Shown: positions 1 through 64,000 of the stretch, one piece after another
Layout: each line of letters begins with the position of its first letter
Position numbering within the stretch: position 1 is the first letter of the stretch
From: Polynucleobacter sp.
GTDB lineage: Bacteria > Pseudomonadota > Gammaproteobacteria > Burkholderiales > Burkholderiaceae
Direction: 5' to 3'
Length of the DNA stretch: 64,000 nucleotides
Assembly (NCBI GenBank): GCA_030696845.1
Contig: JAUYRJ010000069.1
Location: 1 to 64,000 of the forward strand
The notes under the pieces: model-generated
Seen by the model: the letters and a program-made list of their open reading frames with translations, nothing else
Database searches by the model: none
What the model was told of the DNA's origin: nothing
Position numbers and translations under genes: made by a program

Positions 1-1
1 T

Positions 2-901
2 ACCCCCATTATTCCAAGGGATGAGCCAACCGTACTGGCCATTCTTGCCTACACTCTCTTTATTATCTTAGGCAGCTTTCGTTACATGACTTACATTGGC
101 TTTCGAATTACTTGGGTGGATGATTTAAATTCAAGTAAGAACGTATTAAATCAACCGCTTGTCAAAGCAATACAGGAGAAAAACCAGTTTTTGCAAGGCC
201 TAATTGCCTCAAACCGATTTATTGGAATTAGTGCGCTTGCCAGTTCTCTCGCCCATCAACTGAGTCAGCCCTTGACCACGATTGCGATCTTGGCTGAAAC
301 CGCTCGCAGGGATTTGCCTCCATCACCCCATAACGCTCAAACCTTAGCTTCATTAGATAAAATTAATACGCAATCCAATCAACTGTCAGGCTTAGTTCAA
401 AATTTGAGGCAGTTATTCAGGTCTAAGCCTGAAAAGCTCAAGTCGATCAATCTACAAAAGGTTTGCAATGAAGTTCTCGAAATCATCGAGCCGACCTTGC
501 AATCTAAGTTAATCACCCTCACCCAACATTATGAATTTAATCCCATTATTTTTGGTGACAGCGTTCAATTGCAACAAGTACTCATTAATCTCTTTAATAA
601 TGCGATTGAATCCATCGATGCTAGCAATCCAACCGTTCGCGAAATCGTCATAACAATTAAAGTCAATAGTGGATATGCAAGCCTCACGGTGAGCGACAGT
701 GGTGCGGGCATTGACCCAAATGCATTTTCATCTTTATTTGAACTCTATAAAACAAGCAAACCCGATGGAATTGGGGTCGGCCTTTGGTTGAGCAAAACAA
801 TTATGGAGCGGCAGAACGGCAAAATTAATGCATTCAATCATGCGCGTGGTGGCGCTTGTTTTGAGATTCAGATTCCGCTAAGCGAAACAGGAAGCACATA
901 A
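2..901 (+). CDS. Sensor histidine kinase, C-terminal part (5' end lies outside window)
   Basis: Frame of ORF 86..901 stays open to the window edge (TPIIPRDEPTVLAILAYTLFIILGSFRYM...), so the listed ATG is internal. H-box 'ASSLAHQLSQPLTTI', N-box 'LINLFNNAIESI', G-box 'SDSGAGID'/'GIGVGLWLSKTIME'. Confidence 0.9.
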   Translation, partial: TPIIPRDEPTVLAILAYTLFIILGSFRYMTYIGFRITWVDDLNSSKNVLNQPLVKAIQEKNQFLQGLIASNRFIGISALASSLAHQLSQPLTTIAILAETARRDLPPSPHNAQTLASLDKINTQSNQLSGLVQNLRQLFRSKPEKLKSINLQKVCNEVLEIIEPTLQSKLITLTQHYEFNPIIFGDSVQLQQVLINLFNNAIESIDASNPTVREIVITIKVNSGYASLTVSDSGAGIDPNAFSSLFELYKTSKPDGIGVGLWLSKTIMERQNGKINAFNHARGGACFEIQIPLSETGST

Positions 902-902
902 G

Positions 903-1547
903 ATGCGATCACGGGTCATACTGGTTGAAGACGATGCCGCCCTCAGAGAGAGCCTATCGAACTGGCTTGCAAGAGAGTACCTTGTTGTTTCATTTAACTC
1001 CGCCGAGGCATTTCTGCGGTCCTTAAATGACTATGGCTTTAAAGATGAAATCAAGACCTGTATTCTGCTGGATTTTCAAATGCCCGGCATGAACGGGGTC
1101 GAATTGCAAAACCGATTAAGGGAAATGCACATCGCCTATCCCATCATTTTCACCAGCGGCAATGCGCAGCAGGCGGACATTATTGACGCCTGGCGTGGTG
1201 GAGCGGTCGATTTCTTACTAAAGCCCTTTACAGGAGCCAAGGTGAGTGAAGTACTTCAGATCCTGTTTGAGAAGTCCAGCGCAATACCACTGGCCAACCT
1301 ATCGGCAAATAATCATGCGACATTGATGCCGATTAGCCAACGTGAAGCACAAGTCTTACTGCTTTTAGGTCAAGGATACCGACAGCATGAAATTGCCAAC
1401 ATGCTTAATGTCACCCTTCGCACAATTAAATGGCATCGAGCCAGTATTAAAAATAAGCTTGGTTTAAATACATTAGTCGAGATTGCAAGGTATTGCGATC
1501 AGCATCATTCGCTGATTAAAAAATTAGTAGACACTTCTTCTGTCTAA
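903..1547 (+). CDS. Response regulator, FixJ/NarL type (receiver + LuxR HTH)
   Basis: Receiver 'VILVEDDAALRESL', 'LLDFQMPGMNGVEL', 'LLKPF'; C-terminal HTH 'ISQREAQVLLLLGQGYRQHEIANMLNVTLRTIKWHRASIKNKLG'. Immediately follows the kinase. Confidence 0.92.
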   Translation: MRSRVILVEDDAALRESLSNWLAREYLVVSFNSAEAFLRSLNDYGFKDEIKTCILLDFQMPGMNGVELQNRLREMHIAYPIIFTSGNAQQADIIDAWRGGAVDFLLKPFTGAKVSEVLQILFEKSSAIPLANLSANNHATLMPISQREAQVLLLLGQGYRQHEIANMLNVTLRTIKWHRASIKNKLGLNTLVEIARYCDQHHSLIKKLVDTSSV

Positions 1548-1571
1548 TAAATCAAAGAACTAATCAATTTA

Positions 1572-2039
1572 TTAATGAAAGGCCTTATGTTTATCAAGGT
1601 GATTCATTAGCTGATGAGCCATTCCAATTGCGATAGCGGTAGCCCCAGCAAACGCGAATAAGCCGGAAAAGGCGATTAATGAAGGAATCAAGCGCCAACC
1701 AAACGGAAGATCTACTGTGAAATTACCCACGGAGGTAAAGAAGCTAAAGGTTAACAAGGTTGCCTTCTGCCAATCTACTACAACCTCAAATAAATTGAGT
1801 GCCACAACCCACACCGTGAGAGAAAAAGACATACCAACGACCAGCAACATAGTATATGCAGCGTATCGCATTACTTCAATGTGCCTGCCAAGGTAGCGCG
1901 ACTTTTGAAGGCGGTTTTGGTACAGCATCGCAATCGACGCAAAAACATAAACATTCAAAGTCATCGCGATAAACATGACACCGAGCCCAAAAAGCGACTC
2001 CCTTACCAATAACTCGGAACTAGCTAAAGCGACACTCAT
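1572..2039 (-). CDS. Small membrane protein resembling a 2-TM ion-channel fold (degenerate pore)
   Basis: Hydrophobic helices with a pore-loop-like segment 'LLTFSFFTSVGNFTVDLPFGWRLIPSLIAFSGLFAFAGATAIAI'. The listed ORF starts at 2093, but the internal ATG at 2039 (MSVALASSELL) has GGAAA upstream and avoids overlap with the preceding gene. Confidence 0.55.
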   Translation of the reverse strand: MSVALASSELLVRESLFGLGVMFIAMTLNVYVFASIAMLYQNRLQKSRYLGRHIEVMRYAAYTMLLVVGMSFSLTVWVVALNLFEVVVDWQKATLLTFSFFTSVGNFTVDLPFGWRLIPSLIAFSGLFAFAGATAIAIGMAHQLMNHLDKHKAFH

Positions 2040-2073
2040 AACATTTCCAATCAAAGTATTAAAAAGGCAATCT

Positions 2074-2676
2074 CTATGGAATAGATCCAGCAATTTCCTT
2101 GCTTACTTTTGCAAAAGCGCGACTTTGAGCCGCAACAAGCGACTCGATTTGAGAATCCGTGACGGGCTCGCGTACCACAGAGCGGCCCATCATCAATTTT
2201 GGCTTACTCGCGCCCGTATTCATAAACCGTGGTTTAGAGGCCATTGCTGCGGGTCGTATGGTCCAGAGAACATCGACCAAGACACTATCGCCCAATTTGC
2301 TATCTATATTCTGCACATCGACCACTATCTGGTAATCATAATTAGACTGGGTACTTTGCGAAAAACTCCAGACATTCGAAGTGGCTAGATCACGCGCTAA
2401 ATTGGCTACGATTGCATTAGCAATATTCCCTTTGAGAGAGCCCGCCCATCGATGATATTCTTGCAATGCCACCTCATTGGCGCTAACTTGCACAACCAAT
2501 TGCGGTCGATCGATTAATTCAGGCAAACTTACCGGGCCAACCATAATGCGAGTTTTATTTGTATTTGACTCTGCAGGTATCGGCGGAGCGCTTAATGTGT
2601 AATACGTCGATTTAGGTGAACTACCGCAGCCAGAAACAAGAAGCCCAAGCAAGGCGATTGATAAGAACGATTTCAT
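2074..2676 (-). CDS. pqiC: PqiC-like ABC-type transport auxiliary lipoprotein
   Basis: Lipoprotein signal 'LLGLLVSGCGSS', 'YYTLSAPP', 'VGPVSLPELIDRPQLV'. Downstream of pqiB. Confidence 0.88.
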   Translation of the reverse strand: MKSFLSIALLGLLVSGCGSSPKSTYYTLSAPPIPAESNTNKTRIMVGPVSLPELIDRPQLVVQVSANEVALQEYHRWAGSLKGNIANAIVANLARDLATSNVWSFSQSTQSNYDYQIVVDVQNIDSKLGDSVLVDVLWTIRPAAMASKPRFMNTGASKPKLMMGRSVVREPVTDSQIESLVAAQSRAFAKVSKEIAGSIP

Positions 2677-4295
2677 TATTTCGATTCCCCTGTTGGTTTA
2701 CCAAACAGCACGGATTGAGGCTGTTGATCCAGCATATCGGTTAGTGTTTTGATTGATCCGGCTGCTTTACTGATTTCACGTAGCGAATCCCGTATATCGG
2801 TCTGCAATGCAGAATCATTCGCAGTCATTGCGCTTATATTTTTTAAAGTTTGGCTCAGCTCAGGGCCAATTTCTTTATCGATTTGCTTAACCAATCGATC
2901 GGTATTTTTAATTAAGCTCGCCAACGTTTGTTCAAAACTATCAAATTCACTTGGAACGGCTTGCATCACAAGTGGCGTTTTCGAAATATCAAATTGATAT
3001 TTAGGCGCATCGGGAAAGAAATCGATCCCAATATACTGTTGGCCCGTTAACAAACTGCCGTTGCGTAACTGGGCACGCAAGCCCTTGTCAATAAACTTTT
3101 TAATGCGCTGTAGTTGCTCCTTTCTATCTTTTGGAAACGGAACAATTTTGCCTGTTACCAGAGAACGTGCTTGAACCCGCTCTGGATAAATAAATAACTC
3201 TACAGGCTGCACAATTTCGTACGTCTTGGGGTCAATGGCCATACCAATACTGACCACTTCACCAATATTGACCCCACGAAACTCCACCGGAGCGCCGACT
3301 GACAATCCGCGTACCGATTGTTTAAAGTCAACGACATAGCGTTCAGCAACCGAATCGGGTTGCCGCATTGCCAATGTGCGCGTTTGGAAGAGTGGGAATA
3401 CGCTGTCCGCTTGCGCGCGATTATTGACTGAACTATCGCTATGCTTGGTGTTCCCATCTGTATTTGGAGCAAGATTCAATTTCACCAAGGAATCATGATT
3501 AGTTTGAGGCGTTTCGAATGCGATGCCACCCGCAATCACGGATACTAAGGATTCCGTTTGCAATTGAATGCCGGTTGCGCCAACCGTCAAATCGATACCG
3601 CTGGCATTCCAAAAACGCGTATTGGTAGTCACATACTGATCGTATGGCGCATGAATAAATACCCTCATTGAGATATCTTTGCCATTTTTATCCAGGTCAT
3701 ACGCTATGACCTCCCCCACGGTTAAGCGCCTAAAGAATACTTGAGTGCCGACATCGTGTGAACCCAGGGTGGGCGCTTTCAATATGAATTCACGCCCTGG
3801 AACTCCAGCAGTTAAGATAGGCGGGACTTCCAATGCAACAAATTGATCTTGCTTTACTGAAGATTCACCCAATTCAGCCGCAATAAAGGGTCCGCTCAAC
3901 AAAGTACTTAAGCCAGAAACCCCGCTACTGGTAATGCGCGGACGCACCACCCAAAACCGCGTGCCTTCTTTTGCGAAGTCAGTCGCGTCTTTTCCGAGCT
4001 GTACTGTTGCGATTACCTCCTGGTGATTCTCCGATAGGATGACCGTTTTAACGAGACCAATATTGACGCCTTTGTATTGGACTACTGTCTTACCAGCCTC
4101 TAGCCCATCACCCGATTTAAACGAGATACTAATGGTTGGCCCACGATCAACCACTGCTTTGTACGCTAAATTTAAACCCACCACTATCGCAATAATAGGG
4201 ATGATCCAAATCAGCTGCGGTGCCCAGCGTTTTTTTGACTTTGATACCACCGTAGGTAAATCAGAGAGTTCATTTGCTGGAGAAGGCTTAGGCAT
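2676..4295 (-). CDS. pqiB: PqiB-like MCE-domain intermembrane transport protein
   Basis: N-terminal TM, repeated MCE-like motifs ('SGDGLEAGKTVVQYKGVNIGLVKTV', 'SVGAPVEFRGVNIGEV'), C-terminal helical segment. Confidence 0.92.
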   Translation of the reverse strand: MPKPSPANELSDLPTVVSKSKKRWAPQLIWIIPIIAIVVGLNLAYKAVVDRGPTISISFKSGDGLEAGKTVVQYKGVNIGLVKTVILSENHQEVIATVQLGKDATDFAKEGTRFWVVRPRITSSGVSGLSTLLSGPFIAAELGESSVKQDQFVALEVPPILTAGVPGREFILKAPTLGSHDVGTQVFFRRLTVGEVIAYDLDKNGKDISMRVFIHAPYDQYVTTNTRFWNASGIDLTVGATGIQLQTESLVSVIAGGIAFETPQTNHDSLVKLNLAPNTDGNTKHSDSSVNNRAQADSVFPLFQTRTLAMRQPDSVAERYVVDFKQSVRGLSVGAPVEFRGVNIGEVVSIGMAIDPKTYEIVQPVELFIYPERVQARSLVTGKIVPFPKDRKEQLQRIKKFIDKGLRAQLRNGSLLTGQQYIGIDFFPDAPKYQFDISKTPLVMQAVPSEFDSFEQTLASLIKNTDRLVKQIDKEIGPELSQTLKNISAMTANDSALQTDIRDSLREISKAAGSIKTLTDMLDQQPQSVLFGKPTGESK

Positions 4296-4934
4296 TTAAT
4301 TCCTCATTTTTTCATTATTATTCGTTCGATCGGCGGCATCCCAAATTAGACGGGGATCAAAACTACGTGCAGCAAAAATAGTCAGAACTACTACTGTAGC
4401 GAATGCAATAGCGCCTAAGCCGGCGCGTATTGACATCATATTGCCAAACTGCACTAAGGCAGTTAGCATGGTTGCCACATAAACATCGATCATCGACCAG
4501 CGACCAATTGCCTCCACTATGCGATATAGCTTGGCACGGAAGCGCGGCTTCCATGTGGATCGACGCTGCACTGAAATCAGCAGGAAAGTAAGTGAAAACA
4601 ATTTTGCAAACGGAATCACAATACTGGCACAGAATAAAATCAGAGCCAGAACCTGAGAATTAGACGTCCATAAGAAAACAACCCCGCTAAAAATAGTATC
4701 GCGCTCCGTTCCAAATAAAGAGCCAGTCGCCATTACAGGCATTAAATTAGCAGGAATGATGAGTACATAAGCGGCTATGACTAAAGCCCACGTACGGTTG
4801 ATGCTATTTGACTTACGAAACTCCATTGAAGAGCCGCAGCGCATGCATTTCAAAGGGCCCTCTCTAGATGAGGCATGCTGAGCCAAACCGCAGGCTTCAC
4901 ACCCGATGATTTGCTGGGCAAGTCCGGTACTCAT
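4296..4934 (-). CDS. pqiA: PqiA-like membrane protein, second (C-terminal-domain) half
   Basis: Zn-ribbon 'CEACGLAQ...LKCMRCGSSM' plus a hydrophobic PqiA domain. Overlaps the upstream gene by 4 nt (ATGA). Confidence 0.88.
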   Translation of the reverse strand: MSTGLAQQIIGCEACGLAQHASSREGPLKCMRCGSSMEFRKSNSINRTWALVIAAYVLIIPANLMPVMATGSLFGTERDTIFSGVVFLWTSNSQVLALILFCASIVIPFAKLFSLTFLLISVQRRSTWKPRFRAKLYRIVEAIGRWSMIDVYVATMLTALVQFGNMMSIRAGLGAIAFATVVVLTIFAARSFDPRLIWDAADRTNNNEKMRN

Positions 4935-5557
4935 GCAGCTACCTGAAGCGGTTTAATCATTTCTACCCGCCTCCAGAATTCATGGGGATCGTACCTGGCT
5001 GCGGCAGCCGTTACTGTGATCATTAACAGTGCAAATGCAATCAATCCAACATCCGGAGCGACTGACGCAAATGCATTTAATTTGGTTACCGTTACGAGTA
5101 AGCCCAACATAAAGACTTCAATCATGGCCCATGGTCTCACCAGATGCGATAACCTAAAGACCATCGCCATACCGTAGGGTAATTTACCGAAACTGAGCGG
5201 CAGTAATAAATAGATCAAGGATCCAATGAGTAAGGCGGGCATGATGAATGTCGTAGTAAATACTAATATCGCAATGCTAGGTATACCATCTCGAATTAAG
5301 CGATCGGCGGCGCCAATCAAGGTGGTTGAATTCGTTAGCCCATCCGAGCTAATGGTCACAATGGGAAAGCCATTGGCAATCAAAAAAAGGATGGCGGCGG
5401 TGATGGCAAATACTAAACTGTGCTCTAGACCTCGAGTTTCAAAGCGATATAAAACGGTGCCACAGCGACCACAAAGCGCCTTATCTCCGTCCTGTAGGTC
5501 GGATTCTTGCTGTATCAAGTCGCACTGATTACAGATGATAATGGGATTCATAAGCAC
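4931..5557 (-). CDS. pqiA: PqiA-like membrane protein, first (N-terminal-domain) half
   Basis: Zn-ribbon 'CNQCDLIQQ...ALCGRCGTVLYR' plus a hydrophobic PqiA domain. Confidence 0.88.
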   Translation of the reverse strand: MLMNPIIICNQCDLIQQESDLQDGDKALCGRCGTVLYRFETRGLEHSLVFAITAAILFLIANGFPIVTISSDGLTNSTTLIGAADRLIRDGIPSIAILVFTTTFIMPALLIGSLIYLLLPLSFGKLPYGMAMVFRLSHLVRPWAMIEVFMLGLLVTVTKLNAFASVAPDVGLIAFALLMITVTAAAARYDPHEFWRRVEMIKPLQVAA

Positions 5558-5674
5558 TGAAATTACGCGGCATGTTTATTTAAATAATCGCAATCGGTTT
5601 TAATCTACTATTTTTATAGTACAACGGCTTGGTTAGTTTAACGGTAAGTTATTCTGCTTGGCATTACTAAAGTC

Positions 5675-5700
5675 AAAAGCCACCCGAAGGTGGCTTTTTT
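5675..5700 (-). terminator. Rho-independent terminator downstream of 5719..6168
   Basis: AAAAGCCACC-CGAA-GGTGGCTTTTTT perfect hairpin with T runs on both sides (possibly bidirectional). Confidence 0.8.
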
Positions 5701-5718
5701 ACACAAAAATATCGGCGA

Positions 5719-6168
5719 TCACTTGTCAAACTTCACTGTTACACCACTGGTGCTGAGATTTAACTGAAGGCCTTCAGAAGTGCTGGTCAAACGCATAATG
5801 ACCCCATTTTCGTTTTTCAAAATAGTGCCGCCCACTCCACCGCCCAAGGTAATGCTGCTCTCCAACTTCGTGAAGGTTCCTTGAAATTTAGCGAGTTCCT
5901 TCAGGTCATATACCTCGCCAACGGCGGATAATTTCGAGACACCCACGTTTGCACCCAAACTAATTCCGCTAATTTTAAAAGGGTGCTTCTTGCCTTCATA
6001 AGTCAGAACACCACCACCCGTGCTGCCACCAATAATGAGCGCAAATTGGGTTTCATTAATGCTAACTGTGCCCGATGGTTTTTTGGGGGGATCTGCTGCC
6101 AGCGCATTAAAACTGAGCATTGAAATTGGAAGCATCAAACCTAATACAACTTTTCTTAAATAAGACAT
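5719..6168 (-). CDS. Exported hypothetical protein
   Basis: Signal peptide 'VVLGLMLPISMLSFNALAA'; Gly-rich beta-type body ('LIIGGSTGGGVLTYEGKKHPFKISGISLGANVGVSKLSAVGEVYDL'). Confidence 0.7.
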   Translation of the reverse strand: MSYLRKVVLGLMLPISMLSFNALAADPPKKPSGTVSINETQFALIIGGSTGGGVLTYEGKKHPFKISGISLGANVGVSKLSAVGEVYDLKELAKFQGTFTKLESSITLGGGVGGTILKNENGVIMRLTSTSEGLQLNLSTSGVTVKFDK

Positions 6169-6485
6169 AAAAAAAACTCCTGAGTTTGGACTAAAGAGGC
6201 GAACTAGTCCGGTTATAAAAAACAGTTCAAAAATAGCTCTGTTGCATCGGTTCTGGCAAATAGATTACTGTCCTTGAAATAAACATACTTTATTTTTCAA
6301 TGGATGTGGCTTTACTTGCGTTATCCGGCAGACTGGCCGATGTATTGTTGACCTATCAAAATCATTCGTTACATGGGAAAGGGTACGGCACACGCACTGC
6401 AAAACCGAACCGATATTGGCGACCCTATTGCGGCACTTTCGCTGATAATGACCATTATTAATGATAACTAGTAATTACACCATTT

Positions 6486-6507
6486 ATATTAGCTCTAAAG
6501 CTAATAT
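6486..6507. promoter_or_regulatory. Palindromic operator candidate 1 (ATATTAGCTCTAAAGCTAATAT)
   Basis: 22-bp near-perfect palindrome, intergenic, upstream of 6621..7241. Confidence 0.55.
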
Positions 6508-6620
6508 CCATTAAAACGGGGTTTTTATACGAAATGAACCCACTTTACACATTGCCACTACTAGATAGTCTATTGGAAAATAGCCATTATTCTTAGTATT
6601 AACCCGCTCGAAAGAAAACC

Positions 6621-7241
6621 ATGCTGACTGAAGAAAAAAAACAACTCATTGAGGCGGAAGAGCGCTATCGACACGAAATTTCATCCAAAATCAAAGAGGA
6701 TATTGGCGCCATTAAAGAAGAAGTAGAAAAAATAGAGCACAACATTTGGGCCAAGGTAAATGAGCTGCTGAACAGCAATGTGGGCATGTGGTTTTTATCG
6801 ACGGTTTTGGTTACTGGTGGTGCTGGCGCTTATCAAGCAACACAGCACCACTACGAGGTGAAATTACGAAACCATACGCAGGTGATTACCCACCAATTTG
6901 AAATTAGTAACCGCATTCAGAACATGAAGTATTTTTTGCGCAAAGCTACCACGTGCGGCGAAGCTGAGCTTGCATTAAAAAGTGTTTTCCAAAGCAAAAC
7001 GCCGGTCAGCCCAGATATTGAAAAATTGAGCCTGCTGGTTATCTACTTTAATTTTTATCAACTGACGGACCAACCCAAAAAAGAAACCTTAGAAATAGTA
7101 AGGCAGCTAGAAGATGAGGAATACCTGCTTCAACAAGAGAAGCCCAGCACCCCATTTCCTGAAGCGACTAGAACACGCTTGTTAAATTTATTAGATAAAC
7201 TAGAGCGCATTCAAGTAAGTGAGGCTAATCAGCACCGCTAG
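6621..7241 (+). CDS. Hypothetical protein with N-terminal coiled coil and one TM segment
   Basis: Charged heptad-like N-terminus, TM 'VGMWFLSTVLVTGGAGAY'. No family recognised. Confidence 0.65.
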   Translation: MLTEEKKQLIEAEERYRHEISSKIKEDIGAIKEEVEKIEHNIWAKVNELLNSNVGMWFLSTVLVTGGAGAYQATQHHYEVKLRNHTQVITHQFEISNRIQNMKYFLRKATTCGEAELALKSVFQSKTPVSPDIEKLSLLVIYFNFYQLTDQPKKETLEIVRQLEDEEYLLQQEKPSTPFPEATRTRLLNLLDKLERIQVSEANQHR

Positions 7242-7257
7242 CACTGCGGCAAATCTA

Positions 7258-8058
7258 CTACTTTGGTAATGAAGCCGTAATACCGAGGTAACCACCAAAA
7301 CCTTTTGCGCTGGTTGGTGTTGTGGTGACCATGTAAGTGGGTCCCACTTGCAAAGACAATGCGTAACCAAATACATTAACTGTTTTTCCACCACTGAAGG
7401 TCAGTTGATTGGTAGCGCTTTGAGGCGAGTAGTTATACACAATTTGACTGGATAAATTAAATGTCCACGCATCATCCGTTGTGTAAGAGATAGTTGGCTG
7501 AACATTTAAGATATTGGCGGTTCCGCCCGAGGTATTGCTTCCTACCCCCCACGAATTAAACATTGCCCCACCAATAACCCAATTACCTGGCGTATAGAAC
7601 ACGCCCGCAGATACTCCCATACCCGTTTGTTTTGGGCCATTATTTATATTGGAAGCGGGAGTCTGTATATAAGGTCCGATTCCAGCATACCAATCACCCA
7701 CCAACACGGGAGCAAAAAATGTCGCCAATTGAAGGGGCTGCACTTGATTGGTTAACTGCGGATCGTTGGCATTGCGATTGTAGGTAAACATGGGGTTTAC
7801 TATGAGCTGCATGCTAGAAGTCAATTCAATCGGAATAATCGGTGCCACATAATATTCACCTTGCTGCACCGAATTATTGGCGCCCAAATTTTGGTTGTAG
7901 TTATACGTTATCGGCACCTGAATTTGAGGGTACAAGGGATTTTGCATATTCTTTGCCGCTTTTGCCGTCGAACTCATGGTGCTACCTTTTGATTGCGCAA
8001 AGGCAAACGAATGCAATCCGATGAGCATTAAGGCGAGGTATGTAAGGCGGGATGGCAT
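7258..8058 (-). CDS. Outer-membrane / transporter-like exported protein, unknown function
   Basis: Likely start MPSRLTYLALMLIGLHSFAFAQ (signal peptide) at 8058 rather than ORF start 8121; amphipathic beta-rich body ending 'YLGITASLPK'. Confidence 0.68.
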   Translation of the reverse strand: MPSRLTYLALMLIGLHSFAFAQSKGSTMSSTAKAAKNMQNPLYPQIQVPITYNYNQNLGANNSVQQGEYYVAPIIPIELTSSMQLIVNPMFTYNRNANDPQLTNQVQPLQLATFFAPVLVGDWYAGIGPYIQTPASNINNGPKQTGMGVSAGVFYTPGNWVIGGAMFNSWGVGSNTSGGTANILNVQPTISYTTDDAWTFNLSSQIVYNYSPQSATNQLTFSGGKTVNVFGYALSLQVGPTYMVTTTPTSAKGFGGYLGITASLPK

Positions 8059-8261
8059 GTAATGGTTTAGGGGCAGATTCAATACAAAGGATTTCCGATC
8101 GGAATTGAATAATGCATACACTGCGCTAATCGTATTGGCATGCGCACAGCACAGTGTATACGATCTCGTGAGTAGATAAAACAGGGCTGTAGGGGTTGCT
8201 CAAGTGATGCGGGTACTCTGAATGCGGCTGTTTAAATTGAAGTATCCCTACACCAAAATAA

Positions 8262-8285
8262 ATAAGCCACCCGAGGGTGGCTTAT
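8262..8285 (-). terminator. Rho-independent terminator downstream of 8307..8720
   Basis: ATAAGCCACCC-GAG-GGTGGCTTAT hairpin. Confidence 0.7.
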
Positions 8286-8306
8286 ATGAAATCCACTCAA
8301 TGCGCT

Positions 8307-8720
8307 TTATTTGCCAATCAAATCCAAGAACTGGACATGATCATTAATGTTGCTCACGAACGTAGTCGGATCGTATGCCATATTGCCTGTTTTAGTAAAC
8401 AAGAACATATAGGCTTTAACGCCCGTAAAATTGCCCGCATTATCTTTGGCGTTAACATCGCACACCACTAACCAACCAAAATTAGCGGGTTTATCCGTAT
8501 TCTGCCTTGCCCATGCCTTACGGGGAGGGGCGCATATTTTTTGCGCTTCATCGGGTTTATTGATGTTCGCTTTTAAGTACGCATTTACCTCTTTATCAAT
8601 CTCAGCTTGCTTGGGCTGAGGTGGAAATTGCGCCTGCTGAATCTCGAGCGGCGTAACGGGAACGGTACACGCCACCAATCCCAACATGGCGATAAGACTT
8701 AATAACTTCATTTTCATCAT
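8307..8720 (-). CDS. Small lipoprotein, hypothetical
   Basis: 'MLGLVACTVPVTP' lipobox-like. Confidence 0.65.
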   Translation of the reverse strand: MMKMKLLSLIAMLGLVACTVPVTPLEIQQAQFPPQPKQAEIDKEVNAYLKANINKPDEAQKICAPPRKAWARQNTDKPANFGWLVVCDVNAKDNAGNFTGVKAYMFLFTKTGNMAYDPTTFVSNINDHVQFLDLIGK

Positions 8721-8830
8721 TTTCTTCCCTATTAAAAACGTTTTGACACCATCATGCGCATTGCATAACAGGAGTGCTGCCTACTACTGAAATGCCACAT
8801 TCACACTTCCACTAACCATGCATTACTACA

Positions 8831-9658
8831 TTAAAAATTAAAGGTCAGATTCAGTTGCGGCCCCTTGAGGTTTGCCTTCATCTCCGATCCTTCGCCCCGT
8901 AAATCAGCATATAGGGCACGGTAAACCAAGGAAACATCAAATGAGTTCGTAATAGCCTTACCCACTCCCAACATCGCCTGCCATGTCAAACTGGTAGTGC
9001 CGCCACCACCGCCCGCATCCGCATAGAAAGGGACATACCAAGTCGAGTCTGCCAAACGGTAGCGCCCTTTAAAGCCGGCAATCGGATCGATCGTATTAAA
9101 TGTGGTGCTGGCATTGACACTGGTCGCACGATCATTCAGGCTTAGGGAAGCTGTTGCAAAAGCGGCGCGCACACCCAGCAGAACATCCATATTCAGGTCC
9201 TTGGTATCCACTACCGTATACAAGGCAGAACCTGTGAGGACCGTGGCTTGCAAGGTGATCTTATCCGCAACCCTGGCGCTTCCCGTAGAGTCGGTTGCAT
9301 TAAATGAGCCCGTATTTTGCAGGGTCGCAAAGAACATATCGGTCATTACCCCCCATTTGCCTTTATGTATCTCCGAGGCACCCATCACTCCTGACTTAAG
9401 GTTGCTTAACACCTGACCCATGGAGAAATCCGCACTACTTACGGGCCCGTTATTGTTTTTTACCGTTGTCATGAGTCCAGGCCCCCATACATATGGAGTG
9501 ATGGATGAACGCCACTCATTGGTGACCTTTGGGATTGGACTTATTTCAGACTCAGCGCTCGCTGAACCCAGAAAAAAAACTAAAGCGGATGCAAATGCTA
9601 TTTTTTGAACTTTAAACATGGTTTTGAACCTATAGAGTGAGGCCGACAGAAGGCCCAA
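8831..9658 (-). CDS. Outer-membrane beta-barrel protein, hypothetical
   Basis: Signal peptide 'IAFASALVFFLGSASA', alternating beta strands, C-terminal 'PQLNLTFNF' (terminal Phe). Confidence 0.75.
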   Translation of the reverse strand: MGLLSASLYRFKTMFKVQKIAFASALVFFLGSASAESEISPIPKVTNEWRSSITPYVWGPGLMTTVKNNNGPVSSADFSMGQVLSNLKSGVMGASEIHKGKWGVMTDMFFATLQNTGSFNATDSTGSARVADKITLQATVLTGSALYTVVDTKDLNMDVLLGVRAAFATASLSLNDRATSVNASTTFNTIDPIAGFKGRYRLADSTWYVPFYADAGGGGGTTSLTWQAMLGVGKAITNSFDVSLVYRALYADLRGEGSEMKANLKGPQLNLTFNF

Positions 9659-9693
9659 TTACCAGCTATTTCAATGCTTAATACATTCTTTGG

Positions 9694-9715
9694 CAATTAG
9701 CCTAAAGGCTAATGC
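9694..9715. promoter_or_regulatory. Palindromic operator candidate 2 (CAATTAGCCTAAAGGCTAATGC)
   Basis: Same architecture, ~35 nt upstream of the outer-membrane protein gene starting at 9658. Confidence 0.55.
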
Positions 9716-9776
9716 ATTCATGGTAAACCCTAGTTTTATTGGTGAATATGCACGGTTTCGTAGACACCTATACTCC

Positions 9777-10781
9777 TTAAGCCGATCCAAAAGCAAAGGG
9801 CTCTGCAGGCATGAACTGACTTGCAGCATTTCCTGCATAGTATTTACCTCCGGCAATCGCCAACTTCTTCACTGGCGCTCCTTTTGAAAAATCCATATCC
9901 TTTAATTCCACCCAAAACGTATTCGGTGTGGTGGCGGAATCAAAGTAATAGACCATATTCTGATGATCGGTGACCGTCCGCCAAATAGAAGATGAGATAT
10001 TGGGCTTATCCGGCGTAGTGATTCCCAGCGGAACACCAATACTTCTCATGACTCCCATAACGGATGCCACTGCCTGATATTGCAATTTCTGTTCTGGCAC
10101 GGCAGAAATGTAATTCTTATCAATGGATTTCGGAATGATGCCAATAAAATAAGAGGTTCTAATAAACCGATCGGCAGCGCTGATCGTGCCTGGTAAGAAA
10201 ACATTACCCCCAATGCTCTTCCAATATTCATTGATAGCCAACTGCTGATCAAAGATGGGTGAATTTGTCATCACTTGGTATTGCTTGCCATGATGAATGG
10301 TTAAATTTCCATCGACGTATTCAAAAATTGCCGAGTCGCCACTGGAATCAGAAAGCGATAAGTGCAAACTGGCTGCACGGCCATTAGGCAAAATAGGCGA
10401 TTTAATCCTAAAAGGCTCAGCTTGAAGGCTTGTTACCGCTTCCGCAACTGTTGCGTAGTTATCCAATGCATACTGCAACCACATGGTGATTGAAATGGGG
10501 GCCTTGCCATTTAGGCTGCCGTAATTCGATTCCGCTAAGTACAATAAATTTCCGCACAAACTCTTTTCATTGATTCCATCTGCTGAGCCAATGTTGTAGC
10601 CCGAGGTAACGACGCTTCCATATTTCGAAGTCCACTCCAAAGAGCCCGTACCGCATGACCCGTTACGAGCCATACCAGCCGGAAATACCCACAGATCACT
10701 ATGCATATCCTCGCCCCAGTCCATGGAGCGGCCAGTAAGCACTAAATTATTATCTCCAACATACAAAGCCCGTGTACACAT
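9777..10781 (-). CDS. Linear amide C-N hydrolase (choloylglycine hydrolase / penicillin V acylase family), no signal peptide
   Basis: N-terminal nucleophile Cys2 'MCTRALYVGDNNLVLTGRSMDW', 'NEKSLCGNLLYL', 'VMTNSPIFDQQL'. Confidence 0.85.
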   Translation of the reverse strand: MCTRALYVGDNNLVLTGRSMDWGEDMHSDLWVFPAGMARNGSCGTGSLEWTSKYGSVVTSGYNIGSADGINEKSLCGNLLYLAESNYGSLNGKAPISITMWLQYALDNYATVAEAVTSLQAEPFRIKSPILPNGRAASLHLSLSDSSGDSAIFEYVDGNLTIHHGKQYQVMTNSPIFDQQLAINEYWKSIGGNVFLPGTISAADRFIRTSYFIGIIPKSIDKNYISAVPEQKLQYQAVASVMGVMRSIGVPLGITTPDKPNISSSIWRTVTDHQNMVYYFDSATTPNTFWVELKDMDFSKGAPVKKLAIAGGKYYAGNAASQFMPAEPFAFGSA

Positions 10782-10855
10782 AAAAGTCTCCTATATCAGG
10801 TTGATGCTTTATAAAATTACAAATTAAATGAGCGGCACAGTTTGAAATTACTTAC

Positions 10856-11035
10856 CTAAAATCGCTTGATGCATTTGCAGCGCAAACCCTCTAAGTCACC
10901 TAAAAAAATTTGCGCACCGATAGTTAAGGGCTGAAAGAAAATAAGCGCATCAGCATCTAGTTGTATTTTTTCCGGATAAACGCTACGGACCTGAAGCTTT
11001 TCCATAACAAAATTAAAGAGGCTTAAATTATTCAT
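10856..11035 (-). pseudogene. Possible marC C-terminal relic / 59-aa small ORF (MNNLSLFNFVMEKLQVRSVYPEKIQLDADALIFFQPLTIGAQIFLGDLEGLRCKCIKRF)
   Basis: My translation; just below the 60-aa ORF cutoff. 'LTIGAQIFLGDLEGL' aligns with 'LAIGVQIFLGGISGF' of the MarC protein at 11545..12234 (9/15 identical). Confidence 0.4.
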
Positions 11036-11059
11036 ATCAAATCTTACTTTGATTATTAT

Positions 11060-11476
11060 TTATTGATCTTGCATTAATTCAATTTCATAGCCATCTGGAT
11101 CCCGCACAAAAGCTATTTTTCGATCTGCATAAGAAGGTGTAAATGGCCTTAGTACAACGGAAGCGCCACTATTAATCGCTCTATCAAACGCTTTAACAAC
11201 ATCATTGGTACCAATGCAAATATGCTTATAACCAACGCCCATATCAAGCGGTTTAGCATCCCAATTATAGGTAAGCTCCAGTGTCGTGGTAGTTTCGATA
11301 TCCCCATAACCGATGAATAGCAATGAGAGTCTCAAATCATCTGCATCAACACGCTCTAATAATCGCATCCCGAACGCATCACTATAAAATTTGACTGTCC
11401 GCTCGACATTCGTAATGATGTAATTAGTATGTTTAATCCTGAAATTCAACTCATTATTTTGGTTTGTATCTGGCAT
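11060..11476 (-). CDS. Glyoxalase I / lactoylglutathione lyase family (VOC) protein
   Basis: 'RIKHTNYIITNVERTVKFYSDAFGMRLLERVD', 'GYKHICIGTNDV', 'IAFVRDPDGYEIELMQ'. Confidence 0.88.
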   Translation of the reverse strand: MPDTNQNNELNFRIKHTNYIITNVERTVKFYSDAFGMRLLERVDADDLRLSLLFIGYGDIETTTTLELTYNWDAKPLDMGVGYKHICIGTNDVVKAFDRAINSGASVVLRPFTPSYADRKIAFVRDPDGYEIELMQDQ

Positions 11477-11544
11477 TACTTCTTATTCCTTATTCAAGCG
11501 ATATGGAGCTTAAACAAATCTTTTTTTATGATTTGGAAAATTAC

Positions 11545-12234
11545 CTATTGATGGATAGGCATCAATTTATTCAAATCAAGCGCAAAACCACTAATACCAC
11601 CCAAGAAAATTTGCACTCCAATAGCCAGCAAGATAAATGCAAAAAGACGCATTAATACATTGGTTCCATTGACACCAAACAATCGCTGAATTCCAGATGA
11701 CTCACGATAAATAAAGTAAATAGAGAGCGACAGCGCAAAAAGCGCCAATAAAGTTCCTACTATTGCAGGCAAGTCATCGGCGAGGTTAAACCCTTTTTCG
11801 CTTTGATGCCCAGCCACTAAAGCTATTGCAGTAGCAATAGAACCAGGTCCAACCGTTAGCGGCATGGTTAGTGGGAAAAAGGCGCTACTTTCCGCTGTTT
11901 CATCCGTAATGCCTATCGATCCGCTAGCGCTCTTATCCGATCCGCTTTTCTGATTGAGAAGTTTCCAGCCCATCGCTATCACTACCGCTCCGCCAGCCAG
12001 CTTGAGTGCCGGCAGGGATATTCCAAAAAACAATAATAGTTGCGGGCCGATCAACATGGAGGCTAGCAGCATGAAAAAGCAATTAATACTTACACTTCTC
12101 GCTAATTTATTACGCACCTCCTCCGTGCATCCTTGAACCATATTCAGAAAGATGGGCCCGTCTCCCAATGGATTAATCACAGGAAACAGGGCCGCAAATA
12201 CGGCTATAAAACTAGCAAGGGTTATGGATAACAT
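11545..12234 (-). CDS. MarC family integral membrane protein
   Basis: 'FIAVFAALFPVINPLGDGPIFLNM', 'PLTVGPGSIATAIAL', multiple TM helices. Confidence 0.88.
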   Translation of the reverse strand: MLSITLASFIAVFAALFPVINPLGDGPIFLNMVQGCTEEVRNKLARSVSINCFFMLLASMLIGPQLLLFFGISLPALKLAGGAVVIAMGWKLLNQKSGSDKSASGSIGITDETAESSAFFPLTMPLTVGPGSIATAIALVAGHQSEKGFNLADDLPAIVGTLLALFALSLSIYFIYRESSGIQRLFGVNGTNVLMRLFAFILLAIGVQIFLGGISGFALDLNKLMPIHQ

Positions 12235-12254
12235 GAGTTCCTCAAAAGCATCTT

Positions 12255-13562
12255 TTACTTATCAAATAATCCTGACTCCACAATCGGTCTCATATAGGCC
12301 TGATTCGGTCCTATGTCAGTATTGGTGCTGAAATAAGCAATGACCAAATCTTTACCTGGAGAAACGTAAAGGCCTTGGCTCATATAACCTAACTTCATCA
12401 TGTCACCATCAGGAAAAACAGCATCCCACTGACGATTATTACTGATGACGTAGTCACCCAAATTTGCCATAAAGCGCGGTCCGTCATATCCACTCATGAA
12501 GGCCTCGTGGCTTGGAAGCTCTTTTTGTATGCGATGAAGGGCCGCATCGGAAACAACTTGCTTATCAGAAATCTTTTTCCAGCTTGGCGTATAAAGCATG
12601 CCAAAGTGCATCAGATCACGCAGGCGGCTCGAAAGGAATCCATGACCAAGCTCTAGGGAGTCCGCGCATGAAAGATTGATCTGGATATCGTTTTCCAGTG
12701 ACATGTGCGAGAAAATCTGTTCATCTGCCACATCCGAAAACCGTTTGCCAGTCACTTCTTCAATAAGGATGACAAGCGACTGTGTAATCACTGAGCTGTA
12801 ATCAAACTGTGTACCGGGCTCGCATATTTTTGCCGCAGTCTTCATGATGGTACGTGTCGTCTCGACCTTGTTGGTGATCGGATCTGGAGAGCCGAACTCG
12901 GAGTGATAGAGGCGCGCCATGACGGAGTGAGGATCATGCCGTGTGACATCATTCTCGCCGACATTCAGGCCCGAAGCCATATTCATCAGATCAATAATTT
13001 TGATGTGCTCCCACGCTGTGCCGCAAAAATCTGGGACGTACTCACCGTAAGTCATGTTCTGATCAAGCTTTCCTGCATCGATCAGATGTTCGATCAGCAG
13101 GGCGGTAACGGGCTTTGCTGTTGACGCCCAGAGATGACTGTCCGTTGGCTTCATGCCGGGATAGCGCTCAAAAACAACTTTGCCTTTATGAGAAATAGCG
13201 ATAGCCTGAATGTAACTTTGTGGGTTTATGAGGTAATCATCTAGCGACAACTTTCCTAAAACGGTTTGCGCTTCGATCTCTCCAATCGCTGGAATGGGTT
13301 CGCTGGGTAGTGGAGCGTAGACCTTACTAGGTGACACGATCGCGGTATGCATCATCAAGGCCATACGCGTATTGGCAAACAATGCAAGGTCACCACCCGA
13401 TAACATCGTTTGGTAGTCGTAGTTGTCAAAAAATGCCTGATATTCCGCATTCGAATATCCGGCTAGTACTTTCGTTACGGGCTGACGACTAGCTGTAGCG
13501 TTCTGATCTATGGTGATAGCTCCCAAAAAATAATAATTTCTTGGAATAATGCCCCCATTCAT
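12255..13562 (-). CDS. Class C beta-lactamase-like serine hydrolase (start codon uncertain)
   Basis: SxxK motif in 'LWASTAKPVTALLIEHLID', YxxV-like 'FDYSSVITQSLV'. The palindrome sits 10 nt upstream of the listed ATG and no SD is visible, so the true start may be downstream. Confidence 0.8.
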   Translation of the reverse strand: MNGGIIPRNYYFLGAITIDQNATASRQPVTKVLAGYSNAEYQAFFDNYDYQTMLSGGDLALFANTRMALMMHTAIVSPSKVYAPLPSEPIPAIGEIEAQTVLGKLSLDDYLINPQSYIQAIAISHKGKVVFERYPGMKPTDSHLWASTAKPVTALLIEHLIDAGKLDQNMTYGEYVPDFCGTAWEHIKIIDLMNMASGLNVGENDVTRHDPHSVMARLYHSEFGSPDPITNKVETTRTIMKTAAKICEPGTQFDYSSVITQSLVILIEEVTGKRFSDVADEQIFSHMSLENDIQINLSCADSLELGHGFLSSRLRDLMHFGMLYTPSWKKISDKQVVSDAALHRIQKELPSHEAFMSGYDGPRFMANLGDYVISNNRQWDAVFPDGDMMKLGYMSQGLYVSPGKDLVIAYFSTNTDIGPNQAYMRPIVESGLFDK

Positions 13563-13571
13563 ACAATTAGT

Positions 13572-13593
13572 GTATTAGCTATAAAGCTAATAA
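13572..13593. promoter_or_regulatory. Palindromic operator candidate 3 (GTATTAGCTATAAAGCTAATAA)
   Basis: Same architecture, upstream of the serine hydrolase gene. Confidence 0.6.
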
Positions 13594-13744
13594 TAATTAC
13601 CCTAATATGCGGTCTATTCATTAAAAAACCGCTTTATTTTGTCTGAAAAAGAAGGATTTTTTCGGGGGCGGATTATTTTCCAGATTGATATGCCTATAAA
13701 AATTAGCATAATCCCCTCAAACTGGATTTAAATTCCGGCAATAG

Positions 13745-13766
13745 TTATTAGCTATACAGCTAATGG
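13745..13766. promoter_or_regulatory. Palindromic operator candidate 4 (TTATTAGCTATACAGCTAATGG)
   Basis: Same architecture, 52 nt upstream of 13819..14967. Confidence 0.6.
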
Positions 13767-13818
13767 TTATCGTTTTAACAGTTATTTATTCTATTTACAG
13801 TAATAACGATTAAAAAGG

Positions 13819-14967
13819 TTGATCATGAAAACTAAAAAATTATTTAATGTAGTGGTTGCATCCTGCCTACTGGCCTATTCCATCGCAAATACATACGCAT
13901 GTACAGTACTAGCGATTACAGATAAAAACGGAAACGTTTATCAAGGTAGGGCAAACGAGTTTCCATACCAACAGCCTGATTCCTTGACCTACTGGCCAGC
14001 AGGCACCCGGATTGAGTCGGTTGCACCCGATAACAAGCAGGGTATGACTTTTAATACCAAGTATGGAATCCTCACCACCACCTTAAAAGGCATGACCCCG
14101 AATGCCAAGCAAGAGACAGTTCATGAGGGCGCCAATGACCAGGGTATGTCGATCACTGCTAATTTCTACACATTAAATTCTGAAACCACAATCACTGTGC
14201 CCGCTTCGCAAGCCCTGTCTGTGGTTGATTTTCCGACCTGGGCATTAGGAAACTTCCAAAATGTGGAGCAACTCAAGCGAGCATTACAGAATAAAGAGGC
14301 GGAAGTTTGGCTGCCCCGCATTGCAGCATACGGAAATATGATCACTCCAGTTCATTATGCGATTTATGACAAATCAGGCGGCTCCGTGGTTGTCGAGTGG
14401 AATGGTGGAAAAACCCAAATTTATGACAATAAGATAGGCGTAATGACAAATGAGCCTCCATTCCCATGGCATGTCGAGAATATGAATAACTTCGCATACC
14501 TGAGTAATGTCGACAAAAACACAGGTAAGTTCAATAAACTCAATGTAACCGCTTATGATTCTGGCGGCGCATTAGCCTCATTACCATCTACCAATACCTC
14601 GGTGGGACGGTTTGTTAAGGCCGCTTATTATGCAAACTTTGCGGAAAAGGCATCGACACCAGATCAAGCTCTATTTACCTTGAGTCATGTGATGAATAAC
14701 TTTGATAGACCCAAGGGCATTACAGTCGATAACCCCAATGCTGCTAATGCCGCTATGGGGGCTGCAGGAAGAACTTCAGAGTCAACCTACTTTACCGTGC
14801 TCAAAGATTTATCACGCAACTTATATTTAATGCGCACAATCAACGCGCTCAATTACACCCAATTTGACTTAAATAAGCTAAAAGAAGTGAAACAAACTAA
14901 GGTGGTGTCATTCAAGGATCTGAACGCGAATACCAGCCTCAATGGCGATCAGCTTTTCTTAAGATAA
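13819..14967 (+). CDS. Secreted linear amide C-N hydrolase (choloylglycine hydrolase family)
   Basis: Signal peptide ending 'SIANTYA|CTVLAITDKNGNVYQGRANEF'; predicted cleavage exposes the Cys nucleophile; 'GVMTNEPPFPWHVENMNNF'. Confidence 0.87.
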   Translation: MIMKTKKLFNVVVASCLLAYSIANTYACTVLAITDKNGNVYQGRANEFPYQQPDSLTYWPAGTRIESVAPDNKQGMTFNTKYGILTTTLKGMTPNAKQETVHEGANDQGMSITANFYTLNSETTITVPASQALSVVDFPTWALGNFQNVEQLKRALQNKEAEVWLPRIAAYGNMITPVHYAIYDKSGGSVVVEWNGGKTQIYDNKIGVMTNEPPFPWHVENMNNFAYLSNVDKNTGKFNKLNVTAYDSGGALASLPSTNTSVGRFVKAAYYANFAEKASTPDQALFTLSHVMNNFDRPKGITVDNPNAANAAMGAAGRTSESTYFTVLKDLSRNLYLMRTINALNYTQFDLNKLKEVKQTKVVSFKDLNANTSLNGDQLFLR

Positions 14968-14990
14968 TGTAATTGATTCAATAGCAGTTC

Positions 14991-15018
14991 AAACGCCTCC
15001 AGATGGAGGCGTTTTTTT
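14991..15018 (+). terminator. Rho-independent terminator of 13819..14967
   Basis: AAACGCCTCC-AGAT-GGAGGCGTTTTTTT. Confidence 0.88.
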
Positions 15019-15045
15019 GGGCGCTTACAAGCGATAAACCCAAAT

Positions 15046-15069
15046 ATAAGCCGCTATCAAGCGGCTTAT
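15046..15069 (-). terminator. Hairpin downstream of 15087..16223
   Basis: ATAAGCCGC-TATCAA-GCGGCTTAT. Confidence 0.65.
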
Positions 15070-15086
15070 AGGATCACTGAATACGC

Positions 15087-16223
15087 TTACTTGTAGAACA
15101 GGTTAAATGCATCGGCGCCTGCTTTATCAACATCGTAGGTTGAGACCGATTTAATCTGTTTAACGCCCTTGAGCTTGTTCATATCGATCATGGACCAATT
15201 CAATGCATTAATGCTGCGGACGTAATACAGGTTACGAGAAAGATCGGCCATGACAGTCCACTCAGTCACTTCGCTTGATGTGCTCTTGCTACGCACACCA
15301 TCGCCAGTGCCGCCAGATCCATCCACTGTTAAATCATGAGGACGATCAAAGTTATTCATGAGATGCCCTAAAGTAATAATGGCCTCATCTGGTGTCTTGG
15401 CTTTGCGTACGTAGTTCACGAAAAAAGCTGCTTTAACAAAACGACCTTGCGATGTCTGAGCAGAAGGAAGCGCAGTCAATGCAATGCCTGCATCTTGAGT
15501 CGCTAATTTTAGTTTTCCGAGCTGACCAGTATTCTTATCCACGTTCGTGAAGGTGTAGTTACTTAAATTCTGAAGATGCCATGGAAACTCAGGTCCATTG
15601 GTCATCACACCCACTGGGTTGTCATACACATTCACTTTACCGTTCGTAAATTCAATCGCAATAGCGGCGCCTTTTTTGTCGTGAACGGCGTAGTGTTGCG
15701 GTAGCGGTGAATTTGGATCTAAGAACTTCGAAACAGGTACCCAAAATTCGGTATTACCACTCGCCATCGCCGCTTTCACCTCGGCTACAGTTTTAAAATT
15801 ACCCAGGATCCAAGCACCAAGATCATTGACTGCCAAAACCTTAGCATTGTCATTGCCTACTGTTGGCGAAGTGGTGCCATTAAGCCAGTTCATGGAAAAG
15901 CTCAGACCTTGATCATTGGCTCCTTCCGCAAAAGACACTTGCTTCGCGCCTGCAATAACTGCTGCACTCATACCCAATATCGCGAATTTGGTATCAAACG
16001 TTAAACCTTGCGCTCCACTTGGAGTGGCAGAGATTACTTTTGTTCCAGCAGGAAAATACGTTAGATTTGTGGGCACCCTGGCGCTGTATTCCATGGTGCG
16101 GCCATGGTATCCATTCCCATTTGCGTCCGTATAAACCAATGCCGTACAAGCAATGCTGTTACTTATTGAGGACGCGGCAAGGCAAGCAGCCAAAAATGCT
16201 TTAAATATATTTTTTGAACTCAA
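15087..16223 (-). CDS. Secreted linear amide C-N hydrolase (choloylglycine hydrolase family), paralogue of 13819..14967
   Basis: 'SISNSIA|CTALVYTDANGNGYHGRTMEYSARVPTNLTYFPAGTKV'; 'GVMTNGPEFPWHLQNLSNY'. Confidence 0.87.
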   Translation of the reverse strand: MSSKNIFKAFLAACLAASSISNSIACTALVYTDANGNGYHGRTMEYSARVPTNLTYFPAGTKVISATPSGAQGLTFDTKFAILGMSAAVIAGAKQVSFAEGANDQGLSFSMNWLNGTTSPTVGNDNAKVLAVNDLGAWILGNFKTVAEVKAAMASGNTEFWVPVSKFLDPNSPLPQHYAVHDKKGAAIAIEFTNGKVNVYDNPVGVMTNGPEFPWHLQNLSNYTFTNVDKNTGQLGKLKLATQDAGIALTALPSAQTSQGRFVKAAFFVNYVRKAKTPDEAIITLGHLMNNFDRPHDLTVDGSGGTGDGVRSKSTSSEVTEWTVMADLSRNLYYVRSINALNWSMIDMNKLKGVKQIKSVSTYDVDKAGADAFNLFYK

Positions 16224-16285
16224 GATTCACTCCTATTTAGTTTTACGGCAAGATTTTTGATGGTAAAAAGAATTGCGCCTAATTT

Positions 16286-16307
16286 ATATTCACTCTACAG
16301 CTAACAT
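16286..16307. promoter_or_regulatory. Palindromic operator candidate 5, half-degenerate (ATATTCACTCTACAGCTAACAT)
   Basis: Right half matches AGCTAA; 62 nt upstream of 15087..16223. Confidence 0.4.
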
Positions 16308-16675
16308 GGAAAACCCTAGATTATTTCCATTGACTGTGAATTGCCCTAGATATCTGAGGTTGTGGCCAAACGAGCTTGCTTGTGCAAACCATAAAATTTT
16401 TTGATAGTTACTTAGCGTTACAGCATCATTCTTAAGTGGCCCACCCCCTAAACTGGTGGGCATCAAAATAAATTCATGTTGTTTAGATCCAATTTGCTGA
16501 AGAGGCCGCCGAGTATGTCTGCCTAGCGTTGGGAGACGATTCATTACGATATGGCTAACTTTGATATGGAATCTTCTCGGGTGCAGGGCCTAGAAAATCC
16601 ATTTGGTTCCAAAAGATTAAGGGACGTGATTGATAAAGGTGTAAACCATGTGTCCGGTACGTATCTTGAGGTTGC

Positions 16676-16715
16676 TGGTGGACCCACCGGGACTTGAACC
16701 TGGGACCAAAGGAGT
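16676..16715 (-). pseudogene. tRNA-Ile2/Met(CAU) 3'-half (3' exon of an intron-containing tRNA, 5' half missing)
   Basis: Minus strand ACTCCTTTGGTCCCAGGTTCAAGTCCCGGTGGGTCCACCA differs at only 3 of 40 nt from the 3' half of the intact tRNA at 19646..19722; similarity stops right after the anticodon position. Confidence 0.85.
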
Positions 16716-16861
16716 CCAGTTTGTGTAATTTTCATTACACCCTGGACTATGCCTTCACCATATGCTTACGCACTTAGGCGGGTGCCGTCTAATCTCTACA
16801 CCTTCAACAGCACACAAGACCTTTAGCAATATCACCGCCCTGCTGAGTGCTGTTTGTCGGT
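16716..16861 (-). ncRNA. Group I intron, 3' portion (P4'?-P6-P7-P3'-P8-P7'-P9-omegaG); 5' half not found
   Basis: Minus strand GAAGGTGTAGAGATTAGACGGCACCCGCCTAAGTGCGTAAGCATATGGTGAAGGCATAGTCCAGGGTGTAATGAAAATTACACAAACTGG. It matches the remembered Azoarcus tRNA-Ile(CAU) intron core (GAAGGTGTAGAGACTAGACGGCACCCACCTAAGG...TATGGTGAAGGCATAGTCCAGGGAGTGGCGAAAGTCACACAAACCGG). P9 = GTGTAAT-GAAA-ATTACAC; P6 = AACAGCAC...GTGCTGTT (16806-16854). Confidence 0.85.
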
Positions 16862-16895
16862 CCCACGCGAATTTCTGCGTTTTAAGCGTGGCTTG

Positions 16896-17612
16896 TTACA
16901 GCTGCGCCGTCGGCTTCAGGAAGAAATCAATTGCCAACGCAACCACTGGCGGCTCGATGTGGTGCGGGCCCCTGAATTCCAAGGAGGTTACGTCATAACC
17001 TGCTGCCTTCAGTTTGGCTACGTGAGGACGCGCACTAGTTTCAATTGGCAGCTGCTCGTCTTCTAAACCATGGGCGATGAAGATGCGGGGTGTGCCATTT
17101 TGCTGAAGGACTGACATAAAGCCTGCAGAAAAAGCGATCACGTGGCTAACGACGTCGCCATTGGTCACGCCTGCTGACAGCGCATAGCTGCCTCCGTCCG
17201 AAAACCCAGCAAATCCCAAGTGGGATGGATTGATAGAAAAACGTGACGCCACTTCGCGTAATGCTTTGTCCAGCCGCTCTAGGTCTGGGCCGTTACCACC
17301 CACGACCAAGTCCCAAGTCGGAAACTGAGACTGCGGCAGCAGAAGCAAAAAGCCATGCTGACACGCATGGTCGATCAAGAATGGCAGCACTTTGTCGGCG
17401 CTGCCACCGGCGCCATGAAACATCACGAGCAGAGCGACTGGAACTCCAGGCCGCAGACCGTCCGGCACGATCAATACAGCATCGCGTTCGCTAGCAATAC
17501 CCAGGTTGTGACGACCAGCAGGTAAGGCTTGCTTGTCGGGTACAGTTCCGGATCGAAAACTGAGGCGGCCCAACACCGAATCTCCCAGGATAGACGTGTC
17601 AAACGTTGCCAT
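16896..17612 (-). CDS. Alpha/beta hydrolase (phospholipase/carboxylesterase-like)
   Basis: Nucleophile elbow 'LGFAGFSDGGSYAL' (GxSxG), 'IAHGLEDEQLPIE' acid, 'GPHHIEPPVV' His. Probable ATG at 17612 (MATFDTSILGD), one base after the AAA gene stop, rather than ORF start 17657. Confidence 0.82.
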   Translation of the reverse strand: MATFDTSILGDSVLGRLSFRSGTVPDKQALPAGRHNLGIASERDAVLIVPDGLRPGVPVALLVMFHGAGGSADKVLPFLIDHACQHGFLLLLPQSQFPTWDLVVGGNGPDLERLDKALREVASRFSINPSHLGFAGFSDGGSYALSAGVTNGDVVSHVIAFSAGFMSVLQQNGTPRIFIAHGLEDEQLPIETSARPHVAKLKAAGYDVTSLEFRGPHHIEPPVVALAIDFFLKPTAQL

Positions 17613-17613
17613 C

Positions 17614-19254
17614 TTAGACGGGCTTACCGATGCTGCGGAAAGCCGCGCACTGAGCAAAGGCTTCCTCGCTGAGCAATAAATTCCTACCCTTGCAAAACTT
17701 GAGCGTCAGCTTGAGTAACTCCTTGATATCGCGGCCGCTGGCAGCTGCGTAGGTTATTGTCAAGCGCTCAACTAGGTCATCGGGCAGTTCAGTGTTGAAC
17801 TGCTGCGCTAACGATTTCCACAGTTGTTTCGCTTGCACTTGTGTCGGTGTCTCGAACTGGATGATGGCGATGCAGCGCGACAAGACGGCGTCATCAATGT
17901 CGGCTACACGGTTGGTGGTCATGAACAGCAAGCCGTTGAAGTACTCGAGGGTACGCAGAAACTCAGCCACGATGGCGTTGTGCTGCAGATCGTTGTCGCG
18001 GCGGCGAATGTAGACGTCGGCCTCGTCGAGCAACAGCACCGAATCCCAACGCGCCGCGCGCCGCAGGATTTTCGAAAGATTGGCTTCCACTGAGCTTGCA
18101 GTCACGCCGAGTTGACCAGAATGTACGCGGTATAGTGGTTTCTCGACGACCTCGGCATAGACCTCTGCTGTCAGCGTCTTGCCTAGGCCAGGCTCGCCTT
18201 TGCACAGGATGGTTGTACCGCCCGACTTACCCTCGACAATGTCCTCCATTAGGAAGTTACGATCAGCGGTCAAGATATCAATCAGGTCGCGATGAGCATG
18301 CGGCAGAACCAGCTTGTCACGCAATTCTGGCTTGTAACGATACGCCTGAACATTTTGCACATGCGCCCATATGCTGCTGTGGTAATCCAGGTGAAATAGG
18401 TGTAGATAGCAATGCTGGGGAATCCGTTCAAAACCCTCGCTGATACCGCTTCCGCGCCAGAAGGTTGCATCGGCGGTGGTGTCAAAGTGGCGCTCCAGCA
18501 GCTCTTCGTCATTGACGCAGCGGGCCGTTGTGCCTGCCTGCAGCCGCATGCATTCGAGTTGAGGACGAGGCCCTTCGCTAGACATCCAGACAGCGCCAGA
18601 AACAGTAAACTGCGCACCAAACTTCGGCTGCATCTGCATGAAACGCTTTAAGTGTGTCTCGTATTCGTTTTTGAATTCCGCACATTCTTTGAAGTAACCA
18701 TAACCCGTCATCAATTCAGGAATCGTGCAATCCAGAATATCTTCGGCATAAAAGGTGATGCTGTAGGTCATGCCAGTACGCCTTAGCCTCGGATCGGTAA
18801 CCGGCCCCCGTTCTGCGGCCTGCAAGGTATTAGCCAGTAGACCGATGATGACGTAAGCTGCACTATCGACAGGCTGCACATAGCGCATGGAATGAACCAG
18901 CCAGGGCAGCAACACACCATCCTTGCCGAGCTTATAGAGCCAGCCATCGATCAGGTCACGCGACAACCAAGCGATCAGACCGGGGATCAGATGCTCCAAG
19001 CTGGGGATTTTTCGGGCAGCCGGTGCGGCGTGGATATTGTCCAGCGCCAACATTTGGAACATCAGCTCACGCTCATTGGCCGAACGGCACAGGCCGTAGA
19101 GTGTATTAAGTGAGGCGGCGTCGAAAAGGTGACTGGGCACCACACGTTTACCTCGGGAACGGCCGTACTCGCTCAGCCGCTTAGCAAGCAGTGAATCTTC
19201 ATTGACCGTTCCAAGTAGCGCATTGGCCAGGGTTTCTGGTATTTCGAATTCCAT
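17614..19254 (-). CDS. AAA+ ATPase with a large uncharacterised N-terminal region
   Basis: Walker A 'CKGEPGLGKTLTAE', Walker B 'VLLLDEADVYI', sensor-1/Arg region 'LLFMTTNRVADIDDAVLSRC'. The first ~300 aa match no family I recognise. Confidence 0.85.
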   Translation of the reverse strand: MEFEIPETLANALLGTVNEDSLLAKRLSEYGRSRGKRVVPSHLFDAASLNTLYGLCRSANERELMFQMLALDNIHAAPAARKIPSLEHLIPGLIAWLSRDLIDGWLYKLGKDGVLLPWLVHSMRYVQPVDSAAYVIIGLLANTLQAAERGPVTDPRLRRTGMTYSITFYAEDILDCTIPELMTGYGYFKECAEFKNEYETHLKRFMQMQPKFGAQFTVSGAVWMSSEGPRPQLECMRLQAGTTARCVNDEELLERHFDTTADATFWRGSGISEGFERIPQHCYLHLFHLDYHSSIWAHVQNVQAYRYKPELRDKLVLPHAHRDLIDILTADRNFLMEDIVEGKSGGTTILCKGEPGLGKTLTAEVYAEVVEKPLYRVHSGQLGVTASSVEANLSKILRRAARWDSVLLLDEADVYIRRRDNDLQHNAIVAEFLRTLEYFNGLLFMTTNRVADIDDAVLSRCIAIIQFETPTQVQAKQLWKSLAQQFNTELPDDLVERLTITYAAASGRDIKELLKLTLKFCKGRNLLLSEEAFAQCAAFRSIGKPV

Positions 19255-19610
19255 GTGTTCTTTTTACTCTTTTTAATAAATCATAGAAAGCTAGGTCTGA
19301 AACATACTTGACTGCAGTCAATGCGAGCCAAAATAGGGTCCATTTGGGGGTGGTGTTCGCCCGAACCGGCCAAATCAAGCAGTTGAAAGCGCGGAAATAC
19401 AAGGATGCCAATAGTAATATTACGCATAGGTTTAACACACTACACAGCAAGCTAATTAAGTGCCATGACTGGATTAAATGATGTCCACATATGAAAATAG
19501 TGTGCCTTATTTACATTCTAATATGACTTAAATTGTCTGAACAGTAAAAAAATAGACACAAATGGTTAGCTCATAAGACAACCGTTACTTAAATTAACGC
19601 TCAAAAGACA

Positions 19611-19640
19611 AAACCCCCACCATTGCTGATGAGGGTTTGC
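19611..19640 (-). terminator. Probable terminator of the rpsU-...-rpoD-tRNA unit
   Basis: Minus strand CAAACCC...GGGTTTTG imperfect hairpin followed by a T-rich stretch, just after the tRNA 3' CCA. Confidence 0.45.
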
Positions 19641-19645
19641 TTTTC

Positions 19646-19722
19646 TGGTGGGCCCACCAGGACTTGAACCTGGGACCAAAGGATTATGAGTCCTCTGCTC
19701 TAACCAACTGAGCTATGGGCCC
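19646..19722 (-). tRNA. tRNA with CAU anticodon, probably tRNA-Ile2 (k2CAU); elongator Met not excluded
   Basis: GGGCCCATAGCTCAGTTGGTTAGAGCAGAGGACTCATAATCCTTTGGTCCCAGGTTCAAGTCCTGGTGGGCCCACCA: full cloverleaf, encoded CCA, loop CTCATAA. Confidence 0.93.
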
Positions 19723-19735
19723 GTTAGTCTTTATA

Positions 19736-22354
19736 TCAATCTTCCTCGAGGAAGGTTTTGAGTTTGTCGCTGCGGCTTGGATGGCGCATCTTCCTTAAGG
19801 CCTTGGCTTCAATTTGACGAATACGTTCACGCGTCACATCGAATTGCTTACCAACTTCCTCAAGAGTATGGTCTGTACTCATCTCCACGCCAAAACGCAT
19901 GCGCAACACTTTTGCTTCGCGTGGCGTTAGAGAATCCAGAACATCCTTCACTACATCGCGCATCGAATCGTGCAAGGCGGCTTCAGCTGGAGCTAAAGTA
20001 TTGCCATCTTCAATGAAATCACCCAAATGCGAGTCTTCATCATCACCAATTGGAGTCTCCATTGAAATTGGCTCTTTGGCGATTTTCATGATCTTGCGAA
20101 TCTTGTCCTCTGGTATCTCCATCTTCAGGGCAAGCGTCGCCGCATCTGGCTCGTGCCCGGTCTCTTGCAGGATCTGACGGCTGATGCGGTTCATCTTATT
20201 GATGGTCTCAATCATGTGCACCGGAATACGAATCGTGCGGGCTTGATCTGCGATCGAACGCGTAATCGCCTGACGAATCCACCACGTCGCATAAGTGGAG
20301 AACTTATAGCCACGACGGTATTCAAATTTATCCACCGCCTTCATGAGACCAATATTGCCCTCTTGAATCAGATCCAAGAATTGAAGGCCGCGATTAGTGT
20401 ACTTTTTAGCAATCGAGATAACCAAACGCAAGTTCGCTACAGTCATCTCACGCTTCGCTTCACGAGCGCGTTTCTCGCCCGCAATCATTTGCTTATTGAC
20501 TTCTTTTAGCTCAGGCAGCGGCAGAACAACGCGAGTCTGAATATCGATCAGTTTCTGTTGTAGCTCCTGAATAGCAGGGACATTCCGCTCCAGCAACGCG
20601 CTGTACGGCTTGTTTTCTTTCAGGAGATTTGCCGTCCACTTTAAGTTCATGGACATTTTGGGGAAATCCTTGAGGACTTCGCCGCGGGGCACGCCAACCT
20701 TATCCACTAATAAACTCACGATGCCACGCTCTAATTTCCACACTTGGTCTACTTGTGAGCGCATGGTGTCACACAACTTCTCAACGCTCTTCGCAGTTAA
20801 ACGGAAACCGAGCAACTCATTACGAATCGCCTCTTGCGCCTTGATGTAGGCAGGGCAGTTATACCCATCGCGATCATAGGCACGGCGCATTTTGTCAGCC
20901 TGAGCGCGGATGATGGCGAATTTCTCGAGCGAGATTTGCTTGAGTTCTTCGAGCTGCTTTGCGCTAGCGGTACTTGAACCACCGCCACCGCCGCCACTGT
21001 CTTCCTCGCCGGCATCCTCATCGCCTTCGCTCGCCTCTAAATCCTCTTCGGGCTCATCCGGACCCAGCTGAATGTCTTCGGCATTTGGGTCAACCAAACC
21101 ATCGACGAACTGATCAATCTCCATTTCGCCAGTAACGATTTTGTCAGCATTATCAATAATTTCGGCAATGGTCACTGGGCAGGCCGATAAAGCCATCACC
21201 ATATCTTTAAGGCCAGCCTCGATCTTTTTAGCAATAACGATCTCGCCTTCACGAGTCAGTAGATCGACAGTACCCATTTCGCGCATATACATCCGCACGG
21301 GGTCGGTTGTGCGGCCAAACTCCGAATCCACGGTGGAAAGAGCGGCTTCAGCCTCTTCCTCAGCCTCTTCTTCAGAAGTACCCGTAATGCCATTCTCATT
21401 CAAGAGGAGTGTTTCTGCGTCTGGTGCCTGTTCGTAAACGGTAATACCGATATCGTTGAGCAAACCAATTAAGGTCTCTAGCGCATCCGCATCCGATAAC
21501 TCATCGGACATCACATCATTCATTTCGCCGTGCGTTAAATAGCCTTTTGACTTACCCATTTTGATGAGGGTCTTCAGGCGTGCGCGACGTAACTCTTGCT
21601 GCTCTTCTGATCCGAGCTGCTGAGCGGCAAACTCTTTTAAGAGCGCCTTTTCTTTTGCCTTACGATCACGCGCTTTTTGACGGTCGGTGCGATTATCCTC
21701 GCCCGACTCGGCGGCTGCGGCGTCTGCTTTTACTTTGCGGCCCTTGCCTTTTTTGCCTTCGTCGGCATCACCCTCTAGATCAACTTCAGGCAACTCTTCT
21801 TCGGCGTTTGCTTCGACCTTTGTCTTGGCTTTTGCTTTCGCTTTTTCCTCTACCGGCGATTCAACTGACTTGCTTTTTTTGACCGGAAGCTCTTTTTCTG
21901 CCTTTGCTGGCTTCTGCGCTTTTACTGGCGCTTCTTTTTTGACTGGCTTTGCTGGCACTTTTGCTGCCGGTTTTACGAGTTTGCTTACTGGCTTTGCGGT
22001 TGCTTTCACAGGCTTAGTTGCTGCTTTGGTTGCCGGCTTTTTTGCTGCTGCCTTAGGGGCTGGTTTGGCTGTTTTGCTTACAGGCTTTGCTGCGGCCTTC
22101 GGGGCTGGCTTTTTGGCTGCAGCCTTTGCTGCTGGTTTGGCTGCTGCTTTAGCAGCTGTTTTAGCTTTGCTTGGCGCTGGTTTTTTAGCGACTGCTTTAC
22201 CCTTTGCGGTTGCAAGCGCTTTCTTCGGTGCGGATTTAGCGGCGGGCTTGGATTTTGCAGTCACAGCACCCTTTTTGGCTACAGGTTTGGCTTTTTTTGC
22301 TGCAGGTGTATTTTTCACGGGTTTGCTTGTCTTCTTGGTCTTGGTGCTTGGCAT
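19736..22354 (-). CDS. rpoD: RNA polymerase primary sigma factor RpoD with a very long Lys/Ala/Pro-rich N-terminal extension
   Basis: Region 2 '[65 protein letters not shown]', region 4 '[51 protein letters not shown]'. Confidence 0.98.
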
Positions 22355-22576
22355 ATGTTAGCGCTCACTTACATTATTGATTACAATATCAACGGATTCA
22401 GAACTTTGCCTAATCCTCCCGCCGGAAATAGCTCAAAACAATGGCGCAAGTGGCTGAATTAAATCAATTTTTTTCTCTGGAGAGAGGATTATAGTCGATT
22501 CAGTATTTTCTGACTTCAGAAAAGGAAAAAAACTAGCCCAAGAAAGCGATTGTTAGGCGGGCAAGGCAATTCATTT

Positions 22577-24514
22577 CTAGGCAAATTTCAGGCGCTCGCC
22601 CAGCTCGCGATACCGCGCCCGGTCCGCATCAGTCGCAGTGCCACTTGAAATGCGCTCGGTAATCTCAGTCATTTCCGTCTTTAACTGGATTAGCTCGAGT
22701 TTTTTGAGTGCGCCCTCCAAGTCGGCTGCCGCGCCTGCTGCATCCAAATCGGAACTCATGACTCGCTTGCGCAAAATGTCATACATGGGAGCAAATTCAC
22801 TTCTCGAGAGCTGCTCCTGAAAGAGAGCAAACGATCCAGACCCAACCGTGGCCTCACTGTCACTAGGTGATGACTCCATCCGGTCGCATTCTTTTAATAA
22901 ATCGGCCATCAGCGCCAATGCATTGGCTGAACGCAACTCTGCCGCCTTTAGCGCGAGCGCGCGACGCTCTGCATTCAATTGCTTACCCAAGTGCGGAAAT
23001 TGAATCAAGACTCGCAACATCTGCTCGGCTAAATCCATTGGCGCATTGGGTGGTGGAATATAGGGTGCCGCGGTCTTTTTAGAATAGCCGCCCTTACCGG
23101 GCTGCCAGGCATTATTTTGAGTACGGGTAGTGGCATTGCCTTTTGATACCGCGCCCGCCTGGGGGAAGCTGCCTCTTGCGGGACCGAGTGCTACTGCGGG
23201 CGCAATAGATAAACCACAAAATGCCTCTAGCTCAGGGGCTGTGGATGCGGTCCGAATCGCAAGCTCACGCACCATCTGCGAACGCAGGGCAATCGGTGGC
23301 ATCGATAAAAATAAGGGTTTTGCGGCGTGGTGCGTTTGAGCGCGTCCCTCTGGCGTAGTGAGATCATGACCGTCACTGGCAATCTTAAAAAAGAAGCTGG
23401 AAATCGACATCGCTTCTTTAATCACTTTTTCAAACGCGGGCCCGCCATAGGTCCGCACATAACTATCCGGATCGTGTTCGGTCGGCAAAAATAAGAAACG
23501 GATTTCTTTATCGTCTGACATTAAGGGCAGGCAAGCCTCTAGGGCCCGTTGCGCAGCGCGCTGACCCGCGGCATCGCCATCAAATGAAAAGACAATCCGA
23601 TCCGTTTGGCGCAGCAATAGGCGGATGTGATTCGCAGTACAGGCGGTGCCTAAAGTGGCAACCGCATTGGGAAAACCCAGCTGCGCTAAGGCGACAACAT
23701 CCATATAGCCTTCACAAACCAAGACGTACTCTTGAGCGCGTATTGCCTGGCGTGCCTCAAACAAACCATAAAGCGTATTGCCCTTAGAAAATAAAGGGGT
23801 CTCCGGTGAGTTAAGGTACTTCGGCTCGCCTTGATCCAGTATGCGACCACCAAAGCCAATAACTTGACCTTTGTGGTTACGAATCGGAAACATAATCCGA
23901 TCTCGAAAGCGATCGTAACGCCGTGCGGTTTGGGTGGACTCGCTTGGCTCACTCTGAATTAACAGTCCCCCTTCGAGCAAGGGCTTTGCAGTCGCATCAT
24001 CCGTATAACTGCCAAACACCGCCTCTAAACCCTGCCAGCCATCCGGTGCGTATCCCAAAGAATAGCGTTTTGCGATTTCACCCGTGAGGCCGCGGTTTTT
24101 CAAGTACTCAATTGCGCGTGGCGCCCCTTTAAGCTGGGCTTTATACCAATCTGCCGCAAGCCCCATCACCTCACTCAAGGCCATAGCCTGCTGCTGCCGC
24201 GCGACATCCTGACTGGTGCGCTCTTCTCGCGGAACGCTTAGACCCGCAGAGCGAGCAAGCTCCTCAATGGTTTCAACATAGCCCAGCCCAGCATATTCCA
24301 TCAAAAAACCGATGGCCGAGCCATGCGCGCCACAGCCAAAGCAGTGATAAAACTGCTTAGTTGGCGAAACGGAAAATGAAGGGGATTTCTCTTGATGAAA
24401 TGGGCAGAGCCCTTGGTAATTTGCACCAGCCTTTTTTAATTTAACGTGCTGCCCAACCACATCAACGATGTCAACCCGATTGAGAAGATCGGCAATGAAG
24501 GATTGAGGGATCAT
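22577..24514 (-). CDS. dnaG: DNA primase
   Basis: Zn-binding 'CPFHQEKSPSFSVSPTKQFYHCFGCGAHG', TOPRIM 'EGYMDVVALAQLG'. Start MIPQSFIADLL likely at 24514 (ORF start 24529). Confidence 0.97.
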   Translation of the reverse strand: MIPQSFIADLLNRVDIVDVVGQHVKLKKAGANYQGLCPFHQEKSPSFSVSPTKQFYHCFGCGAHGSAIGFLMEYAGLGYVETIEELARSAGLSVPREERTSQDVARQQQAMALSEVMGLAADWYKAQLKGAPRAIEYLKNRGLTGEIAKRYSLGYAPDGWQGLEAVFGSYTDDATAKPLLEGGLLIQSEPSESTQTARRYDRFRDRIMFPIRNHKGQVIGFGGRILDQGEPKYLNSPETPLFSKGNTLYGLFEARQAIRAQEYVLVCEGYMDVVALAQLGFPNAVATLGTACTANHIRLLLRQTDRIVFSFDGDAAGQRAAQRALEACLPLMSDDKEIRFLFLPTEHDPDSYVRTYGGPAFEKVIKEAMSISSFFFKIASDGHDLTTPEGRAQTHHAAKPLFLSMPPIALRSQMVRELAIRTASTAPELEAFCGLSIAPAVALGPARGSFPQAGAVSKGNATTRTQNNAWQPGKGGYSKKTAAPYIPPPNAPMDLAEQMLRVLIQFPHLGKQLNAERRALALKAAELRSANALALMADLLKECDRMESSPSDSEATVGSGSFALFQEQLSRSEFAPMYDILRKRVMSSDLDAAGAAADLEGALKKLELIQLKTEMTEITERISSGTATDADRARYRELGERLKFA

Positions 24515-24538
24515 GCCCATAGCACGCAAGTCAGCAGT

Positions 24539-24985
24539 TTATTGAGCGAGCGCGGCCTTGACCAAGCCCGACACTGCCGCCATGTCGGCCTTGCCAGCTA
24601 GCTTTGACTTCAAAGCGCCAATTACCTTACCCATATCTTGGGGGCCTGTTGCGCCCAGTTCGGCAATCGTACTAGCAACCGTTGCAGCTACCTCCGCCTC
24701 GGATAATTGAGCCGGTAGATACGCCTGCAAAATCGCCATCTCGGCCGCCTCGATCGCCACCAAATCCGCGCGGCCTGCCTTATCAAACTGACTAATGGAG
24801 TCCTTACGCTGCTTAATCAGCTTCTCCACAATCGCAATGATGCCGGCGTCATCAACCACCACCCGCTCATCCACTTCACGCTGCTTGATTGCTGCCAGCA
24901 AAAGGCGAATGGCGCCGAGGCGCTCGGCCTCTTTGGCACGCATGGCGTTTTTCATATCTTCGGTAATTTGGTCTTTGAGGCTCAT
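24539..24985 (-). CDS. GatB/YqeY domain protein
   Basis: 'MSLKDQITEDMKNAMRAKEAERLGAIRLLLAAIKQREVD', 'DMGKVIGALKSKLAGKADMAAVSGLVK'. Confidence 0.93.
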   Translation of the reverse strand: MSLKDQITEDMKNAMRAKEAERLGAIRLLLAAIKQREVDERVVVDDAGIIAIVEKLIKQRKDSISQFDKAGRADLVAIEAAEMAILQAYLPAQLSEAEVAATVASTIAELGATGPQDMGKVIGALKSKLAGKADMAAVSGLVKAALAQ

Positions 24986-25029
24986 CGTATTTCCTTGAAA
25001 TTTTTTTATATCAATTCAGGTCAATGCAA

Positions 25030-25066
25030 AAAACAAAAACCCGCTGCGCATTACCGTCAGCGGGCT
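25030..25066 (-). terminator. Hairpin downstream of rpsU
   Basis: Minus strand CCCGCTG-N11-CAGCGGGTTTTTGTTTTTT. Confidence 0.75.
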
Positions 25067-25110
25067 GAGTAGCGACTCGTTTAATGGAGCGCCTGTTTGG
25101 GGTTGCCCTT

Positions 25111-25323
25111 TTAGTACAGCTTCTTAGGCAACATTTGGCTACGAATGCGCTTGTAGTGGCGCTTGGCAGCAGCCGCTTTCTTGCGCTTACGCTCAGCCGT
25201 TGGCTTCTCATAGAACTCGCGGGCACGCAAGTCGGTCAGGAGGCCGTTTTTTTCAATGGTGCGCTTGAAACGGCGTAATGCCACTTCAAAAGGCTCGTTT
25301 TCGCGGAGGCGGACTGTAGTCAT
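25111..25323 (-). CDS. rpsU: 30S ribosomal protein S21
   Basis: '[59 protein letters not shown]'. Confidence 0.97.
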
Positions 25324-25396
25324 GCTGGTTTAACTCGTATATGCTCGAATGATCGAAATTAACTGAATCACGGATTCTAGCACGGCTAAACGAAAA

Positions 25397-26449
25397 ATGA
25401 TTGTTTTAGGTATAGAAACTTCTTGCGACGAGACTGGTATTGCGGTTTACGACACCACAGCCTGGGAAACGGGCAGGCCCGCCAGCGATGGCGTATTGGG
25501 GCAAGCCCTACACTCCCAGATCGCCATGCACCGCGATTACGGGGGCGTTGTGCCAGAACTGGCCTCTAGGGACCATATTCGGCGGGTTTTACCCCTGCTA
25601 GACGAGGCTTTGGCGCAGGCGAAGACCCCCCTCCAAGCGATCGATGCTGTTGCGTACACCCAAGGGCCGGGATTGGCTGGCGCGCTGCTGGTTGGAACCG
25701 CCTTTGGGCGATCCCTTGCCTTAGCCCTCAATAAACCCTCGATTGGGGTTCACCACCTTGAGGGACACCTCTTATCCCCTCTTTTGGGTGAATCTGCCCC
25801 CGAATTCCCCTTTATCGCTTTATTGGTTTCGGGCGGTCACACCCAATTAATGCAAGTCGAGGGGATTGGCAAATACCAGCTACTGGGCGAGACCGTAGAC
25901 GATGCCGCTGGCGAGGCTTTTGATAAAACAGCCAAGCTTCTGGGGTTGGACTACCCCGGCGGAGCAGCTGTTTCTCTGCTTGCGGAATCAGGGGCTCCCG
26001 GTCGCTTTGAGCTCCCAAAGCCGATGCTGCATTCGGGGGATTTGGATTTTTCTTTTTCAGGCCTCAAAACCGCCGTTCTGAACCAAGTCAACCGCTTTGC
26101 GCCCAAAGACTCCGCCGAAACAGGGCAGTTCCACGCCGATCTCGCAAGGGCGTTTGTTGACTCGCTGGTGACTGTGCTTGTTGAAAAATCGGCAAAAGCG
26201 ATTGCTCAGACCGGTAGCCGCCATTTGGTGTTAGCGGGCGGTGTTGGGGCAAACAAACAACTGCGGGCAGCACTCAATCAACGCGCCCAGATTGATGGAT
26301 TTACAGTGCATTACCCACCACTGCATTTGTGTACCGATAACGGGGTCATGATTGCCTTCGCAGGGGCGCTGCGTTTGTTAGCGGGTCATCGGGATGAGCC
26401 CACCCCTGCATTTGACGTTAAGCCCCGTTGGGACTTAACGGCTGCATAA
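25397..26449 (+). CDS. tsaD: tRNA N6-adenosine threonylcarbamoyltransferase TsaD
   Basis: '[19 protein letters not shown]', '[12 protein letters not shown]', '[12 protein letters not shown]', '[10 protein letters not shown]'. Confidence 0.97.
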
Positions 26450-26454
26450 GCCAA

Positions 26455-27279
26455 TTAATCCAGGGTAATCCGAGCGTAGGCGCTGTGATTGTGGATTGAC
26501 TCGAAATTTTCCGCTTCCACAGTCAAGGCCAAAATGCGGGAGTCTTGCTTTAATCGGCCAGCAACATCACGCACTAGATCTTCGACAAACTTCGGATTGT
26601 CGTAAGCGCGTTCAGTTACCCACTTCTCATCCGGCCGTTTGAGTAAACCCCACAGCTCACTGGATGCCTCACTTTCAGCCGCAGAGACCAGCTCTTCGAC
26701 CGTCATGGTTGTGGCGGAATCCAGCTCAACCGACATCGTCACGTGCGAGCGTTGATTATGGGCGCCGTAATCGGAAATCTCTTTCGAGCATGGGCATAGA
26801 CTCATTACCGGAACTACGGCCTGGAGGGTCAAAGCAACATCAATTTGACCATCTTCATTTTGAATGGCAGTTGCCGACCATGTAACGTCGTAGTCCATCA
26901 AACTTTCAACCCCAGAAACCGGCGCGGCTTTTTTAACAAAGTGGGTGTAGGTGAACTCAATACACCCCTCTGTTGCTTCTAGCAAAGGCAACATCTTGCG
27001 CGACATCGATACCAAAAGAGCCCCGTCCATTTCAGCAGCTTGCTCTTGCAGAAGAGCAATAAAACGCGACATGTGCGTACCCTTAACATGCTCTGGCAAT
27101 GCCACATCCATAGCAAAGGTGCCCACCGTAGGAAAGGAACCCTGGCTAGTGCGAATGGTTAGCGGATGACGCAAACCCCGAATACCCACTTGCTCAATGG
27201 GCAAGGCGCGATCATCGCGCTTGGACTGCACATCGGGCATCGACTGGGGTTTTAAAAATGCGGTATTGATATCGTTCAT
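26455..27279 (-). CDS. folE2: GTP cyclohydrolase FolE2
   Basis: '[26 protein letters not shown]', 'YARITLD'. Likely start [12 protein letters not shown] at 27279. Confidence 0.94.
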
Positions 27280-27322
27280 CTCCGTATTTTCAGGCAAAAC
27301 CAACTTATTTGCCTAATTTGGC

Positions 27323-29215
27323 TCAATTCTCCGGGTTGATTTCCGGAAAGCGCGTTGTAATGGCGGTTTTGATCCCTTCCGCGTCCAAACCGCATTTAGC
27401 CATCAAGAGACTATAGTCGCCGTGCTCAATAAATGCATCTGGCAGACCCAGCTGTAAAACAGGGGTATTTATCCCCAGTTGTGCAAGCGCCTCTAAGCAG
27501 GCGCTTCCGGCCCCACCTTGAATAGAGCCATCTTCCAAGGTAACAAAACAGTCGTGCGTTTGCGCAAGCGTTTTTAATAAATCGACATCCAAGGGTTTCA
27601 CAAAACGCATATTTACCACTGTTGCATTCAGCGCCTCGCCCACATCCAACGCGGGATACAACAAGGTGCCAAATGCCAATATGGCAAGGCGCCGGCCGGC
27701 CGGCGCGGTGGATTGGCGACGCACCTCCGCTTTCCCAAGCGGCAAGCTACGCAATTCCGGCGACGGCTTGGTTCCCACTCCCGAACCGCGTGGGTAGCGC
27801 ACAGCACTGGGATGCGGCTGACGGTAGGCTGTGGTTAATAAATCACGGCATTCGGATTCATCGGCAGGCGTCATGAGCAGCATATTCGGAATGCAGCGTA
27901 AAAATGGAATGTCATATGCGCCTGCATGCGTCGCCCCATCCGCGCCCACCAAGCCGGCACGATCCAGCGCAAAAACAACCGGTAAATCCTGAATCGCCAC
28001 ATCATGAATCAACTGGTCATACGCGCGCTGTAAGAATGTCGAATAAATTGCCACTACGGGTTTCATGCCTTCGCACGCCATACCCGCGGCAAAAGTAACT
28101 GCGTGTTGCTCAGCAATCCCCACGTCGTAATACCGATCCGGAAAACGCTTTTCAAACTCAACGAGGCCAGAACCCTCGCGCATTGCGGGCGTGATGCCAA
28201 TAAGTAAGGGATCGGCGTGCGCCATATCGCATAACCATTCACCAAATACCTGTGTAAAGGTTTGCTTTCCACTTGCGCTGGCTTTAATGCCTTCTTGTGG
28301 ATTGAATTTACCGGGTCCGTGATACAGCACCGGATCTTCTTCGGCCAGCATATAGCCCTGACCTTTGCGGGTCACCACATGCAAAAATTGGGGGCCGCCG
28401 CCCTCTATCGCCAAACGACGAACGTTTTGCAGCATCGGCAACAACGCATCGAGGTCATGTCCATCGATTGGGCCAAAATAATTAAAACCAAATTCTTGAA
28501 AAATAGTCGACGGAGAGACCATACCTTTCGCATGATCTTCTAAGCGCTTTGCAAACTCACGCAGGGGTGGTGCTATCGACAGCACGCTATCAATCCCCTT
28601 TTTTGTCGCAGAGTAGATATTGCCGCTCAGCAAACGCGCTAGGTAGCGATTGAGCGCCCCCACCGCTGGGGAAATCGACATATCGTTGTCATTCAAAATC
28701 ACGATTAAAGGCAAATCGTCATAAACACCGGCATTATTCATTGCTTCAAATGGCATGCCGGCACTCATTGCGCCATCCCCAATGATCGCAACCGCAACGC
28801 GTTGCTCACCCTTCGTTTGGGCAGCTCTAGCCATTCCCATAGCCGCTGAAATACTAGTAGATGAATGCCCCGTGCCGAAGGTGTCGTATTCACTTTCAGC
28901 GCGCCGCGGAAAACCAGACAGACCGTTAAATTGCCGTAATGTGCTCATACGCTCACGGCGACCGGTCAAAATTTTATGCGGGTAACTTTGATGGCCCACA
29001 TCCCAAACAATCCGATCGTGCGGCGTATCGAATACATAGTGCAGCGCAATCGATAATTCCACCGTACCCAAATTAGACGACAGGTGTCCGCCCGTCTTCG
29101 AAACCGAATCAATCACAAATTGACGCAACTCATCGGCGAGTGCCGGTAGCGCTTCTCGCTCAAGCTTGCGTAAATCAGCGGGATCGTTAATGGATTCGAG
29201 AGTCATGGTATTCAA
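27323..29215 (-). CDS. dxs: 1-deoxy-D-xylulose-5-phosphate synthase
   Basis: '[45 protein letters not shown]', '[18 protein letters not shown]'. Confidence 0.98.
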
Positions 29216-29269
29216 TTGTGTTCAGCAAAGGGCAAATACAGCGGGGTTGTGTGCTCATCGCGGCGCTCG

Positions 29270-30154
29270 TTAATTCTTGCGCTCAACGACCAATTTTGCG
29301 AGGGCTCGCAGTGCATCAGCCTCAGGGCCAAAACACGCAAGACTCGCCAAGGCCTCTGCCTGCAATTCCTTTGCTTGTTTTTGGGCATAGTCTAAACCCA
29401 TCAAGGTAACGTAAGTGGGTTTGTCATCCGCAGCATCTTTGCCTGCGGTCTTGCCTAAGGTTTGGCTATCCGCGGTCGCATCCAGAACATCATCAACCAC
29501 CTGAAAGGCAAGGCCTAAGGCAGTGGAATACTGGGTTAAATGGGTCATCTTGGCGGAGTCTAGTTGCGCTGCAATGCCGCCAAGCCGAACAGCGCAGGTC
29601 AATAAAGCGCCGGTTTTCATGGCATGCATTTGCTTTAAGACGGTCAAATCCAATTTGCGGCCCACGCTTTCTAAATCGATTGCCTGACCGCCCGCCATGC
29701 CCCGTGAGCCCGAGGCACCTGCTAACTCGCCGATCATCTGCAGGCGCATCTCTGCCGGCCCTTGAGCTTCTGCCAAGACTGCAAACGCTTTGGTTTGCAA
29801 TGCGTCGCCCACCAAGAGCGCGGTTGCTTCATCAAAGGCCTTATGGACCGTTGGCCGTCCACGGCGCAAATCATCATCATCCATGCAGGGGAGATCGTCA
29901 TGAACCAGTGAGTAGGCGTGGATCATTTCAATTGCTGCGGCAGCCGCATTCAGCATTGCTGGATCGGAGTTGCCCAATTCACCTGCCGCGAACACCAATA
30001 ACGGACGAATGCGCTTCCCGCCGCCTTGTGCCGCATAGCGCATCGCCTCATGCAAGCGCTGAGGCACAACTTGCGCCGAATCCAGCGCGCCCTCCAAAGC
30101 GTTTTCGGCGCGCCCTGAGCCCTGTTGCAGCCATGATTCAAAATGAAAAGTCAT
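29270..30154 (-). CDS. ispA: Polyprenyl (farnesyl/geranyl) diphosphate synthase
   Basis: 'LVHDDLPCMDDDDLRRGRPTVHKAF', 'GLAFQVVDDVLD'. Confidence 0.95.
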   Translation of the reverse strand: MTFHFESWLQQGSGRAENALEGALDSAQVVPQRLHEAMRYAAQGGGKRIRPLLVFAAGELGNSDPAMLNAAAAAIEMIHAYSLVHDDLPCMDDDDLRRGRPTVHKAFDEATALLVGDALQTKAFAVLAEAQGPAEMRLQMIGELAGASGSRGMAGGQAIDLESVGRKLDLTVLKQMHAMKTGALLTCAVRLGGIAAQLDSAKMTHLTQYSTALGLAFQVVDDVLDATADSQTLGKTAGKDAADDKPTYVTLMGLDYAQKQAKELQAEALASLACFGPEADALRALAKLVVERKN

Positions 30155-30159
30155 CGTAT

Positions 30160-30393
30160 TTAAGCCTCAAAAACCCGTACCTGTTGCTCAACCTGAGCCA
30201 ATACCCCCTGGCAATGCTTCAGCAAGGCTGCGCCCCGTTGATACGCAAGCAAGGTCTCTTCCAGGGAAAACGTACCGGCTTCCATATCCAAAATGAGCTT
30301 TTCTAACTCCTTAACCGCATCCTCGTAGCGCAGGGCTGGGTCGACTTGCGCCCCTTCGCTGGCGGAGGCTTTTTCGGATTTTTTTGCTGGCAT
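30160..30393 (-). CDS. xseB: Exodeoxyribonuclease VII small subunit
   Basis: 'YEDAVKELEKLILDMEAGTFSLEETLLAYQRGAALLKHCQGVLAQVEQQVRV'. Confidence 0.92.
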   Translation of the reverse strand: MPAKKSEKASASEGAQVDPALRYEDAVKELEKLILDMEAGTFSLEETLLAYQRGAALLKHCQGVLAQVEQQVRVFEA

Positions 30394-30601
30394 GAAACGC
30401 GTTTCCCCATAAAAAGGCCATCACATTGAAGCCTACCGGGATAAATCATGCCTGATTTTCCACAAAGGCTGAGGCTACATATTAAAGCGAGATACGACAA
30501 TCGATGGGTATAATCCCTTCCTTCCTTTCCAATATCGATACTTCGATGGTTGGATTGGTTGTTCCGCTTAGCTTCGGCTGACGTTTTCGGGGGTGGGGAG
30601 A

Positions 30602-31699
30602 ATGACTAATCTGGCTACCGCGCAGCAGCTTGCGCCGTCCAATCTTCAGTTGCCGGTTTCGGCATACTTCGACGTTGACTTGTATCAACGCGAAATGGAA
30701 CTGCTTTTTAAGCAGGGGCCAGGCTATGTTGGTCATGAGCTCATGGTTCCCGAGCAAGGTTCTTATCGCACCCTGAGCGCGGAAAACGAAGGTCGCCTAT
30801 TGGTTCGCAATCAACATGGCATTGAACTCCTCTCCAACGTGTGCCGCCATCGTCAAGCGCTCATGCTCAATGGCTCTGGTCAGATTGACAACATCGTTTG
30901 CCCACTGCACCGCTGGACCTACGACCTGGAAGGTCAACTATTAGGCGCGCCGCATTTTGGTGATAAGCCTTGCCTTAACCTCGGTAAATCGCCCTTACAA
31001 AATTGGCAAGGATTACTATTTGAAGGTCCGCGCGATGTGCGCAAAGACCTCGGTAATCTCGGTGTCGCGAGCGATCTGGATTTCACGGGCTACCAATTGG
31101 ATCACGTCGAAGTACATGAGTGCAATTACAACTGGAAAACCTTTATCGAGGTTTACCTAGAGGACTACCATGTCGTGCCGTTTCATCCAGGCCTTGGCAA
31201 GTTCGTTTCTTGCGAAGATCTCCGCTGGGAATTCGGCGACTGGCATAGCGTGCAAACCGTAGGCATCCATAAAAACTTATCCTCTCCTGGCTCTCCGGTT
31301 TACCGCGACTGGCACGAGGCAGTGTTACGCCACCATGGCAACACCATGCCCCGCCATGGCGCAATCTGGCTGACGTACTACCCCAATGTCATGGTGGAAT
31401 GGTACCCAGGCGTTCTATGTATTTCCACGCTCCACCCTTTGGGACCTAACAAAACCCGCAACATTGTGGAATTTTATTACCCCGAAGAAATCGCCCTGTT
31501 TGAGCGCGAGTTTGTGGAGGCTGAGCGGGCTGCTTACATGGAAACCTGCATCGAGGATGATGAAATCGCCGAGCGCATGGATGCGGGTCGCGCCGCCTTA
31601 CTGGCACGTGGCGTTAATGAGGTTGGTCCATACCAAAGCCCCATGGAAGATGGCATGCAGCACTTTCATGAATGGTATCGACGCGTCATGCAGTTTTAA
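30602..31699 (+). CDS. Rieske [2Fe-2S] aromatic-ring-hydroxylating-type oxygenase alpha subunit
   Basis: CxH-x17-CxxH 'CRHRQALMLNGSGQIDNIVCPLHRW', 'NWKTFIEVYLEDYHVVPFH'. ATG at 30602 follows GGGGAG. Confidence 0.88.
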   Translation: MTNLATAQQLAPSNLQLPVSAYFDVDLYQREMELLFKQGPGYVGHELMVPEQGSYRTLSAENEGRLLVRNQHGIELLSNVCRHRQALMLNGSGQIDNIVCPLHRWTYDLEGQLLGAPHFGDKPCLNLGKSPLQNWQGLLFEGPRDVRKDLGNLGVASDLDFTGYQLDHVEVHECNYNWKTFIEVYLEDYHVVPFHPGLGKFVSCEDLRWEFGDWHSVQTVGIHKNLSSPGSPVYRDWHEAVLRHHGNTMPRHGAIWLTYYPNVMVEWYPGVLCISTLHPLGPNKTRNIVEFYYPEEIALFEREFVEAERAAYMETCIEDDEIAERMDAGRAALLARGVNEVGPYQSPMEDGMQHFHEWYRRVMQF

Positions 31700-31793
31700 G
31701 CACGCATTCAGCAAGGATTTATTGGGTGTTTTTTTAAACCCATCGCTGTAGACTGAAGTTTTTCTTGTCCACTGCCCCACTGGAGCTTGCGCC

Positions 31794-32633
31794 ATGCATC
31801 CACTCATTACCCCGAATCAATTAGAAGAACTCATCAATACGGGTGCGGATATCTTGATCTGCGACTGCCGTTTTGATTTGGGCAACCCCCATGCTGGGCG
31901 CGATGCCTACAACACCGGCCATATTCCAGGCGCCATTTACGTCGATCTCGATCGCGATTTATCGGCTGAAAAAACCGGTCAAAATGGACGCCACCCCCTT
32001 CCAAGCCCGTCAGCATGGGCGCAAACAAAACAACGTCTTGGAATCGATTCCGGGGTGCATGTGATTGCATACGATGCGCATGGCTCGGTCTACGCCAGCC
32101 GCCTGTGGTGGATGCTCAAAGCCAGCGGCCACGACCAAGTGCAGGTGCTTGATGGTGGTCTAAACGCCTGGAATGGCTCTATTGGAACCGTGCCGCGAGA
32201 AGTGCTGCCCCTAAAAACAACCCCACCAGTACAGCCCTGGAGTGGCTTGGTCACAGTGGATGCCATCGAAGCCTGCGTAGCTGCTGGTCGGCAAGCAGCG
32301 CAATGCATCGTCGATGCGCGCGCCGAAGATCGCTATCGTGGTGAAAATGAAACTCTTGATCCAGTTGGTGGTCACATCCCAGGATCCCTTAATCGCTTCT
32401 TTAAATACAATCTGAGCTCAGGCCAATTTAAATCACCGGATGCCTTGCGCATAGAATTCATGGATTTGCTTGGTAATACCGCCGCATCAAATGTGATTCA
32501 CCAATGCGGATCCGGCGTTACCGCATGCCACAACCTATTGGCGATGGAAGTTGCCGGCTTGCCAGGCTCTTTGCTTTACGCGGGTAGCTGGAGCGAATGG
32601 TGCGCCGATCCGCGGCGTCCCATTGCTCAGTAA
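31794..32633 (+). CDS. Two-domain rhodanese-type sulfurtransferase (SseA-like)
   Basis: 'RDAYNTGHIPGAIYVDLDRDLS', active loop 'HQCGSGVTACHNLLAM'. Confidence 0.93.
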   Translation: MHPLITPNQLEELINTGADILICDCRFDLGNPHAGRDAYNTGHIPGAIYVDLDRDLSAEKTGQNGRHPLPSPSAWAQTKQRLGIDSGVHVIAYDAHGSVYASRLWWMLKASGHDQVQVLDGGLNAWNGSIGTVPREVLPLKTTPPVQPWSGLVTVDAIEACVAAGRQAAQCIVDARAEDRYRGENETLDPVGGHIPGSLNRFFKYNLSSGQFKSPDALRIEFMDLLGNTAASNVIHQCGSGVTACHNLLAMEVAGLPGSLLYAGSWSEWCADPRRPIAQ

Positions 32634-32659
32634 GCGTTTACTACCCTGGGGCGACTCTT

Positions 32660-33433
32660 TTAATGCGCCTTCGATAGCAATACGATTAAACCAATGCCGC
32701 AGGCAATCAGCACAATCTGCCGCAAAGACTCGCGCCAGTGCGGTCTGCGGTGCATTTGTGGAATTAAATCGCTGACCGCGATGTAAATAAAACCGCTCGA
32801 TGCAATCACCAATAAATACGGCATGGCGGCATTGGCACTTTCTAAGAAAAAATACCCAAGCACACCGCCTAATACGGATAAAGCGCCGCTAATTAAGTTG
32901 TAGAGCAGCGCCCGAGCGCGCGTAAAGCCCGCGTTGAGTAACACAATAAAATCACCGATTTCTTGTGGAATCTCGTGGGCGACAATCGCAATCGCGGTAA
33001 ATACGCCCACCTCAAAATCCACCATAAAGGCGGCGGCAATCAAAATACCATCGACAAAATTATGCAGGCCATCGCCAATCAAAATCATCCAGCCACTTTG
33101 ACCTGCTTCTTCCGCATCATGCCCATGGTGATGATCATGCCCGTCGCCCTCGTGATGATGGCTATGGCGTAGTAATGCGATTTTTTCTAGGAAGAAAAAT
33201 CCCAAGAGACCCGCCAGTAGAACCCCAAATAGAACATGAGGCTCACTGCCAGTCATTTCAAAGGCTTCGGGCAATGAGTGAAGCAAAGCCGTAGCCAATA
33301 AAATACCTACCGAAATACTGACCATTCTGTCCACTAGCTTCGCCAAAATACTCAGCGATAAGCTGGCGGCAATCAGAACGCTAGATACCCCTGCGGTGAG
33401 CGTAACCAGAATGATCCACTGCAGAGTGGTCAT
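32660..33433 (-). CDS. ZIP-family divalent metal transporter
   Basis: His-rich loop 'RHSHHHEGDGHDHHHGHD', TM4 'GDGLHNFVDGILIAAAF', TM5 'IVAHEIPQEIGDFIVLL'. Confidence 0.93.
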   Translation of the reverse strand: MTTLQWIILVTLTAGVSSVLIAASLSLSILAKLVDRMVSISVGILLATALLHSLPEAFEMTGSEPHVLFGVLLAGLLGFFFLEKIALLRHSHHHEGDGHDHHHGHDAEEAGQSGWMILIGDGLHNFVDGILIAAAFMVDFEVGVFTAIAIVAHEIPQEIGDFIVLLNAGFTRARALLYNLISGALSVLGGVLGYFFLESANAAMPYLLVIASSGFIYIAVSDLIPQMHRRPHWRESLRQIVLIACGIGLIVLLSKAH

Positions 33434-34290
33434 ACCACTCCATTCTGTTTAAACCAGGCAAGGCATTTTGCCCATCCATCGGCTGCAGGTCCGGCACGAT
33501 AGGTTTCACGATAGTCTGCATGGAAGGCGTGGGGCGCATCCGGATACACCTCAAATCGCGATGCTTTTGCAGCTGGGTTCGTGGCCGCTGCGGCCGCAAG
33601 GGCTTGTCGCATTTTCTCAACCGTCTCTAGTGAAATGCCCGTATCAGCAGCGCCGTACAAGCCCAGTACCGGGGCTTTAAGGTCTGCGGCAATATCCACT
33701 GGGTGCAACGGATTGCCAGGCGTTTTTTCTCCGACCAAGCGGCCATACCATGCAACACCAGCACGCACTTGCGGCATGGTGGCAGATAACCAAGTGATGC
33801 GGCCACCCCAACAAAAGCCGGTTACGCCAACCCGTTTCACATCACCACCGTTGGCACCTGCCCACGCAATTGCGGCGCGGACATCGCCCAACACTTGCGC
33901 ATCCGATGTTTTAGAAACGATATTGCTAAAAATCTCCGCAACCGTGCCATAGGTATTGGGGTCGCCAGCACGCGTAAAGAACTCGGGTGCAATAGCAAGA
34001 TAGCCCAACTTGGCAAAACGACGCGTCACGTCGGCGATGTACTCATGCACACCAAAGATTTCACTGGCCACAATCACGATGGGCAGCGGTCCCTTCGCCT
34101 TATCTGGGCGAGATACATAGGCAGGCATCTGAATATCGCCCGACGGAATCGAAATTTCGCCCGCTTTTAAGCCGGCAAAATCCGTTTTAATTGCCTGCGC
34201 CATCACGGGCTGCGATGCGGCCACAAAACCAACACCAAGACCTGTTGCAGTCGCTGCAGACGCCTTGATGAATTCCCTTCTATTTGTGCT
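33430..34290 (-). CDS. Dienelactone hydrolase family protein with Tat-type signal
   Basis: 'MSTNRREFIKASAATATGLGVGFVAA'; 'GVTGFCWGGRITW' nucleophile Cys. Likely start 34290 (ORF start 34335 overlaps polA). Confidence 0.9.
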   Translation of the reverse strand, partial: STNRREFIKASAATATGLGVGFVAASQPVMAQAIKTDFAGLKAGEISIPSGDIQMPAYVSRPDKAKGPLPIVIVASEIFGVHEYIADVTRRFAKLGYLAIAPEFFTRAGDPNTYGTVAEIFSNIVSKTSDAQVLGDVRAAIAWAGANGGDVKRVGVTGFCWGGRITWLSATMPQVRAGVAWYGRLVGEKTPGNPLHPVDIAADLKAPVLGLYGAADTGISLETVEKMRQALAAAAATNPAAKASRFEVYPDAPHAFHADYRETYRAGPAADGWAKCLAWFKQNGVV

Positions 34291-34316
34291 CATTGCAATC
34301 TCCTTTTTCAGTTTGA

Positions 34317-37151
34317 TTAATGCGCTTCTTCCCAATTATCACCGACACCGATGCTCACGACCAAAGGCACTTTCAGCGTGGCTACCGAACACATGAGGCC
34401 GGGCAAGGCTTTTTGAACGTATTCGAGCTCATCTTGCGGCACATCGAAGACCAATTCATCATGCACCTGCAGCAACATGCGCGTTTTGAGTTTTTCTGCC
34501 TCAAGCCAGTCTTGTACGGCCACCATCGCTAATTTAATCAAGTCGGCTGCAGTCCCCTGCATCGGGGCGTTAATCGCGGCGCGCTCAGCACCCTGCCGCC
34601 TAGGTCCGTTAACCCCCTTAATCTCAGGGAGCCAAAGACGCCTGCCAAAAACGGTTTCAACGTAACCCTGCTCTCGCGCCTTCAGCTTGGTTTCTTCCAT
34701 GTACTGCGCCACACTGGGATAACGCTCGAAATACGTCGCGATGTATTTTTGTGCCGCTGCACGTTCAATTCCTAAATTACCCGCTAGACCATAGGCGCTC
34801 ATACCGTAAATCAAACCAAAATTAATCACCTTGGCATAGCGACGCTGCTCTGAAGTCACCTGCTCAAGGGGTACGCCAAAAATCTCAGCCGCAGTCGCTT
34901 GATGAATATCTTTACCCGCCGCGAATGCGGTTAATAAATTTTCATCCTCGGCAATGTGCGCCATGATGCGCAGCTCGATCTGTGAATAGTCGGCCGAAAG
35001 TAATTTACAACCCTCGGCAGGAACGAAGGCTTCCCGAATACGCCGCCCCTCTTCGGTTCGGACGGGAATGTTTTGGATATTGGGCTCGCTTGAAGCCAAG
35101 CGCCCAGTCACCGCAACCGCTTGTGAAAAATTAGTATGCACTCGGCCAGTTTTGGGATTGACCATTCGCGGTAATTTTTCAATATAGGTTGACATGAGTT
35201 TAGCCAAGCCTCGGTAATCCAAAATCTTCGCTGGCAAAGGAAAATCTTCGGCCAATTTTTGCAACACCTCTTCATCGGTCGATGGCGCGCCCGATGGCGT
35301 CTTTTTAATTACCGGCAATTGCAATTGACCAAATAAGATCTCGGCGATTTGTTTGGGGGACTGAATATTGAATGGCTGCCCGGCAAGCGCATGAATTTCA
35401 CCCTCTAAAGCCAAGAGCCTTTTGCCCACCTCTTGTCCTTGCGCCGTCAATCGCGCGGAATCAATTCGAATACCATTACGCTCCATAACTCCGAGCACCC
35501 GCATTGCCGGCATTTCAATTTTTTCGTAGACATACCGCAAGCCCGAACTGCTTTCAATTTGCGGCCATAAGAAATGATGTAAACGCAAGGTAATGTCCGC
35601 GTCTTCCGCTGCATAATGGCAGGCGGTTTTCAGGTCAACCTGATCAAAGCCAATTTGATGCACCCCTTTGCCACAGACCTCTTCATAACGAATTGTCTTT
35701 ACGCCCAAGTGGCGCTCGGCAAGGCTATCCATATTGTGGGCAAGGTGCGACTCGAGTACATACGATTCCAATAAAGTATCGTGCTCTACTCCGCTCAGGG
35801 TGATGCCGTAATTGGCGAAAATATGGCTGTCGTACTTTAGGTTTTGACCTACTTTATGACGCTTAGGATCCTCTAGCCAAGGGCGCAATTGCTCCAAAAC
35901 CCAAGCGCGATCCAGTTGTGTCTCACCTGTACGATGGGCTACCGGGATGTAGCATGCCTCCCCTTCCGCCACACTCAATGAAATACCAACCAGTTCCGCC
36001 ACCAACGCATCCAGGCCAGTTGTCTCGGTATCAATACAGACCAATTCAGCGGTGGCGATTTTAGATTGCCATTTTTTGAATTCAGATTCATCCACCACGC
36101 AGGCATAGCGACGTTCAATGGCATTTTGCTCGGCAGCATCTTTAGCGGGGGAAGTGGGCGCCAGAGCAATAGGGGATGTTGGTTTGGCTGTTTGCGGCGC
36201 CACGACCTCGCTTTGATTCCCCACCAAGTCAAATGCAGGCGCCTGACTTAGTGTGGATTCGGATTCTGGGGTCGCACTCCCTTCACTCAGGCGCTTTTCA
36301 ACATCACGTAACCAAGTCTTGAAGGCGAAGCGTTCAAAGAACTCTCTGAGCAGAACTAAGTTTTCCGGTTTGGCATGCAAATCGTCTAAACCCGGAATGT
36401 GACCATTAAGATCACAATCCAGCTTTACCGTAAGCAGTTCACGAGCACGCAACAACCACGGCAGGCTAGCGCGTAGGTTATCGCCCACCACGCCTTTAAT
36501 CTCATCGGCATGTGCCATCACTGAATCCAGATCACCGTATTCGGCAAGCCATTTATTGGCGGTCTTCGGACCCGCCTTGGGTACGCCAGGAACGTTATCC
36601 ACGGTATCCCCAATAATCGTAAGGTAATCCACGATGCGCTCGGGTGGTACGCCAAATTTGGCAATAACCCCGTCAATATCCAAGCGCTCATCGGTCATTG
36701 TATTAATGAGGGTGACCGATGGGTTCACTAACTGAGCCAGGTCTTTGTCGCCGGTCGAGATAATGGTTTCCCAGCCAGCCTCAGTTGCCTGCTTGGCTAG
36801 AGTACCGATAACATCGTCCGCCTCTACCCCCGGCACAACCAATACTGGCCAGCCCAAAGCCTTTACCAGCTCATGAATCGGCTCGATTTGGGCAACCAAG
36901 TCCTCCGGCATCGAGCTGCGATTTGCCTTGTATTCGGGGTACATTTCATCCCGAAAGGTCTTGCCCTTGGCATCAAACACACAGGCCAAATGATCGGCTT
37001 GGATCTCGGACCGCGCCCGCCGCATCATATTGACCATGCCATAAACCGCCCCTGTGGGCTCCCCAGCGGCATTTCGGAGGTCTGGCATGCCATGAAAGGC
37101 CCGATATAGGTAGCTGGAACCGTCTACTAACAAGAGTCTATGTTTCGTCAT
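34317..37151 (-). CDS. polA: DNA polymerase I
   Basis: 5'-exo 'LLLVDGSSYLYRAFHGMPDL', 3'-exo 'ELVCIDTETTGLDAL', pol 'LLSADYSQIELRIMAHIAED', 'LLQVHDELVFDVP'. Start MTKHRLLL at 37151. Confidence 0.98.
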   Translation of the reverse strand: MTKHRLLLVDGSSYLYRAFHGMPDLRNAAGEPTGAVYGMVNMMRRARSEIQADHLACVFDAKGKTFRDEMYPEYKANRSSMPEDLVAQIEPIHELVKALGWPVLVVPGVEADDVIGTLAKQATEAGWETIISTGDKDLAQLVNPSVTLINTMTDERLDIDGVIAKFGVPPERIVDYLTIIGDTVDNVPGVPKAGPKTANKWLAEYGDLDSVMAHADEIKGVVGDNLRASLPWLLRARELLTVKLDCDLNGHIPGLDDLHAKPENLVLLREFFERFAFKTWLRDVEKRLSEGSATPESESTLSQAPAFDLVGNQSEVVAPQTAKPTSPIALAPTSPAKDAAEQNAIERRYACVVDESEFKKWQSKIATAELVCIDTETTGLDALVAELVGISLSVAEGEACYIPVAHRTGETQLDRAWVLEQLRPWLEDPKRHKVGQNLKYDSHIFANYGITLSGVEHDTLLESYVLESHLAHNMDSLAERHLGVKTIRYEEVCGKGVHQIGFDQVDLKTACHYAAEDADITLRLHHFLWPQIESSSGLRYVYEKIEMPAMRVLGVMERNGIRIDSARLTAQGQEVGKRLLALEGEIHALAGQPFNIQSPKQIAEILFGQLQLPVIKKTPSGAPSTDEEVLQKLAEDFPLPAKILDYRGLAKLMSTYIEKLPRMVNPKTGRVHTNFSQAVAVTGRLASSEPNIQNIPVRTEEGRRIREAFVPAEGCKLLSADYSQIELRIMAHIAEDENLLTAFAAGKDIHQATAAEIFGVPLEQVTSEQRRYAKVINFGLIYGMSAYGLAGNLGIERAAAQKYIATYFERYPSVAQYMEETKLKAREQGYVETVFGRRLWLPEIKGVNGPRRQGAERAAINAPMQGTAADLIKLAMVAVQDWLEAEKLKTRMLLQVHDELVFDVPQDELEYVQKALPGLMCSVATLKVPLVVSIGVGDNWEEAH

Positions 37152-37245
37152 ACCGCAATCGTACAATCTAGTTACCTACTTGTTGCTTTTTCCCGGTGCC
37201 CAAGCCCGAGAAGGATGCTGAGTTAACCTAAAACCAAGATCTCAT

Positions 37246-37629
37246 ATGCGCCAAACCCTGTTCCTTTTAAGCCCCTTACTCGTTTCCAGCCTCTTGACGG
37301 CAATCAGCCCTGCCATGGCGCAAAGCGGAAACTCCCAAGCCCTGAGCGCAGAAGAATTAAAGCGCATCAATAATCAGCCGATTGCCGCGCCGGTTGGCAA
37401 TCCCGGCAACTTGGGTACATCCGATAGTCGCAAGCCCACCTTTGAGTACACCGACCCTAGCGGTACCCAGGTTCGCGAATACCGCGATGCTAATGCGCCC
37501 ACCGAAGTGCAAGTAAAGGGCCCTCTCGGTACCTATGAAATGGCGCCGCCCACTTCGGTTATGCCTGGACCGACCAATAAGCCCGATGAGAACCTGATTA
37601 GCGTACCCAGCATTAGCATTCCGTTTTAA
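37246..37629 (+). CDS. Small exported protein, DUF2782-like
   Basis: Signal peptide plus 'PTFEYTDPSGTQVREYRDANAPTEVQVKGPLGTYEM'; located before thrB. Confidence 0.7.
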   Translation: MRQTLFLLSPLLVSSLLTAISPAMAQSGNSQALSAEELKRINNQPIAAPVGNPGNLGTSDSRKPTFEYTDPSGTQVREYRDANAPTEVQVKGPLGTYEMAPPTSVMPGPTNKPDENLISVPSISIPF

Positions 37630-37641
37630 GGACAACCCAGT

Positions 37642-38637
37642 ATGGCGGTATTCACACCCATTGAGCTGAGCGATATCGCCCATTGGATTTCCACGGATTT
37701 TGCGATCGGAAAAGCAAAAGCCATTCGCGGCATTCAGGGGGGCATTGAAAACTCCAATTTTTTTCTGGATACCGAGATGGGGGGCTCCCCCCAAGAATAT
37801 GTTCTCACCATTTTTGAGCGCTTGAGCGCCGCCCAATTGCCTTACTACCTCGAGTTGATGCGCCACTTAGCCAATCAAGGCATTCCCGTTCCTAAGCCGA
37901 TTGCAAATCATGCGGGAACGATTTTGTTTGATCTCAAATCAAAGCCTGCTGCCATCGTCAGCAAATTGCCTGGCGTATCGCGCATGGAGCCCAATTCACA
38001 GCAATGCGCTATGGTCGGCAGCATGCTCGCCAAAATGCATTTGGCAGGGTCTAGCTTTGCTGGAGACCAGCCCAATTTGCGAAGCTTACCGTGGTGGCGC
38101 GAGACCGCCCCCAAGATCTTGCCGCACTTATCGGCTGAGCAAAGTGCGCTCTTAAACGATGAGTTGCATTTCCAAGAGGTCTTTTTTGCCTCCACGCAAT
38201 ACCAAAACCTCCCAGCAGGCGCAAGCCATTGCGATCTGTTCCGCGATAACGTCCTGTTTGAAGGAGAGGGTTCGCAAGAGCGGCTTGGCGGTTTCTTTGA
38301 TTTCTATTTTGCCGGCACCGATAAGTGGCTGTTTGATCTTGCTGTGACCATCAATGATTGGTGCTTGGCCAAAGACGGTGGGCTTGATGCCGATCGAACG
38401 CAAGCGCTTGTTACGGCATATCAATCTGTTAGACCATTAACCGCCGATGAGCTCCAAGGGGGTTCGGCCATGCTGCGCGCCGCGGCTCTGCGATTTTGGA
38501 TCTCCCGCTTATGGGACTTTTATCTACCCCGCGATGCGCAAATGCTAACACCCCACGATCCCAAGCACTTTGAGCGCATCCTGCTCCATCGGCGCAAGCC
38601 CGCGACCACTTCCGTATTTTTTGGATCACATCCATAA
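37642..38637 (+). CDS. thrB: Homoserine kinase (ThrB type II)
   Basis: '[16 protein letters not shown]', '[14 protein letters not shown]'. Confidence 0.93.
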
Positions 38638-38646
38638 AGAATTCCT

Positions 38647-39432
38647 ATGAAACTCAATCTCGTTAGTCACCGCGATGCAATCAAGTGGATACGCCAAGGA
38701 TTTTGGCTGTTTAAGCAAAACCCATTGGGGTTTTTGATGTTGGTCTTCATGTATGTGTTCTTTGCGCAGCTAGCGATCCTCATTCCAGTGATTGGTGTGT
38801 TCATCGTGCTTCTCATTACACCAGCGCTATCCATTGGCTTTATGACCGCCTGCAGACAAGCGATTCAAAAAGAGCGCATCCTACCAACCGTCTACTTGGC
38901 GGCATTTAAACTGCCCTCCACTATGGCGCGTAAGCGGGTTTTGCAATTGGGATTGATATATACCGCGTGCATTTTGATGTTGAGTTTCTTGGCGAGCCTC
39001 ATGGTGGATTTTGAAGCGCTCCTTCCTCTTGTAACCAGCGACCAACCCCCAAGCGCGGAAGCCATGCAGCAGCTATACAAGATGATCTTTGTTGGTGGGG
39101 CGCTATATATTCCGGTAGCCATGCTGATGTGGTTTTCACCACTCTTGGTGGCATGGGCCGATATGCCTCTAATGCAGGCGATTTTTTCCAGCTGGATGGC
39201 CTGCTGGTCAAACCGCGCAGCCTTTGCGTATTACATCTTTATTTGGAGTACGGCTCTGGTTGCGTTGCCGATGCTCATTGGATCAGGCCTTGATGCGGTC
39301 GGTCTTGGCAGCATCGCATCGTATGTTGTGGCACCGCTCTCGATGGCTGGGCTGACGGTGATGCACTGCTCTTTCTTTGCTACCTGGAAAGGCTGCTTTA
39401 CCGATAACAATATTGAGCAGCTCCCGAGCTAA
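38647..39432 (+). CDS. Integral membrane protein, BPSS1780-like
   Basis: Multi-TM, 'DAIKWIRQGFWLFKQNPLGFLML'. Confidence 0.75.
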   Translation: MKLNLVSHRDAIKWIRQGFWLFKQNPLGFLMLVFMYVFFAQLAILIPVIGVFIVLLITPALSIGFMTACRQAIQKERILPTVYLAAFKLPSTMARKRVLQLGLIYTACILMLSFLASLMVDFEALLPLVTSDQPPSAEAMQQLYKMIFVGGALYIPVAMLMWFSPLLVAWADMPLMQAIFSSWMACWSNRAAFAYYIFIWSTALVALPMLIGSGLDAVGLGSIASYVVAPLSMAGLTVMHCSFFATWKGCFTDNNIEQLPS

Positions 39433-39444
39433 ACGCCGGATCCC

Positions 39445-41796
39445 TTAAGCATCAATTGCAGTTAACTTCGCAATACTGAGTTGCAACCATTTCACGCCGT
39501 GGCGCTTGAAATTGACTTGAGCGCGCGCCTCAGCATCTAGCCCCTCTAAGCCCACCACTCGCCCTTCGCCGAACTTAGTGTGAAATACCTGCTGACCAAT
39601 CGTGAATGGATAGCCTGAACGCGGGGGCGCAGCCATACGCTTGACCGTTTCAGTCGCTTTATTGCGACTACCAAGGCGTGGCGCTTGCGCATCAAAAAAA
39701 TCGTTTGTCTCGCTATCGCGCTGTCGGGTATAGCCGCCACTTTGCCAGCTCGATCCAGAATTGCGAGTACCGCCCCAGCGCGCATCTTTTGCTTTGGGGG
39801 TTAACCACTTCAAGGAGTCCGCAGGCAGCTCTTCCAAAAAGCGAGAAGGCATGTTGTAACGGACCTGCCCATGCAACATGCGCGATTGGGTGTGCGACAG
39901 ATACAAACGCTCTTTTGCGCGGGTAATCGCGACATACATTAAGCGGCGCTCTTCCTCAAGACCATTCGGTTCATTCACGCTGTTCTCGTGCGGGAACAAA
40001 CCTTCCTCAAGACCCGTAATGAATACCGCAGTGAACTCCAGCCCCTTAGCGGAGTGAACCGTCATCAGCTGAATCGCATCTTGCCCAGCTTGCGCTTGAT
40101 TGTCGCCCGCCTCGAGTGAAGCATGGGATAAAAACCCTGCCAAGGGAGAGATCTCCACAGTGCCCGGGTCATTTTCGCCAGGAAGTAAGGCAGCCTCGGC
40201 ATTTTGCCCGTACCCTTCTTCCGCGATAAACGCGGTCGCGGCATTGACTAATTCTTGTAAGTTTTCGACGCGGTCTTGACCCTCGCGCTCGGTCAAATAA
40301 TGCTGAATCAAGCCACTGTTCTGAATCACAAACTCCACGGTTTCCGGCAAGGTATTGTGGCGAGTGGCTTCGCGCATGTGGTCAACCAAGCGGACAAACC
40401 CGCCTAGGGCGGCGCCTGCCTTTCCCTCAAGACTGGATGCGGCCAAATAGAGCGAGCATTGCTGCTGGCGTGCGGCATCTTGCAATGCCTCGATGGAACG
40501 CGCGCCAATTCCTCGGGTCGGAAAATTAACAACGCGTGAGAAGGAAGTGTCGTCATTGGGATTTTCCAACAAACGCAGGTAGGCTAGTGCATGCTTAATT
40601 TCAGCACGCTCAAAAAAGCGCAAGCCCCCATAAACGCGATACGGCATGCCTGCAGAAAATAATCCATGCTCAATGATGCGGGATTGGGCATTACTTCGAT
40701 AAAGCAATGCAATATCGCTGCGGCGTAAACCGCCATTCACGAGCGCCTTGATTTCATCGATCAACCAAGCGGCTTCCATGCCATCACTAGCAGCCTCATA
40801 TATTCGAACTGGCTCACCATGGCCTGCATCGGTACGTAGATTTTTACCAAGGCGTCCGGTGTTATTCGCGATTAAGTGATTCGCGGTATCCAGAATATGG
40901 CCATGCGAGCGGTAGTTTTGCTCCAGCTTCACCATAATCGGGTGAAATTGATTTTCATACAGGCGCATATTGGCAACATCCGCGCCGCGGAAGGCGTAAA
41001 TGCTTTGATCGTCATCGCCCACCGCAAAAACTGCGCTAGCGGATTCCTTCGAACGCCCCCCATCATGACCGGACAATAGTTTGAGCCATGCATACTGCAA
41101 GGCGTTCGTATCCTGAAACTCATCGATCAAAATATGCCGAAAGCGCTCTTGATAATGCGTGCGAATCGCCTCGTTGTGCTTCAATAACTCGTAGCTGCGC
41201 AAGAGTAGTTCGGCAAAATCCACAACGCCCTCGCGCTGGCATTGCTGATCATAGGCCTCGTATAACTGCGCCATGCGCGCCTGGAAATCATCGCCCGTTT
41301 CCAAATCCCGAGCGCGCATACCGCGCTCCTTCGCATGCGCAATGAAATACTGCAGTTGCTTTGGTGGGTATTTCTCATCATCCACCTTTAGGCCTTTTAA
41401 CAGTCGCTTAATGGCGGATAGCTGATCTTGGGTATCCAAAATTTGAAAGGTGGAAGGCAGTCCTGCATCGCGGTGGTGCGCGCGTAATAAGCGATTACAA
41501 AGACCATGGAAAGTGCCAATCCACATGCCCCGGGTATTAATGGGCAACATGGCGCCAAGGCGCATCAACATCTCTTTTGCCGCTTTATTGGTAAACGTCA
41601 CCGCCAGCACGCCAATCGGCGAAACCTGACCTGTCTGAATAAGCCAAGCGATTCGGGTGGTCAAAACACGGGTTTTACCGCTTCCAGCACCCGCTAGGAT
41701 CAATGCAGACTGGGCATGCCCATTTTGCGCAACAGGCAACAGCGTCACTGCCTCGCGCTGTTCGGGGTTTAGGTTCGCGAGTAGGTCTGAATACAT
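39445..41796 (-). CDS. uvrD: UvrD/PcrA/Rep-type DNA helicase
   Basis: 'LNPEQREAV', '[20 protein letters not shown]', '[12 protein letters not shown]', '[15 protein letters not shown]', '[12 protein letters not shown]'. Confidence 0.96.
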
Positions 41797-41811
41797 TACG
41801 CCAATTATAAT

Positions 41812-44745
41812 TTGTCTCTTATGTCAATCACCCCAAATCCCTCTGAATCGCATCCAGCCCAGCCCAAGGAAGATTCTTCTTCCGTGTCCGAGCTAGCCAA
41901 ATCCTATGAACCCGCCCCAATTGAAGCGTTTTGGGGTCCGGAATGGGAGCGTCGCGGCATCGCCAGCGCAACACTCGATGACGATAAGGGCGACTTTAGT
42001 ATTCAGTTGCCGCCGCCGAATGTCACCGGTACGCTCCACATGGGGCACGCATTTAACCAAACCATCATGGATGGGCTTGTGCGTCACGCACGCATGTCGG
42101 GAAAAAATACCCTATGGGTTCCCGGAACCGATCATGCCGGCATTGCCACCCAAATTGTTGTTGAACGTCAACTCGATGCTCAAAAGGTATCGCGTCATGA
42201 CTTGGGGCGGGATGCTTTTTTAGACAAGGTGTGGGAATGGAAGGAAAGTTCTGGCTCCACCATTACCCGGCAAATCCGCCGCTTAGGCGCCTCGATTGAT
42301 TGGAGTCGCGAGTATTTCACGATGGATGACAAAATGTCAGCCTCTGTGGTGGAAGTCTTTGTGCGATTGCATGAACAAGGCCTCATCTACCGCGGCAAAC
42401 GCCTCGTGAACTGGGATCCGCAACTGGGTACCGCGGTTTCGGATCTAGAGGTGGTGAGTGAAGAAGAGGATGGCAGCTTGTGGCATATCCGCTACCCCTT
42501 AAGCGATGGCTCTGGCTCCTTGGTGGTGGCAACGACCAGACCCGAAACCCTGCTGGGTGACGTTGCCGTGATGGTCAACCCCAATGATGAGCGCTATCGC
42601 CACCTCATTGGTAAATCCGTCAATTTGCCGCTATGCAATCGTACCTTACCCATCATCGCCGATGATTACGTTGATTTGGAATTTGGAACGGGTGTCGTAA
42701 AAGTAACGCCAGCGCATGACTTTAATGATTACGCCGTTGGTCAACGCCATCAATTGCCCCTGATTAATATTCTGACGCTCGATGCCAAGATCAATGAGAA
42801 TGCGCCCAGCGCTTACCAAGGTCTTGATCGGTTTGAGGCACGCAAGCGCGTGATTGCAGACTTAGAGTCTGGCGGCTTTTTAGAAAAAGTGCAGCCTCAC
42901 AAATTAATGGTCCCACGGGGCGATCGCACGCAAGTCATTATTGAACCCATGCTGACCGACCAATGGTTTGTGGCGGTATCCAAACCCAGCCCAGATAATG
43001 CGTACAAGCCAGGCTCATCCATTGCCGGCGCAGCCCTCGAAGCGGTTACCAGTGGCGACATTAAGTTGGTTCCAGAGAACTGGTTAAGCACCTACAGCCA
43101 ATGGCTAGAAAATATTCAAGACTGGTGCATCTCGCGCCAGCTCTGGTGGGGTCATCAAATTCCCGCATGGTATGGCGATGATGGGCAAATTTTCGTAGCG
43201 CGATCCGAAGCCGATGCCAAAGCAAAGGCACTCGCTGCGGGATACACCGGCCCACTCACGCGCGACCAAGACGTACTCGACACTTGGTTTAGCTCTGCCC
43301 TGGTTCCCTTTAGTTCCTTAGGCTGGCCAAACCAAACCCCAGAGCTCAAACACTTCCTACCCTCCTCTGTTCTAGTTACTGGCTTTGACATTATCTTTTT
43401 CTGGGTAGCGCGCATGGTGATGATGACCTGCCATTTCACGGGTAAGGTGCCCTTTCATACTGTGTACGTTCACGGCCTCGTGCGTGATGCCGAAGGTCAA
43501 AAGATGAGTAAGTCCAAAGGTAATACCTTGGACCCCATCGACCTCATTGACGGCATCACCCTGGATGCCTTGCTCAGTAAACGCACCATCGGCCTCATGA
43601 ATCCCAAACAGGCCGAAAGCATCACCAAAAAAACCCGTAAAGAGTTCCCCGAAGGCATACCCGCATTTGGTACGGATGCCTTGCGTTTTACGTTTGCATC
43701 GCTCGCCTCCCTCGGGCGCAATATTAACTTTGATCAAAAGCGCTGCGAAGGCTATCGCAACTTTTGCAATAAGTTGTGGAATGCAACGCGTTTTGTACTG
43801 ATGAACTGCCCGGGATCGGACGAAGATAACGGCTTTACTCCGTGTAACGAGCAGTGCGGTCCAGAGGGCCATCTCGAGTTCTCGGCCGCCGATCGCTGGA
43901 TTGTGTCTGCCCTGCAGCGCACCGAGCTGGAGGTTGAGAAAGGCTTTGCACAATACCGCTTTGACAATATTGCCAACGCCATTTATCAATTTACTTGGGA
44001 TGAGTACTGCGACTGGTATTTGGAGCTCGCTAAAGTACAACTGCAAACCGGCACTCCCGCACAGCAGCGCGCAACCCGCCGCACATTGCTGCGCGTACTT
44101 GAAACGATTTTGCGATTGGCACACCCATTAATTCCATTTATCACAGAAACCCTTTGGCAAACCGTAGGTCCCAAGAGCGGCAAAGTATTAGCCGATCAGC
44201 CCAGTCAATCGATTGCATTGCAACCCTACCCGGTGGCCCAACCAACCAAGCTCGATGAGCAAAGCGAAGCTTGGGTCAGCCAGGTGAAAGCGATTGTGGA
44301 TGCGTGCCGTAATTTGCGCGGTGAGATGCAGATCTCTCCGGCTCAAAAAGTCCCGCTGTGGATTTATGGTCCGGAAGCATTTTTAGTCAAAGCCAGCCCT
44401 TATTTGCAAGCTCTGGCTAAGCTCGCTGAAGTCAAAATCTATTCCGATGAAGCCAGCTTAGAGCGGGATGCACCCGGGGCGCCGATGGCTCTAGTTGGCG
44501 AACTCAAGCTCCTGCTGAAAATCGAGGTAGACCTTGGTGCGGAAAAGATTCGTCTGAGCAAAGAAATTGATCGCCTTGCCAATGAAATCAATAAAGCCCG
44601 TAGCAAGCTGGATAACGAGAGCTTTGTAGCAAGAGCTCCCGCAGAGGTGGTTGCGCAAGAAAAATTGCGGCTATCTGGATTTGAGCAAAACCATGAAAAA
44701 CTGCTGGCGCAACTGGATCGCCTTGGTAAAAACGAGCCTGCTTGA
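41812..44745 (+). CDS. valS: Valyl-tRNA synthetase
   Basis: '[16 protein letters not shown]', '[12 protein letters not shown]', C-terminal coiled coil. Start is probably 41821 ('atgtcaatcacc'). Confidence 0.98.
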
Positions 44746-44782
44746 TATAGGCGCACTAGAATCTCCCTACTCTACTGTTTAA

Positions 44783-45682
44783 TTGGATTTACTGATGACC
44801 TCAAGCTCTATCAAACCCGTTACTAAGGCAGTCTTTCCGGTTGCTGGTCTCGGTACGCGATTTTTGCCCGCAACGAAAGCCAGCCCCAAGGAAATGCTGA
44901 ACGTGGTGGATAAACCACTCATTCAATATGCAGTGGAAGAGGCGATTGCAGCCGGTATTACTGAAATGATTTTTGTCACGGGTCGCAGCAAACGCGCCAT
45001 TGAAGATCACTTTGATAAAGCGTATGAGCTGGAAGCTGAACTAGAGGCCAAAAATAAGCAAGCCCTCCTCGAGATTGTTCGCAGCATTAAACCCAGTCAT
45101 GTCGATTGCGTATACGTCAGACAACCCGAAGCCCTTGGTTTGGGTCATGCCGTACTGTGCGCTGAAAAATTGGTGCGCGATGAGCCGTTTGCGATTATTT
45201 TGGCGGACGACTTACTTGACGGCCAGCCCCCCGTGCTAGAGCAAATGCTTCAGGTGCACAAAGCGCAACTCGGCTCGGTCATTGCCGTTGAAAAAATTGA
45301 TCCCGCTAAAAGCAGTTCCTATGGCATTGTGGCTGGATCCGAAGTCGCCGATGGCATTTATCGACTGGCAAACATTGTCGAAAAGCCCCAACCCAAAGAT
45401 GCGCCATCGAACCTTGCCGTAGTAGGGCGCTATGTTTTGTCCTCATCTATTTTTAGCCATATTCGTAATATTAAGCCTGGAGCGGGCGGGGAGATTCAAT
45501 TAACCGATGCCATCGCTTCTTTACTTAAAGAAGAGCCGGTTTTTGCGTATGAATACGCGGGTGTACGCTATGACTGCGGCAGCAAACTGGGCTACATGAA
45601 GGCCTCCATCGAGTTTGCATTGCGCCACCCTGAAGTAGGCCCCGAGTTTACGGCCTACTTAAAAAGCCGGTCACTCGATTAA
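44783..45682 (+). CDS. galU: UTP-glucose-1-phosphate uridylyltransferase
   Basis: '[39 protein letters not shown]', 'ILADDLLDG'. Confidence 0.97.
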
Positions 45683-45687
45683 ACCGT

Positions 45688-45933
45688 TTATCTGCGCTTG
45701 AGATAAAAAATAAAGGTGTCGCCCTCGTTGGCGGTGGCAATCAACTCATTTCCAGTTTGTTTTGCAAACACAGGAAAGTCATGAACAGCGCCCGAGTCGG
45801 TGGCCTTCACCATCAAAATCTGTCCAGACTCCATCTCGGCTAACGCCTTCTTGGTGCGCAGAATCGGCAATGGGCAGTTCATGCCAATCGCATCGACCTC
45901 GCGATTGACTTCCGGAATGATGACTTCACTCAT
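45688..45933 (-). CDS. TusA/SirA family sulfurtransferase-like protein
   Basis: 'VDAIGMNCPLPILRTKKALAEMESGQILMVKATD'. Confidence 0.93.
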   Translation of the reverse strand: MSEVIIPEVNREVDAIGMNCPLPILRTKKALAEMESGQILMVKATDSGAVHDFPVFAKQTGNELIATANEGDTFIFYLKRR

Positions 45934-45952
45934 GGCTTACTCCCTCGTTCGT

Positions 45953-48586
45953 CTAGTGTTTGATTGCCTGGACAACCCAGTCTTTCACTCCTGCTAAAGC
46001 GCTTGAGAGCGCTGCCGGATTGGTGCCGCCAGCCATGGCCATTTCAGGCTTGCCGCCGCCCTTGCCGCCCACCTGCTGCGCAACGAAGTTGACCAAATCA
46101 CCCGCCTTTACTTGATTAGTGGCATCCGCTGTCACACCAGCGATTAGGCTCACTTTTTCACCTTGCACCGAAGCCAGCACAATCGCGGCTGTTTTGAGCT
46201 TCCCTTTGAGGGCATCCATGGTCTCGCGCAGGATCTGCGCATCCGCACCATCCATCCGAGCGGCAAGTACCTTAAGGCCGCCAATATCAATCGCCTGCGC
46301 TGCCAACTCATCCCCCTGATTTGCAGCCAGCTTCGAGTTCACTTTTTCCAGTTCACGCTCGGCTTGCCGCAAACTGTCTTGCAATTGCGCAACGCGCTGG
46401 GCAAGTTCATTCGGGTGTGTTTTGAGCACGGCTGCAGCGGCATTTAACCGATCTTCCAGTCCTTGCAAGAAATGCAAGGCGTGGCGACCTGTAACAGCCT
46501 CGACCCTGCGAATGCCCGCAGCAACACCGCTTTCAGAAACGATTTTGAGGGAGCCAATATCGCCTGTGCGATTAACGTGCGTTCCTCCGCACAATTCTTT
46601 TGAGCTGCCAATTTCCAGCACCCGTACTTCATCACCGTATTTCTCACCAAAAAGCATCATGGCACCGGTTTTTTGTGCGTCCTCTAAAGACATGACGTTT
46701 GCTGATGTGGCCTGATTATTTAAAATTTCGGTATTGACAATGCTCTCGATTTGCCGGATCTGCGCCTGCGTTACTGGTGCGTTATGGGTAAAGTCAAAGC
46801 GGGTTTTAGTTGCATCGACTAGCGAGCCCTTTTGTTGTACGTGATCACCCAGTACTTCGCGCAAGGCTTTGTGCAGAATGTGCGTAGCGCTGTGATTGCG
46901 CATCGTGTCATGGCGTTGCTGCGCATCGACCATGGCATTGAGGCTATCGCCCACACTCAGTTGACCCTCGAGCAATTCGCCTTGATGACCAAAAACATCC
47001 GCCTGAATTTTGAAGGTATCGGCTACCTCAAAGCGAGCCGCCTCGTTACGCAACTCACCCTGATCACCCACTTGACCGCCCGACTCGGCGTAAAACGGCG
47101 TGTTGTCTAAAACGACCACTGCGGCATCACCCGCCTTAATTGATTGCACTGGCGAGCCATCCACATACAAGGCAAGAACAGTGGCATTTTCATGACGCAA
47201 AGTCTCATAACCATGAAATTGCGTTGGCTTGCCAGCGTACTCGAGGCCTTGTGCCACCTTAAATTTACCCGCCGCCCGCGCTTGATCGCGCTGCTGCTGC
47301 ATCGCCGCTTCAAAGCCATCCGCATCCACCATCACACCCCGCTCACGGCAAACGTCTGCAGTTAAGTCGAGTGGGAACCCAAAGGTATCGTGTAAGCGGA
47401 AGGCGGTTTCACCATTTAGGGTTTTTGAACCGCCTGCCAGCGCACCCTCCAGTATTTCCATGCCATTAGCAATCGTTTGGAAAAAACGCTCTTCCTCCTG
47501 CTTTAATACTTCAGCGACTTTACTTTGCGCTTGGCGTAGCTCGGGATAGGCATCGCCCATTTCCGCAACGAGTGCCGGTACTAATTGATAGAAAAAGGGT
47601 TTGCGCGCCCCCAGCTTATAACCATGACGAATCGCTCTGCGCGCAATGCGACGCAACACGTAACCACGCCCTGCATTTCCTGGAATAACGCCATCCACAA
47701 TTACAAAACTGCAGGCGCGAATGTGATCGGCAATCACTTTGAGTGAAGGGCTTGTCGCATCGCACTCCACGCCGCCCGCACCGTCAACCGCTGCTTTCGC
47801 GGCGGCGAGTAGATTAACAAACAAGTCGATTTCATAATTGGAATGCACGTGCTGCAGTACTGCCGCAATCCGCTCCAAACCCATACCCGTATCAACACTG
47901 GGCTTGGGCAAGGGATGCATCACACCCGCCTCGTCACGGTTGTATTGCATAAATACGTTATTCCAAATTTCAATAAAGCGATCACCATCCTCATCTGGGC
48001 TGCCGGGCGGGCCGCCGGGAATATCCGCGCCGTGGTCATAAAAGATTTCTGTGCAAGGGCCGCATGGACCGGTATCGCCCATCATCCAAAAGTTATCGGA
48101 TGCGTAACGTGCGCCCTTGTTGTCGCCAATGCGAATGATGCGATCCGCTGGCACACCAATAACCGTATTCCAAATACCATAGGCCTCATCATCTTCCGCA
48201 TAGACGGTGACGAGTAGCCTCTCTTTTGGTAATTTGAATACTTCCGTTAACAATCCCCACGCAAAGCGAATGGCATCTTCCTTAAAGTAATCCCCAAAGG
48301 AAAAGTTGCCAAGCATTTCAAAAAAGGTGTGGTGGCGGGCCGTGTAACCGACATTGTCTAAATCGTTGTGCTTTCCACCGGCTCGAATGCATTTTTGCGC
48401 AGACGTGGCACGCGTATAAGGGCGCTTATCAAATCCCAAAAAAACATCTTTAAATTGGTTCATGCCCGCGTTCGTAAATAGCAGCGTAGGATCATCCCCG
48501 GGAACCACAGGACTGGAAGGGGCGATTTGATGGCCTTTTGCGGCAAAATAATCGAGGTAGGCTTGGCGGATTTCAGTAACTTTCAT
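45953..48586 (-). CDS. alaS: Alanyl-tRNA synthetase
   Basis: '[17 protein letters not shown]', '[18 protein letters not shown]', '[13 protein letters not shown]'. Confidence 0.98.
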
Positions 48587-48711
48587 GCCCTCAATTATGG
48601 CATTGACACAATACTAGGGTAAACCCTTTACTCCACTCCCTTTCTCTGCCTTACAATCGCACAACATTAAAAAATTACATAGGCTATTGAATAGCTAAAA
48701 GGAGCATAGTT

Positions 48712-49170
48712 TTGAAGATTCGCAACCAAAGAGACTTTGGTGCCGGCATCATGTTTATTGTGATCGGCATCTTTTTCGCAGCCATCGCAACTCAATACCG
48801 TATGGGCACCGCCGCCAAGATGGGACCAGGTTACTTTCCGTTCTGGTTAGGGGTTTTGATGGCCGTGATTGGCGTAATTGTTTTGTTGGGCTCCATGTCC
48901 AAAAAAACACCAGAAGAAAAAATGCCTAAGTGGGACTTTAAAATCGTTCTGTGGATTACTGGATCCGTTGCCCTCTATGGCTTACTATTGCCGACTATGG
49001 GTTTCGTTGTCGCCGTTTTGGCCCTGGTCTTTGTATCTGCCAGCGCTAGTCATGAATATGGCTGGAAAGGTACTGCGGCCAATGCGCTGTTTTTAGTGGT
49101 CTTCACTTATTTGGCTTTCGTACAAGGGTTAGGTCTTTCCTTCCCCCTGCTACCAGCATTTCTGAATTAA
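48712..49170 (+). CDS. tctB: Tripartite tricarboxylate transporter small subunit TctB
   Basis: TTG start with AAGGAG upstream; four hydrophobic helices; 'AKMGPGYFPFWLGVLMAVIG'. Confidence 0.9.
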   Translation: MKIRNQRDFGAGIMFIVIGIFFAAIATQYRMGTAAKMGPGYFPFWLGVLMAVIGVIVLLGSMSKKTPEEKMPKWDFKIVLWITGSVALYGLLLPTMGFVVAVLALVFVSASASHEYGWKGTAANALFLVVFTYLAFVQGLGLSFPLLPAFLN

Positions 49171-49189
49171 GCGACGGGGAAAAAGAAAA

Positions 49190-50692
49190 ATGGAATTATT
49201 AGCTAACCTGTCACTTGGTTTTGACACTGCATTTACCCTGCAGAATTTAATGTATTGCTTTATCGGCTGTGTTCTGGGCACTTTAATTGGCGTGCTCCCT
49301 GGTCTTGGACCGGTTGCCACCATCGCCATGTTGCTGCCAGCAACCTACGCCCTGCCGCCGATCGCCGCTCTGATTATGTTGGCCGGTATTTATTACGGCT
49401 CTCAATACGGCGGCTCTACTACCGCGATTTTGCTCAATATTCCTGGCGAAACGGCGTCAGTCGTTACTGCCATTGATGGCTACCAAATGGCGCGTCGTGG
49501 TCGTGGTGGTGTGGCACTCTTTACCGCCGGCATGGGGTCTTTCTTTGCGGGCTGCGTAGCAACACTGATTTTGGCTGGCTTTGCGGCTCCGCTCGCTGAA
49601 GTGGCGTTTAAGTTTGGTCCTGCTGAGTATTTTTCGCTGATGGTTTTAGGCCTCATTGGCGCAGTTGTGTTGGCTTCGGGATCCCTCACTAAAGCAATCG
49701 GCATGATTATTTTGGGTCTCTTAATGGGTCTGATCGGCACCGACGTGAACTCTGGTGTGGCGCGCTACTCGTTTGAAATCCCCCAGTTAAGCGATGGTAT
49801 TGGCTTTGTATCGGTTGCCATGGGCGTATTCGGCTTTGCTGAAATCATGACTAACCTAGAGAAGAAGGGAACCGGCGAATCTTTTTTAAATAAAGTGACC
49901 TCCCTTATTCCGTCATGGGCCGATGTGAAGCGCATGACTCCGTCGATTTTGCGCGGCACCACTATTGGTTCCATCCTCGGCATCTTGCCAGGCGGGGGCG
50001 CAGCGCTTGCTGCCTTTGGCGCCTACTCGGTTGAGAAAAAATCATCGAAATACAGCGAGGAATTTGGTAAGGGCGCCATTGAAGGCGTGGCCGGGCCAGA
50101 AGCAGCAAATAATGCTGCCGCTCAAACCTCCTTCATTCCTTTGCTTACTTTGGGTATTCCACCTAATGCTGTGATGGCCTTGATGGTAGGCGCGATGACC
50201 ATTCACAATATTCAGCCAGGTCCACAGGTCATGACCAGCAACCCTGCATTATTCTGGGGACTCATTGCATCGATGTGGATTGGTAACGTGATGCTCATTT
50301 TGCTGAACTTGCCGCTGATCGGCATTTGGGTGAAATTGCTCCAGATTCCATATCGCTATCTGTACCCAGCGATTTTGGTGTTCTGCTGCATCGGTGTTTA
50401 CACCGTCAACAACTCCATCTTTGATGTCTACGTGACCGCGGGCTTTGGCATTATTGGTTATCTATTCCACAAACTGGGTTGCGAACCTGCTCCGCTACTC
50501 TTGGGCTTCGTGCTTGGGCCCATGATGGAAGAAAACTTCCGCCGCGCCTTACTGCTCTCTCGCGGCGACTTCACCACCTTTGTTACGCGCCCACTCTCAC
50601 TGGGGCTGCTAATCGCCGCCGCATTGTTGGTCGTGATTGTGGCTCTGCCTGCTGTAAAGAAGAGTCGCGAAGAGGTTTTCGTAGAAGAATAA
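49190..50692 (+). CDS. tctA: Tripartite tricarboxylate transporter large subunit TctA
   Basis: '[21 protein letters not shown]', '[20 protein letters not shown]', '[16 protein letters not shown]'. Confidence 0.96.
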
Positions 50693-50720
50693 GTACTACC
50701 GTTTCTCAAATAGACCAAGA

Positions 50721-50748
50721 CCCGCACTCACCCTGCGGGTTTTGTCTT
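50721..50748 (+). terminator. Terminator between tctA and glnS
   Basis: CCCGCA-CTCACCC-TGCGGGTTTTGTCTTT. Confidence 0.75.
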
Positions 50749-50784
50749 TCTAGGGGTATACCTTTTCTTCTCTACAATACCCCT

Positions 50785-52566
50785 ATGGCCACTGATAGCA
50801 AAAATCCAAAATCTGCCGCTCCAATTGCGGAGCCTTCTAATTTTTTACGCCAGATCATTGATCATGACCTAGCTAGCGGCCAATATCAGGGCAGAACCAA
50901 TCGTGCCGGTCAGCCTATACCAGCGATCATTACCCGCTTTCCGCCTGAGCCCAATGGCTACCTTCATATTGGTCATGCCAAAAGTATTTGCCTTAACTTC
51001 GGCTTAGCTGCGGATTACAACCAACTTCCGGGTGGCGCTCGGTGCAATATGCGACTTGATGACACCAATCCTGCCAAAGAAGATGTGGAGTATGCGGACA
51101 GCATTCTGGATGCGGTGCGGTGGCTTGGTTTTGATTGGGTCAGCAAAGGGCAGGCGCACCTGTATCACGCTAGCGATTATTTTGAAGACCTCTACGCATT
51201 TGCCGAGCGTCTGATAGAGGCTGGCAAGGCCTATGTGGATAGCCAGAGCGCAGAGGACATTCATGCGAATCGAGGCAACTTTAATCAAGCCGGCAAAGAG
51301 AGCCCATTTCGCAATCGCAGCCCTGCGGAAAACTTACAGCTGTTTCGCGATATGCGCGCCGGCCAATTTGCCGACGGCAGTCATGTGTTGCGCCTCAAAA
51401 TCGACATGGCGCATCCCAATATCGTCATGCGCGATCCGGTCATTTACCGCATTCGCCATGTTGACCATCACCGTACCGGTAATACGTGGTGTATTTATCC
51501 TCTATATGATTTCACGCACTGCATCTCGGATGCCATTGAAAATGTATCGCACTCGATCTGCACGCTCGAGTTTGAAAACAATCGCCCGCTATACGATTGG
51601 ATTCTGAACTCCCTAAAGGAGCTCGGGGTCTTTGCGGATCCATTACCGCATCAGCATGAGTTTGCGCGCCTGAATCTAACGCATACCATCACCAGCAAAC
51701 GCAAACTGTTGCAACTGGTCGAAGAAAAGCGGGTGGATGGCTGGGATGATCCCCGTATGCCAACCATTGTTGGCATACGCCGTCGCGGCTACACCCCTGA
51801 AAGCATTCGTTTATTTTGCGAGCGCATTGGTGTTGCCAAAGCCGATAGCTGGATTGATATGAGCACCCTCGAAGGGGCGCTCCGGGACGATCTTGATGCA
51901 AAGGCGCCCCGCGCAGTCGCAGTCTTAAAACCGTTGAAATTGGTGATCGAAAATATGGATCCGGATGCGGTTGAAATGTGTTCGGCGCCACGCCACCCCC
52001 ATCACCCTGATTGGGGTCGCCGTGAATTTCCGTTTACCCGCGAGCTTTGGATTGAGGCGGACGACTTTATGGTCGAGCCAATAAAAGGCTTCTTTCGCCT
52101 TTACCCACCCATTGGGGATCAAGCCGGAAGTCGGGTTCGCTTGCGTTATGGTTTTGTGATTGAATGTACCGGATTTGAGTTGGATGCAGCTGGTGAAGTT
52201 AAGCAAGTGAATGCGCGCTATTTTGCGGATAGCAAAAGCGGTACGCCCGGCTCCGATCTATACAAAGTTAAAGGAAATATTCACTGGGTCAGCGCAAAAC
52301 ACGCGCTTGCTGCCGAGGTGCGCCTATATGACCATTTATTCACTGACCCCCATCCCGATAGCGGCGATAAGAACTTCTTGGATTACATTAATCCCGCATC
52401 CAAAAATGTCATTACAGCTTATGTAGAACCCACACTCGCTGACGTAGCAGCCGAAGACCGTTTTCAGTTTGAACGCCATGGGTATTTTGTCGCAGATGCG
52501 ATTGACTCGAAACCGGGCAAGCTCATATTTAATCGCGCGGTTGGTCTCAAAGACTCTTGGAAGTAA
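50785..52566 (+). CDS. glnS: Glutaminyl-tRNA synthetase
   Basis: 'TRFPPEPNGYLHIGHAKSICLNFG', 'MRLDDTNPAKED', 'MSTLEGALRDDL'. True start ATG 50785 (MATDSKNPKSA), not ORF start 50479. Confidence 0.97.
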   Translation: MATDSKNPKSAAPIAEPSNFLRQIIDHDLASGQYQGRTNRAGQPIPAIITRFPPEPNGYLHIGHAKSICLNFGLAADYNQLPGGARCNMRLDDTNPAKEDVEYADSILDAVRWLGFDWVSKGQAHLYHASDYFEDLYAFAERLIEAGKAYVDSQSAEDIHANRGNFNQAGKESPFRNRSPAENLQLFRDMRAGQFADGSHVLRLKIDMAHPNIVMRDPVIYRIRHVDHHRTGNTWCIYPLYDFTHCISDAIENVSHSICTLEFENNRPLYDWILNSLKELGVFADPLPHQHEFARLNLTHTITSKRKLLQLVEEKRVDGWDDPRMPTIVGIRRRGYTPESIRLFCERIGVAKADSWIDMSTLEGALRDDLDAKAPRAVAVLKPLKLVIENMDPDAVEMCSAPRHPHHPDWGRREFPFTRELWIEADDFMVEPIKGFFRLYPPIGDQAGSRVRLRYGFVIECTGFELDAAGEVKQVNARYFADSKSGTPGSDLYKVKGNIHWVSAKHALAAEVRLYDHLFTDPHPDSGDKNFLDYINPASKNVITAYVEPTLADVAAEDRFQFERHGYFVADAIDSKPGKLIFNRAVGLKDSWK

Positions 52567-53473
52567 GTTCCTTCAAAAATGCTTCCGTAGTGGGGTAGCG
52601 CAAGCGCACTCTTAATTCTTTAAGGCGGTCATTGCGCACGTGACGCGACTCGCGCATGAATGACCACAGCATGGGGCTCACTAGGCTTTGCACCTGATCC
52701 GCTGGCAAGCGGGGCGGCCGATCAAAGCCAAATGCATCCGCCACCTGATCGAAGTAATCCCCCATTTTAGTTTGCACCCCATCGCACGCATTAAATACGC
52801 GCTGTGGTTTACCGTAATACATTGCAGCGCAAACGATACGCGCTAAGTCGTCTGCGTGAATGTGATTCGAATAAGCATCATCTGCTGGCAATAGTGCGGG
52901 CGTTCCCGCCTTTAATCGATCAATGGGCAATCGATTCGCATCATAGATGCCCGGAACACGCAAAATGCTCAGTTTGACCCGATGCAGGAGTGCCCAGTTC
53001 CGCAGTTGCCATTCCGCATCCACACGCCGCTTGGCACGCTCGCTCTGGGGATTTACGGCTCTGGTTTCAACGGCATCGCCACCGCCGCAGTCGCCATAAA
53101 CACCGGTGGTGCTGACATAGATTAAGCGCCTGACGCCTGGCGATCCTTGGGCTAAAATTCGAAGGAGGTTACGGGTTCGCAGGTCGGAAGACCCCGTATT
53201 TTGTGGTGGCGCTAAATGGATCACCGTACTGGCCAATCCCTTCAAGCGCCATAAGCTGTCGGCTTGATCGAGGTTCCCCAAAATCGGTATGCCACCTAAG
53301 GCTTTGATTTCAGGAAAACGCGCCTGCTGAGAGGTTAATGCGAACACGCGGTATGCCGAGAAGCGGGTTAACCGCTTCACTATCCGTGTGCCGATATCGC
53401 CGCACCCCACAATGAGAATGCGTGGGCGCTGAAATGGGCTTACTGGAATGTGATGCAATGGCGGCATAAGCAC
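52547..53473 (-). CDS. NAD(P)-dependent epimerase/dehydratase (atypical SDR)
   Basis: 'RILIVGCGDIGTRIVKRL', 'RRLIYVSTTGVYGDCGG'. Confidence 0.88.
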   Translation of the reverse strand: MLMPPLHHIPVSPFQRPRILIVGCGDIGTRIVKRLTRFSAYRVFALTSQQARFPEIKALGGIPILGNLDQADSLWRLKGLASTVIHLAPPQNTGSSDLRTRNLLRILAQGSPGVRRLIYVSTTGVYGDCGGGDAVETRAVNPQSERAKRRVDAEWQLRNWALLHRVKLSILRVPGIYDANRLPIDRLKAGTPALLPADDAYSNHIHADDLARIVCAAMYYGKPQRVFNACDGVQTKMGDYFDQVADAFGFDRPPRLPADQVQSLVSPMLWSFMRESRHVRNDRLKELRVRLRYPTTEAFLKELTSKSL

Positions 53474-53497
53474 TATCGTAACGATTTATTTTAAGGA

Positions 53498-54553
53498 TTG
53501 AGATTGTCATACCAAGTAACCCTAAAATCGAGCGGCAAGCACTTTGAGGCTAATCCCGAAGAAACCATTTTGGAGGCAGCTCTACGCCAAGGCATAACCC
53601 TGCCCTACGGCTGCAAAAACGGTGCCTGCGGATCCTGCAAAGGCCAGCTTGTCAGCGGCACTGTAAAGCACGGCAGCCATAACGAAACCGCCCTCACTCC
53701 TGCTGAAAAGACCGCTGGCAGCGCACTCTTTTGCTGCGCGCATGCGCAAAGCGACCTACTCATCAATGTACGTGAAATCCAAGGGGCTAGCGATATATCG
53801 ATTCGAAAAGTGCCATGCCGGGTAAATGAAATACACCGTCCCAGCGATGATGTGGCCATCCTAAAACTGCAATTACCTGCTGCTGAGCGCTTTCAGTTCT
53901 TGGCAGGCCAATACATTGAGTTTTTACTGAAAGACGGGCAACGCCGCGCCTATTCGATAGCATCAGCCCCAGAGGCAGAAGGCCCGCTAGAGCTGCACAT
54001 TCGCCACTTGCCTGGCGGACTATTTACGGATTTTGTATTCGGTGCAAATGCGAATTCCGCACTAAAAGTCAAAGATATTTTACGTTTCGAGGGTCCGATG
54101 GGCAGCTTCTTCTTGCGCGAAGACTCTAAAAAGCCGATTATTTTTGTTGCCGCGGGCACCGGTCTTGCTCCCATTAAGTCCATTATTGAATACATGCAGG
54201 TTAAAAAAATTCAGCGGCCCATCACCCTCTATTGGGGCGGTCGGCGCCCGAGCGACTTATACCTAGACAGCCTTTGCCGCACATGGGAACAGGATATTCC
54301 CGACTTTCGCTATGTTCCCGTTGTCTCTGATGCCTTGCCGGAAGATCGGTGGGCTGGACGCGATGGCTTCGTGCACCGCGCTGCGATGAATGACTTTACC
54401 GATATGAGCGCTTATCAGGTTTATGCCTGCGGAGCACCAGTGGTGGTCAACGCTGCACGCTCCGATTTTGTAAGGCGGTGTCATTTACCGAGCGAGGAGT
54501 TCTTTGCCGACTCTTTTACCAGTGCAGCTGATTTAGCCCCTGTGGGCGCCTAA
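53498..54553 (+). CDS. 2Fe-2S ferredoxin/FAD/NAD(P)H reductase (AscD / CDP-6-deoxy-delta-3,4-glucoseen reductase-like)
   Basis: 'PYGCKNGACGSCKGQLVSGTV', 'RAYSIASAPE', 'FVAAGTGLAPIKSIIEYM'. Confidence 0.92.
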   Translation: MRLSYQVTLKSSGKHFEANPEETILEAALRQGITLPYGCKNGACGSCKGQLVSGTVKHGSHNETALTPAEKTAGSALFCCAHAQSDLLINVREIQGASDISIRKVPCRVNEIHRPSDDVAILKLQLPAAERFQFLAGQYIEFLLKDGQRRAYSIASAPEAEGPLELHIRHLPGGLFTDFVFGANANSALKVKDILRFEGPMGSFFLREDSKKPIIFVAAGTGLAPIKSIIEYMQVKKIQRPITLYWGGRRPSDLYLDSLCRTWEQDIPDFRYVPVVSDALPEDRWAGRDGFVHRAAMNDFTDMSAYQVYACGAPVVVNAARSDFVRRCHLPSEEFFADSFTSAADLAPVGA

Positions 54554-54599
54554 TCCAAAAACCCCTGCAGCCATTCCCTCCTTTTTGTATGATTGAGCC

Positions 54600-55823
54600 A
54601 TGAATAAGCCGCACGACATCCCTTCGCCCTCCGCCAATAACGCCGCTGCCGTCGACAATCACGCGGTCATGTTCATTACGCAACGTCCTGAGCTCGTCAT
54701 GACCGAAGGTCATGGTTCGTGGTTAATCGATCACAATGGCAAGCGCTATTTGGATTTCTTACAAGGCTGGGCTGTCAATTGCTTAGGGCATAGCAATCCC
54801 GGCATGATTTCGGCACTCCATGCACAAGCCCGCAAACTGATTAATCCCAGCCCCGCTTTTTACAATGAACCGATGATTCGTTTATCGAATCTGCTAACGG
54901 AACACAGCTGCTTTGATCGGGTCTTTTTTGCGAACAGCGGCGCTGAAGCGAATGAGGGCGCCATTAAATTAGCGCGCAAGTGGGGTCAGCTTCACAAGGC
55001 TGGCGCTTATGAAATCATTACCTTCGACCATTCTTTCCATGGTCGAACCTTAGCCACCATGAGCGCCTCAGGCAAACCCGGCTGGGACACCATGTTTGCA
55101 CCACAAGTGTCAGGGTTTCCGAAGGCGGAACTCAACGACCTCGATTCCGTTAAACAATTAATCACCGATAAAACCGTTGCCGTCATGGTCGAACCCGTAC
55201 AAGGGGAAGGCGGTGTTATCCCAACCACCTCAGCATTCATGGAAGGTTTGCGCGCCCTCACACGAGAGCATGGTGTATTACTCATCGTAGACGAAGTTCA
55301 GGCAGGTTGCGGACGTACTGGCAAATTATTTGCCTATCAGCACTACAACATCAAACCCGACATCATGACCCTCGGTAAAGGCATTGGCGGTGGCGTGCCG
55401 CTGGCGGCATTAATGGCGACCGAAGACACTGCTTGCTTTGTGCCTGGCGATCAAGGCGGCACCTACAATGGCAATCCGCTCATGACGGCAGTGGGCATTA
55501 GCGTCATCGAGCAACTGCTGGCACCGGGATTTTTAGATGACGTGCTGCGCAAAGGCGAATTATTGAGCGCGGAACTCCTGAAGTTGGCTACGGAATTTAA
55601 GCTAGAGGGTGAGCGTGGCAAAGGCTTGCTCCGCGCTTTAATGCTGGGCAGTGATATTGGTCCCAAGCTGGTTGAACTTGCCCGCGATCACGGCCCTGAG
55701 GGTCTGTTGATTAATTCCCCAAGACCGAACCTGCTGCGCTTTATGCCCTCGCTTGCCGTGACTGACGAGGAAATCCACCTCATGTGCCAAATACTGCGCA
55801 AACTACTACAACAGGTTAAGTAA
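54600..55823 (+). CDS. argD: Acetylornithine/ornithine-type class III aminotransferase
   Basis: '[21 protein letters not shown]', '[42 protein letters not shown]'. Confidence 0.9.
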
Positions 55824-55828
55824 GAGCC

Positions 55829-56770
55829 TTAGTTTGTGAGGTTTTTGGGTAGCGAGAAGGTGACATCCTCGACAACGCCAGGCAAAGATCGAATTTGCCT
55901 TGGTCCAAACTCCTGAATGCGAGCCACAATCGATTGCGCCAAGCTCTCGGGAGCAGATGCCCCCGCTGTTAAGCCAATCCGTTTTTTTCCTTCAAACCAG
56001 CTTGCTTCAAGTTGCTCTGGCGCATCCACCATGTAAGAAGGTACGCCCAACTTTTCAGAAAGCTCCCGCAAGCGATTGGAGTTCGAGCTCGCCTTGCTAC
56101 CCACCACAATTACAAGATCAACCTGTGGCGCCATGAACTTCACAGCGTCTTGGCGGTTTTGTGTGGCGTAACAAATATCTTGCTTACGCGGCTTGATGAT
56201 ATTGGGGAATTTCTTGGTTAAAGCATCGACAATTTCTTTGGTTTCATCTACCGATAAGGTGGTTTGGGTCACAAAGGCCATTTTCTCGGTTTCCGGAAAA
56301 TGCAACTTGGCTACATCCTCTAGATTCTCAATCAAGAAAATACCTTCGCCAACCTGCCCCATGGTTCCCTCTACCTCGGGATGGCCGGCATGACCAATCA
56401 TCAGAACAGTAAACCCGTCCTTGCACATCTTTACCACTTCCAAATGCACTTTGGTTACGAGTGGGCATGTGGCATCGTAGACCTGCAGGCCACGGGCTTC
56501 TGCGTCCCGCCTAACTTCTTGTGAAACGCCATGGGCACTAAAAACCACAATACCGCCACGCGGCACTTCGTCCAACTCTTCGACGAAGATCGCGCCCTTA
56601 GTGCGCAGCTCATCCACGACGTATTTGTTATGAACAATTTCGTGGCGCACATAAATGGGTTTGCCAAATCGCGCCAGCGCTTCGTTGACGATATTGATCG
56701 CGCGATCAACGCCTGCGCAAAACCCTCTTGGCTGCGCCAGCAAAATTTCAGGGGGGTCAATGTGGCTCAT
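55829..56770 (-). CDS. ispH: 4-hydroxy-3-methylbut-2-enyl diphosphate reductase
   Basis: '[24 protein letters not shown]', '[11 protein letters not shown]', '[11 protein letters not shown]', '[13 protein letters not shown]'. Confidence 0.97.
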
Positions 56771-56776
56771 GTTGTC

Positions 56777-57220
56777 CTAAAGAATCGCTACGATTTCTGC
56801 CTCAAAGGTGATGGATTTTCCAGCCAAGGGGTGGTTGAAATCAAACCAGGCGCCTTCTTCGTTAATCGACTGCAACACGCCAGCGTATTGCGCACCACTG
56901 GGCGCATTGAATTCAATCATATCGCCCGGCGCGAAATTGGGAACCTCGTCGGTATTTTCCTTAAGGGTCTCCATCGTGACCCATTGCACTAATTCTTTTT
57001 TATGTAGTCCAAAGCCCTCTTCAGGAGGAATAACCACCACTCTGCGCTCGCCGGTCACCATACCCAGAAGCGCTTTTTCAAAACAGGGGGCAAATTGACC
57101 AGTACCAAACATCACCGTCGCCGGACTATCCTCAAAGGTGTTGATGTAATCCTCCCCGTTCGGCAAAACCAAGCGGTAGTTGAGGGTCAAATAAGAGTCG
57201 GGCTGAACAGTAGTCGTCAT
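56777..57220 (-). CDS. FKBP-type peptidyl-prolyl isomerase SlpA-like
   Basis: 'FEDSPATVMFGTGQFAPCFEKALLGMVTGERRVVVIPPEEGFG', 'FDFNHPLAGKSITFEAEIV'. Likely start MTTTVQPDSYL at 57220. Confidence 0.92.
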   Translation of the reverse strand: MTTTVQPDSYLTLNYRLVLPNGEDYINTFEDSPATVMFGTGQFAPCFEKALLGMVTGERRVVVIPPEEGFGLHKKELVQWVTMETLKENTDEVPNFAPGDMIEFNAPSGAQYAGVLQSINEEGAWFDFNHPLAGKSITFEAEIVAIL

Positions 57221-57250
57221 CGGAATATTGTAGCTAGACCCGGGGGCGCT

Positions 57251-57940
57251 GTGCACTCCCCGATTTCTGAATGGCCAAAAGCGCAGCAGCCCCGTGAAAA
57301 ATTACGCTCCAGCGGGGCTGAGACGCTCTCAGACGCTGAGCTGCTTGCAATCTTCCTGCGGGTCGGAGTCAAGGGAAAAACGGCTGTAACGCTCGCTCAG
57401 GATCTTCTAGGTACATTCGGTAGCCTACCCAGGCTGTTGAACTCCACCGCTGAAGAAATTACCCGTTGTCATGGCATGGGATTGTCGAAATGGGCTCAAA
57501 TTCAGGCGGCCTATGAGCTTGTCAAACGCAGTCTGGAACAAGAGTTGACGCATGACTCTGTATTTGGTTCTCCTGTGCAAATGCGCGAACTGATTCAGGC
57601 TCGGATCGGGCACCTTCCACATGAGGTCTTTCTCTGCCTTCACCTGGACGGCAACAATCGCCTTATCGAGTGCCAAGAGCTATTCAGGGGGTCTATTGCC
57701 CAAACGGCGATTTACCCAAGAGAGATCCTAAAAGAAGCGCTTTCACGTAATGCTAGCGCCCTGGTTGTTGCCCACAATCACCCTAGCGGCAACCCCACAC
57801 CCAGCAACAAAGATATTTTGCTAACGCGAGATCTGCAAGAAGCCGTTCAGTGGGTTGATATTTGCCTACTGGATCACTGCATTGTGAGCCAGAGCAAATT
57901 TTTCTCTTTTGCTGAGGCTGGCTATATGAATAAAAGTTAA
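57251..57940 (+). CDS. radC: RadC family (JAB-domain) protein
   Basis: 'SEWPKAQQPREKLRSSGAETLSDAELLAIFLRVG', 'LVVAHNHPSGNPTPSNKDI'. Probable GTG start at 57251; upstream ORF extension to 57095 overlaps slpA. Confidence 0.92.
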   Translation: MHSPISEWPKAQQPREKLRSSGAETLSDAELLAIFLRVGVKGKTAVTLAQDLLGTFGSLPRLLNSTAEEITRCHGMGLSKWAQIQAAYELVKRSLEQELTHDSVFGSPVQMRELIQARIGHLPHEVFLCLHLDGNNRLIECQELFRGSIAQTAIYPREILKEALSRNASALVVAHNHPSGNPTPSNKDILLTRDLQEAVQWVDICLLDHCIVSQSKFFSFAEAGYMNKS

Positions 57941-58077
57941 AAATAAGAGTAAATACTAACTTACTGAAAAAATAGGGCTGTCTTTTAGGTGTTTATTTCC
58001 GAATAACAAAAAGAGGCTAGATCATTTTGCTGTTCGCCTGCTACAATCTTCTTTTTTCGCAATTAAGGAGTCGTGTC

Positions 58078-58311
58078 ATGGCAAAAGTTTGCCAAGTCAC
58101 TGGGAAAAAGCCGATGGTTGGCAATAATGTTTCCCATGCAAACAATAAAACGAAGCGTCGCTTTTTGCCTAATCTGCAAAATCGTCGGTTCTGGGTTGAA
58201 TCAGAAAATCGCTGGATCAGCCTGCGCTTAACCAACGCTGGATTGCGTGTGATTGATAAGAATGGCATTGATGCCGTGCTCGTTGATCTTCGTGCTCGCG
58301 GCCAAATCTAA
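58078..58311 (+). CDS. rpmB: 50S ribosomal protein L28
   Basis: '[39 protein letters not shown]'; ATG 58078. Confidence 0.97.
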
Positions 58312-58323
58312 AGGAATATCGAA

Positions 58324-58491
58324 ATGGCTAAAGGCGGCAGAGAGAAGATTAAGTTGGAGTCATCCGCTGGTACGGGTCACTTCTACACCACGACTAAAAA
58401 TAAGCGTACCAAGCCTGAGAAATTAGAGATCATGAAGTTCGATCCTACCGTTCGCAAGCACGTTGCATACAAAGAAACCAAGCTGAAGTAA
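58324..58491 (+). CDS. rpmG: 50S ribosomal protein L33 (55 aa, below the ORF-track cutoff)
   Basis: My translation: [55 protein letters not shown]. Confidence 0.97.
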
Positions 58492-58511
58492 TTTCACTTC
58501 CTTGATTCAAT

Positions 58512-58539
58512 AAAAAACCCGCTCTTAGCGGGTTTTTTA
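58512..58539 (+). terminator. Terminator of rpmBG
   Basis: AAAAAACCCGCT-CTT-AGCGGGTTTTTTAT. Confidence 0.9.
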
Positions 58540-58570
58540 TTACCTAAGGAATCGTTAAGTCAGTAGAGCA

Positions 58571-59776
58571 CTACGCATAACGCCGTAAGCGAATCGAGAA
58601 GTCACGCAAATTCGATACGCCACTGTCTTCGGCGCGCTGACACCATGTCCGCAGCTGGCTTAACAACTGTTCTCCAGTGGCGTTAGAGCGACTCCAAAGG
58701 GCTTGTAGATCGCGTCGCATCTCAATCATTTTGCGTAGCTGCGCATTTTGCCCCATTAGCTCATCTAACTTTTGCAACTCTTCTGCGCTCATCTGCGCCT
58801 CATCCTTGCATAACCAACTCCGCGCATCATTTAAATGCGCGGCCAGCTCCTGCATATGCTGCACTTCACTAGTGAAGAATTTCTTTAAAGTGGCGCTGTA
58901 GCGCGCCATCACTTCATAACGGTTAGCAATAATAGCTTCTAAGGTGTCATGGTCGGCAGGACGCACTTCAGCCAGTATTGGCTTTGGCGGAACTTTTTTT
59001 ACCTTCGCTAAACCTACTGCACTCATCATCTGAATGTATAGCCAGCCGATATCGAATTCATACCATTTGTTGGATAACTTCGCGCTGGTGGCATAGGTAT
59101 GGTGATTGTTATGCAACTCCTCACCGCCAATTAAGATGCCCCAAGGAAAAATATTCCTAGAGGCGTCTTCGCAGTTGTAATTACGGTAACCCCAAAAGTG
59201 ACCAATCCCATTAATGACGCCCGCTGCCGTAATGGGTATCCACAGCATTTGCACTGCCCAAACGGTTGCGCCAATAGCGCCAAATAAGAACAAATCAATG
59301 ATCATCATGATCGCTACGCCCTGCCACGAGAACTTGGAATAAACGTTGCGCTCAACCCAATCGTCGGGCGTGCCATGACCAAACTTTTGCAAGGTCTCTG
59401 GATTGCCTGCTTCCATCTTGTAAAGTTCAGCGCCACGGGAGAGCACCGTATTAATACCCAGCACTTGTGGGCTATGGGGATCATCAACCGTCTCGCATTT
59501 GGCATGGTGTTTACGATGAACGGCAGCCCATTCTTTGGTGACCATACCGGTGGTTAACCACAGCCATAAACGGAAAAAATGGGATGCGATGGGGTGCAGG
59601 TCCAAAGCGCGATGCGCTTGGCAACGGTGTAAAAAAATGGTGACGCCTGCAATGGTAATGTGCGTGACCGCTAAGGTAAAAAGCACAATTTGCCACCACG
59701 ACCAATTCAGGTAGCCATTGGCCAACCAATGAATCAAGCCATCATGCAATGCGGTTAAGTCATAACTGGAGTTCAA
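58571..59776 (-). CDS. Acyl-CoA/acyl-lipid desaturase
   Basis: His boxes 'HRCQAHRALDLH', 'HRKHHAKCET', 'EELHNNHHTYA'. Confidence 0.92.
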   Translation of the reverse strand: MNSSYDLTALHDGLIHWLANGYLNWSWWQIVLFTLAVTHITIAGVTIFLHRCQAHRALDLHPIASHFFRLWLWLTTGMVTKEWAAVHRKHHAKCETVDDPHSPQVLGINTVLSRGAELYKMEAGNPETLQKFGHGTPDDWVERNVYSKFSWQGVAIMMIIDLFLFGAIGATVWAVQMLWIPITAAGVINGIGHFWGYRNYNCEDASRNIFPWGILIGGEELHNNHHTYATSAKLSNKWYEFDIGWLYIQMMSAVGLAKVKKVPPKPILAEVRPADHDTLEAIIANRYEVMARYSATLKKFFTSEVQHMQELAAHLNDARSWLCKDEAQMSAEELQKLDELMGQNAQLRKMIEMRRDLQALWSRSNATGEQLLSQLRTWCQRAEDSGVSNLRDFSIRLRRYA

Positions 59777-59811
59777 ACGCTTCCCCTTCAGGAATAGGTA
59801 ATACCCCTATT

Positions 59812-61287
59812 TTAAGCCTTTCGCCTGAAAATTGCCCCGAAGAAACCATCTGTTCCATGCAGGTGTGGCCATAACTGCCACCATGGATTGTCTAGGCTAG
59901 TGCCGATCGGCTGAGCCCCATCCAAGAAATGGCCTTTAAGGGCCTCGGCAGCCGGAATTAACTCGAACTCGGGGTGCTTTTCCAGAAATTGAGTCGCAAT
60001 ATCCTGATTTTCTTGGGGCAATAAGCTGCATGTGGCATAGACCAGGCGGCCGCCTGGCTTGAGCAGGCGACTGGCTGAAGCCAAAATGCTTGCTTGCTTT
60101 ACGTTGAGCTCCGCTACTGCCGCTGGCGTTTGTCGCCACTTGAGGTCGGGATTGCGACGCAAAGTACCAATGCCGCTGCAGGGGGCATCAACCAAGACGC
60201 GATCAATTTTGCCCGCCAAACGCTTCACCTTAGAATCGTTCTCACTATCAATCCAAACCGGATGGACATTAGAGAGGCCACTGCGTGCTTGACGGGGCTT
60301 GAGGTTGGCTAACCTGCGCTCCGAGGTATCAAAGGCGTATAGGCGCCCTGTGGATCGCATCAAAGCGCCCAGCGCCAAGGTCTTGCCACCAGCCCCGGCA
60401 CAAAAGTCGACCACCATCTCACCACGTTTTGGACCCAAGAGATGGCACAGCAACTGACTGCCTTCATCTTGCACCTCAAACAAGCCTTCTTTAAACCAGC
60501 TTGAGTTCTGCAGCGCAGGCTTGCCCATGATCCGAATACCGTCCGGAGAAAAAGGCGTTGGTACCGCTTGGTAGCGACCACCCAAAGCATTCATTTCTTC
60601 AAGCAGAGTGTCGCGATTGGCTTTGATTGTATTCACGCGCAGATCCAGCAATGCAGGGCGCATCAAGGCGATCGCTAACTCTTGCCGCTGATCCTCTCCT
60701 GGAAAGGTGCCAAAGGCATTCCAGAGCCACTCTGGCAAGTTATTGCGCACCATCGGCGCCAAGGTATTGCGATCGAGCTCGGAGTAGCGTTTAAGCCAGT
60801 CGTATTCCGATGGCTGAATGACGTGCGCCAAATCGGCCAGCGCGCTCTCAGGGCGGTTAGCAGAGCCCAGACCCCCTTCGGATAAAGCCGACATCATGCC
60901 CAGCAAGGCAAGGCGCCTAGCTTGGGTTCCGGTACCACTAGCGGCAAATTGCGACATCTCATTTTTGCGGCGCAAGATGGCAAAGGCGCTCTCCGCAATT
61001 AATGCGCGATCGCGATTACCGAGCTGAGGCTCGGCCCGAAAATACCGGCTCACCACCCGATCGGACGGCTGATCAAAGCTCAATAGCTCCGGAAGCAAGC
61101 GCTCCAAATGGGCAGCATGTTGCGGCAAGGCTTTAGCATGGGAGAAATTCTTTTGACCGCTTACCGGGGCAATCTCCGGCCCCCGTCGCTGGGGACGACT
61201 TTGCGTCCGTGCGCCAGAGGATGGGGAGCGATCGGAGGCTCGGCTACGGGTCGGCTTTGCGCCGCGCTCGGGTCTGGCCTTACTCAT
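59812..61287 (-). CDS. RsmB/NOP-family RNA (cytosine-5) methyltransferase
   Basis: 'VVDFCAGAGGKTLALGALM', 'RVLVDAPCSGIGTLRRNPDLKW', 'LVYATCSLLPQEN'. Confidence 0.93.
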   Translation of the reverse strand: MSKARPERGAKPTRSRASDRSPSSGARTQSRPQRRGPEIAPVSGQKNFSHAKALPQHAAHLERLLPELLSFDQPSDRVVSRYFRAEPQLGNRDRALIAESAFAILRRKNEMSQFAASGTGTQARRLALLGMMSALSEGGLGSANRPESALADLAHVIQPSEYDWLKRYSELDRNTLAPMVRNNLPEWLWNAFGTFPGEDQRQELAIALMRPALLDLRVNTIKANRDTLLEEMNALGGRYQAVPTPFSPDGIRIMGKPALQNSSWFKEGLFEVQDEGSQLLCHLLGPKRGEMVVDFCAGAGGKTLALGALMRSTGRLYAFDTSERRLANLKPRQARSGLSNVHPVWIDSENDSKVKRLAGKIDRVLVDAPCSGIGTLRRNPDLKWRQTPAAVAELNVKQASILASASRLLKPGGRLVYATCSLLPQENQDIATQFLEKHPEFELIPAAEALKGHFLDGAQPIGTSLDNPWWQLWPHLHGTDGFFGAIFRRKA

Positions 61288-61912
61288 GGATAAACAACTG
61301 CGACTCTGGGGGCTGCACCTTCACTTGATTTCCTTCTACTCGCAATCGACCGTCAAGAAAGCATTTTACGGCCCACGGATACATTTGATGCTCCATTTGC
61401 AAAACCCGCGCTGCTAATCGCTCTGCGGAGTCGTCTGGAAGCACGGGCACTATGGCCTGGCAGATAATCGGCCCCTCGTCCACACCCTCGCTAACAAAGT
61501 GCACCGTAGCGCCATGCGCCTTCACGCCAGCCGCTAAAGCACGCTCATGGGTATGTAATCCCGGAAAGCTGGGCAGGAGCGAGGGGTGTATGTTGATTAG
61601 CCTTCCAGCGTAGTGCCGAATAAATTCAGGGGTCAAAATGCGCATAAAGCCCGCTAAAACTACTAAATCCGGCTTTAGGGCGTCGATTTGCTGCATCAGG
61701 GCTTGATCAAAGGCTAGGCGATCCGAATAGGCTTTGTGATCGAGGGCAAGGGCATGAATGCCTTCTGAACGAGCAAAGTCAAGGCCCTTAGCCTCTGGGC
61801 GATTGGCGATGACCCCACTAAAGTGAACCGACCACTGCTCTTTTTGGGCTGTTTTGACGATGGCTTCAAAGTTTGATCCACGCCCCGAGATTAAGGTAAC
61901 GATTGAGTGCAT
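61280..61912 (-). CDS. purN: Phosphoribosylglycinamide formyltransferase
   Basis: 'IVTLISGRGSNFEAIVKTA', 'LINIHPSLLPSFPGLHTHERAL'. Start MHSIVTLISGRG at 61912. Confidence 0.95.
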   Translation of the reverse strand: MHSIVTLISGRGSNFEAIVKTAQKEQWSVHFSGVIANRPEAKGLDFARSEGIHALALDHKAYSDRLAFDQALMQQIDALKPDLVVLAGFMRILTPEFIRHYAGRLINIHPSLLPSFPGLHTHERALAAGVKAHGATVHFVSEGVDEGPIICQAIVPVLPDDSAERLAARVLQMEHQMYPWAVKCFLDGRLRVEGNQVKVQPPESQLFIHE

Positions 61913-61950
61913 GCCCACAATATAATTCAAGGCTACCCTGAAAGCGACTA

Positions 61951-62901
61951 GTGAACGTATTCCGAGGCTCCGCCCAACTTCGCGCTGCACCCCCTTGTGC
62001 CCTCACCATCGGTAATTTTGATGGCGTGCACCGGGGTCATCGCGCCCTGCTGGAGGCCTTGACCGCTGGAGCGCAAGCAAGGGGACTCGCATCCTGCGTG
62101 ATGACCTTTGAGCCGCATCCGAAAGAATTCTTTACACCTACCTTAGCGCCACCACGCATTTTGAACTTGCGCGATAAATTAGCCGCCTTTGCCGAGATTG
62201 GTATCAATCAGGTAGTGATCGAACGCTTTAATACAGCCTATGCGCAACTGACTCCGGAGCAGTTTGTTGCCGAAGTATTGATCAAGCGCCTCCATACCAA
62301 ATGGATTTTGATTGGCGATGACTTTTGCTATGGCGCCAAGCGCGCAGGCAACTTTGCCAGCCTCAAACGTGCCGGCGAAGAGTTTGGCTTTGAGGTGTCC
62401 AACATTAATACCGTATTGGAAAACCAAGAGCGCATCTCCAGCTCGGCACTACGAAACGCTTTAGCGCAAGGCGATATGGTTAAAGCTGAATTACTCCTAG
62501 GTCGTCCTTACGCGATTTCTGGTCATGTCATTTACGGCCGCCAACTCGGTAGAACGCTCGGCTTTCCAACCCTCAACATTGCCGTCGCGAACCACCTGCA
62601 GGAGCGCAAGCCTGCTATGACCGGCATCTTTACCGTCTTGGTTCATGGCCTTGGCGACAAGCCATTACCCGGCGTTGCGAGCCTAGGTGTGCGGCCCACA
62701 GTAGAAGATGCGGGTCGCGTTCTACTCGAAGTCCATGTGTTTGATTTCAACGCCCAAGTGTATGGCCGCATTATTCGCGTTGAACTCTTAGAAAAAATTC
62801 GTGACGAGGCGAAATACCCTGATCTCGATACCTTGCAGTCCGCTATTCAACACGATGCCCAATATGCTCGTGATTATTTCCAGAAAAAAGTCCATGTCTG
62901 A
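61951..62901 (+). CDS. ribF: Bifunctional riboflavin kinase/FAD synthetase
   Basis: GTG start; '[17 protein letters not shown]', '[28 protein letters not shown]'. Confidence 0.96.
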
Positions 62902-64000
62902 TAAACCCAACTCTTATCCCGTCAATCTATTAGAGACCGCCTTTCCGATGCGCGGCGATTTACCCAAACGCGAGCCGCAATGGGTGGCGCAGTGGCAAAA
63001 AAATAAAGTCTACGAAGCGATTCGGGCAGCCCATGCTGGACAGCCCAAGTTCATCTTGCACGATGGCCCCCCTTATGCAAACGGCGACATTCACATTGGA
63101 CACGCGGTTAATAAAATCCTAAAGGATATGATTGTCAAATCGCGCTGGCTCATGGGCTTTGATGCCGCCTATGTTCCCGGTTGGGATTGCCATGGTATGC
63201 CGATCGAAATCCAAATCGAAAAGGAGTTTGGCAAAAACCTGCCAACCGCCGAAGTGCAAGCAAAAGCGCGCGCTTATGCCAAGGTGCAGGTCGATAAGCA
63301 AAAGAAAGACTTCGAGCGCTTAGGCGTGTTGGGTGATTGGAACAATCCTTACCTCACCATGAACTTCCGCAATGAAGCGGATGAGATTCGTGCGCTTGGC
63401 GCGATTTGGGAAAAGGGCTATGTGTTTCGTGGTCTCAAACCCGTTAACTGGTGTTTCGATTGCGGCTCCGCTCTTGCTGAAGCCGAAGTCGAGTACCAAG
63501 ATAAGACTGACCCCGCAGTCGATGTGGGATTTCCGTTTGACGATGCCCAGCGCGCCAATCTAGCTAAGGCATTTGGTGTTGCCACCTTGCCCAGTAAAAA
63601 AGGCATGGTCGTGATCTGGACCACTACTCCTTGGACGCTACCCGCCAATCAGGCGCTCAATGTCCACCCCGAGCTCGAATACGCTCTGGTTGAAACCGAC
63701 GAAACCTTACTTATTTTGGCTAAAGATCGCGTTGAAACCTGCTTAGAAGAGTATGGCCTCGAAGGCAAGGTGATCGCCACCTGCACCGGACAGCAATTGG
63801 CCGGGACCTCCTTTTGGCATCCGCTGGCTTCGCTGGATGAGGGTTACCGTCGTTTATCACCCATCTATCCTGCCGAGTACGTCACCCTAGACACCGGTAC
63901 AGGACTCGTTCACTGCTCACCAGCCTATGGTGAGGAGGACTTTAAGTCGTGTAAAGCCAATGGCTTAGTCGATAAAGATATTCTGAACCCAGTAATGGGT
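62894..64000 (+). CDS. ileS: Isoleucyl-tRNA synthetase, N-terminal part (continues past window)
   Basis: '[46 protein letters not shown]...[28 protein letters not shown]'; 369 open codons to the window edge. Confidence 0.97.

Follow-up and report, generated by a model that had tools for sequence, protein, structure and literature searches.

An AAA ATPase gene and an alpha/beta hydrolase gene, which lie side by side in a 64,000-nucleotide stretch of Polynucleobacter sp. DNA (referred to here as the window), very probably encode true partners with a linked function. The pair is found again in many bacteria of fresh water and soil, also where the two genes are far apart, and the persistence of the link through reordering and unlinking is, as comparative evidence of a common function, unusually strong. 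We propose, with a probability of roughly 0.45, that an AAA remodelling ATPase and a cytosolic serine esterase act on one substrate or pathway as an accessory two-protein module of metabolism or quality control. Within Polynucleobacter, sequence comparison indicates that the pair is a functional cassette of ~2.5 kb, which has undergone recent and repeated horizontal transfer into a tRNA-Met hotspot.

Organization of the locus

The two genes and the elements that bound them are as follows:

19646..19722, minus strand: intact, intronless tRNA-Met(CAT), the upstream boundary of the unit
17614..19254, minus strand: AAA ATPase gene, an ORF of 546 aa
16896..17612, minus strand: alpha/beta hydrolase gene (cytosolic-type serine esterase), 238 aa, with the ATG at 17612 and the stop at 16896
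16716..16806, minus strand: what remains of a group I intron's 3' part, attached to the displaced 3' half of tRNA-Met (boundaries by eye from an alignment)
16672..16713, minus strand: copy (42 nt, 93%) of the 3' half of tRNA-Met, a displaced att-like fragment and the downstream boundary

The original prediction described a 546-aa AAA protein encoded one base before a GxSxG hydrolase, and both the coordinates and the TAA-G-ATG junction are confirmed. It also regarded the pair as translationally coupled, in agreement with the one-base junction found in 15/15 Polynucleobacter copies (14 loci and the window, reading frame checked); a premature stop was seen in none of these copies over the stretch tested. 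The AAA and hydrolase genes are the sole long ORFs between the intact tRNA-Met and the copy of its 3' half, which is 2,970 nt away, and the view of the pair as the only cargo of a tRNA-associated mobile unit holds. Like a tRNA-associated integrative element, the unit is flanked by a direct repeat of the 3' end of its tRNA. A second mark of such elements, an integrase of their own, is absent from the window's contig when scanned with PF00589; integrases sit elsewhere in the host genome, which is ~1.95 Mb in size. The GC content of the pair (54-56%) resembles that of the core genes rpoD, dnaG, tsaD and dxs (50-56%), with a step in GC against the left flank only, so that GC content alone is no evidence of transfer.

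It is noted that three paralogue-like proteins encoded to the left of the unit (window 9777-10781, 13819-14967 and 15087-16223) resemble, by eye, linear amide (choloylglycine-type) hydrolases.

Pairing of the two genes across genomes

The co-occurrence of the two families, which had been suggested as a check, was found well beyond Polynucleobacter. A hydrolase gene adjoins the AAA gene in 61 of the 80 best relatives in the genome collection, and the arrangement varies among lineages. The AAA gene comes first in Polynucleobacter and in the Comamonadaceae/Sphaerotilaceae genera Polaromonas, Variovorax, Rubrivivax, Aquincola and Caenimonas. The order is reversed, with the hydrolase gene leading, in other Burkholderiaceae and in part of the Oxalobacteraceae (Paraburkholderia, Caballeronia, Cupriavidus, Pandoraea, Herbaspirillum, Massilia and Trinickia), and the two genes are convergent in one case, Keguizhuia. 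Of the 19 genomes in which no hydrolase gene adjoins the AAA gene, 18 were searched again, and 14 of these have the enzyme elsewhere in the genome, at 57-68% identity; the four AAA-bearing genomes in which this search did not find it are all MAGs. The genes are unlinked in Herminiimonas, Oxalicibacterium and the Rhodocyclaceae. Long frames in two loci (L048 and L265) that looked like AAA-hydrolase fusions proved to be spurious upstream extensions.

Broader draws of genomes gave the same pattern. The genomes counted here and above are related and so do not provide independent counts. Across the order, the hydrolase (E<=1e-20) is present in 3/399 genomes, the window's own included, and these are the same three that carry an AAA protein of at least 60% identity. 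In a set of 200 relatives, both proteins occur in the same 14 genomes. In the plasmid records, the ten with an AAA protein of at least 59% identity are ten of the eleven with a hydrolase of at least 57%. The hydrolase occurred without the AAA protein in three cases only, each partial, distant or incompletely sampled: an 81-residue fragment at a contig end in one of the 200 relatives (Polynucleobacter G046), a 38% relative in G686, which together with the window's own accounts for the 2/274 hydrolases of the class-wide draw, and the eleventh plasmid-set hydrolase, located on a 2.8-Mb replicon of Methylobacterium bullatum where the AAA protein is absent from that replicon, the only one searched. 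One genome (G080) has two copies of the pair, C1 and C2 (L037 and L038), the second on a 23.6-kb contig.

The two proteins also share a common history. Distances in the AAA and hydrolase trees are correlated with r=0.93, a value reached in 0/500 shuffles, and dN/dS values of 0.09 and 0.13 for the two genes indicate purifying selection on both. It may be argued that the two are independent accessory genes that serve as metabolic cargo, are favoured by the same lineages and have repeatedly been sorted together with no common mechanism. The Polynucleobacter hotspot does carry other, unrelated cargo, and the neighbours of the hydrolase differ among the unlinked genomes. However, the pairing outlasts reversal of the gene order, convergence and full unlinking, and the trees match, which makes independent sorting very unlikely.

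Two kinds of neighbouring gene were identified by eye. Unlinked hydrolase genes lie near opgD/opgG/opgH-like genes of periplasmic glucan synthesis in two families (L275-L278, L280, L286 and L287). A gene for a GlxA-like regulator is near the AAA gene in four Polynucleobacter loci (L032, L033, L034 and L035, upstream) and in a Rhodocyclaceae MAG (L147, 7419-8471).

Horizontal transfer at tRNA-Met in Polynucleobacter

The genes flanking the pair differ between Polynucleobacter loci, and in most comparisons the DNA common to them is the pair alone, which spans approximately -110 to +2370-2430 when counted from the AAA start. Fragments of the tRNA-Met 3' end are found near most copies, upstream and in several genomes downstream as well. 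In a survey of the genus, the 3' half of tRNA-Met has matches in 78/101 genomes, and many of these carry 2-8 copies, often clustered over tens of kb; there were no control matches among the rows listed. The multiple copies suggest a cassette-like integration hotspot in the genus. The dS of the pair between species is 0.11-0.60, and that of rpoD is at least 1.8 or saturated in 17/21 comparisons. In both the AAA and the hydrolase trees, the Polynucleobacter clade groups with Polaromonas and not with its own family.

Group I introns are present at tRNA-Met above the Rfam cut-off in four sister loci of Polynucleobacter, where the intron-bearing tRNA-Met is split just past the anticodon:

L033, 6854-7063, minus strand: group I catalytic intron
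L034, 1988-2202: group I catalytic intron
L035, 12547-12756, minus strand: group I catalytic intron
L042, 7882-8107: group I catalytic intron

The intact tRNA-Met of the window has no intron, yet its displaced 3' half is joined to the intron remnant. The unit may be comparable to integrase-less tRNA islands of the satellite or tycheposon type, with a small cargo between a tRNA and its 3' copy and with integrases elsewhere; it differs in its target, a tRNA-Met that in some genomes contains a group I intron. The locus also illustrates how a freshwater bacterium with a streamlined genome exchanges an entire two-gene function by way of a tRNA-Met hotspot in which such an intron is sometimes present.

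The AAA protein and the hydrolase

The AAA protein consists of a ~300-aa N-terminal region followed by a single AAA domain (~340-520) with the Walker A motif GEPGLGKT, the Walker B motif LLLDEAD, sensor 1 and Arg460. PF00004 matches the C-terminal AAA module alone (58.5 bits against a Pfam cut-off of 21.2). The large N-terminal half had been called unassigned, and indeed no Pfam family matches the N-terminal ~300 aa in 49/49 members scanned. Structure prediction is confident along most of the protein (mean pLDDT 87), and the core fold is nearest to 26S Rpt, Msp1, Rix7 and p97 in Foldseek searches. Walker A and Walker B are kept in 75/75 sequences and Arg460 is invariant in alignment A3. Fold, Walker motifs and arginine finger place the core with the classical AAA proteins of the Msp1/p97/Rpt type.

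The AAA core fold, the Walker A/B motifs and the position of the arginine finger are shared with Msp1/ATAD1, Rix7/NVL, p97/Cdc48 and the proteasomal Rpt proteins. In contrast to these, the present protein has an N-terminal region without a convincing match, a single AAA domain and, apparently, no canonical aromatic pore loop 1. The pore loop 1 region reads YRVHSGQLGxTAxS or a close variant, with no aromatic after the strand in a comparison by eye with Rix7, and the usual aromatic residue of this loop seems to be missing from the sequences. No transmembrane anchor was noticed in the AAA protein.

In the hydrolase, the triad Ser138-Asp185-His217 is invariant in 26/26 sequences, the catalytic serine is kept in 75/75, the nucleophile elbow is GFSDG and the oxyanion motif is of the HGAGG type. 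Triad and oxyanion motif are those of a serine esterase of the Abhydrolase_2 kind, with a match to PF02230 that is marginal (24.1 bits, cut-off 23) and a weak score on the YpfH-type model PRK11460. No signal peptide is obvious by eye. The nearest folds are those of LC-Est1C, Est2 and feruloyl esterases, from a model of moderate confidence (pLDDT 73). The alpha/beta hydrolase fold and the triad are thus like those of YpfH/PRK11460, LC-Est1C and Thermogutta Est2, at low identity. What sets the enzyme apart from other cytosolic carboxylesterases and small esterases is that it forms its own subfamily (at least 57% identity), almost confined to genomes with the AAA protein.

Proposed mechanism

A specific mechanism can be put forward only tentatively for the proposed module of remodelling ATPase and esterase. 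The AAA protein may form a ring, with its N-terminal region binding the esterase or the substrate of the esterase. ATP hydrolysis would then remodel the bound esterase or substrate, in the manner of an activase or a disassembly chaperone. Since pore loop 1 seems to lack its usual aromatic residue, a classical threading unfoldase would be the less favoured model. The target from which the cytosolic serine esterase would remove an acyl or ester group may be either a metabolite or a protein that carries an acyl group.

A different possibility is a quality-control or deacylation machine, in which the AAA protein acts as a true Msp1/p97-like unfoldase or extractase and hands acylated or membrane-attached clients to a hydrolase resembling an acyl-protein thioesterase. 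The proximity of the core fold to Rpt/Msp1/Rix7/p97 would fit such a machine, as would a hydrolase that reaches the Abhydrolase_2 cut-off, scores weakly on PRK11460 and has no obvious signal peptide. Given the apparent loss of the pore-loop aromatic, an AAA protein with no noticed membrane anchor and the marginal nature of the Abhydrolase_2 match, we consider this machine unlikely.

A more far-reaching form of the activase model, which we regard as rather doubtful, is a new ATP-dependent esterase system. Here the AAA ring, whose N-terminal domain would be new, would activate or feed a dedicated cytosolic serine esterase; the AAA half would be shared with large plasmids and with jumbo phages of Bacillus, and in Polynucleobacter the system would have spread as a minimal tRNA-Met cassette.

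A link to PHA metabolism was also considered and set aside, as phaC is present in 95/96 good Polynucleobacter genomes and is hence uninformative.

Relation to defence systems

The original prediction noted that the pair fits the general architecture of defence or toxin modules, and an anti-phage role of the abortive-infection kind can be envisaged: the AAA protein would sense infection and free the hydrolase as an effector that destroys a lipid or metabolite. A two-gene cassette on mobile DNA with a patchy distribution, at a tRNA-Met hotspot with repeated tRNA fragments, would suit this role. The AAA core weakly matches IetA of PADLOC (7.9e-16), its best match there, and also TRIP13. However, these PADLOC and NCBIfam matches are limited to the generic AAA core and fall far below the cut-off of the IetA equivalog NF042959 (43.8 against 510 bits). 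The earlier view of the pair as a candidate undescribed system holds in that there is no named system for it. PADLOC has no match to the hydrolase.

Comparison with the known systems leads in the same direction. IetAS, which consists of the AAA ATPase IetA and the protease IetS, has the same two-gene layout of AAA protein and serine hydrolase; the present pair differs in matching through the AAA core only, in having a partner that is not a subtilase and in its often unlinked genes. The gene adjoining the AAA gene encodes an alpha/beta hydrolase, where IetAS would have the subtilisin-like protease. Nor does the conserved unit of two genes include the cyclase and HORMA protein expected beside the AAA gene in CBASS with TRIP13 (Cap6).

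The neighbours of the pair in 29 loci are metabolic and regulatory genes by Pfam. The suggested enrichment for defence genes was not borne out, as no recurring defence family was found by PADLOC among 123 neighbour proteins, called with a simple codon-usage filter. A defence island was rejected on the same scan, which returned scattered generic matches, such as MzaA to a housekeeping sigma-70. Unlinked genes are unusual for defence systems, and the unlinked arrangement in many genomes is a further argument against a sensor-effector system. In addition, jumbo phages themselves encode relatives of the AAA protein. Because the neighbours are metabolic, the genes often unlinked and the IetA cut-off missed, defence against viruses by the pair is not supported, and we regard an anti-phage role as highly improbable.

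The wider AAA family

Relatives of the AAA protein with 34-47% identity, N-terminal region included, are encoded by Pseudomonas, Xanthomonas, Enterobacterales and Rhodococcus plasmids, by the Bacillus jumbo phages AR9/PBS1 and by viral contigs. Beside the more distant chromosomal relatives, no hydrolase was seen. A hydrolase of the same subfamily is absent from the distant plasmid and phage loci whose neighbours were read, and the esterase is therefore the partner of one AAA clade, not of the whole family. A conserved small partner downstream of the plasmid and phage relatives was considered and rejected, the ORFs there being mutually unrelated. The pairing gives an uncharacterised and widespread AAA family, found on chromosomes, megaplasmids and in jumbo phages, a specific enzyme partner through which its function can be tested.

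The viral relatives were found with an alignment query, a single-protein query having given no match in the viral scan. The gp082-type AAA protein of AR9/PBS1 (phrog_29662), a putative 'ATP-dependent protease' by annotation, is 46% identical to the window's protein over residues 49-542, which include the N-terminal region; it differs in that no hydrolase adjoins its gene in AR9. This near-full-length homologue is present at 5848-7494 of L082 and in other Bacillus jumbo phage records. The AR9/PBS1 protein is closer to that of the window than are many chromosomal relatives from the Burkholderiales.
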